Shown here piece by piece: positions 1 to 39,268 of a DNA stretch of 39,268 nt. This stretch comes from an uncultured archaeon (GTDB lineage: Archaea > Iainarchaeota > Iainarchaeia > Iainarchaeales > Iainarchaeaceae). The notes under the pieces were generated by a model that did no database searches, was not told the DNA's origin, and saw only the letters and a list, made by a program, of their open reading frames with translations. The DNA lies in the NCBI GenBank assembly GCA_902386385.1, contig CABMIU010000016.1, positions 1-39,268 of the forward strand. The letters run 5' to 3'. Made by a program: the position numbers and the translations under genes. Within the stretch, counting starts at the first letter, position 1, and each line of letters opens with the position of its first letter.

Positions 1-213
1 CCGATTGGCGGCAGCTCCACTATGGACGTGATTGACGCGGTGCGCGCGACCAAGACAATGAAGCCGAAGTATGTCATCCCTATGCATTACAATTCATTCA
101 CGAGCATCCTCGCGGACCCCAACGATTTCAAGGAGCGCATAGAGAAGAGCGTGCTGAAAACCATCCCGGTTGTGCTCAAGCCGGGCGAAACGTTCAATAC
201 AGAAGGGGCATGA
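1..213 (+). CDS. MBL-fold metal-dependent hydrolase, C-terminal fragment (UPF0173/UlaG-like)
   Basis: The reading frame is open from base 1 and ends with TGA, so only the last 70 residues are present; the ATG at 22 is internal. The segment PIGGSSTMD followed by IKP-like KPKYVIPMHYN matches the C-terminal end of UPF0173/UlaG-type metallo-beta-lactamase-fold hydrolases, in which the late His of PMHYN helps bind the metal. Members hydrolyse varied phosphodiester or lactone substrates, and the substrate cannot be read from this fragment. It converges on the nucleotidyltransferase gene, with only 61 bases between the two stops. Confidence 0.85.
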   Translation, partial: PIGGSSTMDVIDAVRATKTMKPKYVIPMHYNSFTSILADPNDFKERIEKSVLKTIPVVLKPGETFNTEGA

Positions 214-274
214 TGCTAGACTCCTTTGGGCTTTCATGGCTGGGGGTATAGTGTAGTGGAATTGCCTCCAATAT

Positions 275-997
275 TCACTTCGGGAATTCGCTTTCATCCA
301 GCTCGTTCGCTTCCTCTACATCATGGAAGTGCTCTATATCGATGCACGGGCCCTCGATGAGCCTGTGCTCTACCCTGTTTTTCTTTGCCATGAAAATCTT
401 GAGCGAATCCACGAGCTCATACTCGTTCCTGGCTGATAGAGGGGTTTCCCTCACGGCTTCGAAGATGCTTTTCTCGAATCCGTATATACCCGCATTCACC
501 AGGTTGCTTGGCTCTTCCCCCGGCATGGGCTTTTCGACAATGTCGAGCACCGAATTGCCCTGTGCCTTCAGCACGCCGAAGCGCCACGGGTCATGGACAG
601 TGCGGCTGAGCATTATCGCATCCGCCTTCTTGTACTCGCCTATGTCGCCCAGCATTTTGTAGTATTTTGTTTCAGCCAGCACATCCGAGTTTGTGAGTAT
701 GAACATGTCCCGCACATAATCCTCTACAAGGCTGAGCGCGTGGCTCGTGCCTTTCGCCTGCTCCTGCACGAAATACCTGAGCTTCGCCTTCCCGTATTCC
801 GGGCCGAAGTGGTCCTCTATCACTTCGCGCTTGTATCCTACCACGAGGAGGATTTCATTCGCGTTTGCAGCGATTAGCCTGTCAAGGACATGCTCCAGCA
901 TCGGCCTGCCCTTCAGCTCGAACATGCACTTCGGGATTTTGTCAGTAATCGGCCTCAGCCTCATGCCCCTGCCCGCCGCGATTACAACGCCCTGCAT
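275..997 (-). CDS. Sugar-1-phosphate nucleotidyltransferase
   Basis: This 240-residue protein is a single-domain nucleotidyltransferase that makes NDP-sugars from a sugar 1-phosphate and an NTP, a precursor step for glycan synthesis. The N terminus carries the GVVIAAGRGMRLRPITDKIPK signature (nucleotide and pyrophosphorylase loop), followed by GRPMLEHVLDRL, LTNSDVL (metal-binding Asp region) and VEKP. There is no C-terminal left-handed beta-helix, so it is shorter than GlmU/GalU-type two-domain enzymes. I chose the ATG at 997 because the signature begins right after it and TGGTTTT lies 2 bases upstream of it, like other starts in this window. A TATA-like TTATTTAT lies about 35 bases upstream. 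Base and sugar specificity are not determinable by eye. It could feed the glycosyltransferases at 7536 and 27779. Confidence 0.88.
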   Translation of the reverse strand: MQGVVIAAGRGMRLRPITDKIPKCMFELKGRPMLEHVLDRLIAANANEILLVVGYKREVIEDHFGPEYGKAKLRYFVQEQAKGTSHALSLVEDYVRDMFILTNSDVLAETKYYKMLGDIGEYKKADAIMLSRTVHDPWRFGVLKAQGNSVLDIVEKPMPGEEPSNLVNAGIYGFEKSIFEAVRETPLSARNEYELVDSLKIFMAKKNRVEHRLIEGPCIDIEHFHDVEEANELDESEFPK

Positions 998-1105
998 AAA
1001 AAACCAGAACAATTAATGGAATAAGGGAATAAATAATGTGCTCCCGCGGCGACTTATGTCGGCTTCCGCATTTGGGGATATAAGGTGGCCATTAGACGTT
1101 CGCTG

Positions 1106-1750
1106 TCAGGCGTATTGCTTTCTTATTCTTTCTGCTCTTCGGAGCATTTTACCCAGTGCGCCTTTAAGGAACCATGTACTTGGCTGGAAAGGATACATTC
1201 TGCCCGTTACACATTTGTAATCTACCATCGCCGGGATTGATTCTGTTTCGCCTATTCTTTTTACCATTATGTTTTCTGCCCGTAAGTCCATTAGAGGAAT
1301 CTTATTTGTGGAAAGAAATGTTATAAGTTCATCATATTTTTTCCAAAAAACAGTGTCCTTAATTTTTGTATGGGCACTCAATGGCATGGATTTTTTTCCA
1401 TCAAAGTCTATTACTAATTCCATCCTAAGTGTGCTTTTTGTTCCTTCACCTTTAATCCCGAGCACTTTAGGGAAACATTGCTCTAAAGCGCTTGGTGCAT
1501 TTGCAAAAAATTGGTTGTAATTTTTAGCTTCAAGCAGATTCAGGTCTCGCACCCCATATTTTACGCGAATGTATGGTTTGACTGGAAATTCTATCTGGAA
1601 AAATCCATAGTCCTTGACATATTCTGTTTTGTGTGCCTTTTCGACCGTGTTGTCGGAGAGTATTCTCGCTGTTCTAAACCTGCCTTCCCCTATCGCTGCC
1701 ATTGCACTTCTGGACTTTTTAGGCTTAATTTTGCCAAAATGGATTTTCAT
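1106..1750 (-). CDS. Kinase-fold protein resembling the YrbL family
   Basis: This 214-residue protein looks like a minimal protein-kinase-like fold. Residues 153-164 read LMDLRAENIMVK, the pattern of a catalytic loop (D155, N160), and MVDYK at 176-180 places an Asp (D177) where the kinase metal-binding DFG Asp would be. IGEGRFRTARIL near residue 20 is in the position of the nucleotide-binding loop, and NLLEAKNY near 71 could supply the alpha-C Glu. The layout resembles the YrbL (PhoP-regulated) family of short kinase-like proteins, whose substrate is not established. The gene is clearly richer in A+T than both neighbours and uses many AAA/ATT/TTT codons, which suggests transfer. An aminoglycoside-phosphotransferase-like enzyme is an alternative. 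Confidence 0.5.
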   Translation of the reverse strand: MKIHFGKIKPKKSRSAMAAIGEGRFRTARILSDNTVEKAHKTEYVKDYGFFQIEFPVKPYIRVKYGVRDLNLLEAKNYNQFFANAPSALEQCFPKVLGIKGEGTKSTLRMELVIDFDGKKSMPLSAHTKIKDTVFWKKYDELITFLSTNKIPLMDLRAENIMVKRIGETESIPAMVDYKCVTGRMYPFQPSTWFLKGALGKMLRRAERIRKQYA

Positions 1751-1801
1751 TTAATTACCTGCTTTCTTTCGTTATCATTGAAATTTTGGCTGGCGAGACC
1801 C

Positions 1802-2716
1802 TTAGAGCTCCATTTCCATCAGGTCTTCCGCGACCGTGACATCGTTGAATTCCTTGCGTGCCTCGTTCTCGAATTTTTCCCTGTCCTTGTGCCTCGCGCT
1901 GAGGTGGAAGAGCACGAGTTTCTTTGCCCCTGCCTGCTGCGCTATTTTTCCGGCCTGCAGGGCGGTTGAGTGCATTGTTTCCTCTGCGCGGTCCTGCCGC
2001 TCGTCAAGGAACGAGGCTTCGTGCACAAGCACATCCGCCCCTTCTATCGCCCCGAGGTATGATTTCGAGGCCAGGGTATCGAACACCATCGAGATTTTCT
2101 TGCCTTTCACAGCCTTGGAATAATCCATCACGTCTTCCGGGTTTATTATTTTAGCCCCGAGCTTTACGCTTTTCCCCTTTTGCAGGTCGCTGAACAGCGG
2201 GCCGACAGGAATTCCGAGAGCCATTGCCTTTTCTCGGTTGAACTCCCCGGGCTTCCCCTCTTCAGTGAAATTATAACCCCAGCACTCCGCCTCGTGCTTC
2301 AATGGGAAAGCATCCACCTGGAATTTATCGCCCTTCAGCACAACTCCTTTCTTCACTTCGTGGCACTTCACCTCGAAGCCTGGCTTGAGCATCGCGAGCT
2401 CCATTGACATCGCCACCTTTTCCTTTATGCCCCTTGGGCCGTGGATGTTGATTGCCCAGTCCCTTCCGTGTATGTTCATTGTGGCGAGCATCCCGCCAAG
2501 TCCCAAAAAGTGGTCCGCGTGGAAGTGCGAGATGAAGACGTGGTTGATTTTGAGGTAGCTAACGCCCGCCTTTACCATCTGCCTCTGCGTGCCTTCCGGG
2601 CAGTCGAACAGGAGCCACTCGCCATTGAAGCGGATGGCTATGCTGCTTAGGTTGCGCTCCTTTGTGGGCACGCTCGCGCTCGTGCCGAGGAAAACAATCC
2701 TGATTTTTTCCGCCAT
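1802..2716 (-). CDS. rnz: Ribonuclease Z (tRNA 3' endonuclease)
   Basis: The 304-residue protein is the short-form tRNase Z that removes 3' trailers from pre-tRNA. The N terminus FLGTSASVPTKERN and FDCPEGTQRQM are family hallmarks, and SHFHADHFLG is the metal-binding HxHxDH motif (Ala replaces the more usual Gly). Downstream, GYNF, MVFDT, LVHEASF and LFHLSARH supply the remaining metal ligands and the exosite region. The length fits bacterial and archaeal RNase Z. The ATG at 2716 lies about 27 bases downstream of a TATA box (AGTTATAAA on this strand, 2739-2747), so the mRNA is probably leaderless. It is divergent from lonB. Confidence 0.96.
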   Translation of the reverse strand: MAEKIRIVFLGTSASVPTKERNLSSIAIRFNGEWLLFDCPEGTQRQMVKAGVSYLKINHVFISHFHADHFLGLGGMLATMNIHGRDWAINIHGPRGIKEKVAMSMELAMLKPGFEVKCHEVKKGVVLKGDKFQVDAFPLKHEAECWGYNFTEEGKPGEFNREKAMALGIPVGPLFSDLQKGKSVKLGAKIINPEDVMDYSKAVKGKKISMVFDTLASKSYLGAIEGADVLVHEASFLDERQDRAEETMHSTALQAGKIAQQAGAKKLVLFHLSARHKDREKFENEARKEFNDVTVAEDLMEMEL

Positions 2717-2859
2717 CGATTAATTCCTGCAAGGTAGAGTTTATAACTGAAATTTCCTGCGTTCAGTCGCCCTGGGCAGATTGCCCTGTTGCATTTTTAT
2801 AGTGTGCAAAGCCGTCCTTGGCTCCCTATTTTTTTGCGATGCAGCCTCGCACCAAAGCC

Positions 2860-2867
2860 TTTAATTA
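2860..2867 (+). promoter_or_regulatory. TATA box of lonB
   Basis: TTTAATTA is centred about 27 bases upstream of the lonB ATG at 2891. This is the spacing expected when transcription starts at or next to the start codon. It supports the 2891 start over the longer ORF beginning at 2789. Confidence 0.6.
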
Positions 2868-2890
2868 CTTTGTTGGAGTATGTTCTCCTT

Positions 2891-4810
2891 ATGCCCCGGA
2901 AAGACCTCCTCAAGGCCTCTTCGACAAAGGAAGTCGAGGTGCCGAAGCTCCTTGTCGACCAGATTGTCGGCCAGGAAAAGGCCGTCGAGCTCATCCGCAA
3001 GGCCGCAATCCAGCGCAGGAACGTGCTGCTTGTAGGCCTTCCAGGGACAGGAAAATCAATGCTCGCAAAGGCGATGGCGGAGATAATGCCATTGCAGAAG
3101 CTGCAGGACATTTTGATTTACCCGAACGATGACGATCCGAACACGCCGCTTGTGAAGGTTGCGAAGGCTGGCGAGGGCCAGAAGGTCATAGAGCAGTCCC
3201 GCATGGAGGGGAAGGCACAGGACGACAACCTCCGCCTCATGGGAATAATACTGCCCGCAGGATGGTTCCTGCTGAGTTACATACTCTGGGCAATGAAGTA
3301 CATTCCCGATGTTGTTTACGCAGCGACAATGATAATGGGTGCAATCCTCCTCTTCGGCTTTGTCATAGGCGCGCAGATGAGGGTGCGCGGCGGGGTCGTG
3401 ACCCCAAAGCTCCTTGTAAACAATTCAGGCAAAAAAATCGCCCCGTTCTTTGACGGCACAGGCGCGCGCGCAGGGGCCTTGCTCGGGGACGTGAGGCATG
3501 ATCCGCTCCAGTCAGGCGGCCTCGGCACCCCTCCGCACTTGAGGGTCGAGCCGGGAATGATTCACCGCGCCTCGGGCGGGGTTTTGTTTGTTGATGAGAT
3601 TGCCACGCTTTCCCCGAAATCGCAGCAGGAGCTTTTGACCGCGATGCAGGAGAAGAAGTATTCAATCACTGGCCAGAGCGAGATGAGTTCAGGCGCGATG
3701 ACACGCACAGACCCGATTCCGTGCGATTTTGTCCTTGTGTGCGCGGGCAACTATGAGGACCTCGAGAAAGTGCATCCCGCGATGCGGAGCAGGATACGCG
3801 GTTATGGCTATGAGATTTACATGAACATTGACATGGATGACACTGAGGAGAACAGGGCGAAGATTGTGCAGTTCGTTGCGCAGGAAGTGAAGAACGACGG
3901 CAAGATTCCTGGTTTCAGCGCAGATGCATTGCAGCAGATAATTTTCGAGGCGAGGAAGCGCGCGGGCAGGAAAAATAAGCTCACCCTCAAGCTCCGCGAT
4001 TTGGGCGGCCTTGTCCGCGCGGCGGGGGACATTTCACGCGAGAAAGGCAATGACCTTGTGCTGCGCGAGGATGTGCTTGAAGCGAAGATGAGCGCCAAGA
4101 CCCTGGAGCAGCAGATTGTGCACAAGATGATTGAGGAAAAGAAGGACTATGATGTTTATTTGCATGAAGGCACCGCTGTCGGCAGGGTCAACGGCCTTGC
4201 GGTGATGGCTGAAGGCGAGGCCGGCCTAATAATGCCGATTGAGGCCGAGGTTGCGCCTTCACAGTCAAGCTCAGAGGGCAAGCTGATTGCAACGGGCAAG
4301 CTCGGGGAGATTGCGAAGGAAGCCGTGCAGAACGTTTCCGCGCTCATAAAGAAGCTTTCAGGCAAGGACATTTCGAGGCACGACCTGCACATACAGTTCC
4401 TCCAGTCCTACTCCGGGGTAGAGGGGGATTCGGCTTCCGTGAGCGTTGCCACCGCGGTGGTTTCGGCCTTGGAGCAGATTCCCGTGAAGCAAAATCTCGC
4501 AATGACCGGCTCTCTGAGCGTGCGCGGCGAGGTGCTTCCAGTCGGCGGTGTCACGGCAAAGGTGCTCGCGGCCATAGAGGCAGGCTTCAGGGAAGTCATT
4601 GTGCCAAAATCCAATGTCGGCGACATCGTCCTTACCGATGAGCAGGCAAAGAGGATAAGGATAATTCCCGCAACCGCAATTTCAGATGTATTTGAGGTTG
4701 CCTTCGAGCCTAGCGAGAAGAAGGCGAAGCTCCTCGCGAGCCTGAGGAAAATAATCAAAATAGAGCTGGGCGAAGTCGCGCTGCCCGGAAAAAAGGCAAC
4801 TATTTCTTGA
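2891..4810 (+). CDS. lonB: Archaeal membrane-anchored ATP-dependent Lon protease (LonB)
   Basis: This 639-residue AAA+ serine protease degrades misfolded and regulatory proteins at the inner face of the membrane. It lacks the bacterial N-terminal substrate domain, as archaeal LonB does. Walker A is GLPGTGKS at 49-56 and Walker B is [12 protein letters not shown]. Two hydrophobic membrane segments ([19 protein letters not shown] and [19 protein letters not shown]) are inserted between Walker A and Walker B, the LonB hallmark. The protease domain has [10 protein letters not shown] with the catalytic Ser and [10 protein letters not shown] with the catalytic Lys. The ORF track begins 34 codons earlier, but homology begins at MPRKDLLK and a TATA box sits at the right distance from ATG 2891. 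Confidence 0.97.
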
Positions 4811-4870
4811 ATGCCGGAAGCCAATTATCCAAAATATGGCGGCAAATCTTTTTCTTTTATGGGCTGGTGG

Positions 4871-6103
4871 TCACACCAAAACTATTTTCCCTTCGCTGAG
4901 AAGGAACTTGCCTTTTGGCAGCTTCTCCGTCTTGGCTGTCTGCTTGTCCCTGTATTCTATCTCCTGCTTGCTTATCGTTTCCACCACGCCGAGCCACTTG
5001 CCATCCTTGCCGTAAACCGGCAGGCCGATGAGTATTTTTGTTATCTTTTTCCTGAGGTCAAGCACGTGCGAGAACCTGTATGCCGCATACCCGGTCGCTA
5101 TTGCGGCCAAGGCGCGGACTGCAAACCATTCGAGGCCGGCATACGGCGCAGCCGCCAGCACCTGTCTCGCAGAGTCGAGGATGAGCCAGAGCACGAACAC
5201 CGCGGCGCCTGAGAGGAAATATCTCCTGAGGTAGTATGCTTTCTTGAGCTGCACAGTGTCGATGCCCTTTCCAACCGCAAACGATATCGCGGTCAGCATC
5301 AGGAACAGCAGCATCTGGCCGATTGCCTCGGAAACCCTCGATACAACACTCATTGCACTGTTGTTGCCCTCCTGGTAAGCTGCAAATATCCCTATGAGGA
5401 AGAAAACAATCGTCATTATGTAGAAAGGCAGGCTCACGCGCTGAAGGGAAATGCTGCTGGTTACGGATTCAACTGCTCCCGCTATCCTTGCCTCGAGACC
5501 CGTGCCTTTCAGCACCATGTATGTGCCTATTATGAGGAGCATGCTCTGGAAGAAGAGTTTCTCCATCCCTATTGTCGACAGCACGCCCCATATGAATATG
5601 ACAAGGCCGGGCACGAGTATGAAAGTCCTTGCGATGTCAGGGTCGTTAAGGGCGTTCTTGAGCGTGAAATAAAGGCCCTCGACTTCGCTTGCCTGCGAAA
5701 CCACTATCGTTTCCTTTGAAACAACCGGGCCGCGTGCCTGCAGCAGGGGCATCACCTCGTCATCCTCTGCACCGTCAGTGACGAGCACGAACCCCGTTGC
5801 GGGGAAATGTTCAAGCACTGCATCGAGCTGCTGGCTGATTTTCCTGTCGGATTCGAAATAGCTTTTGCCTACCCCCGTCAGGAATGCGACTTCCGCATTG
5901 GTTTCCTTTGAAACCTCGTCGTATTTTTTCACGGCGCCGAACATGCTGTTGGCATCTGATTCGCTCGGGTCGGCTATTGCAAGCTTCACTGCCGCGCCGA
6001 TGCAGGCCTTCCTGCCGATTACCGGGCCCTGTACTCCCGTTTTCTTGCCGAGGTCGTTGTCCCTGTCAACCGAAACAACGAGCAGGCTTTCCTTTTCCTT
6101 CAT
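4871..6103 (-). CDS. DUF373 family integral membrane protein
   Basis: The 410-residue protein matches the archaeal DUF373 family, whose function is unknown. The soluble N-terminal part (about 185 residues) begins LLVVSVDRDNDLGKKTG and contains GRKACIGAAVKLAIADPSESDAN and VLVTDGAEDDEVMPLL, an Asp-rich Rossmann-like region. About six hydrophobic segments follow (for example ILVPGLVIFIWGVLSTIG, FYIMTIVFFLIGIFAAY and MLLFLMLTAISFAVG), then a short soluble tail. I chose ATG 6103 because the family starts at this point and GGTG lies 7 bases before it; a GTG at 6145 would add 14 residues. The gene converges on lonB with 60 bases between stops and is divergent from the SPFH gene. Confidence 0.85.
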   Translation of the reverse strand: MKEKESLLVVSVDRDNDLGKKTGVQGPVIGRKACIGAAVKLAIADPSESDANSMFGAVKKYDEVSKETNAEVAFLTGVGKSYFESDRKISQQLDAVLEHFPATGFVLVTDGAEDDEVMPLLQARGPVVSKETIVVSQASEVEGLYFTLKNALNDPDIARTFILVPGLVIFIWGVLSTIGMEKLFFQSMLLIIGTYMVLKGTGLEARIAGAVESVTSSISLQRVSLPFYIMTIVFFLIGIFAAYQEGNNSAMSVVSRVSEAIGQMLLFLMLTAISFAVGKGIDTVQLKKAYYLRRYFLSGAAVFVLWLILDSARQVLAAAPYAGLEWFAVRALAAIATGYAAYRFSHVLDLRKKITKILIGLPVYGKDGKWLGVVETISKQEIEYRDKQTAKTEKLPKGKFLLSEGKIVLV

Positions 6104-6306
6104 TCCGACACCAGGCAACAAGACAACCGGATACGGCAAGGCCACCGAGTCATTGAACCAGGCGTTCCGGCAAAATGAATAACGTATTTATATTGGTTAA
6201 TATCCCATTAATATAAGTATTTCTCCCGTCATGGCAGGGCATTTGGCGGGGATTGCGGCCATCGGCCGTGGTTTTCAGCAAGGGTTTTTTCCGCGTTGGT
6301 TTGGCT

Positions 6307-7344
6307 ATGGCAGAAAGCGATTTCAAGGAAAAGGTTTTCATTGGCGTTGTGCTTCTTGTCGCCCTTGCAGTGATTGTGGTGCTTAAGTTCTCTTCCGAGT
6401 TTGCCTCGGCCCTGCCTTTGCTGGTTGTGCTTGCGGCCATTTTGTTTCTTGTCAGGCGCTACAATTACCTCCTCATGCTCAGCGAATATGAACGCGCCGT
6501 GATTTTCAGGTTCGGGAAGGTCAACCGCGTTGCGGGTCCGGGCTGGGCTTTCCTTGTTTCGCCTTTCGAGAATTACAAACTCGTGGACCTAAGGACAAAG
6601 ACCCTTGATGTCCCTCCCCAGGAGGTCATCACGAAGGACAACATTGAGGTCAGGGTTGACGCAGTGATTTATCTCAAGGTAAACAAGGACCGGCAGTCAG
6701 TCATAAACAGCGTGACCGAGGTGGATGATTACCTGAAAGGCACGGAGCTTTTCGTCATAGGCCTCATAAGGAACCAGGCCGGGACAAAGACCCTCGATGA
6801 ACTCATAACCAATGTCGAATCACTCAGCGATTACCTCAAGGTGCAGCTCGCCGAGATTTCCACAAAGTGGGGCATCTCCATCGAGAATGCCACAATCACC
6901 GAAGTAACCCCCCCGAAATCTGTGCAGGAAGCGAGGCATGAGCAGGAAGTCGCCGCGCAGAGGAAGCTCGCGCGCATGGAATCCGCGGAAGCGCACAAGG
7001 CCGAAATCGACGCGGTGAGGGAAGCCGCGGGGCAACTGAGCGACAAGGCGCTAGCTTACTATTATGTAAAGGCGCTTGAAAAACTGGGTGAGGGCCAGAG
7101 CTCGAAAATATTTTTCCCCATGGAACTGACGGAACTTGCAAAGGCGGTCACCAGCAGGGTTTCGTTCGGCCCGCAGCATAACGCCTCCGTGGACCAGGGT
7201 GCTTCTTCCGGCCAGCAGGGCCTCGAAGCGCTTTTCAGGAAATACGCGCCCCTGCTTAAGAAGATTGCTTCGCAGGGCACCGCGAAAAGGAAAGCCGGAA
7301 AAAGGGAAAATGCGAAAGGCAAGGCGAAGAAGAAGCGCAAATAA
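6307..7344 (+). CDS. SPFH/stomatin-prohibitin family membrane protein (slipin-like)
   Basis: The 345-residue protein has two N-terminal hydrophobic segments (VFIGVVLLVALAVIVVLKF and ALPLLVVLAAILFLV), then an SPFH domain: EYERAVIFRFGKVNRVAGPGW, DLRTKTLDVPPQEVITKDNI and VDAVIYLKV are typical of slipins. A coiled-coil, Ala/Glu-rich stretch (about residues 200-245) is followed by a very basic C-terminal tail of Lys/Arg. Such proteins oligomerise and organise membrane domains and their proteases. The usual NfeD partner and STOPP protease are not adjacent, although the membrane protease LonB is two genes away. The ATG at 6307 follows TGGTTTG by 3 bases; the TTG at 6253 in the ORF track is less likely. 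Confidence 0.88.
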   Translation: MAESDFKEKVFIGVVLLVALAVIVVLKFSSEFASALPLLVVLAAILFLVRRYNYLLMLSEYERAVIFRFGKVNRVAGPGWAFLVSPFENYKLVDLRTKTLDVPPQEVITKDNIEVRVDAVIYLKVNKDRQSVINSVTEVDDYLKGTELFVIGLIRNQAGTKTLDELITNVESLSDYLKVQLAEISTKWGISIENATITEVTPPKSVQEARHEQEVAAQRKLARMESAEAHKAEIDAVREAAGQLSDKALAYYYVKALEKLGEGQSSKIFFPMELTELAKAVTSRVSFGPQHNASVDQGASSGQQGLEALFRKYAPLLKKIASQGTAKRKAGKRENAKGKAKKKRK

Positions 7345-7490
7345 GTGGAAGCAAGGAGAAGAAGCGCGGGCTGAAACAAAGTAAACTTATTGAACCGCAG
7401 AGAATACTTGCGTGGTCTGAAAGACCCGCAGATGAATCGGCGGTACTGCTTTATACTGAAAACCCAACTCGCCCCGGGAAACACAGGAAA

Positions 7491-7516
7491 CCCTTTAAAC
7501 CAAAGTTTAAAAGGCC
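7491..7516. promoter_or_regulatory. Near-palindromic promoter element of the GT2 gene
   Basis: CCTTTAAAC and GTTTAAAAGG face each other across a CAAA centre, with one extra T in the right arm. The right arm holds the TATA box about 27 bases before the ATG at 7536. The symmetry could be an operator or chance in AT-rich promoter DNA. Confidence 0.4.
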
Positions 7517-7535
7517 AAAAATCAATTATTGGGGT

Positions 7536-8255
7536 ATGCCGGATAAAATAACAATACTAATCCCAGCGTATAATGAAGAAAGCATTATTCTAAAACTAAT
7601 TTCCCCCCTAAGAATGTGGAAACAAAATGACTGGCATAACAGGTCAATAATAATCGTGGACGACGGCAGTAAAGACCAAACTATGCCTGCCGCAAAATCC
7701 CAGTGGACTGAGGTAATAAAATCAGATGAACTTGGCAGGAATCTCGGAAAGGCGGATGCATTCATTAAAGGTGTGCGGTACGCTTCTAAAAATTGTGCCC
7801 CCGATTTTATTGTAACTCTTGATGCTGACCTCATAGACCTCAATCCAAAACACATAGACGAGCTTGTTGCGGAACTAAAGCACACGGGCTCAAATATGGT
7901 GATTGCGAAATCTTTGGAATTTTCTGAACATTATGGGTGGGTTAATGCCGCGAAAACTTCCGGTCAGAGAGCTTTCAGGGTAGCTGCGCTAAATCCTATA
8001 ATACTGGGCAATAAAAAATGGCTAACTATTCTTGAAGGGTCAAAATATGGGTTAGAAGAAGCATTGAATGTCTTGATACCTAAACACCGCAGTTCTGAGA
8101 TAACTTTCCATGCGGACACAGCTCTGAGAAAGTCTTTTGCTACAACCCAAGGCGACCAAAGACGCTTAATTCGAGAAAGAATAAGTGAAAGAAGAGTCGC
8201 GGCAAAAGCATTGCGAGCGCTAAGAAAAGGTAAGCAAGGTCATAGAGTCTTATAA
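7536..8255 (+). CDS. Family 2 glycosyltransferase, soluble
   Basis: The 239-residue protein has the GT-A fold signature at its N terminus: ITILIPAYNEE, IIIVDDGSKDQT (first Asp pair), GKADAFIKGVRYA and VTLDADLIDL (DxD metal site). It resembles polyprenol-phosphate mannosyl- or glucosyltransferases (DPM1-like) that load sugars onto lipid carriers. There is no C-terminal membrane domain; the tail is instead strongly basic (RRLIRERISERRVAAKALRALRKGK). The donor and acceptor are not known. The gene is AT-richer than its neighbours. The ATG follows a TTTAAAAGG box by about 27 bases, so it is probably leaderless and a single-gene transcript. Confidence 0.85.
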   Translation: MPDKITILIPAYNEESIILKLISPLRMWKQNDWHNRSIIIVDDGSKDQTMPAAKSQWTEVIKSDELGRNLGKADAFIKGVRYASKNCAPDFIVTLDADLIDLNPKHIDELVAELKHTGSNMVIAKSLEFSEHYGWVNAAKTSGQRAFRVAALNPIILGNKKWLTILEGSKYGLEEALNVLIPKHRSSEITFHADTALRKSFATTQGDQRRLIRERISERRVAAKALRALRKGKQGHRVL

Positions 8256-8388
8256 AAACGTAACATGACAAAACAATAATTTCTGGCTGACCCTGAATTT
8301 AAACTGGCCCTGCAAAAAAAAGCCAGTGTGTCACAATGCAATGGGGTTTTTCCCCTCTGTGCGTCAGGGCATGCAGCTTATTTCCCGC

Positions 8389-9375
8389 CTATGGCTCCCT
8401 CATCTGGCTTATCCCGTAGCGCACCGAGGGGATGTAAAGTATAAGGAATAGCGTGAAGAATGCGATTATGCCCCCGATTGCGATTTGCAGCATGCCGAAT
8501 ATTGTCGCTGTCTCTATCAGCGCGCCCAGGAAAAGTATTATTGTTGCGAGCACCAGCAGCATCACTACGTCCGTTACGACAAGGCTTATTTCGTGCTTCC
8601 TGAATTTGCTTTTCGACACCATTGCATTTATTATTCCCCCCGCGATTGCGGCGATGAAGTATGCGGTTATTTCAGGCGCACCGTGGGGCAGGTAACCTAT
8701 CGCCCTCGCAATGCCGGCGTCAAGGCTTTTTGAGAACACTTCCGAGCCTATGAAGAAGCCTATTACCGAGGCATTCCATGCGAGGAGTTCTATCGCCCCG
8801 GCGCCCCAGACGAATGAGAACGCTATTGCCCTGCTCATTACCCCGAAGTTGTTCTTGAATATAAGCATGAAGCACCTGTCGAAGGACTTCGATTCCCCGA
8901 AGCATTCCGCTTGGCCCACTGCGTTGCCGGTGCTTTCGTCGAAAATCGCCTTGCCTGTTATTGCGCTGTAAACCTTTTTCTGTTCCGTGAAAACGTCGTT
9001 TTTTGTTGGCACTATGCACGCAAGGCCCGAGCAGCCGTCATTGGAATCCGGCAGGGCCACTGCCCAGAATCCGAAGGCGATTACCATGCCGACAAACATC
9101 CAGCCGTAGGAGTGTATGACGTTGAAGTGCGTTGAAATGAATGCAAATGGCCTGTCTTTTTCGTCGACGACCTTTTCCTCCTCGCCGACGAATATCTTGT
9201 GGACAATGGGCATGAATCCTATCGTTATGAACAGCATTGTCAGGGCGGAAGTGCTTTCCGGAAAATTGTTGTATGCAATGAGCATTGCCGCTGTCGTTAT
9301 TATGAATGCGACAAGGGTAAGTGTCAAGGGGTGCTTTTCCGACCTTAAGGTTTCGTAGAGCGTTTCGAGGACCAT
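8389..9375 (-). CDS. SpoIIM-family (stage II sporulation protein M-like) integral membrane protein
   Basis: The 328-residue protein has about six to seven membrane segments and the SpoIIM/DUF95 pattern: a motif around FKNNFGVMSRAIAFSFVWGAGAIELLAWNA, then GSEVF and YLPHGAPEITAYFIAAIAGG. Archaeal members are widespread and uncharacterised. One extracytoplasmic loop contains four cysteines (CSGLAC, AECFGES, DRCFM), so disulfides are possible. The ORF track starts at a TTG (9390), but ATG 9375 is about 34 bases from a CCTATTTAAACC box and is preferred. The stop codon is TAG, one of two TAG stops among the genes here, which bears on how the amber codon in vapC should be read. Confidence 0.85.
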   Translation of the reverse strand: MVLETLYETLRSEKHPLTLTLVAFIITTAAMLIAYNNFPESTSALTMLFITIGFMPIVHKIFVGEEEKVVDEKDRPFAFISTHFNVIHSYGWMFVGMVIAFGFWAVALPDSNDGCSGLACIVPTKNDVFTEQKKVYSAITGKAIFDESTGNAVGQAECFGESKSFDRCFMLIFKNNFGVMSRAIAFSFVWGAGAIELLAWNASVIGFFIGSEVFSKSLDAGIARAIGYLPHGAPEITAYFIAAIAGGIINAMVSKSKFRKHEISLVVTDVVMLLVLATIILFLGALIETATIFGMLQIAIGGIIAFFTLFLILYIPSVRYGISQMREP

Positions 9376-9404
9376 TCGCGTCGAATGCAATTGAGGCGTA
9401 GTGG

Positions 9405-9414
9405 TTTAAATAGG
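9405..9414 (-). promoter_or_regulatory. TATA box of the SpoIIM-family gene
   Basis: CCTATTTAAA on the minus strand is centred about 34 bases upstream of ATG 9375 and decides the start in favour of that codon. Confidence 0.55.
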
Positions 9415-9457
9415 TTTCTGGGTGGATAATCTTTTGGTTTTGGGTTTTTTCCACGGG

Positions 9458-9466
9458 CTATAAAAG
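9458..9466 (+). promoter_or_regulatory. TATA box of the csl4-rpoL operon
   Basis: CTATAAAAG lies about 47 bases before the csl4 ATG, giving a predicted leader of about 20 bases that contains GTGATTT just before the start codon. Confidence 0.55.
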
Positions 9467-9508
9467 CCCAGGGGCGCCCGGTTTTCTTCCAGGTTTTTCG
9501 TGATTTTT

Positions 9509-10075
9509 ATGGCTAAGCAGGACATTGTAGTGCCCGGCGATTTTCTCGGGTTTGAGGAGGAATTCGTCGCGGGCCAGGATGCGCACGAAGGCGCTGATGG
9601 CGGGATTCTCGCGAGCACGATAGGCCTGAAGGCACTTGACAACGGGGGCCACGAGGCGAGCGTAAAGCGCCTCACGAGGCAGGTCAGGATAATGGAGCGC
9701 GGATGCATTGTCCATGCGATAGTCAATTCCATAAAGACAAATGCCGCCTTGGTCACTATCCTTGATGCGGAGAAGGACGGCGAGTTCCGCACAGTGCACA
9801 ACGCCATGGCTTCAATCGCGGTTTTCAACATTGACACGCAGTACATAAGGGGCATAGATGAAATGTTCAGGGCCGGGGACATTGTCAGGGCGAGGGTCAT
9901 GGAGGTCACTCCTTATGGCGTCGAGCTGACGACAAAGGAGCCGCAGCTCGGAGTCGTGAAGGCTTATGGCATCAAATCCAGGCAGCCCCTGCACTTGATT
10001 GACGGCAAGCTCAGGGACCCTGTCACCGGAGACACAGAGACAAGGAAGGTTTCATCGGATTATGCCCTGAAATGA
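9509..10075 (+). CDS. csl4: Exosome RNA-binding subunit Csl4, zinc-ribbon cysteines lost
   Basis: Csl4 forms part of the cap of the archaeal RNA exosome and guides RNA 3' degradation. The N-terminal domain VPGDFLGFEEEFVAGQDAHE and the central S1 domain (GCIVHAIVNSIKTNAALVTIL through ARVMEVTPYGVELTT) are clear. The C-terminal part lines up with the usual zinc ribbon (GVVKAYG... to ETRKVSSDY), but none of the expected CxxC cysteines remain; the only Cys is in the S1 domain. I chose ATG 9509 (after GTGATTTTT) over the GTG at 9500. It is 188 residues, the normal length, so the domain is retained in altered form. It is followed after 42 bases by rpoL. Confidence 0.9.
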   Translation: MAKQDIVVPGDFLGFEEEFVAGQDAHEGADGGILASTIGLKALDNGGHEASVKRLTRQVRIMERGCIVHAIVNSIKTNAALVTILDAEKDGEFRTVHNAMASIAVFNIDTQYIRGIDEMFRAGDIVRARVMEVTPYGVELTTKEPQLGVVKAYGIKSRQPLHLIDGKLRDPVTGDTETRKVSSDYALK

Positions 10076-10117
10076 GGGCTTTTGCATTTGCAATGCGTTT
10101 TTGGGGGGGGTGGAAAG

Positions 10118-10393
10118 ATGAAGGTTGAAGTGATAAAGAATGAAAAGGACCTCGTGGAAATAAGGCTCGAAGGCGAGAGGCACTCTTTCCCGAACCTTCT
10201 CAAGAATAAGCTGCTCGAGGACAAAAGCGTGGATTATGTTTCATACATCCTCGACCATCCGTCTGACGACTCGGCCAGGCTGATTGTCAGGACTTCAGGC
10301 AAGAGCCCGAAAAAGGCCATCGAGGAAGCGGCGAAGGACATCGATGCCGAGCTTGACGACTTTGCGGCAAAGCTCAAGAAGGCGCTGAAGTAA
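10118..10393 (+). CDS. rpo11: DNA-directed RNA polymerase subunit L (Rpo11)
   Basis: The 91-residue protein is the archaeal Rpo11/L subunit, the equivalent of half of the bacterial alpha dimer, which pairs with Rpo3 in polymerase assembly. HSFPNLLKNKLLEDKSVDYVSYILDHP is the conserved dimerisation region (usually HTLxNLL). The C-terminal helix is AAKDIDAELDDFAAKLKKAL. The ATG at 10118 follows a G-rich Shine-Dalgarno stretch (GGGGGGTGG); the ORF track's longer start at 10082 has no support. It is co-transcribed with csl4, a pairing seen in other archaea. Confidence 0.94.
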   Translation: MKVEVIKNEKDLVEIRLEGERHSFPNLLKNKLLEDKSVDYVSYILDHPSDDSARLIVRTSGKSPKKAIEEAAKDIDAELDDFAAKLKKALK

Positions 10394-10410
10394 AGTTGAT
10401 TTAATGGCAT

Positions 10411-10529
10411 ATCTGCCGCTGTTCTCTTTCTTGTTCGCCAGCCTTTTTTTATTTCTCTTTCCTTCCAGAGCTTGGCCTGCGAGGCATCTCAACTAAAAAG
10501 TTGCGATGTCAAGAGAAAGAAAAAGGCTG
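10411..10529. repeat. Dispersed hairpin repeat, copy A (interrupted)
   Basis: The left arm (10439-10460, CAGCC + T-tract + ATTTCTCTTT) pairs with the right arm AAGAGAAAGAAAAAGGCTG (10511-10529). It is preceded by GTTCTCTTTCTTGTTCGC, as in the other copies. About 50 bases separate the arms instead of 3, and that loop has its own hairpin (10485-10508). It lies between rpoL and the signal peptidase gene, directly before that gene's TATA box. Confidence 0.8.
10485..10508. repeat. Nested hairpin inside repeat copy A
   Basis: CATCTCAACT and AGTTGCGATG flank an AAAA loop with one mismatch. It is located in the stretch that separates the two arms of copy A. Confidence 0.6.
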
Positions 10530-10579
10530 TTATAAACCCTTATCCCCAGATTCTTTGAATCTACCTGAAGGAATTATTC

Positions 10580-11542
10580 ATGGGCACCGGTTCTGCAAGG
10601 CTGAAACTAGGGCGTGGCGTTTCCGCTTTTCGGGGTGCAGGGAAGGGGCCATTGCGGGGCAAAGCGGCGAAGGACAATGCACCGCACGGCAACGGAGGGG
10701 GGTTCCTGCATTCGCTCAGGCAGAAGCTGCGCTGGCTCGACCCATTCACTTACGTTGACGACTTCATTATGCCGGTCGTGAAAAACCTTCCGCGGCAGGG
10801 CCAGTGGGCATTGTTCGGGTTCACTTTCATTGCACTTCTTTTCGCGATTTTCAATTTCTTTGGCGGAACCATTTTTGTCGCAGGGCTCCTCGCCATTGTT
10901 TATGCTTACTGGCTTGCCTTTGAGAGGGAAAATGCCGTTGAATGGGGGATTTATGCTTTCAGCGCATTTGTTTTCGCGCTCGTCCTTTACCACTTCGTGC
11001 TCGTAGGCATCCTCGGCACTAATTTTCCCCTGATGATTGTTTACTCCGGTTCTATGGAGCCGACCCTTTACCGGGGGGACATTGTGCTGCTCGGTTCCCC
11101 TGCCGGGATAAAAGTTGCCGAAGCATATGTCGATTTCCCCGTTGCGGGAAAGCCGCTAAGGGAATATTCTGACATTGAAATTTCCCCGGATGAAAAGTAC
11201 GGGTTAAGGCAGTCCGGGATTTCAATAAGCGGCAAGGCCTACCCGTTCGATTCCCGCGGCCCGATAGTTGTTTATTATTCCGCCCTTCAGAAAAAGGAAA
11301 TAATACACCGGGCAGTGCTCAAGCTCGTTGCCCCTGATGGCAATTTCCTCATAACCTTCGGGGACAACAACACGCGCATTGACGCTGACTGCCCTCAGGG
11401 CCCGACTCCCGGGCAGTGCATCAATTATTGGCCCGTTCCCTCCAAGGATTTGAGGGGAAAATACCTTTTCCATCTCCCGTTCCTCGGCTACGCGAAGCTG
11501 GTTATTTTCGACGACCTGCCGAAAATCCTGCAGGGGAAATAA
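10580..11542 (+). CDS. Archaeal/ER-type signal peptidase I
   Basis: The 320-residue membrane protease cleaves signal peptides from exported proteins. The catalytic Ser is in VYSGSMEPTLYRGD, the basic His (replacing the bacterial Lys) is in EIIHRAVLK, and GDNNTRIDADC holds the conserved Asp region; these are the S26B motifs. At least two membrane segments (LFGFTFIALLFAIFNFFGG and VFALVLYHFVLVGIL, with others between) precede the active site, and a basic, Gly-rich cytoplasmic tail of about 70 residues leads the protein. The domain after the active site is longer than in many archaeal SPases. TTATAAAC (10530-10537) is the likely TATA box, and GAAGGA precedes the ATG. Likely substrates nearby are the S-layer protein and the anchored proteins at 27079 and 29084. 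Confidence 0.92.
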   Translation: MGTGSARLKLGRGVSAFRGAGKGPLRGKAAKDNAPHGNGGGFLHSLRQKLRWLDPFTYVDDFIMPVVKNLPRQGQWALFGFTFIALLFAIFNFFGGTIFVAGLLAIVYAYWLAFERENAVEWGIYAFSAFVFALVLYHFVLVGILGTNFPLMIVYSGSMEPTLYRGDIVLLGSPAGIKVAEAYVDFPVAGKPLREYSDIEISPDEKYGLRQSGISISGKAYPFDSRGPIVVYYSALQKKEIIHRAVLKLVAPDGNFLITFGDNNTRIDADCPQGPTPGQCINYWPVPSKDLRGKYLFHLPFLGYAKLVIFDDLPKILQGK

Positions 11543-11590
11543 GCTGAAAATCGGTCGTGGGTGCATGATTGTGGCTGCAGCAATGTCAAT

Positions 11591-11600
11591 TATTTAAATG
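11591..11600 (+). promoter_or_regulatory. TATA box of the first PCNA gene
   Basis: TATTTAAATG is centred about 25 bases before a GTG at 11621. That spacing, together with the start of the conserved protein, points to this GTG as a leaderless start. Confidence 0.6.
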
Positions 11601-11620
11601 CTTGTGCATTGAATCTATTG

Positions 11621-12376
11621 GTGTTTAATTTGGAGCTGATTTTCGAGGACGCGCAGGTTTTCAGGCGCTATATCGAGGGCATTTCAGTGCTTGTCGACGA
11701 GGCGGAGTTCGTTCTGGGTGAAACAGGCCTTTCGCTGAAGGCGACCGACCCGAGCCAGATTTCGCTTGTCGATTTCCTGCTCCCGAAAAAGGCGTTCAAG
11801 AAATTCGATGTGCCGCAGCCTACTAAAATCGGGGTTGACCTTAATTATTTCAGTCAGGTGATTGGAAGGGCAAAATCAGGGGACCAGGTAGAGCTAAGCC
11901 TTTCCGAGGACAGCTCAAAACTCTTCGTTTCATTCACCGGCTCGGCAAAGAGGAGCTTCTCGATGCCGTTGCTCGACCTCCAGAGCGCTGACCTCCCGAT
12001 GCCGCGCATTGATTTCGATTCAGAGGTGAAGGTCAAGGCGGATTGCCTGGGCGACAGCTTCAAGGACGCGGCCCTGCTCTCGACACATGTCCAGCTCCTT
12101 GTGAGCAAGGGTTCCTTCATAATAAAAGCTAACTCGAGCAAGGGAAGCATGGAAAACACCTATTCCCCGAAGGACAAGTCCGTTGTCTCAATAAAGGCAA
12201 CAGAGGACACAAAGGCGATGTTCCCGCTCGATTACCTTGTCAGCATTGCCAAGGCAACCTCTTCCGACACGGAGGTAACGCTCAAGATGAAGACCAGCGC
12301 GCCCGTGGAAATCTCCTACTCAATCGGCGACGGCAAGCTGCAGTACTTCCTCGCGCCGAGGATAGAGAGTGACTGA
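11621..12376 (+). CDS. pcn: DNA polymerase sliding clamp PCNA 1
   Basis: The 251-residue protein is a PCNA clamp that encircles DNA and tethers polymerase, ligase and FEN1. It has LIFEDAQVFRRYIEGI, GLSLKATDPSQISLVDF, the central region and the conserved C-terminal YFLAPRIE, which lines the PIP-box pocket. The length fits archaeal PCNA. The ORF track begins at GTG 11561, but that lies upstream of the TATA box; GTG 11621 fits the promoter and the start of homology (VFNLELIFED). It is a paralogue of the clamp at 14288, and the tail is canonical here but altered there. Confidence 0.93.
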   Translation: MFNLELIFEDAQVFRRYIEGISVLVDEAEFVLGETGLSLKATDPSQISLVDFLLPKKAFKKFDVPQPTKIGVDLNYFSQVIGRAKSGDQVELSLSEDSSKLFVSFTGSAKRSFSMPLLDLQSADLPMPRIDFDSEVKVKADCLGDSFKDAALLSTHVQLLVSKGSFIIKANSSKGSMENTYSPKDKSVVSIKATEDTKAMFPLDYLVSIAKATSSDTEVTLKMKTSAPVEISYSIGDGKLQYFLAPRIESD

Positions 12377-12434
12377 ATAAATTTTTGCGGTTTTATCCCT
12401 CGCAATCCATAATTGATTCAGCAATCAAATCAGA

Positions 12435-12857
12435 TTATTCCTTTTCGATAATGTCCACAAGCTTCCTCGCGGTTATATGCGTAGGCAGGTCCAGCTCCAC
12501 AAAGTCCTTGTCCCCGCTGACAAAATAATCATGCCTTGTAGTCATCACCGCGGCCAGGATAGGTGCATCTTTTTTGTCCCTTATTATGCTGCGTGCCTTT
12601 TCAATTTCGCCCGCGTAATATGAGGACTTTATAATGGTGCATTTTTCTGTTATGGTTGAAAGCATGGCAGTTGCCTTTTCCCTGTTTCCAAGCTTCTACG
12701 CCTTCCTCTCAATTATGGCAGTGGCTTCACTCAGAACATGTTCGGGCAGCAAAAGCTCTATTTTCCCGAGGAGTGCCTGTTCAATCAGTTTCCTTTCGTT
12801 GCCCCTGAAGAAAAGGCCAGAAAGAATTACATTTGTGTCCGCTATTACCCTTGGCAT
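12435..12857 (-). pseudogene. vapC: VapC-like PIN-domain toxin with an in-frame amber codon
   Basis: Reading from ATG 12857 gives MPRVIADTNVILSGLFF, a classic PIN start, for 53 codons, then TAG at 12698-12696, then the same frame continues to a TAA at 12435. The acidic residues expected in a PIN ribonuclease (ADTN, LSEA, KDAPILAA, SGDKDF) are all present across the whole 139-residue frame, so only the stop breaks it. The ORF track shows only the C-terminal piece (76 residues). The start is 5 bases after the vapB stop. TAG also ends the SpoIIM and endonuclease Q genes here, so routine recoding of TAG is unlikely. I read this as a recently inactivated toxin, or a sequencing error. Confidence 0.8.
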
Positions 12858-12862
12858 TTGAA

Positions 12863-13129
12863 TCACTGCTTGCTGAAGAGCCTTGTTGTCTTGTTCTTTT
12901 CTGCCATCACTTCTTCGGCAAGCCTGCTCCTTGTAAGCTTTTCCTTTTTCGATATTTCCTCGAAAGGGGAAAACAGCTCCTTTAGGTCTGAAGCCTTCTT
13001 GACAAGAACCCCTGCATCTGTATCAATGAGTATCACTTGCATGCCGCTGCCCATGCCGCGTGCCTTCCTTATCCCGTTTGGGATAGTGAGCTGCCCCTTG
13101 GAAGTAATCCTTGAAGTCCCTATATACAC
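12863..13129 (-). CDS. vapB: AbrB/MazE-like antitoxin (VapB)
   Basis: The 88-residue protein begins with a swapped-hairpin AbrB-type DNA-binding domain: TSRITSKGQLTIPNGIRKARGMGSG. A C-terminal helical tail (LFSPFEEISKKEKLTRSRLAEEVMAEKNKTTRLF) would wrap the toxin. The start is GTG 13129, preceded directly by AAAGGTGGTTTT. It is translated just ahead of the PIN toxin (5-base gap), the standard vapBC order, and probably represses the operon at the palindrome upstream. It could still be expressed although its toxin partner is interrupted. Confidence 0.88.
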   Translation of the reverse strand: MYIGTSRITSKGQLTIPNGIRKARGMGSGMQVILIDTDAGVLVKKASDLKELFSPFEEISKKEKLTRSRLAEEVMAEKNKTTRLFSKQ

Positions 13130-13149
13130 AAAACCACCTTTAGTAATAC

Positions 13150-13169
13150 AAGTAATACCTGCATTACTT
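13150..13169. promoter_or_regulatory. Putative vapBC operator palindrome
   Basis: AAGTAATACCTGCATTACTT has perfect 7-base arms around a 6-base centre, and a third half-site, AGTAATA, lies just beside it (13142-13148). It is 20-40 bases upstream of vapB, where an autoregulatory AbrB-type antitoxin would bind. Confidence 0.55.
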
Positions 13170-13246
13170 AAGCTTATCGGCTGAGAAATAGCAGGCTTCC
13201 TTTGGCTGAGGGCGGAAAGCGACTGAAAATTATTTTTTGATTTGCC

Positions 13247-13603
13247 TTATTTATTTCTTAGCCTCGTAGACAAATTATCTTTGAAGCTTTCAAGGAGCAT
13301 CACAGTTGCAAGTGCGGATTTTGCAAAGTAATGGAAATCGCCAGTTGCAGACCTTAGGCCTGGTTCTGTAGTCGTTGCATATTCTGTTGTAATACTTTTT
13401 AGAGCTTCAATTTCTTGGCTTGCCATTTCTTTTAGCTTTTGGATTTCAGAGTCGGGTCTTCCCCTCAGCATTTGTTGGACTTTTTCATTTGACTCATATT
13501 CTGGCAGCAAATAAAAATCGGATTTCCTGAGCGCCAATTCCAAGTGCTCTTCCTCTATTTCTTTCATTGCTTTGTTGGCAAACTGTACCTGCTGCAAGCT
13601 CAT
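13247..13603 (-). CDS. Hypothetical helical protein
   Basis: I do not recognise this 118-residue protein. It is predicted almost entirely helical and strongly charged (KAMKEIEEEHLELALRKSDF, EIQKLKEMASQEIEALKS), without Cys, membrane segments or a clear motif; the C-terminal part (YFAKSALATVMLLESFKDNL) is amphipathic. The DNA is AT-richer than the genes around it, as in other probable imports in this window. It lies between vapBC and rpiB on the same strand, separated from both by more than 100 bases. A phage or mobile origin is possible but unsupported. Confidence 0.55.
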   Translation of the reverse strand: MSLQQVQFANKAMKEIEEEHLELALRKSDFYLLPEYESNEKVQQMLRGRPDSEIQKLKEMASQEIEALKSITTEYATTTEPGLRSATGDFHYFAKSALATVMLLESFKDNLSTRLRNK

Positions 13604-13775
13604 GCCATTCTCTATACGCCGCTGGTAAAAATTTTTTTGAAAAGCGGGATAAAATGAAGCAGCCCCTCACGGTGCCTTTCGAACCTTTCATGGGTTGTCC
13701 TGTAGCCTATCGGTTTTTTTTGCGCGTATTTGCGGGTTTCTGCCCTACTCTCTGCATGAGAGTGCATTTTCATAT

Positions 13776-14225
13776 TTACCTTTCCATTCCCGTTATTTTC
13801 CCCACGCGCCGCAGGTGCCTTTCCTCTTTGCTCGGCTCCGCCTTCATGAATGCTTCGAGGATTTTTTTCGCCTTTGCAATCGGGTAGGTGCGCGAGCCGA
13901 GGCAGATTACGTTCGCGTTGTTGTGTTCGCGTGCCGCCTTTGCGGTCGATGCATCGAAAGGGTTAGCCGCCCTTATCCCGCGAACCTTGTTCGCTGCGAT
14001 GCTCATGCCTATCCCCGTGCCGCACACGAGCAGGCCAAATGAGCCTTTTTCCGAGGCAACGGCTTTGCCGACCTTCTCCGCAAAATCAGGGTAATCTGAA
14101 GGGCTTTCGTCGTGCGTTCCGAAGTCGATTGTTTCAAATCCTTTTTTCTGCAGGAATTTCTGCAGGGCCTCTTTTGCCCTGTAACCCGCATGGTCAGAGC
14201 CGAGATAAAACCTTGATTTTTCCAT
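13776..14225 (-). CDS. rpiB: Ribose-5-phosphate isomerase B (RpiB/LacAB family)
   Basis: The 149-residue protein interconverts ribose 5-phosphate and ribulose 5-phosphate. YLGSDHAGYRAKEAL, THDESPSDYPDFAEKV and VCGTGIGMSIAANKVRGIRAA carry the phosphate-binding and catalytic Cys residues of the RpiB family, and SRTYPIAKAKKILEAF follows at the C-terminal end. The length is typical. I chose ATG 14225, eight codons inside the ORF track start, because homology begins there and the shared GGATTTAAAC box is about 32 bases upstream. Most archaea use RpiA, so the B type is a noteworthy alternative; LacA/B-type substrate use cannot be excluded. Confidence 0.92.
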   Translation of the reverse strand: MEKSRFYLGSDHAGYRAKEALQKFLQKKGFETIDFGTHDESPSDYPDFAEKVGKAVASEKGSFGLLVCGTGIGMSIAANKVRGIRAANPFDASTAKAAREHNNANVICLGSRTYPIAKAKKILEAFMKAEPSKEERHLRRVGKITGMER

Positions 14226-14251
14226 ATAAATCAATGCATTTGGCCACAAAA

Positions 14252-14261
14252 GGATTTAAAC
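14252..14261. promoter_or_regulatory. Shared bidirectional TATA box (rpiB and second PCNA)
   Basis: The symmetric core TTTAAA is centred at about 14258, 32 bases from the rpiB ATG on one side and 30 from the PCNA 2 ATG on the other. One box may serve both leaderless genes, although CAATATA just to the right could be a second element for PCNA 2. Confidence 0.55.
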
Positions 14262-14287
14262 AATATAGCCTCCAATTTCCCTTTGTA

Positions 14288-15016
14288 ATGCCCATGATTG
14301 GACTTGCAAATGCCGAATTCCTGCGCTCGAGCATCGAGGCAATAGCCTCTTTTATCCCTGAGGGCAACTTCAGGTTCAACGAGAAGGGGATACACTTCAG
14401 GGGGATGGACCCGAGCCAGGTCCTGCTAGTTGATTATTCCATGGACCGCTCATTCTTCGCGCCTTATGATGTCGAGCCGTGCTTTGTCGGCATCAACCTC
14501 GAGGAAATGCGCAAAATAGTTTCAAGGGCCCTGCCAAATGACCGGGTCGAGATTGACCTCAATGACTCTGAATGCACCCTCAGCCTGAGGGGCGAGCTTG
14601 AGCGCTCTTTCAGGCTCCCGCTGATTGATGTCGCCGGGGACGAGCTCAAGCTTCCCGACGTGAAGTTTGATGCCCGTGTCGAGATGAATGCGAGGCTACT
14701 TAAGGAATCCCTGAAGGACGCGCAGCTCTTCAGCTCCAGCATCATTGTCAGGGTCAAGGGCGACAAATTCTCTCTCGAGTCAAAGGGCTCTTCAGGCAAT
14801 CTCCTCGTGAGTTCCTCGCAGAACAACGGGGTAAAGGCAAAGTCGAGGGCGGATGTCGTATCAAAGTATTCCCTTTCATATTTCATGAACATTGCAAAGG
14901 AAGCCTCGCCCGATTCGACGATAGTTCTCGAGCTCAAGAGCGATTCCCCGATGAAGGCGAGCTACATGATAGGGAAGTCCGAGATACGGTATTATCTGGC
15001 CCACATGCTCATTTGA
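14288..15016 (+). CDS. pcn: DNA polymerase sliding clamp PCNA 2 (divergent paralogue)
   Basis: The 242-residue protein is a second PCNA. AEFLRSSIEAIASFIPEGNFRFNEKGIHFRGMDPSQVLLVDYSM matches the N-terminal clamp domain and aligns with PCNA 1 (both have MDPSQ/TDPSQ and LVDY/LVDF). It ends SEIRYYLAHMLI: the conserved LAPR/LAPK with its acidic tail, which lines the PIP pocket, is replaced by LAHM and truncated. This suggests a specialised subunit of a mixed clamp or a clamp with altered partners. The ORF track start at 14039 is spurious because it runs back across rpiB; ATG 14288 (or 14294) fits the promoter. It is followed 57 bases later by priL. Confidence 0.9.
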   Translation: MPMIGLANAEFLRSSIEAIASFIPEGNFRFNEKGIHFRGMDPSQVLLVDYSMDRSFFAPYDVEPCFVGINLEEMRKIVSRALPNDRVEIDLNDSECTLSLRGELERSFRLPLIDVAGDELKLPDVKFDARVEMNARLLKESLKDAQLFSSSIIVRVKGDKFSLESKGSSGNLLVSSSQNNGVKAKSRADVVSKYSLSYFMNIAKEASPDSTIVLELKSDSPMKASYMIGKSEIRYYLAHMLI

Positions 15017-15073
15017 GCCCCCGATGGCAAGCTAATGCCTCGAAACTGAAAACCGGCCGCAAGAGTTGAAGTT

Positions 15074-16132
15074 ATGGCAAGCAAGTTATCCGCAGAGGAA
15101 CTCCGGCACGCTGCAAAGTATTACTTTTCGCCCGCGGCAAAGGCCGTTGTCAGGGACTCCGGCTTCACCCTGGACACTGCCCCTGATTCTGTCGTGCAGG
15201 CCGCAAAAAGCATGCTCTCCGACGCGGTTTCTGGCACGAAAAGGAAGCCTGTTTCAGCAATGCACCCTGATGTGCTTGCCGAAGAGGTGCTCGCTTTCCC
15301 CGCCGCGAAAATAATATCCTCCGCCATCGGGAGGCAGGAACTTTTCAGGAAGTTTTCAGGGTTGATTGCCGATTATGTTAGTGAATGCATCGGGAAAGAG
15401 GGCGAAGCCGGCATTCCCGATGTTGCGGCAGAGCTCGGCATTTCCGCAGAACCGCAGGGCAATGGATTTTTCCTCGTGGCCCTGAAGGATTACCTCCGCT
15501 CCGATTTCAGGGAAAAAAGCCAGAAGCTGGTGAACCAGGCTGTTTCCTCGGGCTCTGTAACCCTTTCAGGCGAAGGCCTCCGCCACCTCATTGGCTCTGT
15601 CGCAGGAAGGGAGCTGCGCGAATCCCTGGAGCAGATAAGTTCCCGGCCTTCGCACGCAAAGAACATCCCTTTGCGATTCATGGAAGCCGCAAAGGAAATA
15701 GACGCAATGCTTTCCGCAACAGCTTTAACGAAGTTCTCGCGCTCGGATTTCGGCAAGGCTGCCCCCGAAGCATTCCCGCCGTGCATGTCAAAGCTCCAGT
15801 CCGACCTTGCTTCGGGGCTAAATGTGGGGCACACAGGGAGATTCGCTTTCGCAGTTTTCCTCAATGCTATCGGCATGGATGTTGACTCAATCGTGGCGAT
15901 GTACAGGAGCACCCCGAATTTCAGCGAGAAGGTCACGCGCTACCAGGTCATGGGGCTCGTTAAGAGGGGCGGGGAAGGCTATGCCTGCCCGAGCTGCGAC
16001 AAGATGCGCACATACGCTTTATGCGTGGCTGACTGCCCGAACACAGTGAACCCGGTGCAGTTCTATCGACGTGAAGTTTTCAAGAACGCTCCCGCGCCCG
16101 CGAAAAATAGGCCTGAAAAAAGGGGTTTTTGA
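15074..16132 (+). CDS. priL: DNA primase large subunit PriL
   Basis: The 352-residue protein is the non-catalytic, iron-sulfur subunit of the archaeal/eukaryotic primase that helps initiate and hand over RNA primers. Its N-terminal half is helical. The C-terminal half holds Cys237 (EAFPPCMSKL) and YACPSCDKMRTYALCVADCP (Cys305, 308, 317, 321), which supply the four ligands of the 4Fe-4S cluster. RYQVMGLVKRG lies between them and is family-like. Its stop (TGA) is immediately followed by the priS ATG, so the two are translationally coupled. The start at 15074 is an ATG preceded by AGTT, without a strong ribosome site. Confidence 0.93.
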   Translation: MASKLSAEELRHAAKYYFSPAAKAVVRDSGFTLDTAPDSVVQAAKSMLSDAVSGTKRKPVSAMHPDVLAEEVLAFPAAKIISSAIGRQELFRKFSGLIADYVSECIGKEGEAGIPDVAAELGISAEPQGNGFFLVALKDYLRSDFREKSQKLVNQAVSSGSVTLSGEGLRHLIGSVAGRELRESLEQISSRPSHAKNIPLRFMEAAKEIDAMLSATALTKFSRSDFGKAAPEAFPPCMSKLQSDLASGLNVGHTGRFAFAVFLNAIGMDVDSIVAMYRSTPNFSEKVTRYQVMGLVKRGGEGYACPSCDKMRTYALCVADCPNTVNPVQFYRREVFKNAPAPAKNRPEKRGF

Positions 16133-17419
16133 ATGGGTGCCGAGGCTTTCCTTTCCGGGGCATTGCGAGGATATTATGCTGCCAATGAAATCACGTCAGT
16201 CCCTGAAATATCCATGAGGGAATTCGGGATTGGCGAGTTTGGGCGGAAAATTTCCTCGCGGCACCTTTCCTTCAGGGACAATGCCGCTCTGAATCATTTC
16301 CTGCGGGAAAAAGCGCCTTTTTACATTTCATATTCAAACGCGCTTTACGAATTCCCTGGTGCGAGGCCGATGGAAGCGAAGAAAATGGCTGGCGCGGATT
16401 TGGTTTATGAGTTTGATGCCGATGACATAAAAACAGCGTGCAAGGAATCCCATGACTCATGGAAGTGCACCTCGCAGAAGTGCGGCAGGGAAGGCAAGGG
16501 CAGGGTGCTAGCTTGTGATGCGTGCGGCTCCGGCACAAAGGTCGAGGAATGGGTTTGCCCCGAATGCATTGCCGAGACAAGGAGGCAGACCCTTAAGCTG
16601 ATTTCCTTTTTGCGCGATGATTTCGGATTCTCGGAGGGGATTGCGGTTAATTTTTCCGGCAGCAAGGGCTTCCACATCCATGTCCGCAGCGAATCCGTGA
16701 GGGGCCTTTCAAAGGGGGCGAGGCTGGAGCTCCTCGATTATCTTACCGCGACGGGCCTAGACCTGAATTCTCTTGGCTTCCGCTATGACAAAGACCCGAA
16801 GAAGAGGAGCTTTGTCTGCCCGCGAAGGAGCCTTGCAAAGGGCTGGGCGAAGAGGATATTCCGCACGATTGAATCCGCTTTTGAATCCGGTGATGCCTCA
16901 AAACTCGCCGTGATGGGCGGAACCAGGCAGGGTGCCGCGGAAAAGCTGCTGGCGGAAAAGGAAAAAATACTCGGCCACATGGATTTTCCGCAGGGCGGTG
17001 TCCTTTTGGCGACAAAGGGCGTTGACGCAAACAAGTTCTGGGCCGCTTTCCTTGCTTCTGCAGTTGATGACGCAAAGCTCGCAAAGGAGGGCTTCGAGGG
17101 AAATGCCCTGGGCGTCGACCGCCAGACCTCGGTCGACATAAATAAAATCGTCCGCGTTCCCGGTACGCTCCACGGGTCAACAGGTTTGTGCGCAAAGGAA
17201 GTGCCTCTTGAAAAAATCCATTCCTTCGAGGCGCTCGATGAATGTGTCGTGCTGCCTGAAAGCGATGTTTTGGTTTCAAATGCAAGGGCCCCCAGATTTT
17301 ACCTGGGAAAGAAATGGTTCGGGCCTTTTTCCGGCGAAGATGTTTCGCTCCCGCTTTACGCGGCTTTTTTCCTCCTCGCGAGGGGCAACGCTTCGCTGTC
17401 CGATGAAAGCGTTCCGTAA
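16133..17419 (+). CDS. priS: DNA primase catalytic small subunit PriS
   Basis: The 428-residue protein synthesises primers for replication. The catalytic metal site is YEFDADDI (residues 92-99). A zinc-binding insertion follows with CTSQKCGREGKGRVLACDACGSG and WVCPECI. FSGSKGFHIHVRS supplies the nucleotide-binding SxH region, and VDRQTSVDINKIVRVPGTLHGSTG is the conserved late segment. The length is within or slightly above the usual 330-430. It begins directly at the priL stop codon, an unusual priL-priS order with zero gap. It is followed by repeat copy B. Confidence 0.95.
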   Translation: MGAEAFLSGALRGYYAANEITSVPEISMREFGIGEFGRKISSRHLSFRDNAALNHFLREKAPFYISYSNALYEFPGARPMEAKKMAGADLVYEFDADDIKTACKESHDSWKCTSQKCGREGKGRVLACDACGSGTKVEEWVCPECIAETRRQTLKLISFLRDDFGFSEGIAVNFSGSKGFHIHVRSESVRGLSKGARLELLDYLTATGLDLNSLGFRYDKDPKKRSFVCPRRSLAKGWAKRIFRTIESAFESGDASKLAVMGGTRQGAAEKLLAEKEKILGHMDFPQGGVLLATKGVDANKFWAAFLASAVDDAKLAKEGFEGNALGVDRQTSVDINKIVRVPGTLHGSTGLCAKEVPLEKIHSFEALDECVVLPESDVLVSNARAPRFYLGKKWFGPFSGEDVSLPLYAAFFLLARGNASLSDESVP

Positions 17420-17490
17420 AACGGCTGCAATGTTTTTCGCACCAGGTGCTTGCCAGGAATTGACGTTTCGTTGCATTGCAAAGGTATATG

Positions 17491-17606
17491 CGTAGCGTTC
17501 TCTTTCTTCAAAAGGTTTGGCAATGAAATATTTTTTTATTCTCTCTTTGCCAAACATTTTGTCGCCAGCCTTTTTATTTCTCTTTTCAAGAGAAAGAAAA
17601 AGGCTG
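17491..17606. repeat. Dispersed hairpin repeat, copy B
   Basis: The arms 17566-17584 and 17588-17606 (right arm AAGAGAAAGAAAAAGGCTG) pair over 19 positions with one mismatch and a TTC loop. The leader GCGTTCTCTTTCTTC resembles those of copies C and D but is split by a second inverted repeat (17515-17555). It lies between priS and gins51. The remaining bases of this 263-base gap show no gene. Confidence 0.85.
17515..17555. repeat. Second inverted repeat inserted in repeat copy B
   Basis: GTTTGGCAA (17515-17523) and TTGCCAAAC (17547-17555) form perfect 9-base arms around a 23-base AT-rich loop. It interrupts the leader part of the repeat family. Confidence 0.65.
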
Positions 17607-17682
17607 TTTTCCGCAAATGAATGCTTTTTGAACCTTTACTGGGTTAAGTATCTGGAGGACATTAAGTTTTCTGCTGGTTTTT

Positions 17683-18231
17683 ATGGCGCTTTCCTACGAC
17701 GAGATACGGCGGATTCACAGGCTGGAGAAGAGCACCTCACGGCTCGCTGACGCGGGCCAGGACTTTTACTCCGAACTGGAGGATTTCCTCGCTGCCGAAA
17801 AGCAGGATTACCTCGCTTCGCTGAAGGATTTTTCCTCTGTAAAGGCGCGGGATTTCACGAACCTGAAGAGGATGGCCGAGGAGATTTTCGCCCTGCGAAC
17901 AAAGAAGGTGCTGAGCTCCGCCCTGACGGCGTCAAGGACACAGGAGCCGAGCGAGGACCGCATGGCAGTCCAGGAAGTGAAGCTTTACCGTGACGTCATT
18001 TCAATGCTCGAGAAGCACAACCGCATTCTCGATGGCGTTTTTTCAGAGAAAGGGAGGGGCGAATCCGGCAAGGATTTAAATACCCTTTCTGTCGAGATTC
18101 TTTCAGAAGTGCCTGAATTTGTCGGCACTGACATGAAAGTGTACGGCCCTTTCAGGAAAGGGCAGTCTGTTTCCCTTCCAGCGAAGATTGCGAGGCTCCT
18201 TTCCTCGCAGAAGCTCGCGGAGGAGAAATGA
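17683..18231 (+). CDS. GINS complex subunit Gins51 (Gins15-like)
   Basis: The 182-residue protein fits archaeal Gins51, a component of the CMG-like replicative helicase assembly. The long helical A domain (LEKSTSRLADAGQDFYSELEDFLAAEKQDYL) contains the family's DFY element, and the small C-terminal B domain reads MKVYGPFRKGQSVSLPAKIARLLSSQKLAE, the typical GPF...LP...LL pattern. The start is ATG 17683, with TGGTTTT just before it. The position after primase and before aIF2 alpha matches the conserved archaeal replication-translation cluster. The Gins23 partner is not in the window. Confidence 0.85.
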   Translation: MALSYDEIRRIHRLEKSTSRLADAGQDFYSELEDFLAAEKQDYLASLKDFSSVKARDFTNLKRMAEEIFALRTKKVLSSALTASRTQEPSEDRMAVQEVKLYRDVISMLEKHNRILDGVFSEKGRGESGKDLNTLSVEILSEVPEFVGTDMKVYGPFRKGQSVSLPAKIARLLSSQKLAEEK

Positions 18232-18270
18232 ATTTCGGTTCTTTATTTTTTTTGCCAGAGGTGTTTTGCT

Positions 18271-19044
18271 TTGCCTGAAGTCCAGATTCCCGAAGTCGGA
18301 GAAATTGTCATAGGCCGCATTGTCAAGGTCCTTGATTACGGCGTTTTCCTCGAGCTGCTGGAGTATGAAGGCGTGCAGGGGTTTGTCCACATTTCGAATG
18401 TCAGCTCAAGCTGGATAAAGAACATAAGGAATTTTGTCAAGGAAGGCCAGGTGAGGGCGGGAAAAGTAACGAACATAGACCGCCAGAGGGGGCAGATAGA
18501 CATTTCCCTCACGAAGGTTTCTGCAACGCAGCAGCGCGAGAAGATTGAGGAGTTCAGGCAGGCAAAGAGGAGCCAGAAGCTCATCGAGCTGCTCGCAGGC
18601 CAGATAAAGGAGGCGCCGGAAGTGGCGATGAAGGAAGTCGCCGAGCCGCTGCTCCAGCATTATGATTCGCTTTACGATGCTTTCCTCGCGATACTCGCGG
18701 ATGAATCATTGCTTTCGCTTGTCCCGAAGAAGTGGGCATCCCACCTGAAGGAAATCGTTTCAAAGAATTACGAGCTCCCGAGGAAAACCGTGAGGGGCCA
18801 GATAACGATAAGCATTCCCGGCCCGGAAGGCGTCGAGCATCTGAGGAAAGCCCTTCAGGCCGGCCAGAAGAAAGGCGGGAAGAGCGCCGAGGTTTTTTAT
18901 GACGGTTCGGGCAAATACGATTTGCGCGTTACTTCCTCCGATTACAAGAGCGCGGAGAAGCTCCTGAAATCAGTTTCGGATGAAATAGCCTCGCAGGCCT
19001 CTTCCTCCGGCGGGAAGGCGGAGTTCGTGAGGATTGAGGGCTGA
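18271..19044 (+). CDS. Translation initiation factor aIF2 subunit alpha
   Basis: The 257-residue protein is the alpha subunit of aIF2, which delivers initiator tRNA to the ribosome. An N-terminal S1 domain (GEIVIGRIVKVLDYGVFLELLEYEGVQGFVHISNVS, VRAGKVTNIDRQRGQIDISL) is followed by the helical domain and a C-terminal alpha-beta domain (GQITISIPGPEGVEHLRKAL, YDLRVTSSDYKSAEKLL). The start is TTG 18271, preceded by GAGGTGTTTTG. It lies 39 bases after gins51. Ribosomal S27e and L44e, usually upstream, and Nop10, usually downstream, are absent. Confidence 0.94.
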   Translation: MPEVQIPEVGEIVIGRIVKVLDYGVFLELLEYEGVQGFVHISNVSSSWIKNIRNFVKEGQVRAGKVTNIDRQRGQIDISLTKVSATQQREKIEEFRQAKRSQKLIELLAGQIKEAPEVAMKEVAEPLLQHYDSLYDAFLAILADESLLSLVPKKWASHLKEIVSKNYELPRKTVRGQITISIPGPEGVEHLRKALQAGQKKGGKSAEVFYDGSGKYDLRVTSSDYKSAEKLLKSVSDEIASQASSSGGKAEFVRIEG

Positions 19045-19081
19045 ATTTTTTTGGATGATTTCTGTTCCGGGGTTGGTTTGA

Positions 19082-19849
19082 ATGGCTACGCACATAAAAT
19101 TCATGAAAAACGTGAAGTTCAAGGACGCTGTCCTCCTTACCGGCCTCCCGGGAATAGGCCTCGTGGGCAAGATTGCGGTTGATTACATAATCAGGCAGCT
19201 CAAGCCTGAAAAGATAGCGGAAATCCACGCTGATTTTTTCCCGCCGAGCGTGCAGACCACCAACGGCATTGTCGAACTGATAAAGGACGAGCTGCATTAC
19301 CTGAATTTCAACGGCAGGGATTTCATTTTCCTTTCCGGGCCTGTGCAGCCCGCCCTTGATGGCAGGGGCTCAATGGAGGAGCACTTCGAGTTCTCGCACG
19401 TGATAATAAAATCGCTGAAGGAGAGGGGCCTTGACGAGCTCTGCACCCTTGCGGGGATAAATGTCGGGGAGAAGAGGATGCAGGCCGAGCCACGCGTTGT
19501 TGTTGCAGCCACCGGAAAAAAGAAGCTTGATGAGTGGGTGAAAGTCGGCGCAGTGAGCGACAAGCCTGTCGGCCTCATAAGCGGTGTCGCTGGCCTGCTG
19601 CTCGGGCTCGGCAAGGAAGAGGGCATTGACGGCTCGTGCCTCATGGGCGAGACAAACGCGCGCCTCGTTTACGGCGACCCGGGTGCTGCCAAGGCAATCA
19701 TCGAGCTGCTGATAAAAAAGTACGGCTTCAGCGTCGAGATGAAGGAGATGGAGAAGGAGGCAAAGGAAATCGAGAAGGCCTTTGCCCAGCTGAGCAAGCA
19801 GATTGACGAGCCTGAAGAGCATCCGCAGAACCTGACTTATGTAAGGTGA
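19082..19849 (+). CDS. PAC2-family protein (proteasome assembly chaperone 2-like)
   Basis: The 255-residue protein has the PAC2 family layout: DAVLLTGLPGIGLVGKIAVDYII, FFPPSVQTTNGIVEL, a central GINVGEKRMQAEPRVVVAATG and GLISGVAGLLLGLG, then a charged coiled-coil tail (MKEMEKEAKEIEKAFAQLSKQI). Relatives assist proteasome assembly in eukaryotes and archaea; the exact archaeal role is not settled. ATG 19082 follows TGGTTTG by one base. It is probably the last gene of the primase-gins-aIF2 alpha transcript, and archaeal genomes often place PAC2 after aIF2 alpha-Nop10. Confidence 0.9.
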   Translation: MATHIKFMKNVKFKDAVLLTGLPGIGLVGKIAVDYIIRQLKPEKIAEIHADFFPPSVQTTNGIVELIKDELHYLNFNGRDFIFLSGPVQPALDGRGSMEEHFEFSHVIIKSLKERGLDELCTLAGINVGEKRMQAEPRVVVAATGKKKLDEWVKVGAVSDKPVGLISGVAGLLLGLGKEEGIDGSCLMGETNARLVYGDPGAAKAIIELLIKKYGFSVEMKEMEKEAKEIEKAFAQLSKQIDEPEEHPQNLTYVR

Positions 19850-19871
19850 ATTGTCCGCGAAAAGCAGGTCG

Positions 19872-20276
19872 TCATTTGAGCAGCGGAAGATCCCCTGAAA
19901 ATTGGTCTATCAGGGAATCTTCCCCGATGGCGCCGATTCCAAGAACTTCGATTTCACTCAGTTTCTTTCCCTTCACCCTTTGGACATATTCATTGTAATC
20001 CGAAGTTGACTGTGCTTCTTTTGTAAAAACCATGAACTTGAGCTTGCGGTTCTTTGCACGCTTCAGAATTTCCAAAAAAGGCTTTGTCTGCTTTTTTATG
20101 AGAATCGGTATTTTTGTAATAGGGATGAAAATACATCCGCTCATCGAATCATGGCCCCTGATTTCTTCCCCGAGCAAATCCTTTTCCCTGTTGAATAAGC
20201 CCGATGCAATGCATGCCGCGGCATTTGCAAGAAGGCCCGGGTTCAGGCCTTCCCGCATGACAATCGCAATTTTCAT
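19872..20276 (-). CDS. DUF2000 family protein (PTH2-like fold)
   Basis: The 134-residue protein begins MKIAIVMREGLNPGLLANAAACIASGL, the DUF2000 pattern that resembles peptidyl-tRNA hydrolase 2. The next blocks, SGCIFIPITKIPILIKKQTKPFLEILKRAK and KFMVFTKEAQSTSDYNEYVQRV, also fit. The function of the family is unknown. I chose ATG 20276 because a TTTAAATG box on this strand is about 35 bases away, while the ATG at 20309 overlaps that box. The gene is AT-rich, divergent from the ACT-domain regulator, and the two share an intergenic palindrome. Confidence 0.72.
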   Translation of the reverse strand: MKIAIVMREGLNPGLLANAAACIASGLFNREKDLLGEEIRGHDSMSGCIFIPITKIPILIKKQTKPFLEILKRAKNRKLKFMVFTKEAQSTSDYNEYVQRVKGKKLSEIEVLGIGAIGEDSLIDQFSGDLPLLK

Positions 20277-20318
20277 CTGCAAACCAATATAATTCATGTT
20301 TTCCGGCATTTAAACCAG

Positions 20319-20336
20319 ATGTTAAAAGTTTAACAT
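20319..20336. promoter_or_regulatory. Putative operator palindrome between the DUF2000 and ACT-domain genes
   Basis: ATGTTAAAAGTTTAACAT has perfect 8-base arms with a 2-base centre. It lies between the two opposed TATA boxes (about 20311 and 20354), which is where a regulator of both genes would bind. Confidence 0.6.
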
Positions 20337-20348
20337 TTTCATATAATC

Positions 20349-20359
20349 ATTTAAAATAG
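20349..20359 (+). promoter_or_regulatory. TATA box of the ACT-domain regulator gene
   Basis: ATTTAAAATAG is centred about 26 bases upstream of ATG 20380, which points to a leaderless mRNA. Confidence 0.55.
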
Positions 20360-20379
20360 CCAACTAATCAGAAACTGTT

Positions 20380-21039
20380 ATGCCGACAGTCCAGCACCTG
20401 GTAAAAAAGGAACTGGAAAGCAATCCCCTGCTTTTGGATATCCTTCTGCAGGAAATAGCGAACATTAATTCAGTTGCGGTAAAAATGCGCCCTGCAATAG
20501 AGAAGGAACTCGGGAAAAAAGCAAAACTCTCGGCAGTGAGCATGGCAATCCGGAGGACTATTGCGCAAACTGGCTCTGCAAGGATGTTTTCGTGGAAATT
20601 TCCTAAAAATCTTGAAGTTGCGACAAAGTCAAATGTTTACGAGATTGCTATTGAGCACGATTTCGAGCAGGGCGGGATCTTCAATTCAATCAGGAGAAAA
20701 ATAAAGAAAGATTCGGGGTCATTCGTCTCATTCATGGAAGGGACATACGAAACGGTAATAATTACAAATCAGAGGAATAAGTGGCTGGTGAAAAAAGAGC
20801 TTGCCAAAAAGTCAATCACTTCCGAAGAGGGCAATTTAGGGTGTGTTTCAGTCGGCTTTGACAAATCGACAAAAAATATTCCAGGCATTTATTATCAAAT
20901 CACCCGGGCGCTTGCATACAAAAATATACCTATAAATTCATTTTTTACCATAGGCAGCGAAATGGCGGTGCTTGTAAAAGAACAGGACCTTTTGGAAGCG
21001 CACAAATGCATCTCCTCCCTCATTAAAAAAAATAGTTGA
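20380..21039 (+). CDS. ACT-domain putative transcriptional regulator (COG2150-like)
   Basis: The 219-residue protein has an N-terminal helical region (about 1-75: LLLDILLQEIANINSVAVKMRPAIEKELGKKAKLSAVSMAIRRTI) compatible with a helix-turn-helix. Two ACT-like halves follow; the second, CVSVGFDKSTKNIPGIYYQITRALAYKNIPINSFFTIGSEMAVLVKEQDLLEAHKCI, is a good match to the amino-acid-binding ACT domain of aspartokinases and regulators. Archaeal proteins of this layout are annotated as predicted regulators of amino-acid metabolism. The divergent DUF2000 gene and the palindrome between them suggest a local, ligand-controlled switch. The AT-rich composition matches DUF2000, so the pair may have arrived together. 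The DNA-binding role is inferred. Confidence 0.7.
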   Translation: MPTVQHLVKKELESNPLLLDILLQEIANINSVAVKMRPAIEKELGKKAKLSAVSMAIRRTIAQTGSARMFSWKFPKNLEVATKSNVYEIAIEHDFEQGGIFNSIRRKIKKDSGSFVSFMEGTYETVIITNQRNKWLVKKELAKKSITSEEGNLGCVSVGFDKSTKNIPGIYYQITRALAYKNIPINSFFTIGSEMAVLVKEQDLLEAHKCISSLIKKNS

Positions 21040-21103
21040 TGCGGCAGTTTTATGCCAGGTGCAGGAAAATTTCGGGCGTTATGCTGCCTGCTTTTGGGGT
21101 AAA

Positions 21104-22387
21104 CTATAAAAATTGCCCCAGCGTCTTCTGGTTCGAGATTTCCGAAACCCCTGAAAGCTCGGCAGCAAGTTCCTTTTTCTTGCGCTCCATTTCCTCTTCG
21201 CTCGCGCAGATTATCGGCTTGCCGTAATTCCCTCCGCCGCCTGGGATGTAAAGGACAAGGCCTTTCCTGAACGAGGCAATGTGCTTTGCCACATTCGTAT
21301 CAACTTCTGCAAGCTCTGCCTCGTCCGTATCGACCAAGGCGTTTATTTCGTTCCCGAACTTTTCAACAAACTCTATCCATTTTGACTGGACCTTTTTTGT
21401 GTTGGTGCTTTTTGCCCCCTCGGCTAGCTGGATGATTTCCGCGAGCGGGAGAAGGTGCAGGTATGGCGGCCTGAAACCCGGGTGCTTCCCTTCTTCCGTG
21501 TCTGAGAGCATCGTGATGCGGTCGCGGACGCCGCGCTTTATATTTCCTCTGCATTTGAGGCACTTCCACTTCAACTGCTCCGCCTGCTCCGCTGAATATT
21601 TTGCGAAGCAGGATTCGCACGCTGTGCAGTGGTATTTCCCCTCGCGAGGGTTCAGGCCTGCATTGAGCGTGATTGTCTTGCCCTCTTCATCTCGGCTCTC
21701 CAAGGCCAGCTTCAGCGCCTTGAACCCCGGTTCCTTCATTTTTATGCGGTTGAATTCTCGTCCGATGCGATTTGGCCAGGGGGAATGCGCGTCGCTGGAG
21801 GACAAAAAAGAGTATGAATGGTTTTCCTTCATCGTGTCAGCCATGTTTGTGTCCGCGCTCAGGCCAAGTTCGATGAAGCTGAGGTGTTCGTGCATTTTAC
21901 CGTACGCTTCCTTCAGGGAATCGAAGTGCGCGTATATTCCTGTGTAAGGCGTGAATGAGTGTGCCGGCCCGAAAATTCCCCCGAGGTCATGCACGAACTC
22001 CGCGAATTTTTCCGCATTTATACGCAGCTTAGGTCTGCCGCACATCGAGCAGTCGAGGGCGCCGAGGCCTTTCACTTTTTCCCGCAGTTCCCCTGCCTTC
22101 TCGAGCGAGGGAAGGTAATACAAGTGGTGTATCCTTTTGTCGTCCTCGATTTCCCCGCCGAGAATGAAATGGCATTTCGCTTCCCTGTCGCGGTAAACCC
22201 CGTTGCTCTCCTCTTCAAGTGTTCTCTTTGCGTGCAGCAGCCATTCCCCGTGGATTATGTCCCCGGTGGCGAGCAGGCCAAGGCCCTTCAGCCTTGATTG
22301 TTCCGCGAGGACGGGGATTTCCATGTTCCGGCTCACGCCGCCGGCATACCTGCCGTGGCAATGGAGGTCCGCATCCAGCTCTTTCAT
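21104..22387 (-). CDS. nucQ: Endonuclease Q (PHP-domain DNA repair nuclease)
   Basis: The 427-residue protein fits EndoQ, which nicks DNA 5' of deaminated bases (uracil, hypoxanthine) and abasic sites. The PHP catalytic core starts with ADLHCHGRYAGGVSRNM and continues through ATGDIIHGEWL, LGGEIED, FGPAHSFTPYTGIY and SSSDAHSPWPNRIG, which bind the metals. A zinc finger follows (YHCTACESCFAKYSAEQ, LKWKCLKCRGNIKRG), then a C-terminal region with LYIPGGGGNYGKPIIC. I chose ATG 22387 (first residues MKELDADLHCHGR); the ORF track's 31 extra residues cross the TATA box at 22411. It ends with TAG. It is a single leaderless gene. Confidence 0.9.
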   Translation of the reverse strand: MKELDADLHCHGRYAGGVSRNMEIPVLAEQSRLKGLGLLATGDIIHGEWLLHAKRTLEEESNGVYRDREAKCHFILGGEIEDDKRIHHLYYLPSLEKAGELREKVKGLGALDCSMCGRPKLRINAEKFAEFVHDLGGIFGPAHSFTPYTGIYAHFDSLKEAYGKMHEHLSFIELGLSADTNMADTMKENHSYSFLSSSDAHSPWPNRIGREFNRIKMKEPGFKALKLALESRDEEGKTITLNAGLNPREGKYHCTACESCFAKYSAEQAEQLKWKCLKCRGNIKRGVRDRITMLSDTEEGKHPGFRPPYLHLLPLAEIIQLAEGAKSTNTKKVQSKWIEFVEKFGNEINALVDTDEAELAEVDTNVAKHIASFRKGLVLYIPGGGGNYGKPIICASEEEMERKKKELAAELSGVSEISNQKTLGQFL

Positions 22388-22410
22388 GCCAAAATCAGGT
22401 TGAAAAGAAA

Positions 22411-22419
22411 CTATTAAAG
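22411..22419 (-). promoter_or_regulatory. TATA box of endonuclease Q
   Basis: CTTTAATAG on the minus strand is centred about 28 bases from ATG 22387. It rules out the upstream start of the 458-residue ORF. Confidence 0.6.
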
Positions 22420-22461
22420 AATAGTGTCTGCAATAATTTGTCCGAAACAGGTCAGCAACCC

Positions 22462-22512
22462 AAAAAGGACCCCTCGCCATTTATGGCGAGGTTTTTGCTC
22501 GGGGCCCTTTTT
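22462..22512. repeat. Nested stem-loop with flanking A and T tracts
   Basis: AAAAAGGACCCC (22462-22473) pairs with GGGGCCCTTTTT (22501-22512) at 11 of 12 positions. Inside it, CCTCGCCAT and ATGGCGAGG (22472-22491) form a tight hairpin followed by TTTTT. The inner and outer stems compete for two bases. It resembles a bidirectional terminator but lies between two divergent genes. Confidence 0.7.
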
Positions 22513-22536
22513 CCGTTGACGGCTTTTTATGAGACT

Positions 22537-22556
22537 CCGCGGGCTTCAGCCCGCGG
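22537..22556. repeat. GC-rich perfect palindromic hairpin
   Basis: CCGCGGGCT and AGCCCGCGG flank a 2-base centre (9-bp arms). A smaller hairpin, CCGTTGACGG followed by TTTTT, lies between it and the preceding stem-loop. Such palindromes occur at ends of IS200/IS605-type elements and as dispersed repeats; no transposase or tnpB is present here. Confidence 0.65.
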
Positions 22557-22576
22557 TGCTCAGGGCTAGGTTAAAT

Positions 22577-22601
22577 TGAGTCAGGAATTCAAGTTGAGTC
22601 A
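22577..22601. promoter_or_regulatory. Direct repeat TTGAGTCA x2
   Basis: TTGAGTCA occurs twice with 9 bases between copies, in the leader of the winged-helix gene. It could be a protein binding site; chance is not excluded. Confidence 0.35.
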
Positions 22602-22681
22602 AAGGAAGCTGAGGCGATTTAAGGCAAGACGTTTTTTAGTGGCAACAAGAATTAGGGTTAAGGCATTACTTGGTGGTTTGG

Positions 22682-23332
22682 TTGATTCGCTTCACTGATG
22701 AGCAGAAAAAAATCGCATTCGCCCTTTATGGCGGCCCCAAGTCAGTCGAGGAGTTGAACTCAACTCTCTCAATCCCTTTTGACAGGCTCAACACCCAGCT
22801 TAAGGGGATGCTTGGCCTGGGCCTTGTGAAGGTCGAGGGCTATCCCCAGAAGTATTTCCTTTCCGAGGCCGTTGCCAAAGGCGTCAAGGCGAGGAAGGAA
22901 ATAGCGGAGAAGGACCCTTTTGACCTCAGGCTCAAGGCGGTTATAGAGTTCAAGGCGGTGGAACTTGGGCTGCTCGAGAAAAGCATCAGCGAAATAGAGT
23001 CAAAGCTCAGGTCGAACAGGGATTATGTAATATATGATATATATAAGGCAGAACCGCAGAAGCTTGAGGGCCAGGGCCACTACTCCTCTTACCTTGAACT
23101 CAACCTCAGCGCCAAGGATTTTACGTCAATCGTCAAATTCATGTATTTTTTCGGGCCTTCTTCTGTCGAAGTCCTTAAGCCCCAGAAAGTCGTGCTTTCA
23201 ATGTACGACCTTCAGGAAGCCCTCATGGAAATGGCGGACATGATTCAATCCTATAATGCCTCGATGATTAAATCCATGTCCAAGGAAGAGCTGAATGAGT
23301 TCGCGAAAAAGCTGTACAGCCCCAACCCCTAA
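22682..23332 (+). CDS. Winged-helix protein with coiled coil, uncharacterised
   Basis: This 216-residue protein starts with a likely winged helix: FTDEQKKIAFALYGGPKSVEELNSTLSIPFDRLNTQLKGMLGLGLVKVEGYPQKYFLSEA resembles MarR/TrmB-type DNA-binding domains. A charged helical linker with LLEKSISEIESKLRS is followed by an unrecognised alpha-beta domain ending MSKEELNEFAKKLYSPNP. I chose TTG 22682 because GGTGGTTTG lies one base upstream; the ORF track uses TTG 22670, which would place that signal inside the gene. Two TTGAGTCA copies (22577-22584 and 22594-22601) lie about 80-105 bases upstream and might be its own sites. It lies just before the S-layer gene and could regulate it, but this is only positional. 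Confidence 0.7.
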   Translation: MIRFTDEQKKIAFALYGGPKSVEELNSTLSIPFDRLNTQLKGMLGLGLVKVEGYPQKYFLSEAVAKGVKARKEIAEKDPFDLRLKAVIEFKAVELGLLEKSISEIESKLRSNRDYVIYDIYKAEPQKLEGQGHYSSYLELNLSAKDFTSIVKFMYFFGPSSVEVLKPQKVVLSMYDLQEALMEMADMIQSYNASMIKSMSKEELNEFAKKLYSPNP

Positions 23333-23370
23333 GGGCTTGGCCAGAATTTCGGCATTTGCCATAGAGGGTA

Positions 23371-23443
23371 TTTCTGCGTGAGCGGTTCTCTTTACTTTTC
23401 GCCAACCTTTTACTTTCTCTTTCCAAGAGAAAGGAAAAGGTTG
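23371..23443. repeat. Dispersed hairpin repeat, copy C
   Basis: The arms 23403-23421 and 23425-23443 pair over 19 positions with one mismatch and a 3-base loop. The outer bases are CAACC/GGTTG where copy B has CAGCC/GGCTG, so both sides of the pair changed together. The leader GCGTGAGCGGTTCTCTTT is shared with copy D. Confidence 0.88.
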
Positions 23444-23608
23444 TTTCGCTTTTTGCCGTAAAAATCCTATTAAAAAGCCTTTGGCAGTATGTTTTGTTGG
23501 TACAAAAACCATAGTTTCGTCCATTGTCATGGCAATTTTCGCTCATAGCCATAAAAAAATGATGCTAAAATGCGAAAAAACCCCTGTTTTGGCTCCGAAA
23601 CAGAAAAG

Positions 23609-23653
23609 TATTTAAATAAGTGGAACGAAAGCATATAAGAGTTTTAAATACCC
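23609..23653 (+). promoter_or_regulatory. Tandem TATA boxes of the S-layer gene
   Basis: TATTTAAATAAG (23609-23620) and TTTTAAATACCC (23642-23653) lie 33 bases apart. The nearer one would give a leader of about 33 bases including the ribosome site GAGGTGA; the farther one a longer leader. Two boxes suit a very strongly expressed gene. Confidence 0.5.
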
Positions 23654-23690
23654 GCGTTGCCATCGGCAGCGCTGAGCATACTTATATCGT

Positions 23691-23697
23691 GAGGTGA
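23691..23697 (+). promoter_or_regulatory. Shine-Dalgarno site of the S-layer gene
   Basis: GAGGTGA lies 8 bases before ATG 23706, which makes that ATG the start rather than the GTG at 23694, which overlaps this site. Confidence 0.65.
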
Positions 23698-23705
23698 AAC
23701 GAAAC

Positions 23706-26700
23706 ATGAAAGGAATCAACGTCAAAAAGTTGGCTGCAATAGCAACCGGAGCAGCCCTGCTTGGCTCAGCAGTAGCACCAATTGTTTACGCTGCAGTCAT
23801 ACAGAAGACAGATATATACAATGACGACGGAACCCCTAAAGTCAACATTGTTGTAGGGGCAAAAGCCGCGCTCTCAGACGCAGTTTGGGCAGGCAACCTC
23901 GCCGCGAAGATAGCGGAGAAGGCAGCAGTCCAGAAGGACGTCACAGTAGCAGCAGGCTCAGGAACCGGCGGGACAGCAACCGGCTCAATAGACCTCAACG
24001 GCCTTACTGTTGATGTCACAGTCGGCGGAACGGTTTCATACGGCGCAGGCTCGAAGCAATACATAGTTAACCTGAGTTCTGCAGAAGCCACGAGCGGAGA
24101 CAACACTTCGGAAGTGCTGACCGCAATGGACTCATCAGACTCAAACGCATTGACAACGCAGTTGCCGCACCTTGTCAACAAGACAATTACTGTCAAGGTC
24201 AATAACGGTAATCAGTCAAGCCAGACAACGAGCTTGTCTATCAAGGAAATGGTCGGAGTCAATGTTGATGCCAAGTTTACAGGCGCAAGCGACTCAACAA
24301 CCAAGGACTTGGTTGCCAAAATCGGGTCAGGAAAATTCAGCTACAAGACCACGATAGGTTCATCTACCACGGGCTTGACCCTCGGAAGCACATCATTCAC
24401 TGATGACGGCACAAGCAATGTCAAGGTAGTGTTCTTTGGTGAGGAGTATAAGCTGAATAAGGCAACCCTTACCTCGGGCTCAAAGTATGTGAAGCTCGTT
24501 AAGACAACGGCAAAGGAAACTCTCACAGAGGGCCAGGAAGTAGAAGGCCTTGTCGGAGAGAACCTGTATGCCGGAAAAACAATGAAAGTGAAGTTCCAGC
24601 AACTCAGCGCAACAAGCGCGACAGCGACCTACAAGGGTACCTTCAATCTTTATGACCCTGAAGGGAATCTTGTAAGCACACAGACAGTCCTCGCAGGCTC
24701 AAACCTCAGGGATGTATTCCTTGACAGCGCAGGCAATACTGCACTGCAGACCAACCTGTTCGTTGACACAATAGCAAACGCATCAACGACAAACCTCGGT
24801 TATGCAGAAATAACCAAGGGAACGGACACTGTGGAACTGTATGACGGAAAAGAATACCCATATGATTCAACAAAAGCGACTACCACGAAGAGGTATGTGG
24901 CTTACATAACTCCGGGCTCAGCAGACGCAAATTCGCTGTACTCAGTTGAAATAAGGAACAGCGCAGAAGTCTGGTCAACGGCCACAAATGATGGCTATGA
25001 CTTTGGCCCATTGTACCCAACGGACACGACACAGTCTCTCACGGGGCACGCAGCAACCACTGCAACATTCGGGCAGGGCTGGACTGACGGAATCCTCGGA
25101 AAGAACTATGTTTCAGTAGAGTTCGCGGGATTCGAGAACAAGCAAAGCAAAGCCTCGGTTACAATCGGGAAAATAGCCGGCTTGCCAAGCGGAACCAATG
25201 GCGGACTTACCTTCAGGGGAGACAACGATGCGGTGAGGACAGTGCCGTTCTACATCAAGCTGAACGACTACAACACCACATGGGGAAACTTCGACTTCGA
25301 AGGAAAGCCGATATACTATAACCTTAGGTACGGCGCATCCAAGACAGGGACCTACGACTATAATGTCACGGTACATTCCGGTGATGTTGTCAACGGAAGG
25401 GCATGGACGCTGAGCGCGCCCGATGACTCCAACATGCAGTTGAGTATTGACGGTGTTGGCCCTATAAAACAATTTGCGCAGGGCGCTGTCTGGGATACGA
25501 ATGTATTCTCGGTAGACGGTGTGTCCTACAAAGTTGAAGACGCGAATGTTGCGGACGCTACATCAAGGACAATGGTAATATCAGTCGATGCAGCAGCCGA
25601 GTTCAGGCTCAATAACGAGACCGGGACACAGCTGTATGGCACTACGGGGAATGTTGCGGCAGACCAAGTCTATGGTACAATGCTGTTGTCAAATAACAGC
25701 CCATTCGACGCCAATGCAACACTTAACCTCCCAGTGTATACACAGGACTCTTCGAGGCCGGTGTATTATGCTGTAAAATACAACACAACAGCGCAGAAGC
25801 TATTCCTGATGTTGGATGCCCAGAGATTCGGAGCTGGCGCAAGCAACAAAATAAAGGATAGCCACGGCGTAGCCTTCTTGGGTACATATGTCCCGGCAGA
25901 CGACGGAACATACACCGAAGTTGAAGGCTTTGGCACAGCGCCATACGGGGTAGGTGTCGGGTTTGCATATGACACGAACCGCGGAAACGACTTAAACCTA
26001 GATTTCGGCACCCAAAAAACCATGATTGGGTCAAGCGGCTTCGTCTTTGGTCACTATGTTCCAAAGGACAGCGACTACAACAACAGTACGCAGAACAGCG
26101 GTGTATACACCTCTTCGAATGCATACTTCGTTGCACAGTTCGCGGTAGATGACGCAGCAACCTCAGGAACTACCTGGGATTTCAACGCGTTCATCGATGC
26201 AGGAACAGGGGGCAACATAGGCCCGTTCGGCAGCAGCGTATCGAACCTATCAGGGTTCTCGTACGATGTGAAGTATTCTGCCAACACATCCTGGAACCTG
26301 CAGTCAGGTTCAGAATCAACCTACCTGAAGGCAGGGTATTCGGACACAGGCGCCAAGGCATCATTGCTTGATGCAGACGCAGGCGCTTTGTTCAGTCTGC
26401 CACAGGCATCCGAGAAAGTGCTCATAGTCGTAAAGGGCAAGGATGTCACGAGGGAAGTTGCAGGAGACGACATTTTGGGAATACCAGTCGGTGACACCAA
26501 GGAAAGCGCCGGCGGAACCAAAATAACCGTCAAGGCAGTCAAGGGCGGCTCATGCAAAGTGAGCACAGTAAAGGGCGAGCCAGGGGCTTGCACCGCTGAT
26601 CCTGAGACCTATAGGGCACAGGCACCGGTACAGAACCCGCTGGTGTTCCTCGATACTGAGAGCCCGACAGGCACGAATATCGTAGTCGGAGGCCAAATAG

Positions 26701-26861
26701 TGAACAGCCTTGCCGCAAGCCTTGCGGACAGGCTCACGACAGCCGGCCAGAAAGTGGTCGAGGTTGATGCAAGCGGCAACGTCATCGTTGCAGGCTACAC
26801 CGCCCAGGACACTGTCGCCGCTGTGAAGGAACTCATCGACGCGATAGACGGATTCGCATAA
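23706..26861 (+). CDS. S-layer protein (methanococcal-type)
   Basis: The 1051-residue secreted protein probably forms the cell-surface lattice. A signal peptide (MKGINVKKLAAIATGAALLGSAVAPIVYA) is followed by VIQKTDIYNDDGTPKVNIVVGAKAALSDAVWAGNLAAKIAEKA, the N-terminal domain of methanococcal S-layer proteins. The C terminus (GTNIVVGGQIVNSLAASLADRLT through AAVKELIDAIDGFA) matches the paired C-terminal domain. The long middle is rich in Thr, Ser, Asn and Gly with several NxS/T sites for N-glycosylation; only two Cys are present, close together near the end (GSCKV, GACTA). No membrane anchor is visible. Codon choice (many A-ending codons such as GCA, ACA, GGA) differs from its GC-rich-third-position neighbours. 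Repeat copies C and D bracket the gene. Confidence 0.92.
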   Translation: MKGINVKKLAAIATGAALLGSAVAPIVYAAVIQKTDIYNDDGTPKVNIVVGAKAALSDAVWAGNLAAKIAEKAAVQKDVTVAAGSGTGGTATGSIDLNGLTVDVTVGGTVSYGAGSKQYIVNLSSAEATSGDNTSEVLTAMDSSDSNALTTQLPHLVNKTITVKVNNGNQSSQTTSLSIKEMVGVNVDAKFTGASDSTTKDLVAKIGSGKFSYKTTIGSSTTGLTLGSTSFTDDGTSNVKVVFFGEEYKLNKATLTSGSKYVKLVKTTAKETLTEGQEVEGLVGENLYAGKTMKVKFQQLSATSATATYKGTFNLYDPEGNLVSTQTVLAGSNLRDVFLDSAGNTALQTNLFVDTIANASTTNLGYAEITKGTDTVELYDGKEYPYDSTKATTTKRYVAYITPGSADANSLYSVEIRNSAEVWSTATNDGYDFGPLYPTDTTQSLTGHAATTATFGQGWTDGILGKNYVSVEFAGFENKQSKASVTIGKIAGLPSGTNGGLTFRGDNDAVRTVPFYIKLNDYNTTWGNFDFEGKPIYYNLRYGASKTGTYDYNVTVHSGDVVNGRAWTLSAPDDSNMQLSIDGVGPIKQFAQGAVWDTNVFSVDGVSYKVEDANVADATSRTMVISVDAAAEFRLNNETGTQLYGTTGNVAADQVYGTMLLSNNSPFDANATLNLPVYTQDSSRPVYYAVKYNTTAQKLFLMLDAQRFGAGASNKIKDSHGVAFLGTYVPADDGTYTEVEGFGTAPYGVGVGFAYDTNRGNDLNLDFGTQKTMIGSSGFVFGHYVPKDSDYNNSTQNSGVYTSSNAYFVAQFAVDDAATSGTTWDFNAFIDAGTGGNIGPFGSSVSNLSGFSYDVKYSANTSWNLQSGSESTYLKAGYSDTGAKASLLDADAGALFSLPQASEKVLIVVKGKDVTREVAGDDILGIPVGDTKESAGGTKITVKAVKGGSCKVSTVKGEPGACTADPETYRAQAPVQNPLVFLDTESPTGTNIVVGGQIVNSLAASLADRLTTAGQKVVEVDASGNVIVAGYTAQDTVAAVKELIDAIDGFA

Positions 26862-26950
26862 ATTTAAGCAAAAGATAGGTGGAGTTGGCCAAAAGCCAAT
26901 TCCCCTATTTTCCTATTTTTTTTATAGTACTCAAATGCATACGGCTATTT

Positions 26951-27020
26951 CCGCGTGAGCGGTTCTCTTTCTTTTTCGCCAACTTTTTTCTTTCTCTTTT
27001 CAAGAGAAAGAAAAAGGCTG
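26951..27020. repeat. Dispersed hairpin repeat, copy D
   Basis: The arms 26980-26998 and 27002-27020 (right arm AAGAGAAAGAAAAAGGCTG) pair with one mismatch and one G-T wobble around a TTC loop. The leader GCGTGAGCGGTTCTCTTTCTTTTTCGCC is nearly the same as in copy C. It lies between the S-layer gene and the next gene, in the same orientation as the other copies. Confidence 0.88.
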
Positions 27021-27078
27021 TTTCCCAATCTTTCGGCTTTATTAATTTTTCCGAACGCTTTTCTGTGTCGGTGCTTTC

Positions 27079-27690
27079 ATGAAGGACTTTTACTTTTACC
27101 TCTCGGTTTTCACGGGCTTCCTTATACTGGTGCTGCTCGCGTTCATAGTGTTCAACTCTGGCGGAGAGTTCAAGTACAAGGTCGAGCGCAGCGGCGTCGA
27201 GTTTGTCTCGAACACTGCCGACCCTGGCGAGTTGCTTGATTCTTTCAGGAATGCCCAGATTATAGTGTTTTCCCCGCAGTTCGTTGAAAGCGGCCCGGAG
27301 AATTCTTACATGGCGAATGCACTCACGGTTTTCAATTCGGTTCTTGTCGCCAAGGGCAAGAAGGTTGTGGTTGTCGCGCGTGTCCTTGACGATAAGGGGA
27401 ATATAAAATCCTGCCAGACGAATTATGGTGACCCCAAAAAAGGCGAGGAGCTAACCGCGCAGGATTGCGCTGCAATGCTTTCATCCGGCGCCCCGGACCC
27501 TGTCATTTTCTTCTCCCTGCCGGATTCAAGGCTTCAGAAGCCCCGGGCAGTGCTTTCAAAAGGCAATGCGGCAGTGTCGCCCTCTTCGTTTGACAATGTT
27601 TCATACACGTCTTTTGTTTTCCTGAGCAGCCTTTACCCTGACGCACAGTCGATAATCGAAGGCGTCAACAGCGTTGTGAAGAAGCTTTAA
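27079..27690 (+). CDS. Membrane-anchored protein of unknown function
   Basis: I do not recognise this 203-residue protein. One N-terminal membrane segment (FYLSVFTGFLILVLLAFIVFNSG) leads an extracytoplasmic domain with beta-strand patterns such as AQIIVFSPQF and GKKVVVVARVLDD, two cysteines (KSCQTNY, AQDCAAM) that could form a disulfide, and a helical C-terminal end (AQSIIEGVNSVVKKL). It leads a three-gene cluster with a processive glycosyltransferase and a thioredoxin-like protein, so a part in envelope assembly is plausible. The start ATG is preceded by GGTGCTTTC. Confidence 0.65.
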   Translation: MKDFYFYLSVFTGFLILVLLAFIVFNSGGEFKYKVERSGVEFVSNTADPGELLDSFRNAQIIVFSPQFVESGPENSYMANALTVFNSVLVAKGKKVVVVARVLDDKGNIKSCQTNYGDPKKGEELTAQDCAAMLSSGAPDPVIFFSLPDSRLQKPRAVLSKGNAAVSPSSFDNVSYTSFVFLSSLYPDAQSIIEGVNSVVKKL

Positions 27691-27778
27691 GTGCCGGTGT
27701 GCTGCATTGCTTTGCCTTGCATTATCCGGCTTTTTGCATTGCGTTTCATTTTAATTCTCTTTGTGGGTGGTTGTTGTA

Positions 27779-29062
27779 ATGGATATAAAGCCCCGCACCG
27801 TGGCCGTTTTCCTCCTGATTCTCGGCTTTGTTTACCTCCTTGTTAAGGCTTTCACGTTTTACTGGATAATAATTTTCATGAACATAGTGCTCATTTTCAT
27901 CAACTCTGTTTTCCTGTTCGCATACCTCGATGTGAAGCCATCTGCAAGGCAGGCTGCGAGGCCCCTGCCTTCCATTTCCGTCGTGGTCCCGAATTACAAC
28001 GGCGAAAGGACCTTGCTCAGGTGCATCGAGGCGGTCAAGGCAATGGGGTATCCTGGTGAAAAGGAAATAATCGTCGTTGATGACGGCTCGAAGGACTCTT
28101 CACTTTCAATCCTGTCGGAAATCAAGGGGATAAAAGTAATTGCAAAGGAGAAGAATGCCGGCAAGGCGGCCGCTCTCAACACTGGCATTGCGAAGGCGAA
28201 AGGCGAGCTCATAGTCACGATAGATTCTGACACTTTTCCGGAGAAGGATTGCCTTGAAAAGATGGCCCCGTGCTTTGAAGGGGATGTCGGTGCCGTGACC
28301 GGCTTCGTGCGGGCATACAATGCCGAGGGCATAATCGAGAGGATACAGGCTGTCGAGTATCTTGTCTCGTTCGGGTTTTTCCAGGCAATACTTTCAGACA
28401 TCGACGCGATTTATGTGACGCCCGGGCCGATGAGCGTTTACCGCGCCGATGTGCTCCGCAAAATCGGCGGCTATGACGAGAAGAACATCACTGAAGACAT
28501 GGAAATCGCGCTGCGCATGAGGAAATACGGCTATCGCATCGTAACCTGTCTCGGTGCGCACATTTACACCGAGGTGCCCACGACAATGAAGCATCTTTTC
28601 AGGCAGAGAGTGAGGTGGTACAGGGGCAAGTTCGCGAACACTTTGCAATACCGTGAAATGCTGTTCAATCCCAAGTACGGCGAATTCGGCATGTTCACCT
28701 TCCCGTTTTCAGTCATCGTGGAGTGGTGCATCGTGCTTTTCGTTTTCCTCTTCGTCGCAGGCAACATCGAGAGCCTCTTCAATTACCTCAATTTCTCTGT
28801 TTCGTGGCTCAGCGCGAGCGGGAACCTCGCTGGCCTCCTGCCTTCCGCGATGTACATAAACCCCAGCTTTTACTTTTACGTCATCGGCGGGATTTTTTAC
28901 ACGATTTTCGTTTACATCAGTCATGGCCTTGCCGGTGACAGGCTCGGCCTGAGGAAGTTCCCCGAGATGGCATTGTTTATATTGGTTTATGGGGTATTCA
29001 TCCTATCGGTTTTCTTTGTTGGTTTCTTCAAGGAAATAAACAACAGTGAAGCCAGATGGTAA
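27779..29062 (+). CDS. Membrane-bound processive family 2 glycosyltransferase
   Basis: The 427-residue protein resembles cellulose/hyaluronan/poly-GlcNAc synthases. Two N-terminal membrane segments are followed by the GT-A domain: ISVVVPNYNGERTLLRCIEAV, IIVVDDGSKDSS, LIVTIDSDTF (DxD), ITEDMEIALRM (catalytic base region) and RQRVRWYRGK (the Q-x-x-R-W processivity motif). Three or more membrane segments close the protein (FSVIVEWCIVLFVFLFVAG, FYFYVIGGIFYTIFVYI, ALFILVYGVFILSVFFVGFF). The donor sugar is unknown; a surface polysaccharide is likely. I chose ATG 27779 after GGGTGG; the ORF track adds six codons. The thioredoxin-like gene starts 21 bases later. Confidence 0.92.
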   Translation: MDIKPRTVAVFLLILGFVYLLVKAFTFYWIIIFMNIVLIFINSVFLFAYLDVKPSARQAARPLPSISVVVPNYNGERTLLRCIEAVKAMGYPGEKEIIVVDDGSKDSSLSILSEIKGIKVIAKEKNAGKAAALNTGIAKAKGELIVTIDSDTFPEKDCLEKMAPCFEGDVGAVTGFVRAYNAEGIIERIQAVEYLVSFGFFQAILSDIDAIYVTPGPMSVYRADVLRKIGGYDEKNITEDMEIALRMRKYGYRIVTCLGAHIYTEVPTTMKHLFRQRVRWYRGKFANTLQYREMLFNPKYGEFGMFTFPFSVIVEWCIVLFVFLFVAGNIESLFNYLNFSVSWLSASGNLAGLLPSAMYINPSFYFYVIGGIFYTIFVYISHGLAGDRLGLRKFPEMALFILVYGVFILSVFFVGFFKEINNSEARW

Positions 29063-29083
29063 AAGCGTCAGGGGCGACAGGCA

Positions 29084-29776
29084 ATGGTGAACAAGTACAT
29101 TCTAGCGATTCTGCTTACCTCCATCCTGGTCCTAATGGGCCTAGCGCTCATGATTTACACGGGTGACGCAGGCATAAAGAGGATATCCGACGCTGTCGAG
29201 GCATCGAGCCTCGAGGCCGAATCCACGCAGCAGCTCCTCCAGTATGGCTCGCTCTATGGCGACGTCAATGGCTTTTGCCCGGTTCTGATGAATCGTGCCG
29301 ATTTCCAGTCGGGGAAAGTCGTTGATGTGCTAGCTGAGCTGCAGAAGGCAAGCCCTGGCGGCTCAGGAGGCGACCTCGTCCTGGAACGGGAAAGCCCAGG
29401 CAATATAAATCCGGAATTCATGCTGCTTAAGCGCAGCTACCTCAACCAGAGCATAGGCCTTTATCTCCTCATGGAACAGGCAAGGCTCCAGTGCGCCGGA
29501 AGCGGCGCTTCAGGCGTGAAGCCTTTGGTGTTTTTTTACCTCGACAAGCAGTACTGCCCTGATTGCGTGGCGCAGGGGAAAATACTCAGTTCAGTGCGCG
29601 ACAAGTGCGGCAACGTGCGCGTTTTCGCCCTGCCTTATGACCTCGGCATACCGGTCGCCGAGGCCATTGCTTCAAGGTATTCTGTTGGCACGGCCCCTGC
29701 AATAATTTACTCCGGCAAGAAGCTGGAAGGCCTCGCCGCGGAAGAGAGCGTCGAGCAACTGATTTCGTGCACTTGA
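29084..29776 (+). CDS. Membrane-anchored thioredoxin-fold protein with CPDC motif
   Basis: The 230-residue protein has one N-terminal membrane segment (ILAILLTSILVLMGLALMIY), an extracytoplasmic helical region, and a C-terminal thioredoxin-like fold: KPLVFFYLDKQYCPDCVAQGKIL (Cys158 and Cys161), VRVFALPYDLGIPVAEAIASRYSVGTAPAIIYSGKKLEGL, where the TAP segment is the cis-Pro loop facing the active site. Four additional Cys (about 65, 137, 184 and 229) may form structural disulfides. It probably exchanges disulfides in surface or secreted proteins. It ends the cluster with the GT2 gene. Confidence 0.8.
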   Translation: MVNKYILAILLTSILVLMGLALMIYTGDAGIKRISDAVEASSLEAESTQQLLQYGSLYGDVNGFCPVLMNRADFQSGKVVDVLAELQKASPGGSGGDLVLERESPGNINPEFMLLKRSYLNQSIGLYLLMEQARLQCAGSGASGVKPLVFFYLDKQYCPDCVAQGKILSSVRDKCGNVRVFALPYDLGIPVAEAIASRYSVGTAPAIIYSGKKLEGLAAEESVEQLISCT

Positions 29777-29866
29777 ATGCACAAAACCTGTCTCTGGCAA
29801 ATGTGCATGTCCTCGTTTGGGTCATTGCCGCCATTTTGCCACGGTTGTTTTTTGTCCAATGGCCAA

Positions 29867-31129
29867 TCATGCCTTGTGTGTTTCTGCTTTCATAATCTCG
29901 CGCAGGATTGTTGTAGCGTAATTCCCTTTCCCGAGCCTGAACGAGATTTTCATCTTCAGTTTTCCTTCGTTGAATTCGTCCGGGGCGATTGAAATCAATT
30001 TCAGGTCCTGTGGCACCAATGCTATTTTTTTCCTCGCGCCGGAGCAGCTGAGTTCCTGGAATCCCTTGACCCTGAACTCCTCGAGCTTTGTGCCTTCCTT
30101 CTCCAGCACCTTCTTTTCAATCTCTCCTGCCCTGCCTTCCGCGATCACCGAGTCGAAGCCAAACAGGGGGCCTGTCGGGACGCCATTTTCCAGGATGTCC
30201 CCGTTGGTTTTCTGCACGCCTATGCCCTGCTCGACCCTTTCATTAATCACGAGGTTGAACAAGTAGCTCTGGTATGCGTGCGTGAACAGGTAGCGCAGGT
30301 GCTTCGGCAAAGCCTGGAACGCTCCCACGAAATCTCGCGGGAATTTCACGAGGTGATTGAGGATGGCCCTCTCGTACCTGAACTTTACGGGGAATTCCTT
30401 CAGTGCTTTTGCGAAATCCCCTGTTTCACGGAGGCTTTTCCTCGCGAGCGCGATTTCCTCTTCTTCGGCTTCGCTCTCGCCTGAAAGGTAAAGCAATACC
30501 GCGCCTTCAAAATTGCCTTTTATGAATTCCTTCCCGACCCTGTGGGTTATTTCGCGGTTTCCGCCGAAGCGCTGCTCGCCGAAATAGTTCGCGACCCCGC
30601 CCTGCATCTGCTCAAAGCATTCCTGTGCTGTTCTCTCGAGGTCGTCCTTTGGCATTTGTATATTCCTTATGGTGGTTTCAAATTCGTTTCCGCTGAGGCT
30701 GCCTATTTCAATCCTCTCATCGCTCCACTCAGGTTCGCGCAACGCAACGTAAAGGCTTCCCCTCTCCTTCAGCCTTTCGACCTCCGGGTTCCAGATTGAA
30801 ATCCGCTGTGAAGTGATTGCCCTCCTGTCCTTGAGGCCCGCGTAACCAATCCTTTTCGCGGATGTGCGCAGCATCCTCGAAAGCCTGTGCAGGGCCTCAT
30901 GCGTGTCTAAGTTGAATTTCTCCATTGTTAGAATCAATTGTTCCTTGCCTTCGGGCTGCGGCGGAATTTCAAGTGGCTCCTGCTTCGGCGGCCACCAATC
31001 CCCGAAAATCTTGTTCTCGAGAACCTTCCCTCCTGGTGTTATTTCCCTGACCGCGAAGTCAGTGATGCGCCTCTTTATTTCCCCGCCGATGCCTTTTGTT
31101 GTCGTGGTGTAATGCAGGATACCGGTCAT
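29867..31129 (-). CDS. truD: tRNA pseudouridine(13) synthase TruD
   Basis: The 420-residue enzyme isomerises uridine 13 in tRNA. IKRRITDFAVREITPGG is the N-terminal strand region, GYAGLKDRRAITSQRISI holds the catalytic Asp, and GVANYFGEQRFGG together with FTHAYQSYLFNLVIN are TruD hallmarks. The length is normal for the archaeal form with its inserted domain. The start ATG 31129 has GTGATTTC directly before it. The gene follows the unknown gene at 31151-31711 and aRF1 on the same strand with small gaps, so the three probably form an operon. Confidence 0.95.
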   Translation of the reverse strand: MTGILHYTTTTKGIGGEIKRRITDFAVREITPGGKVLENKIFGDWWPPKQEPLEIPPQPEGKEQLILTMEKFNLDTHEALHRLSRMLRTSAKRIGYAGLKDRRAITSQRISIWNPEVERLKERGSLYVALREPEWSDERIEIGSLSGNEFETTIRNIQMPKDDLERTAQECFEQMQGGVANYFGEQRFGGNREITHRVGKEFIKGNFEGAVLLYLSGESEAEEEEIALARKSLRETGDFAKALKEFPVKFRYERAILNHLVKFPRDFVGAFQALPKHLRYLFTHAYQSYLFNLVINERVEQGIGVQKTNGDILENGVPTGPLFGFDSVIAEGRAGEIEKKVLEKEGTKLEEFRVKGFQELSCSGARKKIALVPQDLKLISIAPDEFNEGKLKMKISFRLGKGNYATTILREIMKAETHKA

Positions 31130-31150
31130 GAAATCACGAGTTGAGCCTGA

Positions 31151-31711
31151 TTAGTTTCTTCGCCTTTTTTTGATTTCTCTTTGCAGTATTTCGAGCAGAA
31201 TCTGTTTCGGTCTCTCCTCGCTCAGCGCAGCAATGTTTGTATAAGCCGGGCTCACGAAAACTTCCGGGGTTGCACCATAGCGACTTTGTAATTGTCTGCT
31301 GACAAAATCAGTCGAAGAAACATCGTGCCTCACTAAAACATAGTCTAATTTTCTGAAAAATTTCCTGCCTGGTATTGACTTTTTATATAGGTCAGGGTTC
31401 TTGTAAGAACCGGGGAAAAAAAGTATCCTGTTTGATATGCCCATTTGCTTTATTAAGTATCTGGCATGTTCGCTTGTAATAACTGAATCTAAAACCCCGT
31501 CCATACACAGTACCAGCACCCTTATCGGCTCTTTTCTGTTTCCTATTTTCTTTAGTAATCCAAAAACTTTTTCTTTGAACCTGATTCCCGCTTTCCTTTG
31601 CTGTCCAAGCAGTGCTTTGTATTTCGCCTTCTCCGCCTTCGAGGCCAAGCCCGTCAATGCTCTTGGTTTTTTGCCCCTGAAAAGAGATTCGTTATTGATT
31701 CTGCGCCCCAT
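31151..31711 (-). CDS. Uncharacterised protein in the aRF1-truD operon
   Basis: I do not recognise this 186-residue protein. A basic N-terminal region (about 60 residues) is followed by an alpha-beta part, IRVLVLCMDGVLDSVITSEHARYLIKQMGI, whose strand-loop-helix start recalls the phosphate loop of low-molecular-weight phosphatases or PTS IIB proteins. The loop is not a proper CX5R (it reads CMDGVLD), so catalysis of that type is doubtful. LDYVLVRHDVSSTDFVSRQL and the basic end EIKKRRRN follow. The DNA is AT-richer than in aRF1 and truD. The ATG follows TGGTTTG by one base. Its place between a release factor and a tRNA modification enzyme hints at a role in translation, but nothing more can be said. 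Confidence 0.6.
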   Translation of the reverse strand: MGRRINNESLFRGKKPRALTGLASKAEKAKYKALLGQQRKAGIRFKEKVFGLLKKIGNRKEPIRVLVLCMDGVLDSVITSEHARYLIKQMGISNRILFFPGSYKNPDLYKKSIPGRKFFRKLDYVLVRHDVSSTDFVSRQLQSRYGATPEVFVSPAYTNIAALSEERPKQILLEILQREIKKRRRN

Positions 31712-31723
31712 ACAAACCAGACG

Positions 31724-32947
31724 TCACAGCTTATACCTCAGCATCGCGCCGATTCCGCCGAAGCCCGAGTAGAATTGTTCCCCTTCATCCGAGTCCTTTG
31801 ACACTACTGCTAATTCAGTCCCTTTCTGGTTCGCTTTCTCGGTCATGAAATCGAGGAAGTCCATTTCCTCCAGTATTTCAAAATCCGGGTAATTATCTAT
31901 CTTGAATTTTCCGTCCTTGTCCATTACCTCTTTGACCTCGCCTGTCTTTTCATTGGAAATCCTGAACACCAGCCATTCGATGCCCTCGCTCACGAGCAGC
32001 TTCGCGACCTGCCCCCTTTCGAGTGCTTCCATTACCTCTTTTTCGCCGTAGGCTGCGAGACCGTCCTTTGCAAGCTCGCCGAGGAAATCGTTCACAATCG
32101 CCCTTTCCCTCATCACATCCGTGTCCTTGAGAATCTGCTCAGACTTCTGCATCATTTCCCTTATTCCGCCCTCGTCAGTGTACGAAGTGTCGAGCATCCC
32201 GAGGATGTTCTTCTTTATCCTGTGGTCGAGCATGTCCTTGTCGAGGAAGAACTGCTTTGTCATTCCCGGGCCGCCTACAATGAGGCCAGCGAACTTGTCC
32301 CCGAAAGGCAGGAAAACCATGTTGCATTTTTCGCTTATGCGCTTGTAAAAGTCCTGCTCCGCTTCCTCTCGCAGGCGCTGAAATCGCTGCGAACTTTGTC
32401 CTCCGGCACGACTTTTCCCGCTGTATCCCGAGGTGAATTTTCCCATTATTTCATATCTTTTTCCTATGAGCGTCGCTATTGTGGCCTCATTGTGGTCAAT
32501 TGTAACAAGGCCATAAACGCTCGTTGGCTTGAGCATGTCCTTGAGCGGTTCTAGGTGGAAGCGTGAGTCGCACCAATAAAGCTTGGTCCTGAGGTCCTTT
32601 ACCGGCCTTACTGTGAAAAGCCTTATATCTGTCCTTCCTTCGGTTTCCGATATGTTGCCCGAGAACACCACCAAACCGTTGGAAGGGATGTTAAAATTGA
32701 TTTGCTTGAGGAATCCGGTTATTTTACGGAGTGCTCCCTGCACGTTTTTTCGCGTGGAGGGGCTTTTTATGTTGGAACTCTGGCTTAATTCCGAGGTCAA
32801 TTGGTTCATTACTGCTCCCCTGTCAGTATCTTCAGGTATGTAGACACTGATGAGTTCCGTGCCATGGCCCTGGAATTTCTCGAGCTTTTTTAGCTTTTTC
32901 CTGAAAACCGCCTCGTCCGAGGAACTTGACTCCAAGATGTCTGCCAT
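31724..32947 (-). CDS. prf1: Peptide chain release factor aRF1
   Basis: The 407-residue protein ends translation at all three stop codons. Domain 1 has the stop-reading SSNIKSPSTRKNVQGAL (TASNIKS equivalent) and YWCDSRF (YxCxxxF motif). Domain 2 has the peptidyl hydrolysis motif AGGQSSQRFQRLREEAEQDFYKRI. Domain 3 follows with LLVSEGIEWLVFRI. The length fits archaeal aRF1. The start ATG 32947 has TGGTTTG one base before it. It is the first gene of the run aRF1, unknown, truD on this strand. Confidence 0.97.
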   Translation of the reverse strand: MADILESSSSDEAVFRKKLKKLEKFQGHGTELISVYIPEDTDRGAVMNQLTSELSQSSNIKSPSTRKNVQGALRKITGFLKQINFNIPSNGLVVFSGNISETEGRTDIRLFTVRPVKDLRTKLYWCDSRFHLEPLKDMLKPTSVYGLVTIDHNEATIATLIGKRYEIMGKFTSGYSGKSRAGGQSSQRFQRLREEAEQDFYKRISEKCNMVFLPFGDKFAGLIVGGPGMTKQFFLDKDMLDHRIKKNILGMLDTSYTDEGGIREMMQKSEQILKDTDVMRERAIVNDFLGELAKDGLAAYGEKEVMEALERGQVAKLLVSEGIEWLVFRISNEKTGEVKEVMDKDGKFKIDNYPDFEILEEMDFLDFMTEKANQKGTELAVVSKDSDEGEQFYSGFGGIGAMLRYKL

Positions 32948-33123
32948 TCAAACCACGACCAAACAATTACTAAAACACATCAACATTCAAACCATAAAGC
33001 CCGTCCCGAAGCCAAAGGGAAAAATACTTATGACTAAGAGAATTAGGGCTATTTTAAGCTATTCCTTTATTGCCTTGCCTGAAGCCATAGGATAAAATTG
33101 GGGTGAATAAATTAAAAGGCTGC

Positions 33124-33393
33124 TTATTTGCACTGCCCTTTATACCATTTCTCATATTGCTTATGGCTGCCGATGAAGTGCACATATTTTGTCCGGGTTT
33201 CTTCTTCTTGTTCAAAAGCGATTCGGTATTGCCCGGATTCTTCAACTTGAAACCCGTAAGAATGCAGCCCCCTTGCCTGAAGCGGCTGTTCCAGCTGGTC
33301 AAGCTTTTTCATTATCTGGCGCCGCGTGGCTTTGTCGAATTTCTTGAAGTGCTCATCCCAGCCGGGCTTGAACTCGACTTTCCAAGGATTCAA
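33124..33393 (-). CDS. RelE/ParE-superfamily toxin-like protein, orphan
   Basis: The 89-residue protein fits the RelE/ParE fold: VEFKPGWDEHFKKFDKATRRQIMKKLDQLEQ (two N-terminal helices), GFQVEESGQYRIAFEQEEETRTKYVHFIGSHKQYEKWY (the strand region with the basic-aromatic end). RelE members cut mRNA on the ribosome. The predicted start is TTG 33393 because no in-frame ATG is available before a stop. No antitoxin ORF is visible on either side, so it is either orphaned, paired elsewhere, or uses a very short partner. It lies between aRF1 and pyrH. Confidence 0.78.
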   Translation of the reverse strand: MNPWKVEFKPGWDEHFKKFDKATRRQIMKKLDQLEQPLQARGLHSYGFQVEESGQYRIAFEQEEETRTKYVHFIGSHKQYEKWYKGQCK

Positions 33394-33546
33394 ATGTGTC
33401 TCATGGCTGCTTTACTGTATTGACGCGCAACAAGGAGCACTTTGCAAGGATAAAAGGGCTAACTGTTGACTCTTACTGAGTTGCCCAAGTGTTTTGGCTA
33501 TTCGAAACCCTTTTATTCAATTAACCAATTATCTTGTACGATTCCA

Positions 33547-34455
33547 ATGTTTGATTTCCTCGAGCACCCGATTGAGCAGGAATCGAGGCCTGCAAGCCAG
33601 CCTGTCCAGGGAAATGTTTTTGTTGTTTCAATCGGCGGCTCGCTGATTATTGATGAGAACGGCCCGAACACCGAAAAAATAATGGCGATTGCGGGCACAA
33701 TTTCCTCGCTGCACTCTCAGGGGAAGAAGTTCGTGCTCGTTGTAGGCGGCGGCAGGACCGCGCGTTCTTATGTCGGGGCAATGCGTGACCTGGGTGCGAA
33801 CAATTTCATGCAGGACCTCGCTGGAATAAACGTGACGCGCGTGAACGCTATGCTTGTCGCGAACGCGATTCCGAATGCCCACAAAGTTGTGCTTGATGAT
33901 TTTTCCCGCGCGCAGGAGATTTTAGATGCGGGCAAAATTCCTGTTTTCGGGGGGCACATCCCGTTCTTCACAACCGATTCCGTTGGCGCGCTCATTGCGG
34001 AATCATTGAACGGAACTTTTGTCAACCTCACCAATGTGGATGGCATTTATGATTCCAACCCGGCCGTGAATGCGGAGGCGAAGCGCTTTGATGAAATAGG
34101 GTATCAGCGCCTTGTGCAGCTAATAATGCAGGGCGGCTCCGTGCCCGGCCAGAATGTGGTGCTTGACCTCGCCTGCTGCATGATACTCCAGCGCAGCAGG
34201 ATTCCTGCTGTCGTTCTCAATGGCAACAACCTCCAGAACTTTTCAGATTACCTGGATGGCGGCACCTTCATCGGCACTTCAATAAGGGACATTGGAAGCG
34301 AGGGTGGTGCGGGGCAGGCACAGTTGCCGGATAGCGGGGCTACTTCAGGCGAAACCGATGTTATTATTCCGAAGAAAAGGAAAGTGGGGCGCAAGGTTGC
34401 GGTCCGCAGGCAGGGCGCGTATTATCCGCCTGACCCGAGCCAGATTGATTTCTGA
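33547..34455 (+). CDS. pyrH: Archaeal-type UMP kinase with C-terminal extension
   Basis: The 302-residue protein is an amino-acid-kinase-fold UMP kinase that makes UDP from UMP. VFVVSIGGSLIIDENGP (phosphate loop), VLVVGGGRTARSYVGAMRDLGAN, FGGHIPFFTTDSVGALIAE and LTNVDGIYDSNP are archaeal UMPK motifs. A tail of about 55 residues, rich in Gly, Ser and then basic residues (PKKRKVGRKVAVRRQ, ending in PPDPSQIDF), extends beyond the usual 220-240 residues. ATG 33547 follows a TTTTATTC box by about 34 bases; the ORF track's longer start has no support. Confidence 0.93.
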   Translation: MFDFLEHPIEQESRPASQPVQGNVFVVSIGGSLIIDENGPNTEKIMAIAGTISSLHSQGKKFVLVVGGGRTARSYVGAMRDLGANNFMQDLAGINVTRVNAMLVANAIPNAHKVVLDDFSRAQEILDAGKIPVFGGHIPFFTTDSVGALIAESLNGTFVNLTNVDGIYDSNPAVNAEAKRFDEIGYQRLVQLIMQGGSVPGQNVVLDLACCMILQRSRIPAVVLNGNNLQNFSDYLDGGTFIGTSIRDIGSEGGAGQAQLPDSGATSGETDVIIPKKRKVGRKVAVRRQGAYYPPDPSQIDF

Positions 34456-34469
34456 GCCGGTTATTATTT

Positions 34470-34682
34470 TTAAAGTGTTTCGGCATATTCTGCTAATCGG
34501 ACAGCAGCGTCTTCTCGGGTCATCCTGTGTTTTTTCACGAGGGAATTAATCGCTATTCTCATCGCGGCAATTCTTTTGGCTGTTGATGGAATTTTATTTC
34601 TGGCAATATCAGCGAGCAGTTTTTTCTGCTTTTCAGACATCTTCCAGCCACTTTTTCTCCCGCCGCCTTTAGGAATGCCCAT
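34470..34682 (-). CDS. Small basic protein of unknown function
   Basis: The 70-residue protein has a Gly/Lys-rich start (MGIPKGGGRKSGWKMSEKQ) and a helical remainder with a possible helix-turn-helix-like pattern (INSLVKKHRMTREDAAVRLAEY). I recognise no family. ATG 34682 follows GGTGG by 7 bases, and that site overlaps the end of dph2, so translation is probably coupled to it. It converges on pyrH with 14 bases between stops. Confidence 0.65.
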   Translation of the reverse strand: MGIPKGGGRKSGWKMSEKQKKLLADIARNKIPSTAKRIAAMRIAINSLVKKHRMTREDAAVRLAEYAETL

Positions 34683-34692
34683 GGTTTCCACC

Positions 34693-35700
34693 TTACGCAA
34701 ACTCATCAGGGACCCATTCATCAAATGTCTTTTCCCCTATCGCTATTAGGCATTCGGTTGGATTTATAATTATCGTTTTCCAGTTTTGTGAATCGTCAAT
34801 TACAATCCGGTTGCACGCGGTTATTACAAGGCAATCAACCCCGGAGCCGGTGAAGTAATTTTCATTCACATAATCCGCTTCGAACAAATATGCCTTGCGC
34901 CCCTGCCTCTCGACAGCTTTCCTGAGCTCAAGTGCCTTTTCCTTCTGCCTCTGCCCGGATTTGGCGGAAACCACGATGCCGAAGCTCCTTGCTTCCGAAG
35001 CCTTTGCAATTGCCGCGAACCTCCTGCGCATGAAGGTGTCCCGCGTTTTTTCAGGAATCTCTTCGACAGTGCCATGCAGCGGGTTCACTACAATTACCGG
35101 CTTTTTCGTGCCATAAAGCAGGCCCAAAGGGTGGAACATCCCGTCCCCGAAGTAAACATTAGCGTCAACCGAAGGCTGCACAGCTTTCACCGCGCTGTAA
35201 TTGCACCCGAGTATTTGCCCCTCCCCGCAAACCCTTTGTGTTCCCTTGCCGATGTTGCTTTGAATCCCGGAGCGGAAAAGGATTTTCCTCAGCTCCGGCA
35301 GAGCGTGAATGAATTGTGCATTCGCCACCAGCGCGATTGAATCCATTTTCCTTTTCTGCAGTTCTTTCACCAGCTTTCCGCAGATTTTTTCGAGTTCCGC
35401 GTCAGTGATTTCGTAGCGCAGCGGGGCGTAGAAAATGTTCTTTGGCCGGTGTATTGCCTCGTGCCCTATGTGGATTATCGCATCCGCGTTCAGGGCATTG
35501 AGGTCTTGCAATGGCAGGTCGCACGCGCCGAAGCACGGGTCCATTTTCACAAAGACATTTTCGCATGCCTGCGACAACTCGTCAGAAATCCATTTTGCCC
35601 TTGCTTTGAGGCCCTCGGGAATTTGCACAATGCATGTTTTTGCCCCTTTTCCGCGGAGGAACCCCTTTGCTTCCGACAGGTCAATGGCCAGTTCTGGCAT
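34693..35700 (-). CDS. dph2: Diphthamide biosynthesis enzyme Dph2
   Basis: The 335-residue protein is the iron-sulfur enzyme that transfers the 3-amino-3-carboxypropyl group from SAM to a His of elongation factor 2. The three cluster-binding Cys regions are MDPCFGACDLP, ILGCNYSA and LVITACNRI, spaced over the three repeated domains. VQIPEGLKARA and YFGDGMFHPLGLLY are further family features. The archaeal enzyme works as a homodimer. I chose ATG 35700 because a TTTTTAAC box lies about 30 bases away; ATG 35718 would add six residues. It lies 60 bases after L10e. Confidence 0.93.
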   Translation of the reverse strand: MPELAIDLSEAKGFLRGKGAKTCIVQIPEGLKARAKWISDELSQACENVFVKMDPCFGACDLPLQDLNALNADAIIHIGHEAIHRPKNIFYAPLRYEITDAELEKICGKLVKELQKRKMDSIALVANAQFIHALPELRKILFRSGIQSNIGKGTQRVCGEGQILGCNYSAVKAVQPSVDANVYFGDGMFHPLGLLYGTKKPVIVVNPLHGTVEEIPEKTRDTFMRRRFAAIAKASEARSFGIVVSAKSGQRQKEKALELRKAVERQGRKAYLFEADYVNENYFTGSGVDCLVITACNRIVIDDSQNWKTIIINPTECLIAIGEKTFDEWVPDEFA

Positions 35701-35760
35701 AATGGGAATATTGGGCATTAGCCGTTAAAAATTGGTTTATGGTGCAAGGGAATGAATGGA

Positions 35761-36522
35761 TTACTTTTTCGCAGGCTTTGCTTCTGTCTTTGCGCCTGCC
35801 GCTGGCTTTCCGGCTTCCGTTTTTGCCGGCCCGGTTGCTGTCTTTGCCCCGGCTGTTCCAGCGGCCGCCTTTCCAACTTCTGCGGGTGCAGCGCCTTCCG
35901 TTGCTGCGCCTGCCGCCGCTTCCGCTGCGGCCTTGTCTTCCTCTTCCTTTAGGTCCCTTGTCTTCTTCGGCTTTGTGCCTATGCTCTTGATGTCCTTGTG
36001 GACGTGAATCTTTATCCTGCACGGTAGCCTTGAAACAGCGGTCTCGAGGCATTCCTTGGCTTTTTCAGCGTTCTCGTCCATGCAGAGCACCGAGAACAAT
36101 ACCTGGCCGTCCCTTACCCTTATCGCCCTTCCTATCGCCTTTCCGAACGCGTGGCTCATTCCCTTCTGGATACGGTCCGCATGGGCCCCCTGTGCCTGCT
36201 TGTTCTCGCGCAGTATGTGGTGCGGGTATGCCCTGACTTTCAGGAAGAATTCTTCCTTGCCCAGCCTTTTGAATAGCTGCCTGTTTACCATCAGCCTCGT
36301 GCTTTCAATCGCGTTGTCCCTTATCTGCATGCCGAGCGGGGCGCAGACAATGCAGAGGTCCGCGACAGTGTCGAATTCCTTCATGCCGTTGCCCATGTTG
36401 AACTGCCTTGTCTTGAGTCCTGGGACTGCCCCTATGAAGTTCTTGTGCTGTACCGTGTCGGCATACCTCGTGTATGCCCTGTCCTTTGTCGAGCTGTAGC
36501 ACCTTCCGGGCCTGAGTCCCAT
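35761..36522 (-). CDS. rpl10e: Ribosomal protein L10e (uL16) with Ala/Lys-rich tail
   Basis: The 253-residue protein belongs to the large ribosomal subunit near the tRNA sites. MGLRPGRCYSSTKDRAYTRYADT, HHILRENKQAQGAHADRIQKGM and AFGKAIGRAIRVRDGQVLFSV are strongly conserved. Family members end near residue 170; here a low-complexity tail of about 75 residues follows, made almost only of Ala, Lys, Glu, Gly, Thr and Pro, ending AKPAKK. ATG 36522 follows TGGTTTG by one base; the ORF track adds MVC. It precedes dph2 on the same strand. Confidence 0.95.
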   Translation of the reverse strand: MGLRPGRCYSSTKDRAYTRYADTVQHKNFIGAVPGLKTRQFNMGNGMKEFDTVADLCIVCAPLGMQIRDNAIESTRLMVNRQLFKRLGKEEFFLKVRAYPHHILRENKQAQGAHADRIQKGMSHAFGKAIGRAIRVRDGQVLFSVLCMDENAEKAKECLETAVSRLPCRIKIHVHKDIKSIGTKPKKTRDLKEEEDKAAAEAAAGAATEGAAPAEVGKAAAGTAGAKTATGPAKTEAGKPAAGAKTEAKPAKK

Positions 36523-36646
36523 GCAAACCACTAAATCCAGAAAAACCTGAAATCCAAAACCGCCTGAAACCGATTAAAACGCTAAAAGCTGGCTGGGAAT
36601 TCTACCAATTCTCCCCCGCAATTATTTATAAAGGTTGCTAAGGCCG

Positions 36647-37273
36647 CTATATTCCTTTCCTCGCTTCAGCGAAACCGCCGACCGCCTGCAAGAGTGATTG
36701 CCACTCCCGCGGGTAAAAAGAGTCCCTGAAGCCACGGAGCGATGCACTTGCATATTCTGCAGGCTTCTTTGGATACATCATCGTGAATTCAGGGTTCCTT
36801 TTCATTTCGCCAAAGAACCTTTCAAGATAATGGTAGAAATCCGCGAGCATTTCACTTTCGTTTCCGAGGTTCCTTATCTCGCCCCTGCGCAAGGCTTCGA
36901 AAAAGAGCAGCCTGAGATCATGCTTTTCCCTCTCTTTGCCATGCAGGAGCTCCCTTCCACTTGCGAGGATTCCCCGCGCATTCAGCGCTTCCTGGACTTC
37001 TCCGAGCCTTGCATTTAATACTCCGCTCATATGCCTTTCATGCATTTCAGCCGGCTGGATAATCCTGTTCCGCCCTTCATCCATCCTCATGCTCATCTGG
37101 TGTAGCTGGACTGGCGTGAACCTGCGGCCTTCCGGGTTGTTTCCGAAATGCCCCGGCCCCATTGCAGAGGCACCAATCATTTGCCCTGCAGCTCCTGGCC
37201 TTGCCAGGCCTGCGGTGCCAGCTCTTGCCCTGCCAATTCTCGACCTCATTAAGATGTTTGTCATCATTCCCAT
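36647..37273 (-). CDS. Hypothetical protein
   Basis: I do not recognise this 208-residue protein. The first 45 residues are Gly/Ala/Arg/Met-rich and probably disordered; the rest is helical and charged, with EVQEALNARGILASGRELLHGKEREKHDLRLLFFEALRR and MLADFYHYLERFFGEMKRNPEFTMMYPKKPAEYASASLRGF as the most distinctive stretches. There are no cysteines, signal peptide or membrane segment. A TATATAAAGG box lies about 40 bases upstream of ATG 37273. A 69-codon ORF in another frame starts 13 bases earlier but is shorter and unlikely. Confidence 0.6.
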   Translation of the reverse strand: MGMMTNILMRSRIGRARAGTAGLARPGAAGQMIGASAMGPGHFGNNPEGRRFTPVQLHQMSMRMDEGRNRIIQPAEMHERHMSGVLNARLGEVQEALNARGILASGRELLHGKEREKHDLRLLFFEALRRGEIRNLGNESEMLADFYHYLERFFGEMKRNPEFTMMYPKKPAEYASASLRGFRDSFYPREWQSLLQAVGGFAEARKGI

Positions 37274-37308
37274 ATGCACAAGCCATTGCCTGATTTGCCT
37301 TAAAACAC

Positions 37309-37322
37309 TACCTTTATATATG
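37309..37322. promoter_or_regulatory. AT-rich core promoter between divergent genes
   Basis: TATATAAAGG on the minus strand (TTTATATATGGG on plus) is placed to drive the hypothetical gene, and perhaps the small basic gene on the other side with a leader of about 45 bases. Confidence 0.45.
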
Positions 37323-37391
37323 GGTAAATCCTTGTTGTGCTAAATTGCCGTCCAAGGGAGCATCTTGGATTCGGCTTGAGGAGGAGTGTAA

Positions 37392-37532
37392 ATGCTTGAT
37401 TTGAGCAGGATAGGAAAGACCCTGGAAAGGTTCGGCATAAAGCTCGAAAAGGAATCCAAGGTCGAGAAGAAGCTCGTCGCCGAGGTGAAGAAGGCGAGGT
37501 CAACAAAGAAAAAGAAGAAGAGGAGAAAGTGA
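37392..37532 (+). CDS. 46-residue lysine-rich peptide (not in ORF track)
   Basis: A short frame from ATG 37392 to TGA 37530-37532 encodes an amphipathic helical start (MLDLSRIGKTLERFGIKLEK), then KVEKKLVAEVKKARS and a purely basic end, TKKKKKRRK. A strong ribosome site, GAGGAGGAG, lies 5-13 bases upstream, better than at most genes here. A basic peptide of this kind could bind nucleic acid or the ribosome, but I recognise no family. It converges on the pyrophosphatase gene, and below the size cutoff it would be missed by automated callers. Confidence 0.6.
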   Translation: MLDLSRIGKTLERFGIKLEKESKVEKKLVAEVKKARSTKKKKKRRK

Positions 37533-37631
37533 AATTTGCGTGCGGCAAAAATCCAATGCCTGGAAATAAAAAAAGTTTTTGGCGGCTGGGTGGCCGCCCT
37601 TAAGCCTATTTTTAAAATTTACCCGCCGGCT

Positions 37632-39268
37632 TCAGATGAACAATGGCGCGAGCACCAATGTTATTGTCGCCAGCAATTTTATCAACACATGCAGGCTCGG
37701 CCCCGCCGTGTCCTTGAACGGGTCCCCTACGGTGTCGCCGACAACTGCTGCCTTGTGCGTGTCGCTTCCTTTTCCGCCGAAGTTGCCGAGTTCGATGTAT
37801 TTCTTCGCGTTGTCCCATGCGCCTCCGCCGTTGTTTAGCATTGTGGCGACGAGTATGCCTGTCATTGTTCCCACCATCAGGAACGCGGCAATGGCTTCGG
37901 CCCCGAGCCCGAGCATCCTGAACGCCAGTCCGACTGCGATTGGCATGAGGATTGCGAGCAGCCCAGGGAGTATCATTTCCTTGAGCGCTCCCTTTGTCAC
38001 GATGTCAACGCACCTGCCGTAATCCGGCTTTTCCTTGTTCTTGAGTATGCCCGGTTTTTCCCTGAACTGGTCGCGCACATCTTTTATGACGTACTGCGCG
38101 GCCCTTCCGACTGCCCTTATTGCGAGGCCGGTGAACAGGAACACGAGCATCCCGCCGAGCAGCGCAGCCACGAATATTTCCGGCTTTGAAATGTCCACTG
38201 CGAGGAGCTTTACCCCGTAATTCTTTACCTCGTCGAGGTAAGCGCTGAAGAGCAGGAATGCCGCGAGCGCCGCGGAGCCTATTGCATAGCCCTTTGTAAG
38301 CGCTTTCGTGGTGTTGCCCACTGCATCAAGCCTGTCGGCTTTCTGCCTTGCTTCCTTCGGCTGCCTGCTCATTTCCACAATGCCCCCTGCGTTGTCCGAT
38401 ATCGGGCCGAAGGTGTCCATCGCGAGGATGTATGCCGCCGTCGAGAGCATTCCCATTGTCGCAACCGCGGTTCCGAAAAGGCCCGCGTTCGGGAATCCCG
38501 AGGAAGACCCGAGGTGATATGAAGCGAGTATTGCGATTGAGATAGCTATGACGGGCATTGCCGGGGTTTCAAAACCCACCGCGAGCCCTGTGATTATATT
38601 GGTCGCGGCCCCTGTCTGGCTTGCTTCCGCAATAGATTTTGTCGGCCTGTACTTGTACTCCGTGTAATACTGTGTTATTAAAACGAATGCGATTGAAGTA
38701 AGTATTCCCACTACTCCTGCGAGGAAGAAATTGAGCCAAGCGTTCGGGTATGCATCACTGTATAACAGCCATCTCGTGGCTATCGCGAACCCTATTACTG
38801 CAAGGCCCGCCGAAACGTAATAGCCCCTGTTGAGCGCGTTCATCGGGTCCTCGTCCTCCTTTGCCTTCACTGAGAGTATTCCGATTATTGACGCTATTAT
38901 CCCGAAAGAGCGCGCAACGAGCGGGAACATCATTACCCCTATGACCCACACCGGGTCAACATTCGGTATTGTAACTGCCATTGTTGCGCCGAGTATCATT
39001 GCGCCGATGTTTTCTGCTGCGGTGGATTCGAACAGGTCGGCGCCCCTTCCTGCACAGTCCCCGACATTGTCCCCCACCAAATCCGCGATGACTGCGGGGT
39101 TCCTCGGGTCATCTTCAGGGATGCCTGCCTCGACTTTTCCGACGAGGTCAGCGCCTACATCTGCCGCCTTTGTGTATATCCCTCCGCCGAGCTGGGCAAA
39201 GAGCGCTACGAATGATGATCCGAAGCCGTAGCCGACAATCAGTAACGGTATTGTAGTTGGGTCTATCG
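37632..39268 (-). CDS. hppA: Membrane-bound proton-translocating pyrophosphatase, 5' end off the window
   Basis: The frame is open to the window edge, so about 545 C-terminal residues are present; the ORF track's Met at 39080 is internal. The protein hydrolyses pyrophosphate and pumps protons across the membrane. GGGIYTKAADVGADLVGKVEAGIPEDDPRNPAVIADLVGDNVGDCAGRGADLFES is the catalytic core with its Asp clusters, and SDNAGGIVEM and GKGSDTHKAAVVGDTVGDPFKDTAGPSLHVLIK are the later Asp/Lys motifs. VGNTTKALTKGYAIGSAAL has Lys at the position that distinguishes potassium-independent proton pumps from Ala-containing potassium-dependent ones. About 12 or more membrane segments are visible. Confidence 0.97.
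   Translation of the reverse strand, partial: IDPTTIPLLIVGYGFGSSFVALFAQLGGGIYTKAADVGADLVGKVEAGIPEDDPRNPAVIADLVGDNVGDCAGRGADLFESTAAENIGAMILGATMAVTIPNVDPVWVIGVMMFPLVARSFGIIASIIGILSVKAKEDEDPMNALNRGYYVSAGLAVIGFAIATRWLLYSDAYPNAWLNFFLAGVVGILTSIAFVLITQYYTEYKYRPTKSIAEASQTGAATNIITGLAVGFETPAMPVIAISIAILASYHLGSSSGFPNAGLFGTAVATMGMLSTAAYILAMDTFGPISDNAGGIVEMSRQPKEARQKADRLDAVGNTTKALTKGYAIGSAALAAFLLFSAYLDEVKNYGVKLLAVDISKPEIFVAALLGGMLVFLFTGLAIRAVGRAAQYVIKDVRDQFREKPGILKNKEKPDYGRCVDIVTKGALKEMILPGLLAILMPIAVGLAFRMLGLGAEAIAAFLMVGTMTGILVATMLNNGGGAWDNAKKYIELGNFGGKGSDTHKAAVVGDTVGDPFKDTAGPSLHVLIKLLATITLVLAPLFI

Follow-up and report, generated by a model that had tools for sequence, protein, structure and literature searches.

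A conserved palindrome as the candidate operator of a tandem-ACT, probably lysine-responsive autorepressor paired with DUF2000 in archaea

The archaeal lysine regulators LysM, from Sulfolobus, and FL11, from Pyrococcus, belong to the Lrp family, have lysine as an effector and count lysine-biosynthesis genes among their targets (PMC2995911). The locus analyzed here lies in a 39,268-nucleotide stretch of DNA from an uncultured archaeon, hereafter the window, and encodes a regulator resembling LysM and FL11 in being a small archaeal HTH protein with a C-terminal amino-acid sensor. While the two Lrp proteins contain a RAM sensor domain, the window regulator contains two predicted ACT domains of the aspartokinase type, and while LysM activates, the position of the window operator suits repression. 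The DAP route to lysine begins with aspartokinase, an enzyme whose ACT domains are the classical feedback sensor. The window regulator shares with the regulatory domain of this enzyme (3ab4, 3aaw, 2re1) the fold and the order of the two ACT domains, but carries a DNA-binding domain in place of the kinase domain. For archaeal ACT regulators, the nearest catalogued annotation is possibly COG2150, which we take to be a predicted ACT-domain regulator of amino-acid metabolism. Both profile and fold place the product of the partner gene, like Atu0240 (2gax), in DUF2000, and its modelled fold is similar to that of archaeal and eukaryotic Pth2. Neither an HTH and tandem-ACT lysine regulator nor a role for DUF2000 was found described in the open-access literature. 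The novelty would lie in an amino-acid-sensing autorepressor of new construction, HTH plus tandem ACT. DUF2000, a PTH2-fold family without known role, is linked here to a defined regulatory circuit, which gives a first testable hint of its purpose. Gene regulation in the small-genome archaea analyzed here is little known, and the regulator family, its operator, the promoter geometry and the candidate ligand can now be tested in vitro.

From the observed conservation, gene context, predicted fold and promoter geometry, we infer DNA binding, repression, the identity of the ligand and the role of DUF2000. The best explanation is probably that the palindrome between the two genes is the operator of an autoregulated repressor, itself likely to respond to lysine, that controls its own gene and DUF2000. 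The repressor, an N-terminal helical DNA-binding domain joined to two ACT domains of the aspartokinase-feedback type, would bind TGTTA-N6-TAACA, presumably as a dimer. Bound downstream of the TATA box and ahead of the expected transcription start, the repressor would block the polymerase, and in the window a single dimer on the site would close both inward-facing promoters, those of the regulator and of DUF2000. A change in the amino-acid level would make the ACT domains alter binding, and the expression of both genes would change. The divergent target would be a lysine-biosynthesis or lysine-export operon in many relatives and DUF2000 in the clade of the window protein.

The regulator and its DUF2000 partner

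The regulator gene (20380-21039, plus strand) encodes 219 amino acids. Its AlphaFold2 model, built on 44 sequences (mean pLDDT 89.4), presents four helices, taken as a DNA-binding domain (residues ~1-64), and then two beta-alpha-beta-beta-alpha ACT units (79-140 and 146-217, pLDDT about 90). The gene had been read from the DNA as encoding a possible HTH and an ACT domain, and the model agrees, with an N-terminal helical DNA-binding domain and two repeats of the ACT fold; the single-sequence Pfam match is weak (ACT_7, E 1.6e-4, 21.9 bits, below the 27-bit cut-off). In a Foldseek search, all leading matches were aspartokinase regulatory domains (best 3ab4_F, E 2.9e-9), and the list includes 3aaw, which was solved with lysine and threonine. 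The amino-acid responsiveness proposed earlier gains from these results, since the sensor resembles the ACT domains of aspartokinase and the gene context points to lysine. The identity of an aspartokinase was rejected for this 219-residue protein, which is devoid of an amino-acid kinase domain and resembles the regulatory part only. Membership in the Lrp/AsnC family was rejected on domain content: the model has two ACT domains, and searches of Pfam and NCBIfam with E values up to 1 gave no AsnC/Lrp match. The window genome (G000) encodes a second, distant HTH-ACT protein (G000:C22:6706-7350), without operator. One Micrarchaeota genome contains three members of the regulator family (G166:C28, C37 and C14; L123, L124 and L162), of which one is paired with DUF2000 and another is located close to an Lrp gene and an M20 peptidase.

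The DUF2000 gene is read on the minus strand from an ATG at 20276 down to 19872 (stop 19872-19874) and encodes 134 amino acids with a conserved start, MKIAIV. It was correctly recognized from the DNA as DUF2000, its product matching PF09391 with an E of 6.8e-23 and 81.5 bits for a curated cut-off of 25. The PTH2-like fold that had been stated for the family is also predicted for this member, its AlphaFold2 model (pLDDT 89.6) matching best 2gax, a DUF2000 protein, and then the peptidyl-tRNA hydrolases 1xty (E 1.2e-5) and 1q7s (E 3.2e-5).

The DUF2000-operator-ACT arrangement is present in four archaea, namely the window genome, two Candidatus Micrarchaeota (G202, JAUSHJ010000032.1, and G166, JACRGB010000039.1) and one Candidatus Woesearchaeota (JABGUJ010000002.1, with TGTTAAATATTTAACA). 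The ACT proteins of these archaea group in a single clade with a support of 100 and a long stem (1.7). The window DUF2000 shares 56-58% identity with its three ACT-linked counterparts, versus about 20-26% with other DUF2000, and judged by this identity the ACT-linked proteins are a separate subgroup. DUF2000 is rare (4/143 genomes in one sample and 8/301 in another), and no DUF2000 match was found on plasmids. The recurrence in four genomes, the single ACT clade, the close DUF2000 partners and the rarity of DUF2000 together indicate that the pair behaves as a module passed on by inheritance or transfer. The sequence-only reading had proposed a self-contained module and a search for the gene pair and the palindrome in other archaea; the unit does recur, but DUF2000 is not an obligate partner, as most relatives of the regulator have other genes beside them. 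An obligate DUF2000-ACT system was rejected, most ACT orthologues being without DUF2000 and most DUF2000 copies without ACT. In the Woesearchaeota locus (L232 5663-9749), a polyamine/hypusine group adjoins the module: the ACT gene is followed on the opposite strand by genes for an arginase/agmatinase-like protein, a PLP amino-acid decarboxylase, deoxyhypusine synthase and S-adenosylmethionine synthetase.

Lysine genes beside relatives of the regulator

In most ACT relatives, the place of DUF2000 is occupied by other genes, often lysine genes. The divergent genes are homocitrate synthase, homoaconitase, LysX, LysY and LysZ in G097; homocitrate synthase, homoaconitase, homoisocitrate dehydrogenase, LysW and LysX in G134, with a similar set in G144 and G145; and LysX-LysY-LysZ with LysJ- and LysK-like genes in G150 and G151. 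At the same position, G009 carries DapB-DapA-aspartokinase-ASADH, G321 carries LysA (above cut-off), and G167 carries the lysine exporter LysO (PF03956, E 3e-42), while many members of family f48 have a GNAT-like protein together with a DapE/ArgE-type M20 deacylase. The LysX and LysW neighbours score above the profile cut-off; LysW/LysX enzymes can also serve arginine synthesis. Away from the ACT gene, the operator has further copies: lysW is preceded by one in G134 and G151, aspartokinase in G152, and both aspartokinase and dapA in G296; in G282, a copy is found 376 nt ahead of an LL-DAP-aminotransferase-like gene. Genes of the AAA/LysW and DAP routes, the two known lysine pathways, adjoin ACT relatives, as do lysA and the LysO exporter, so that one switch is attached to two unrelated lysine pathways and a lysine exporter. 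The sharing of one regulator by these systems points to lysine as the signal: judged from gene context, it is quite likely the signal of the family and, with somewhat less confidence, that of the window protein.

Lysine genes lie near 2 of the 8 paralogous HTH-ACT loci. The lysine context is therefore not unique to the subfamily, and the paralogues are no clean negative control; the wider HTH-ACT family may be lysine-linked. Paralogous HTH-ACT proteins at L037/L167 (G013:C52) and L040 (G009:C45) are found near LysA, DapA, DapB and aminotransferase genes. G047 has a perfect operator and no lysine neighbour, and one ACT subgroup adjoins CTP synthase in place of lysine genes; in L152, L155 and L158 of the subgroup near CTP synthase, the operator stands directly before the start codon (leaderless). 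In three related genomes (L216 2978, L214 2888 and the L125 7061 region), an exact operator is followed by the gene of a conserved protein of ~400 amino acids with a weak glutamate-cysteine-ligase (GCS2) match, which may be a further member of the regulon. At L213 2936 and 4419 and at L215 2797, an operator with TATA boxes lies between a TPR protein gene and an adenylate-kinase-like gene; in G277 this unit occurs twice, in tandem.

The one exact site of the window genome is shared by DUF2000 and the regulator; it is in relatives that lysine genes are found behind the operator. LysA (diaminopimelate decarboxylase) and LysX were not found in the three DUF2000-type genomes tested (G000, G202 and G166), and one or the other was above cut-off in G009, G321, G097, G134, G150, G151 and G167. 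The lysine-negative genomes are 84-90% complete and close relatives of the window genome without the module also lack lysine pathway genes, which makes this evidence of lysine loss suggestive only. DUF2000 thus appears where lysine is probably imported. In a lineage that would no longer make lysine, with DUF2000 placed under an old lysine switch, this protein may have a part in the homeostasis or salvage of lysine or cationic amino acids, and this would be the first function for the DUF2000 family. On a wider scale, we put forward tentatively, at a little under even odds, that an undescribed and widespread archaeal family acts as lysine repressor for both pathways through TGTTA-N6-TAACA and was re-used for DUF2000 after loss of lysine synthesis.

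Another possibility, which we consider unlikely, is that operator and autoregulation are the same and that the DUF2000-linked clade senses another metabolite (e.g., arginine, ornithine, threonine or a polyamine precursor) served by DUF2000. The long stem of this clade leaves room for a change of ligand, the missing lysine pathway in G000, G202 and G166 would fit such a change, aspartokinase ACT domains also bind threonine according to structure titles, and polyamine-type genes follow ACT in the Woesearchaeota locus. However, these last genes are convergent and were seen in one genome only, and the operator is the same as in the lysine-linked relatives.

The palindrome, its conservation and the promoters

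The candidate operator of the probably lysine-responsive repressor is an inverted repeat, ATGTTAAA-AG-TTTAACAT, with no strand of its own, located in the 103-bp region between DUF2000 on the left and the ACT gene on the right. Its core, TGTTA-N6-TAACA (20320-20335), is contained in the palindrome ATGTTAAAAGTTTAACAT (20319-20336), whose two 8-nt arms are each perfect around a 2-nt centre, AG. The perfect palindrome announced between these genes by the sequence-only reading is thus where it was placed, but perfection holds for the arms only, the centre being non-palindromic. When the intergenic region was shuffled 5000 times with its dinucleotides kept, 139 shuffles (2.8%) contained an inverted repeat with arms of at least 8, and the whole window contains 15 such repeats. 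Taken alone, the palindrome is only modestly unusual and constitutes weak evidence. What raises it above chance is that its core has no second exact copy in the 1.09-Mb genome and is conserved before orthologous genes.

A search with a profile built on five ACT orthologues gave 46 carrier genomes among the 301 of the phylum of G134. TGTTA-N6-TAACA was present with nine or more of the ten core bases before 36 of the 49 orthologous ACT genes whose promoters could be scored, and with all ten in 23. The same match was observed before 7 of 538 control genes, which are the other genes of those loci, and in ~2% of shuffles. The 36 sites comprise 33 distinct sequences, in which the arms are kept and the centre is free. 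In the window genome, G009, G047, G202 and G166, the single exact genomic copy of the core stands before the ACT gene; in some other genomes, exact copies are also found inside genes or at unrelated genes. No good site was found before the ACT gene of G097, which has a full lysine operon, and no exact operator was found at the paralogous HTH-ACT loci. Conservation of the palindrome between relatives had been named beforehand as a point on which the proposal would stand or fall, and it is borne out by these promoters. The site is very probably, on comparative grounds, a conserved operator within an autoregulated switch.

The arrangement of the promoters is consistent with this role. In nearly all ACT-orthologue promoters, a TATA box near the consensus TATATAAAC is located at -13 to -5 of the site. 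The plus strand of the window reads TTTAAA (20309-20314), CCAGA and TGTTA, which is the family spacing TATA-N5-TGTTA, and a TATA-like box occupies this position in all four DUF2000-linked regions. Judged by the family spacing, this TTTAAA, which precedes the operator by 5 nt, is probably the box of the ACT gene rather than that of DUF2000. The minus strand shows the mirror image, TTATAT-GAAAA-TGTTA, whose box (20341-20346), weaker than the plus-strand TTTAAA, is by sequence and symmetry the probable DUF2000 box. The inverted repeat therefore lies between a TATA box and the start of the regulator's own gene, the usual place for a polymerase-blocking repressor, and the regulator is probably an autorepressor.

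The earlier reading had two opposed TATA boxes driving the flanking genes, the nearer box for each, with the palindrome upstream of both promoters; the protein would then activate, or repress by covering the BRE. TTTAAA does occur on both sides, and distances suit this layout: the second TTTAAA on the plus strand (20350-20355), a possible alternative leaderless promoter, stands 25-30 nt upstream of the ACT start, an ideal distance for leaderless transcription, and the TTTAAA at 20309-20314 stands 33-38 nt from the DUF2000 start. However, the TATA box of the family is constantly 5 nt upstream of the site, on its far side, no consistent TATA was found across the family promoters on the near side, and in the L151-L158 subgroup the operator abuts the start codon, ending 1-3 nt before it, so that we regard this layout as rather improbable. 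It is considerably more likely that the two boxes were swapped and that each promoter reads inward through the palindrome. Finally, although such arms do arise in shuffled intergenic regions, a functionless AT-rich inverted repeat produced by chance is extremely improbable and was ruled out by the orthologue conservation, the genome-wide uniqueness and the fixed TATA spacing. Further along the window, positions 23694-26861 encode a protein of 1055 amino acids whose start (MKRNMKGINVKKLAAIATGAALLGSAVAPIVYA) resembles archaeal S-layer proteins.
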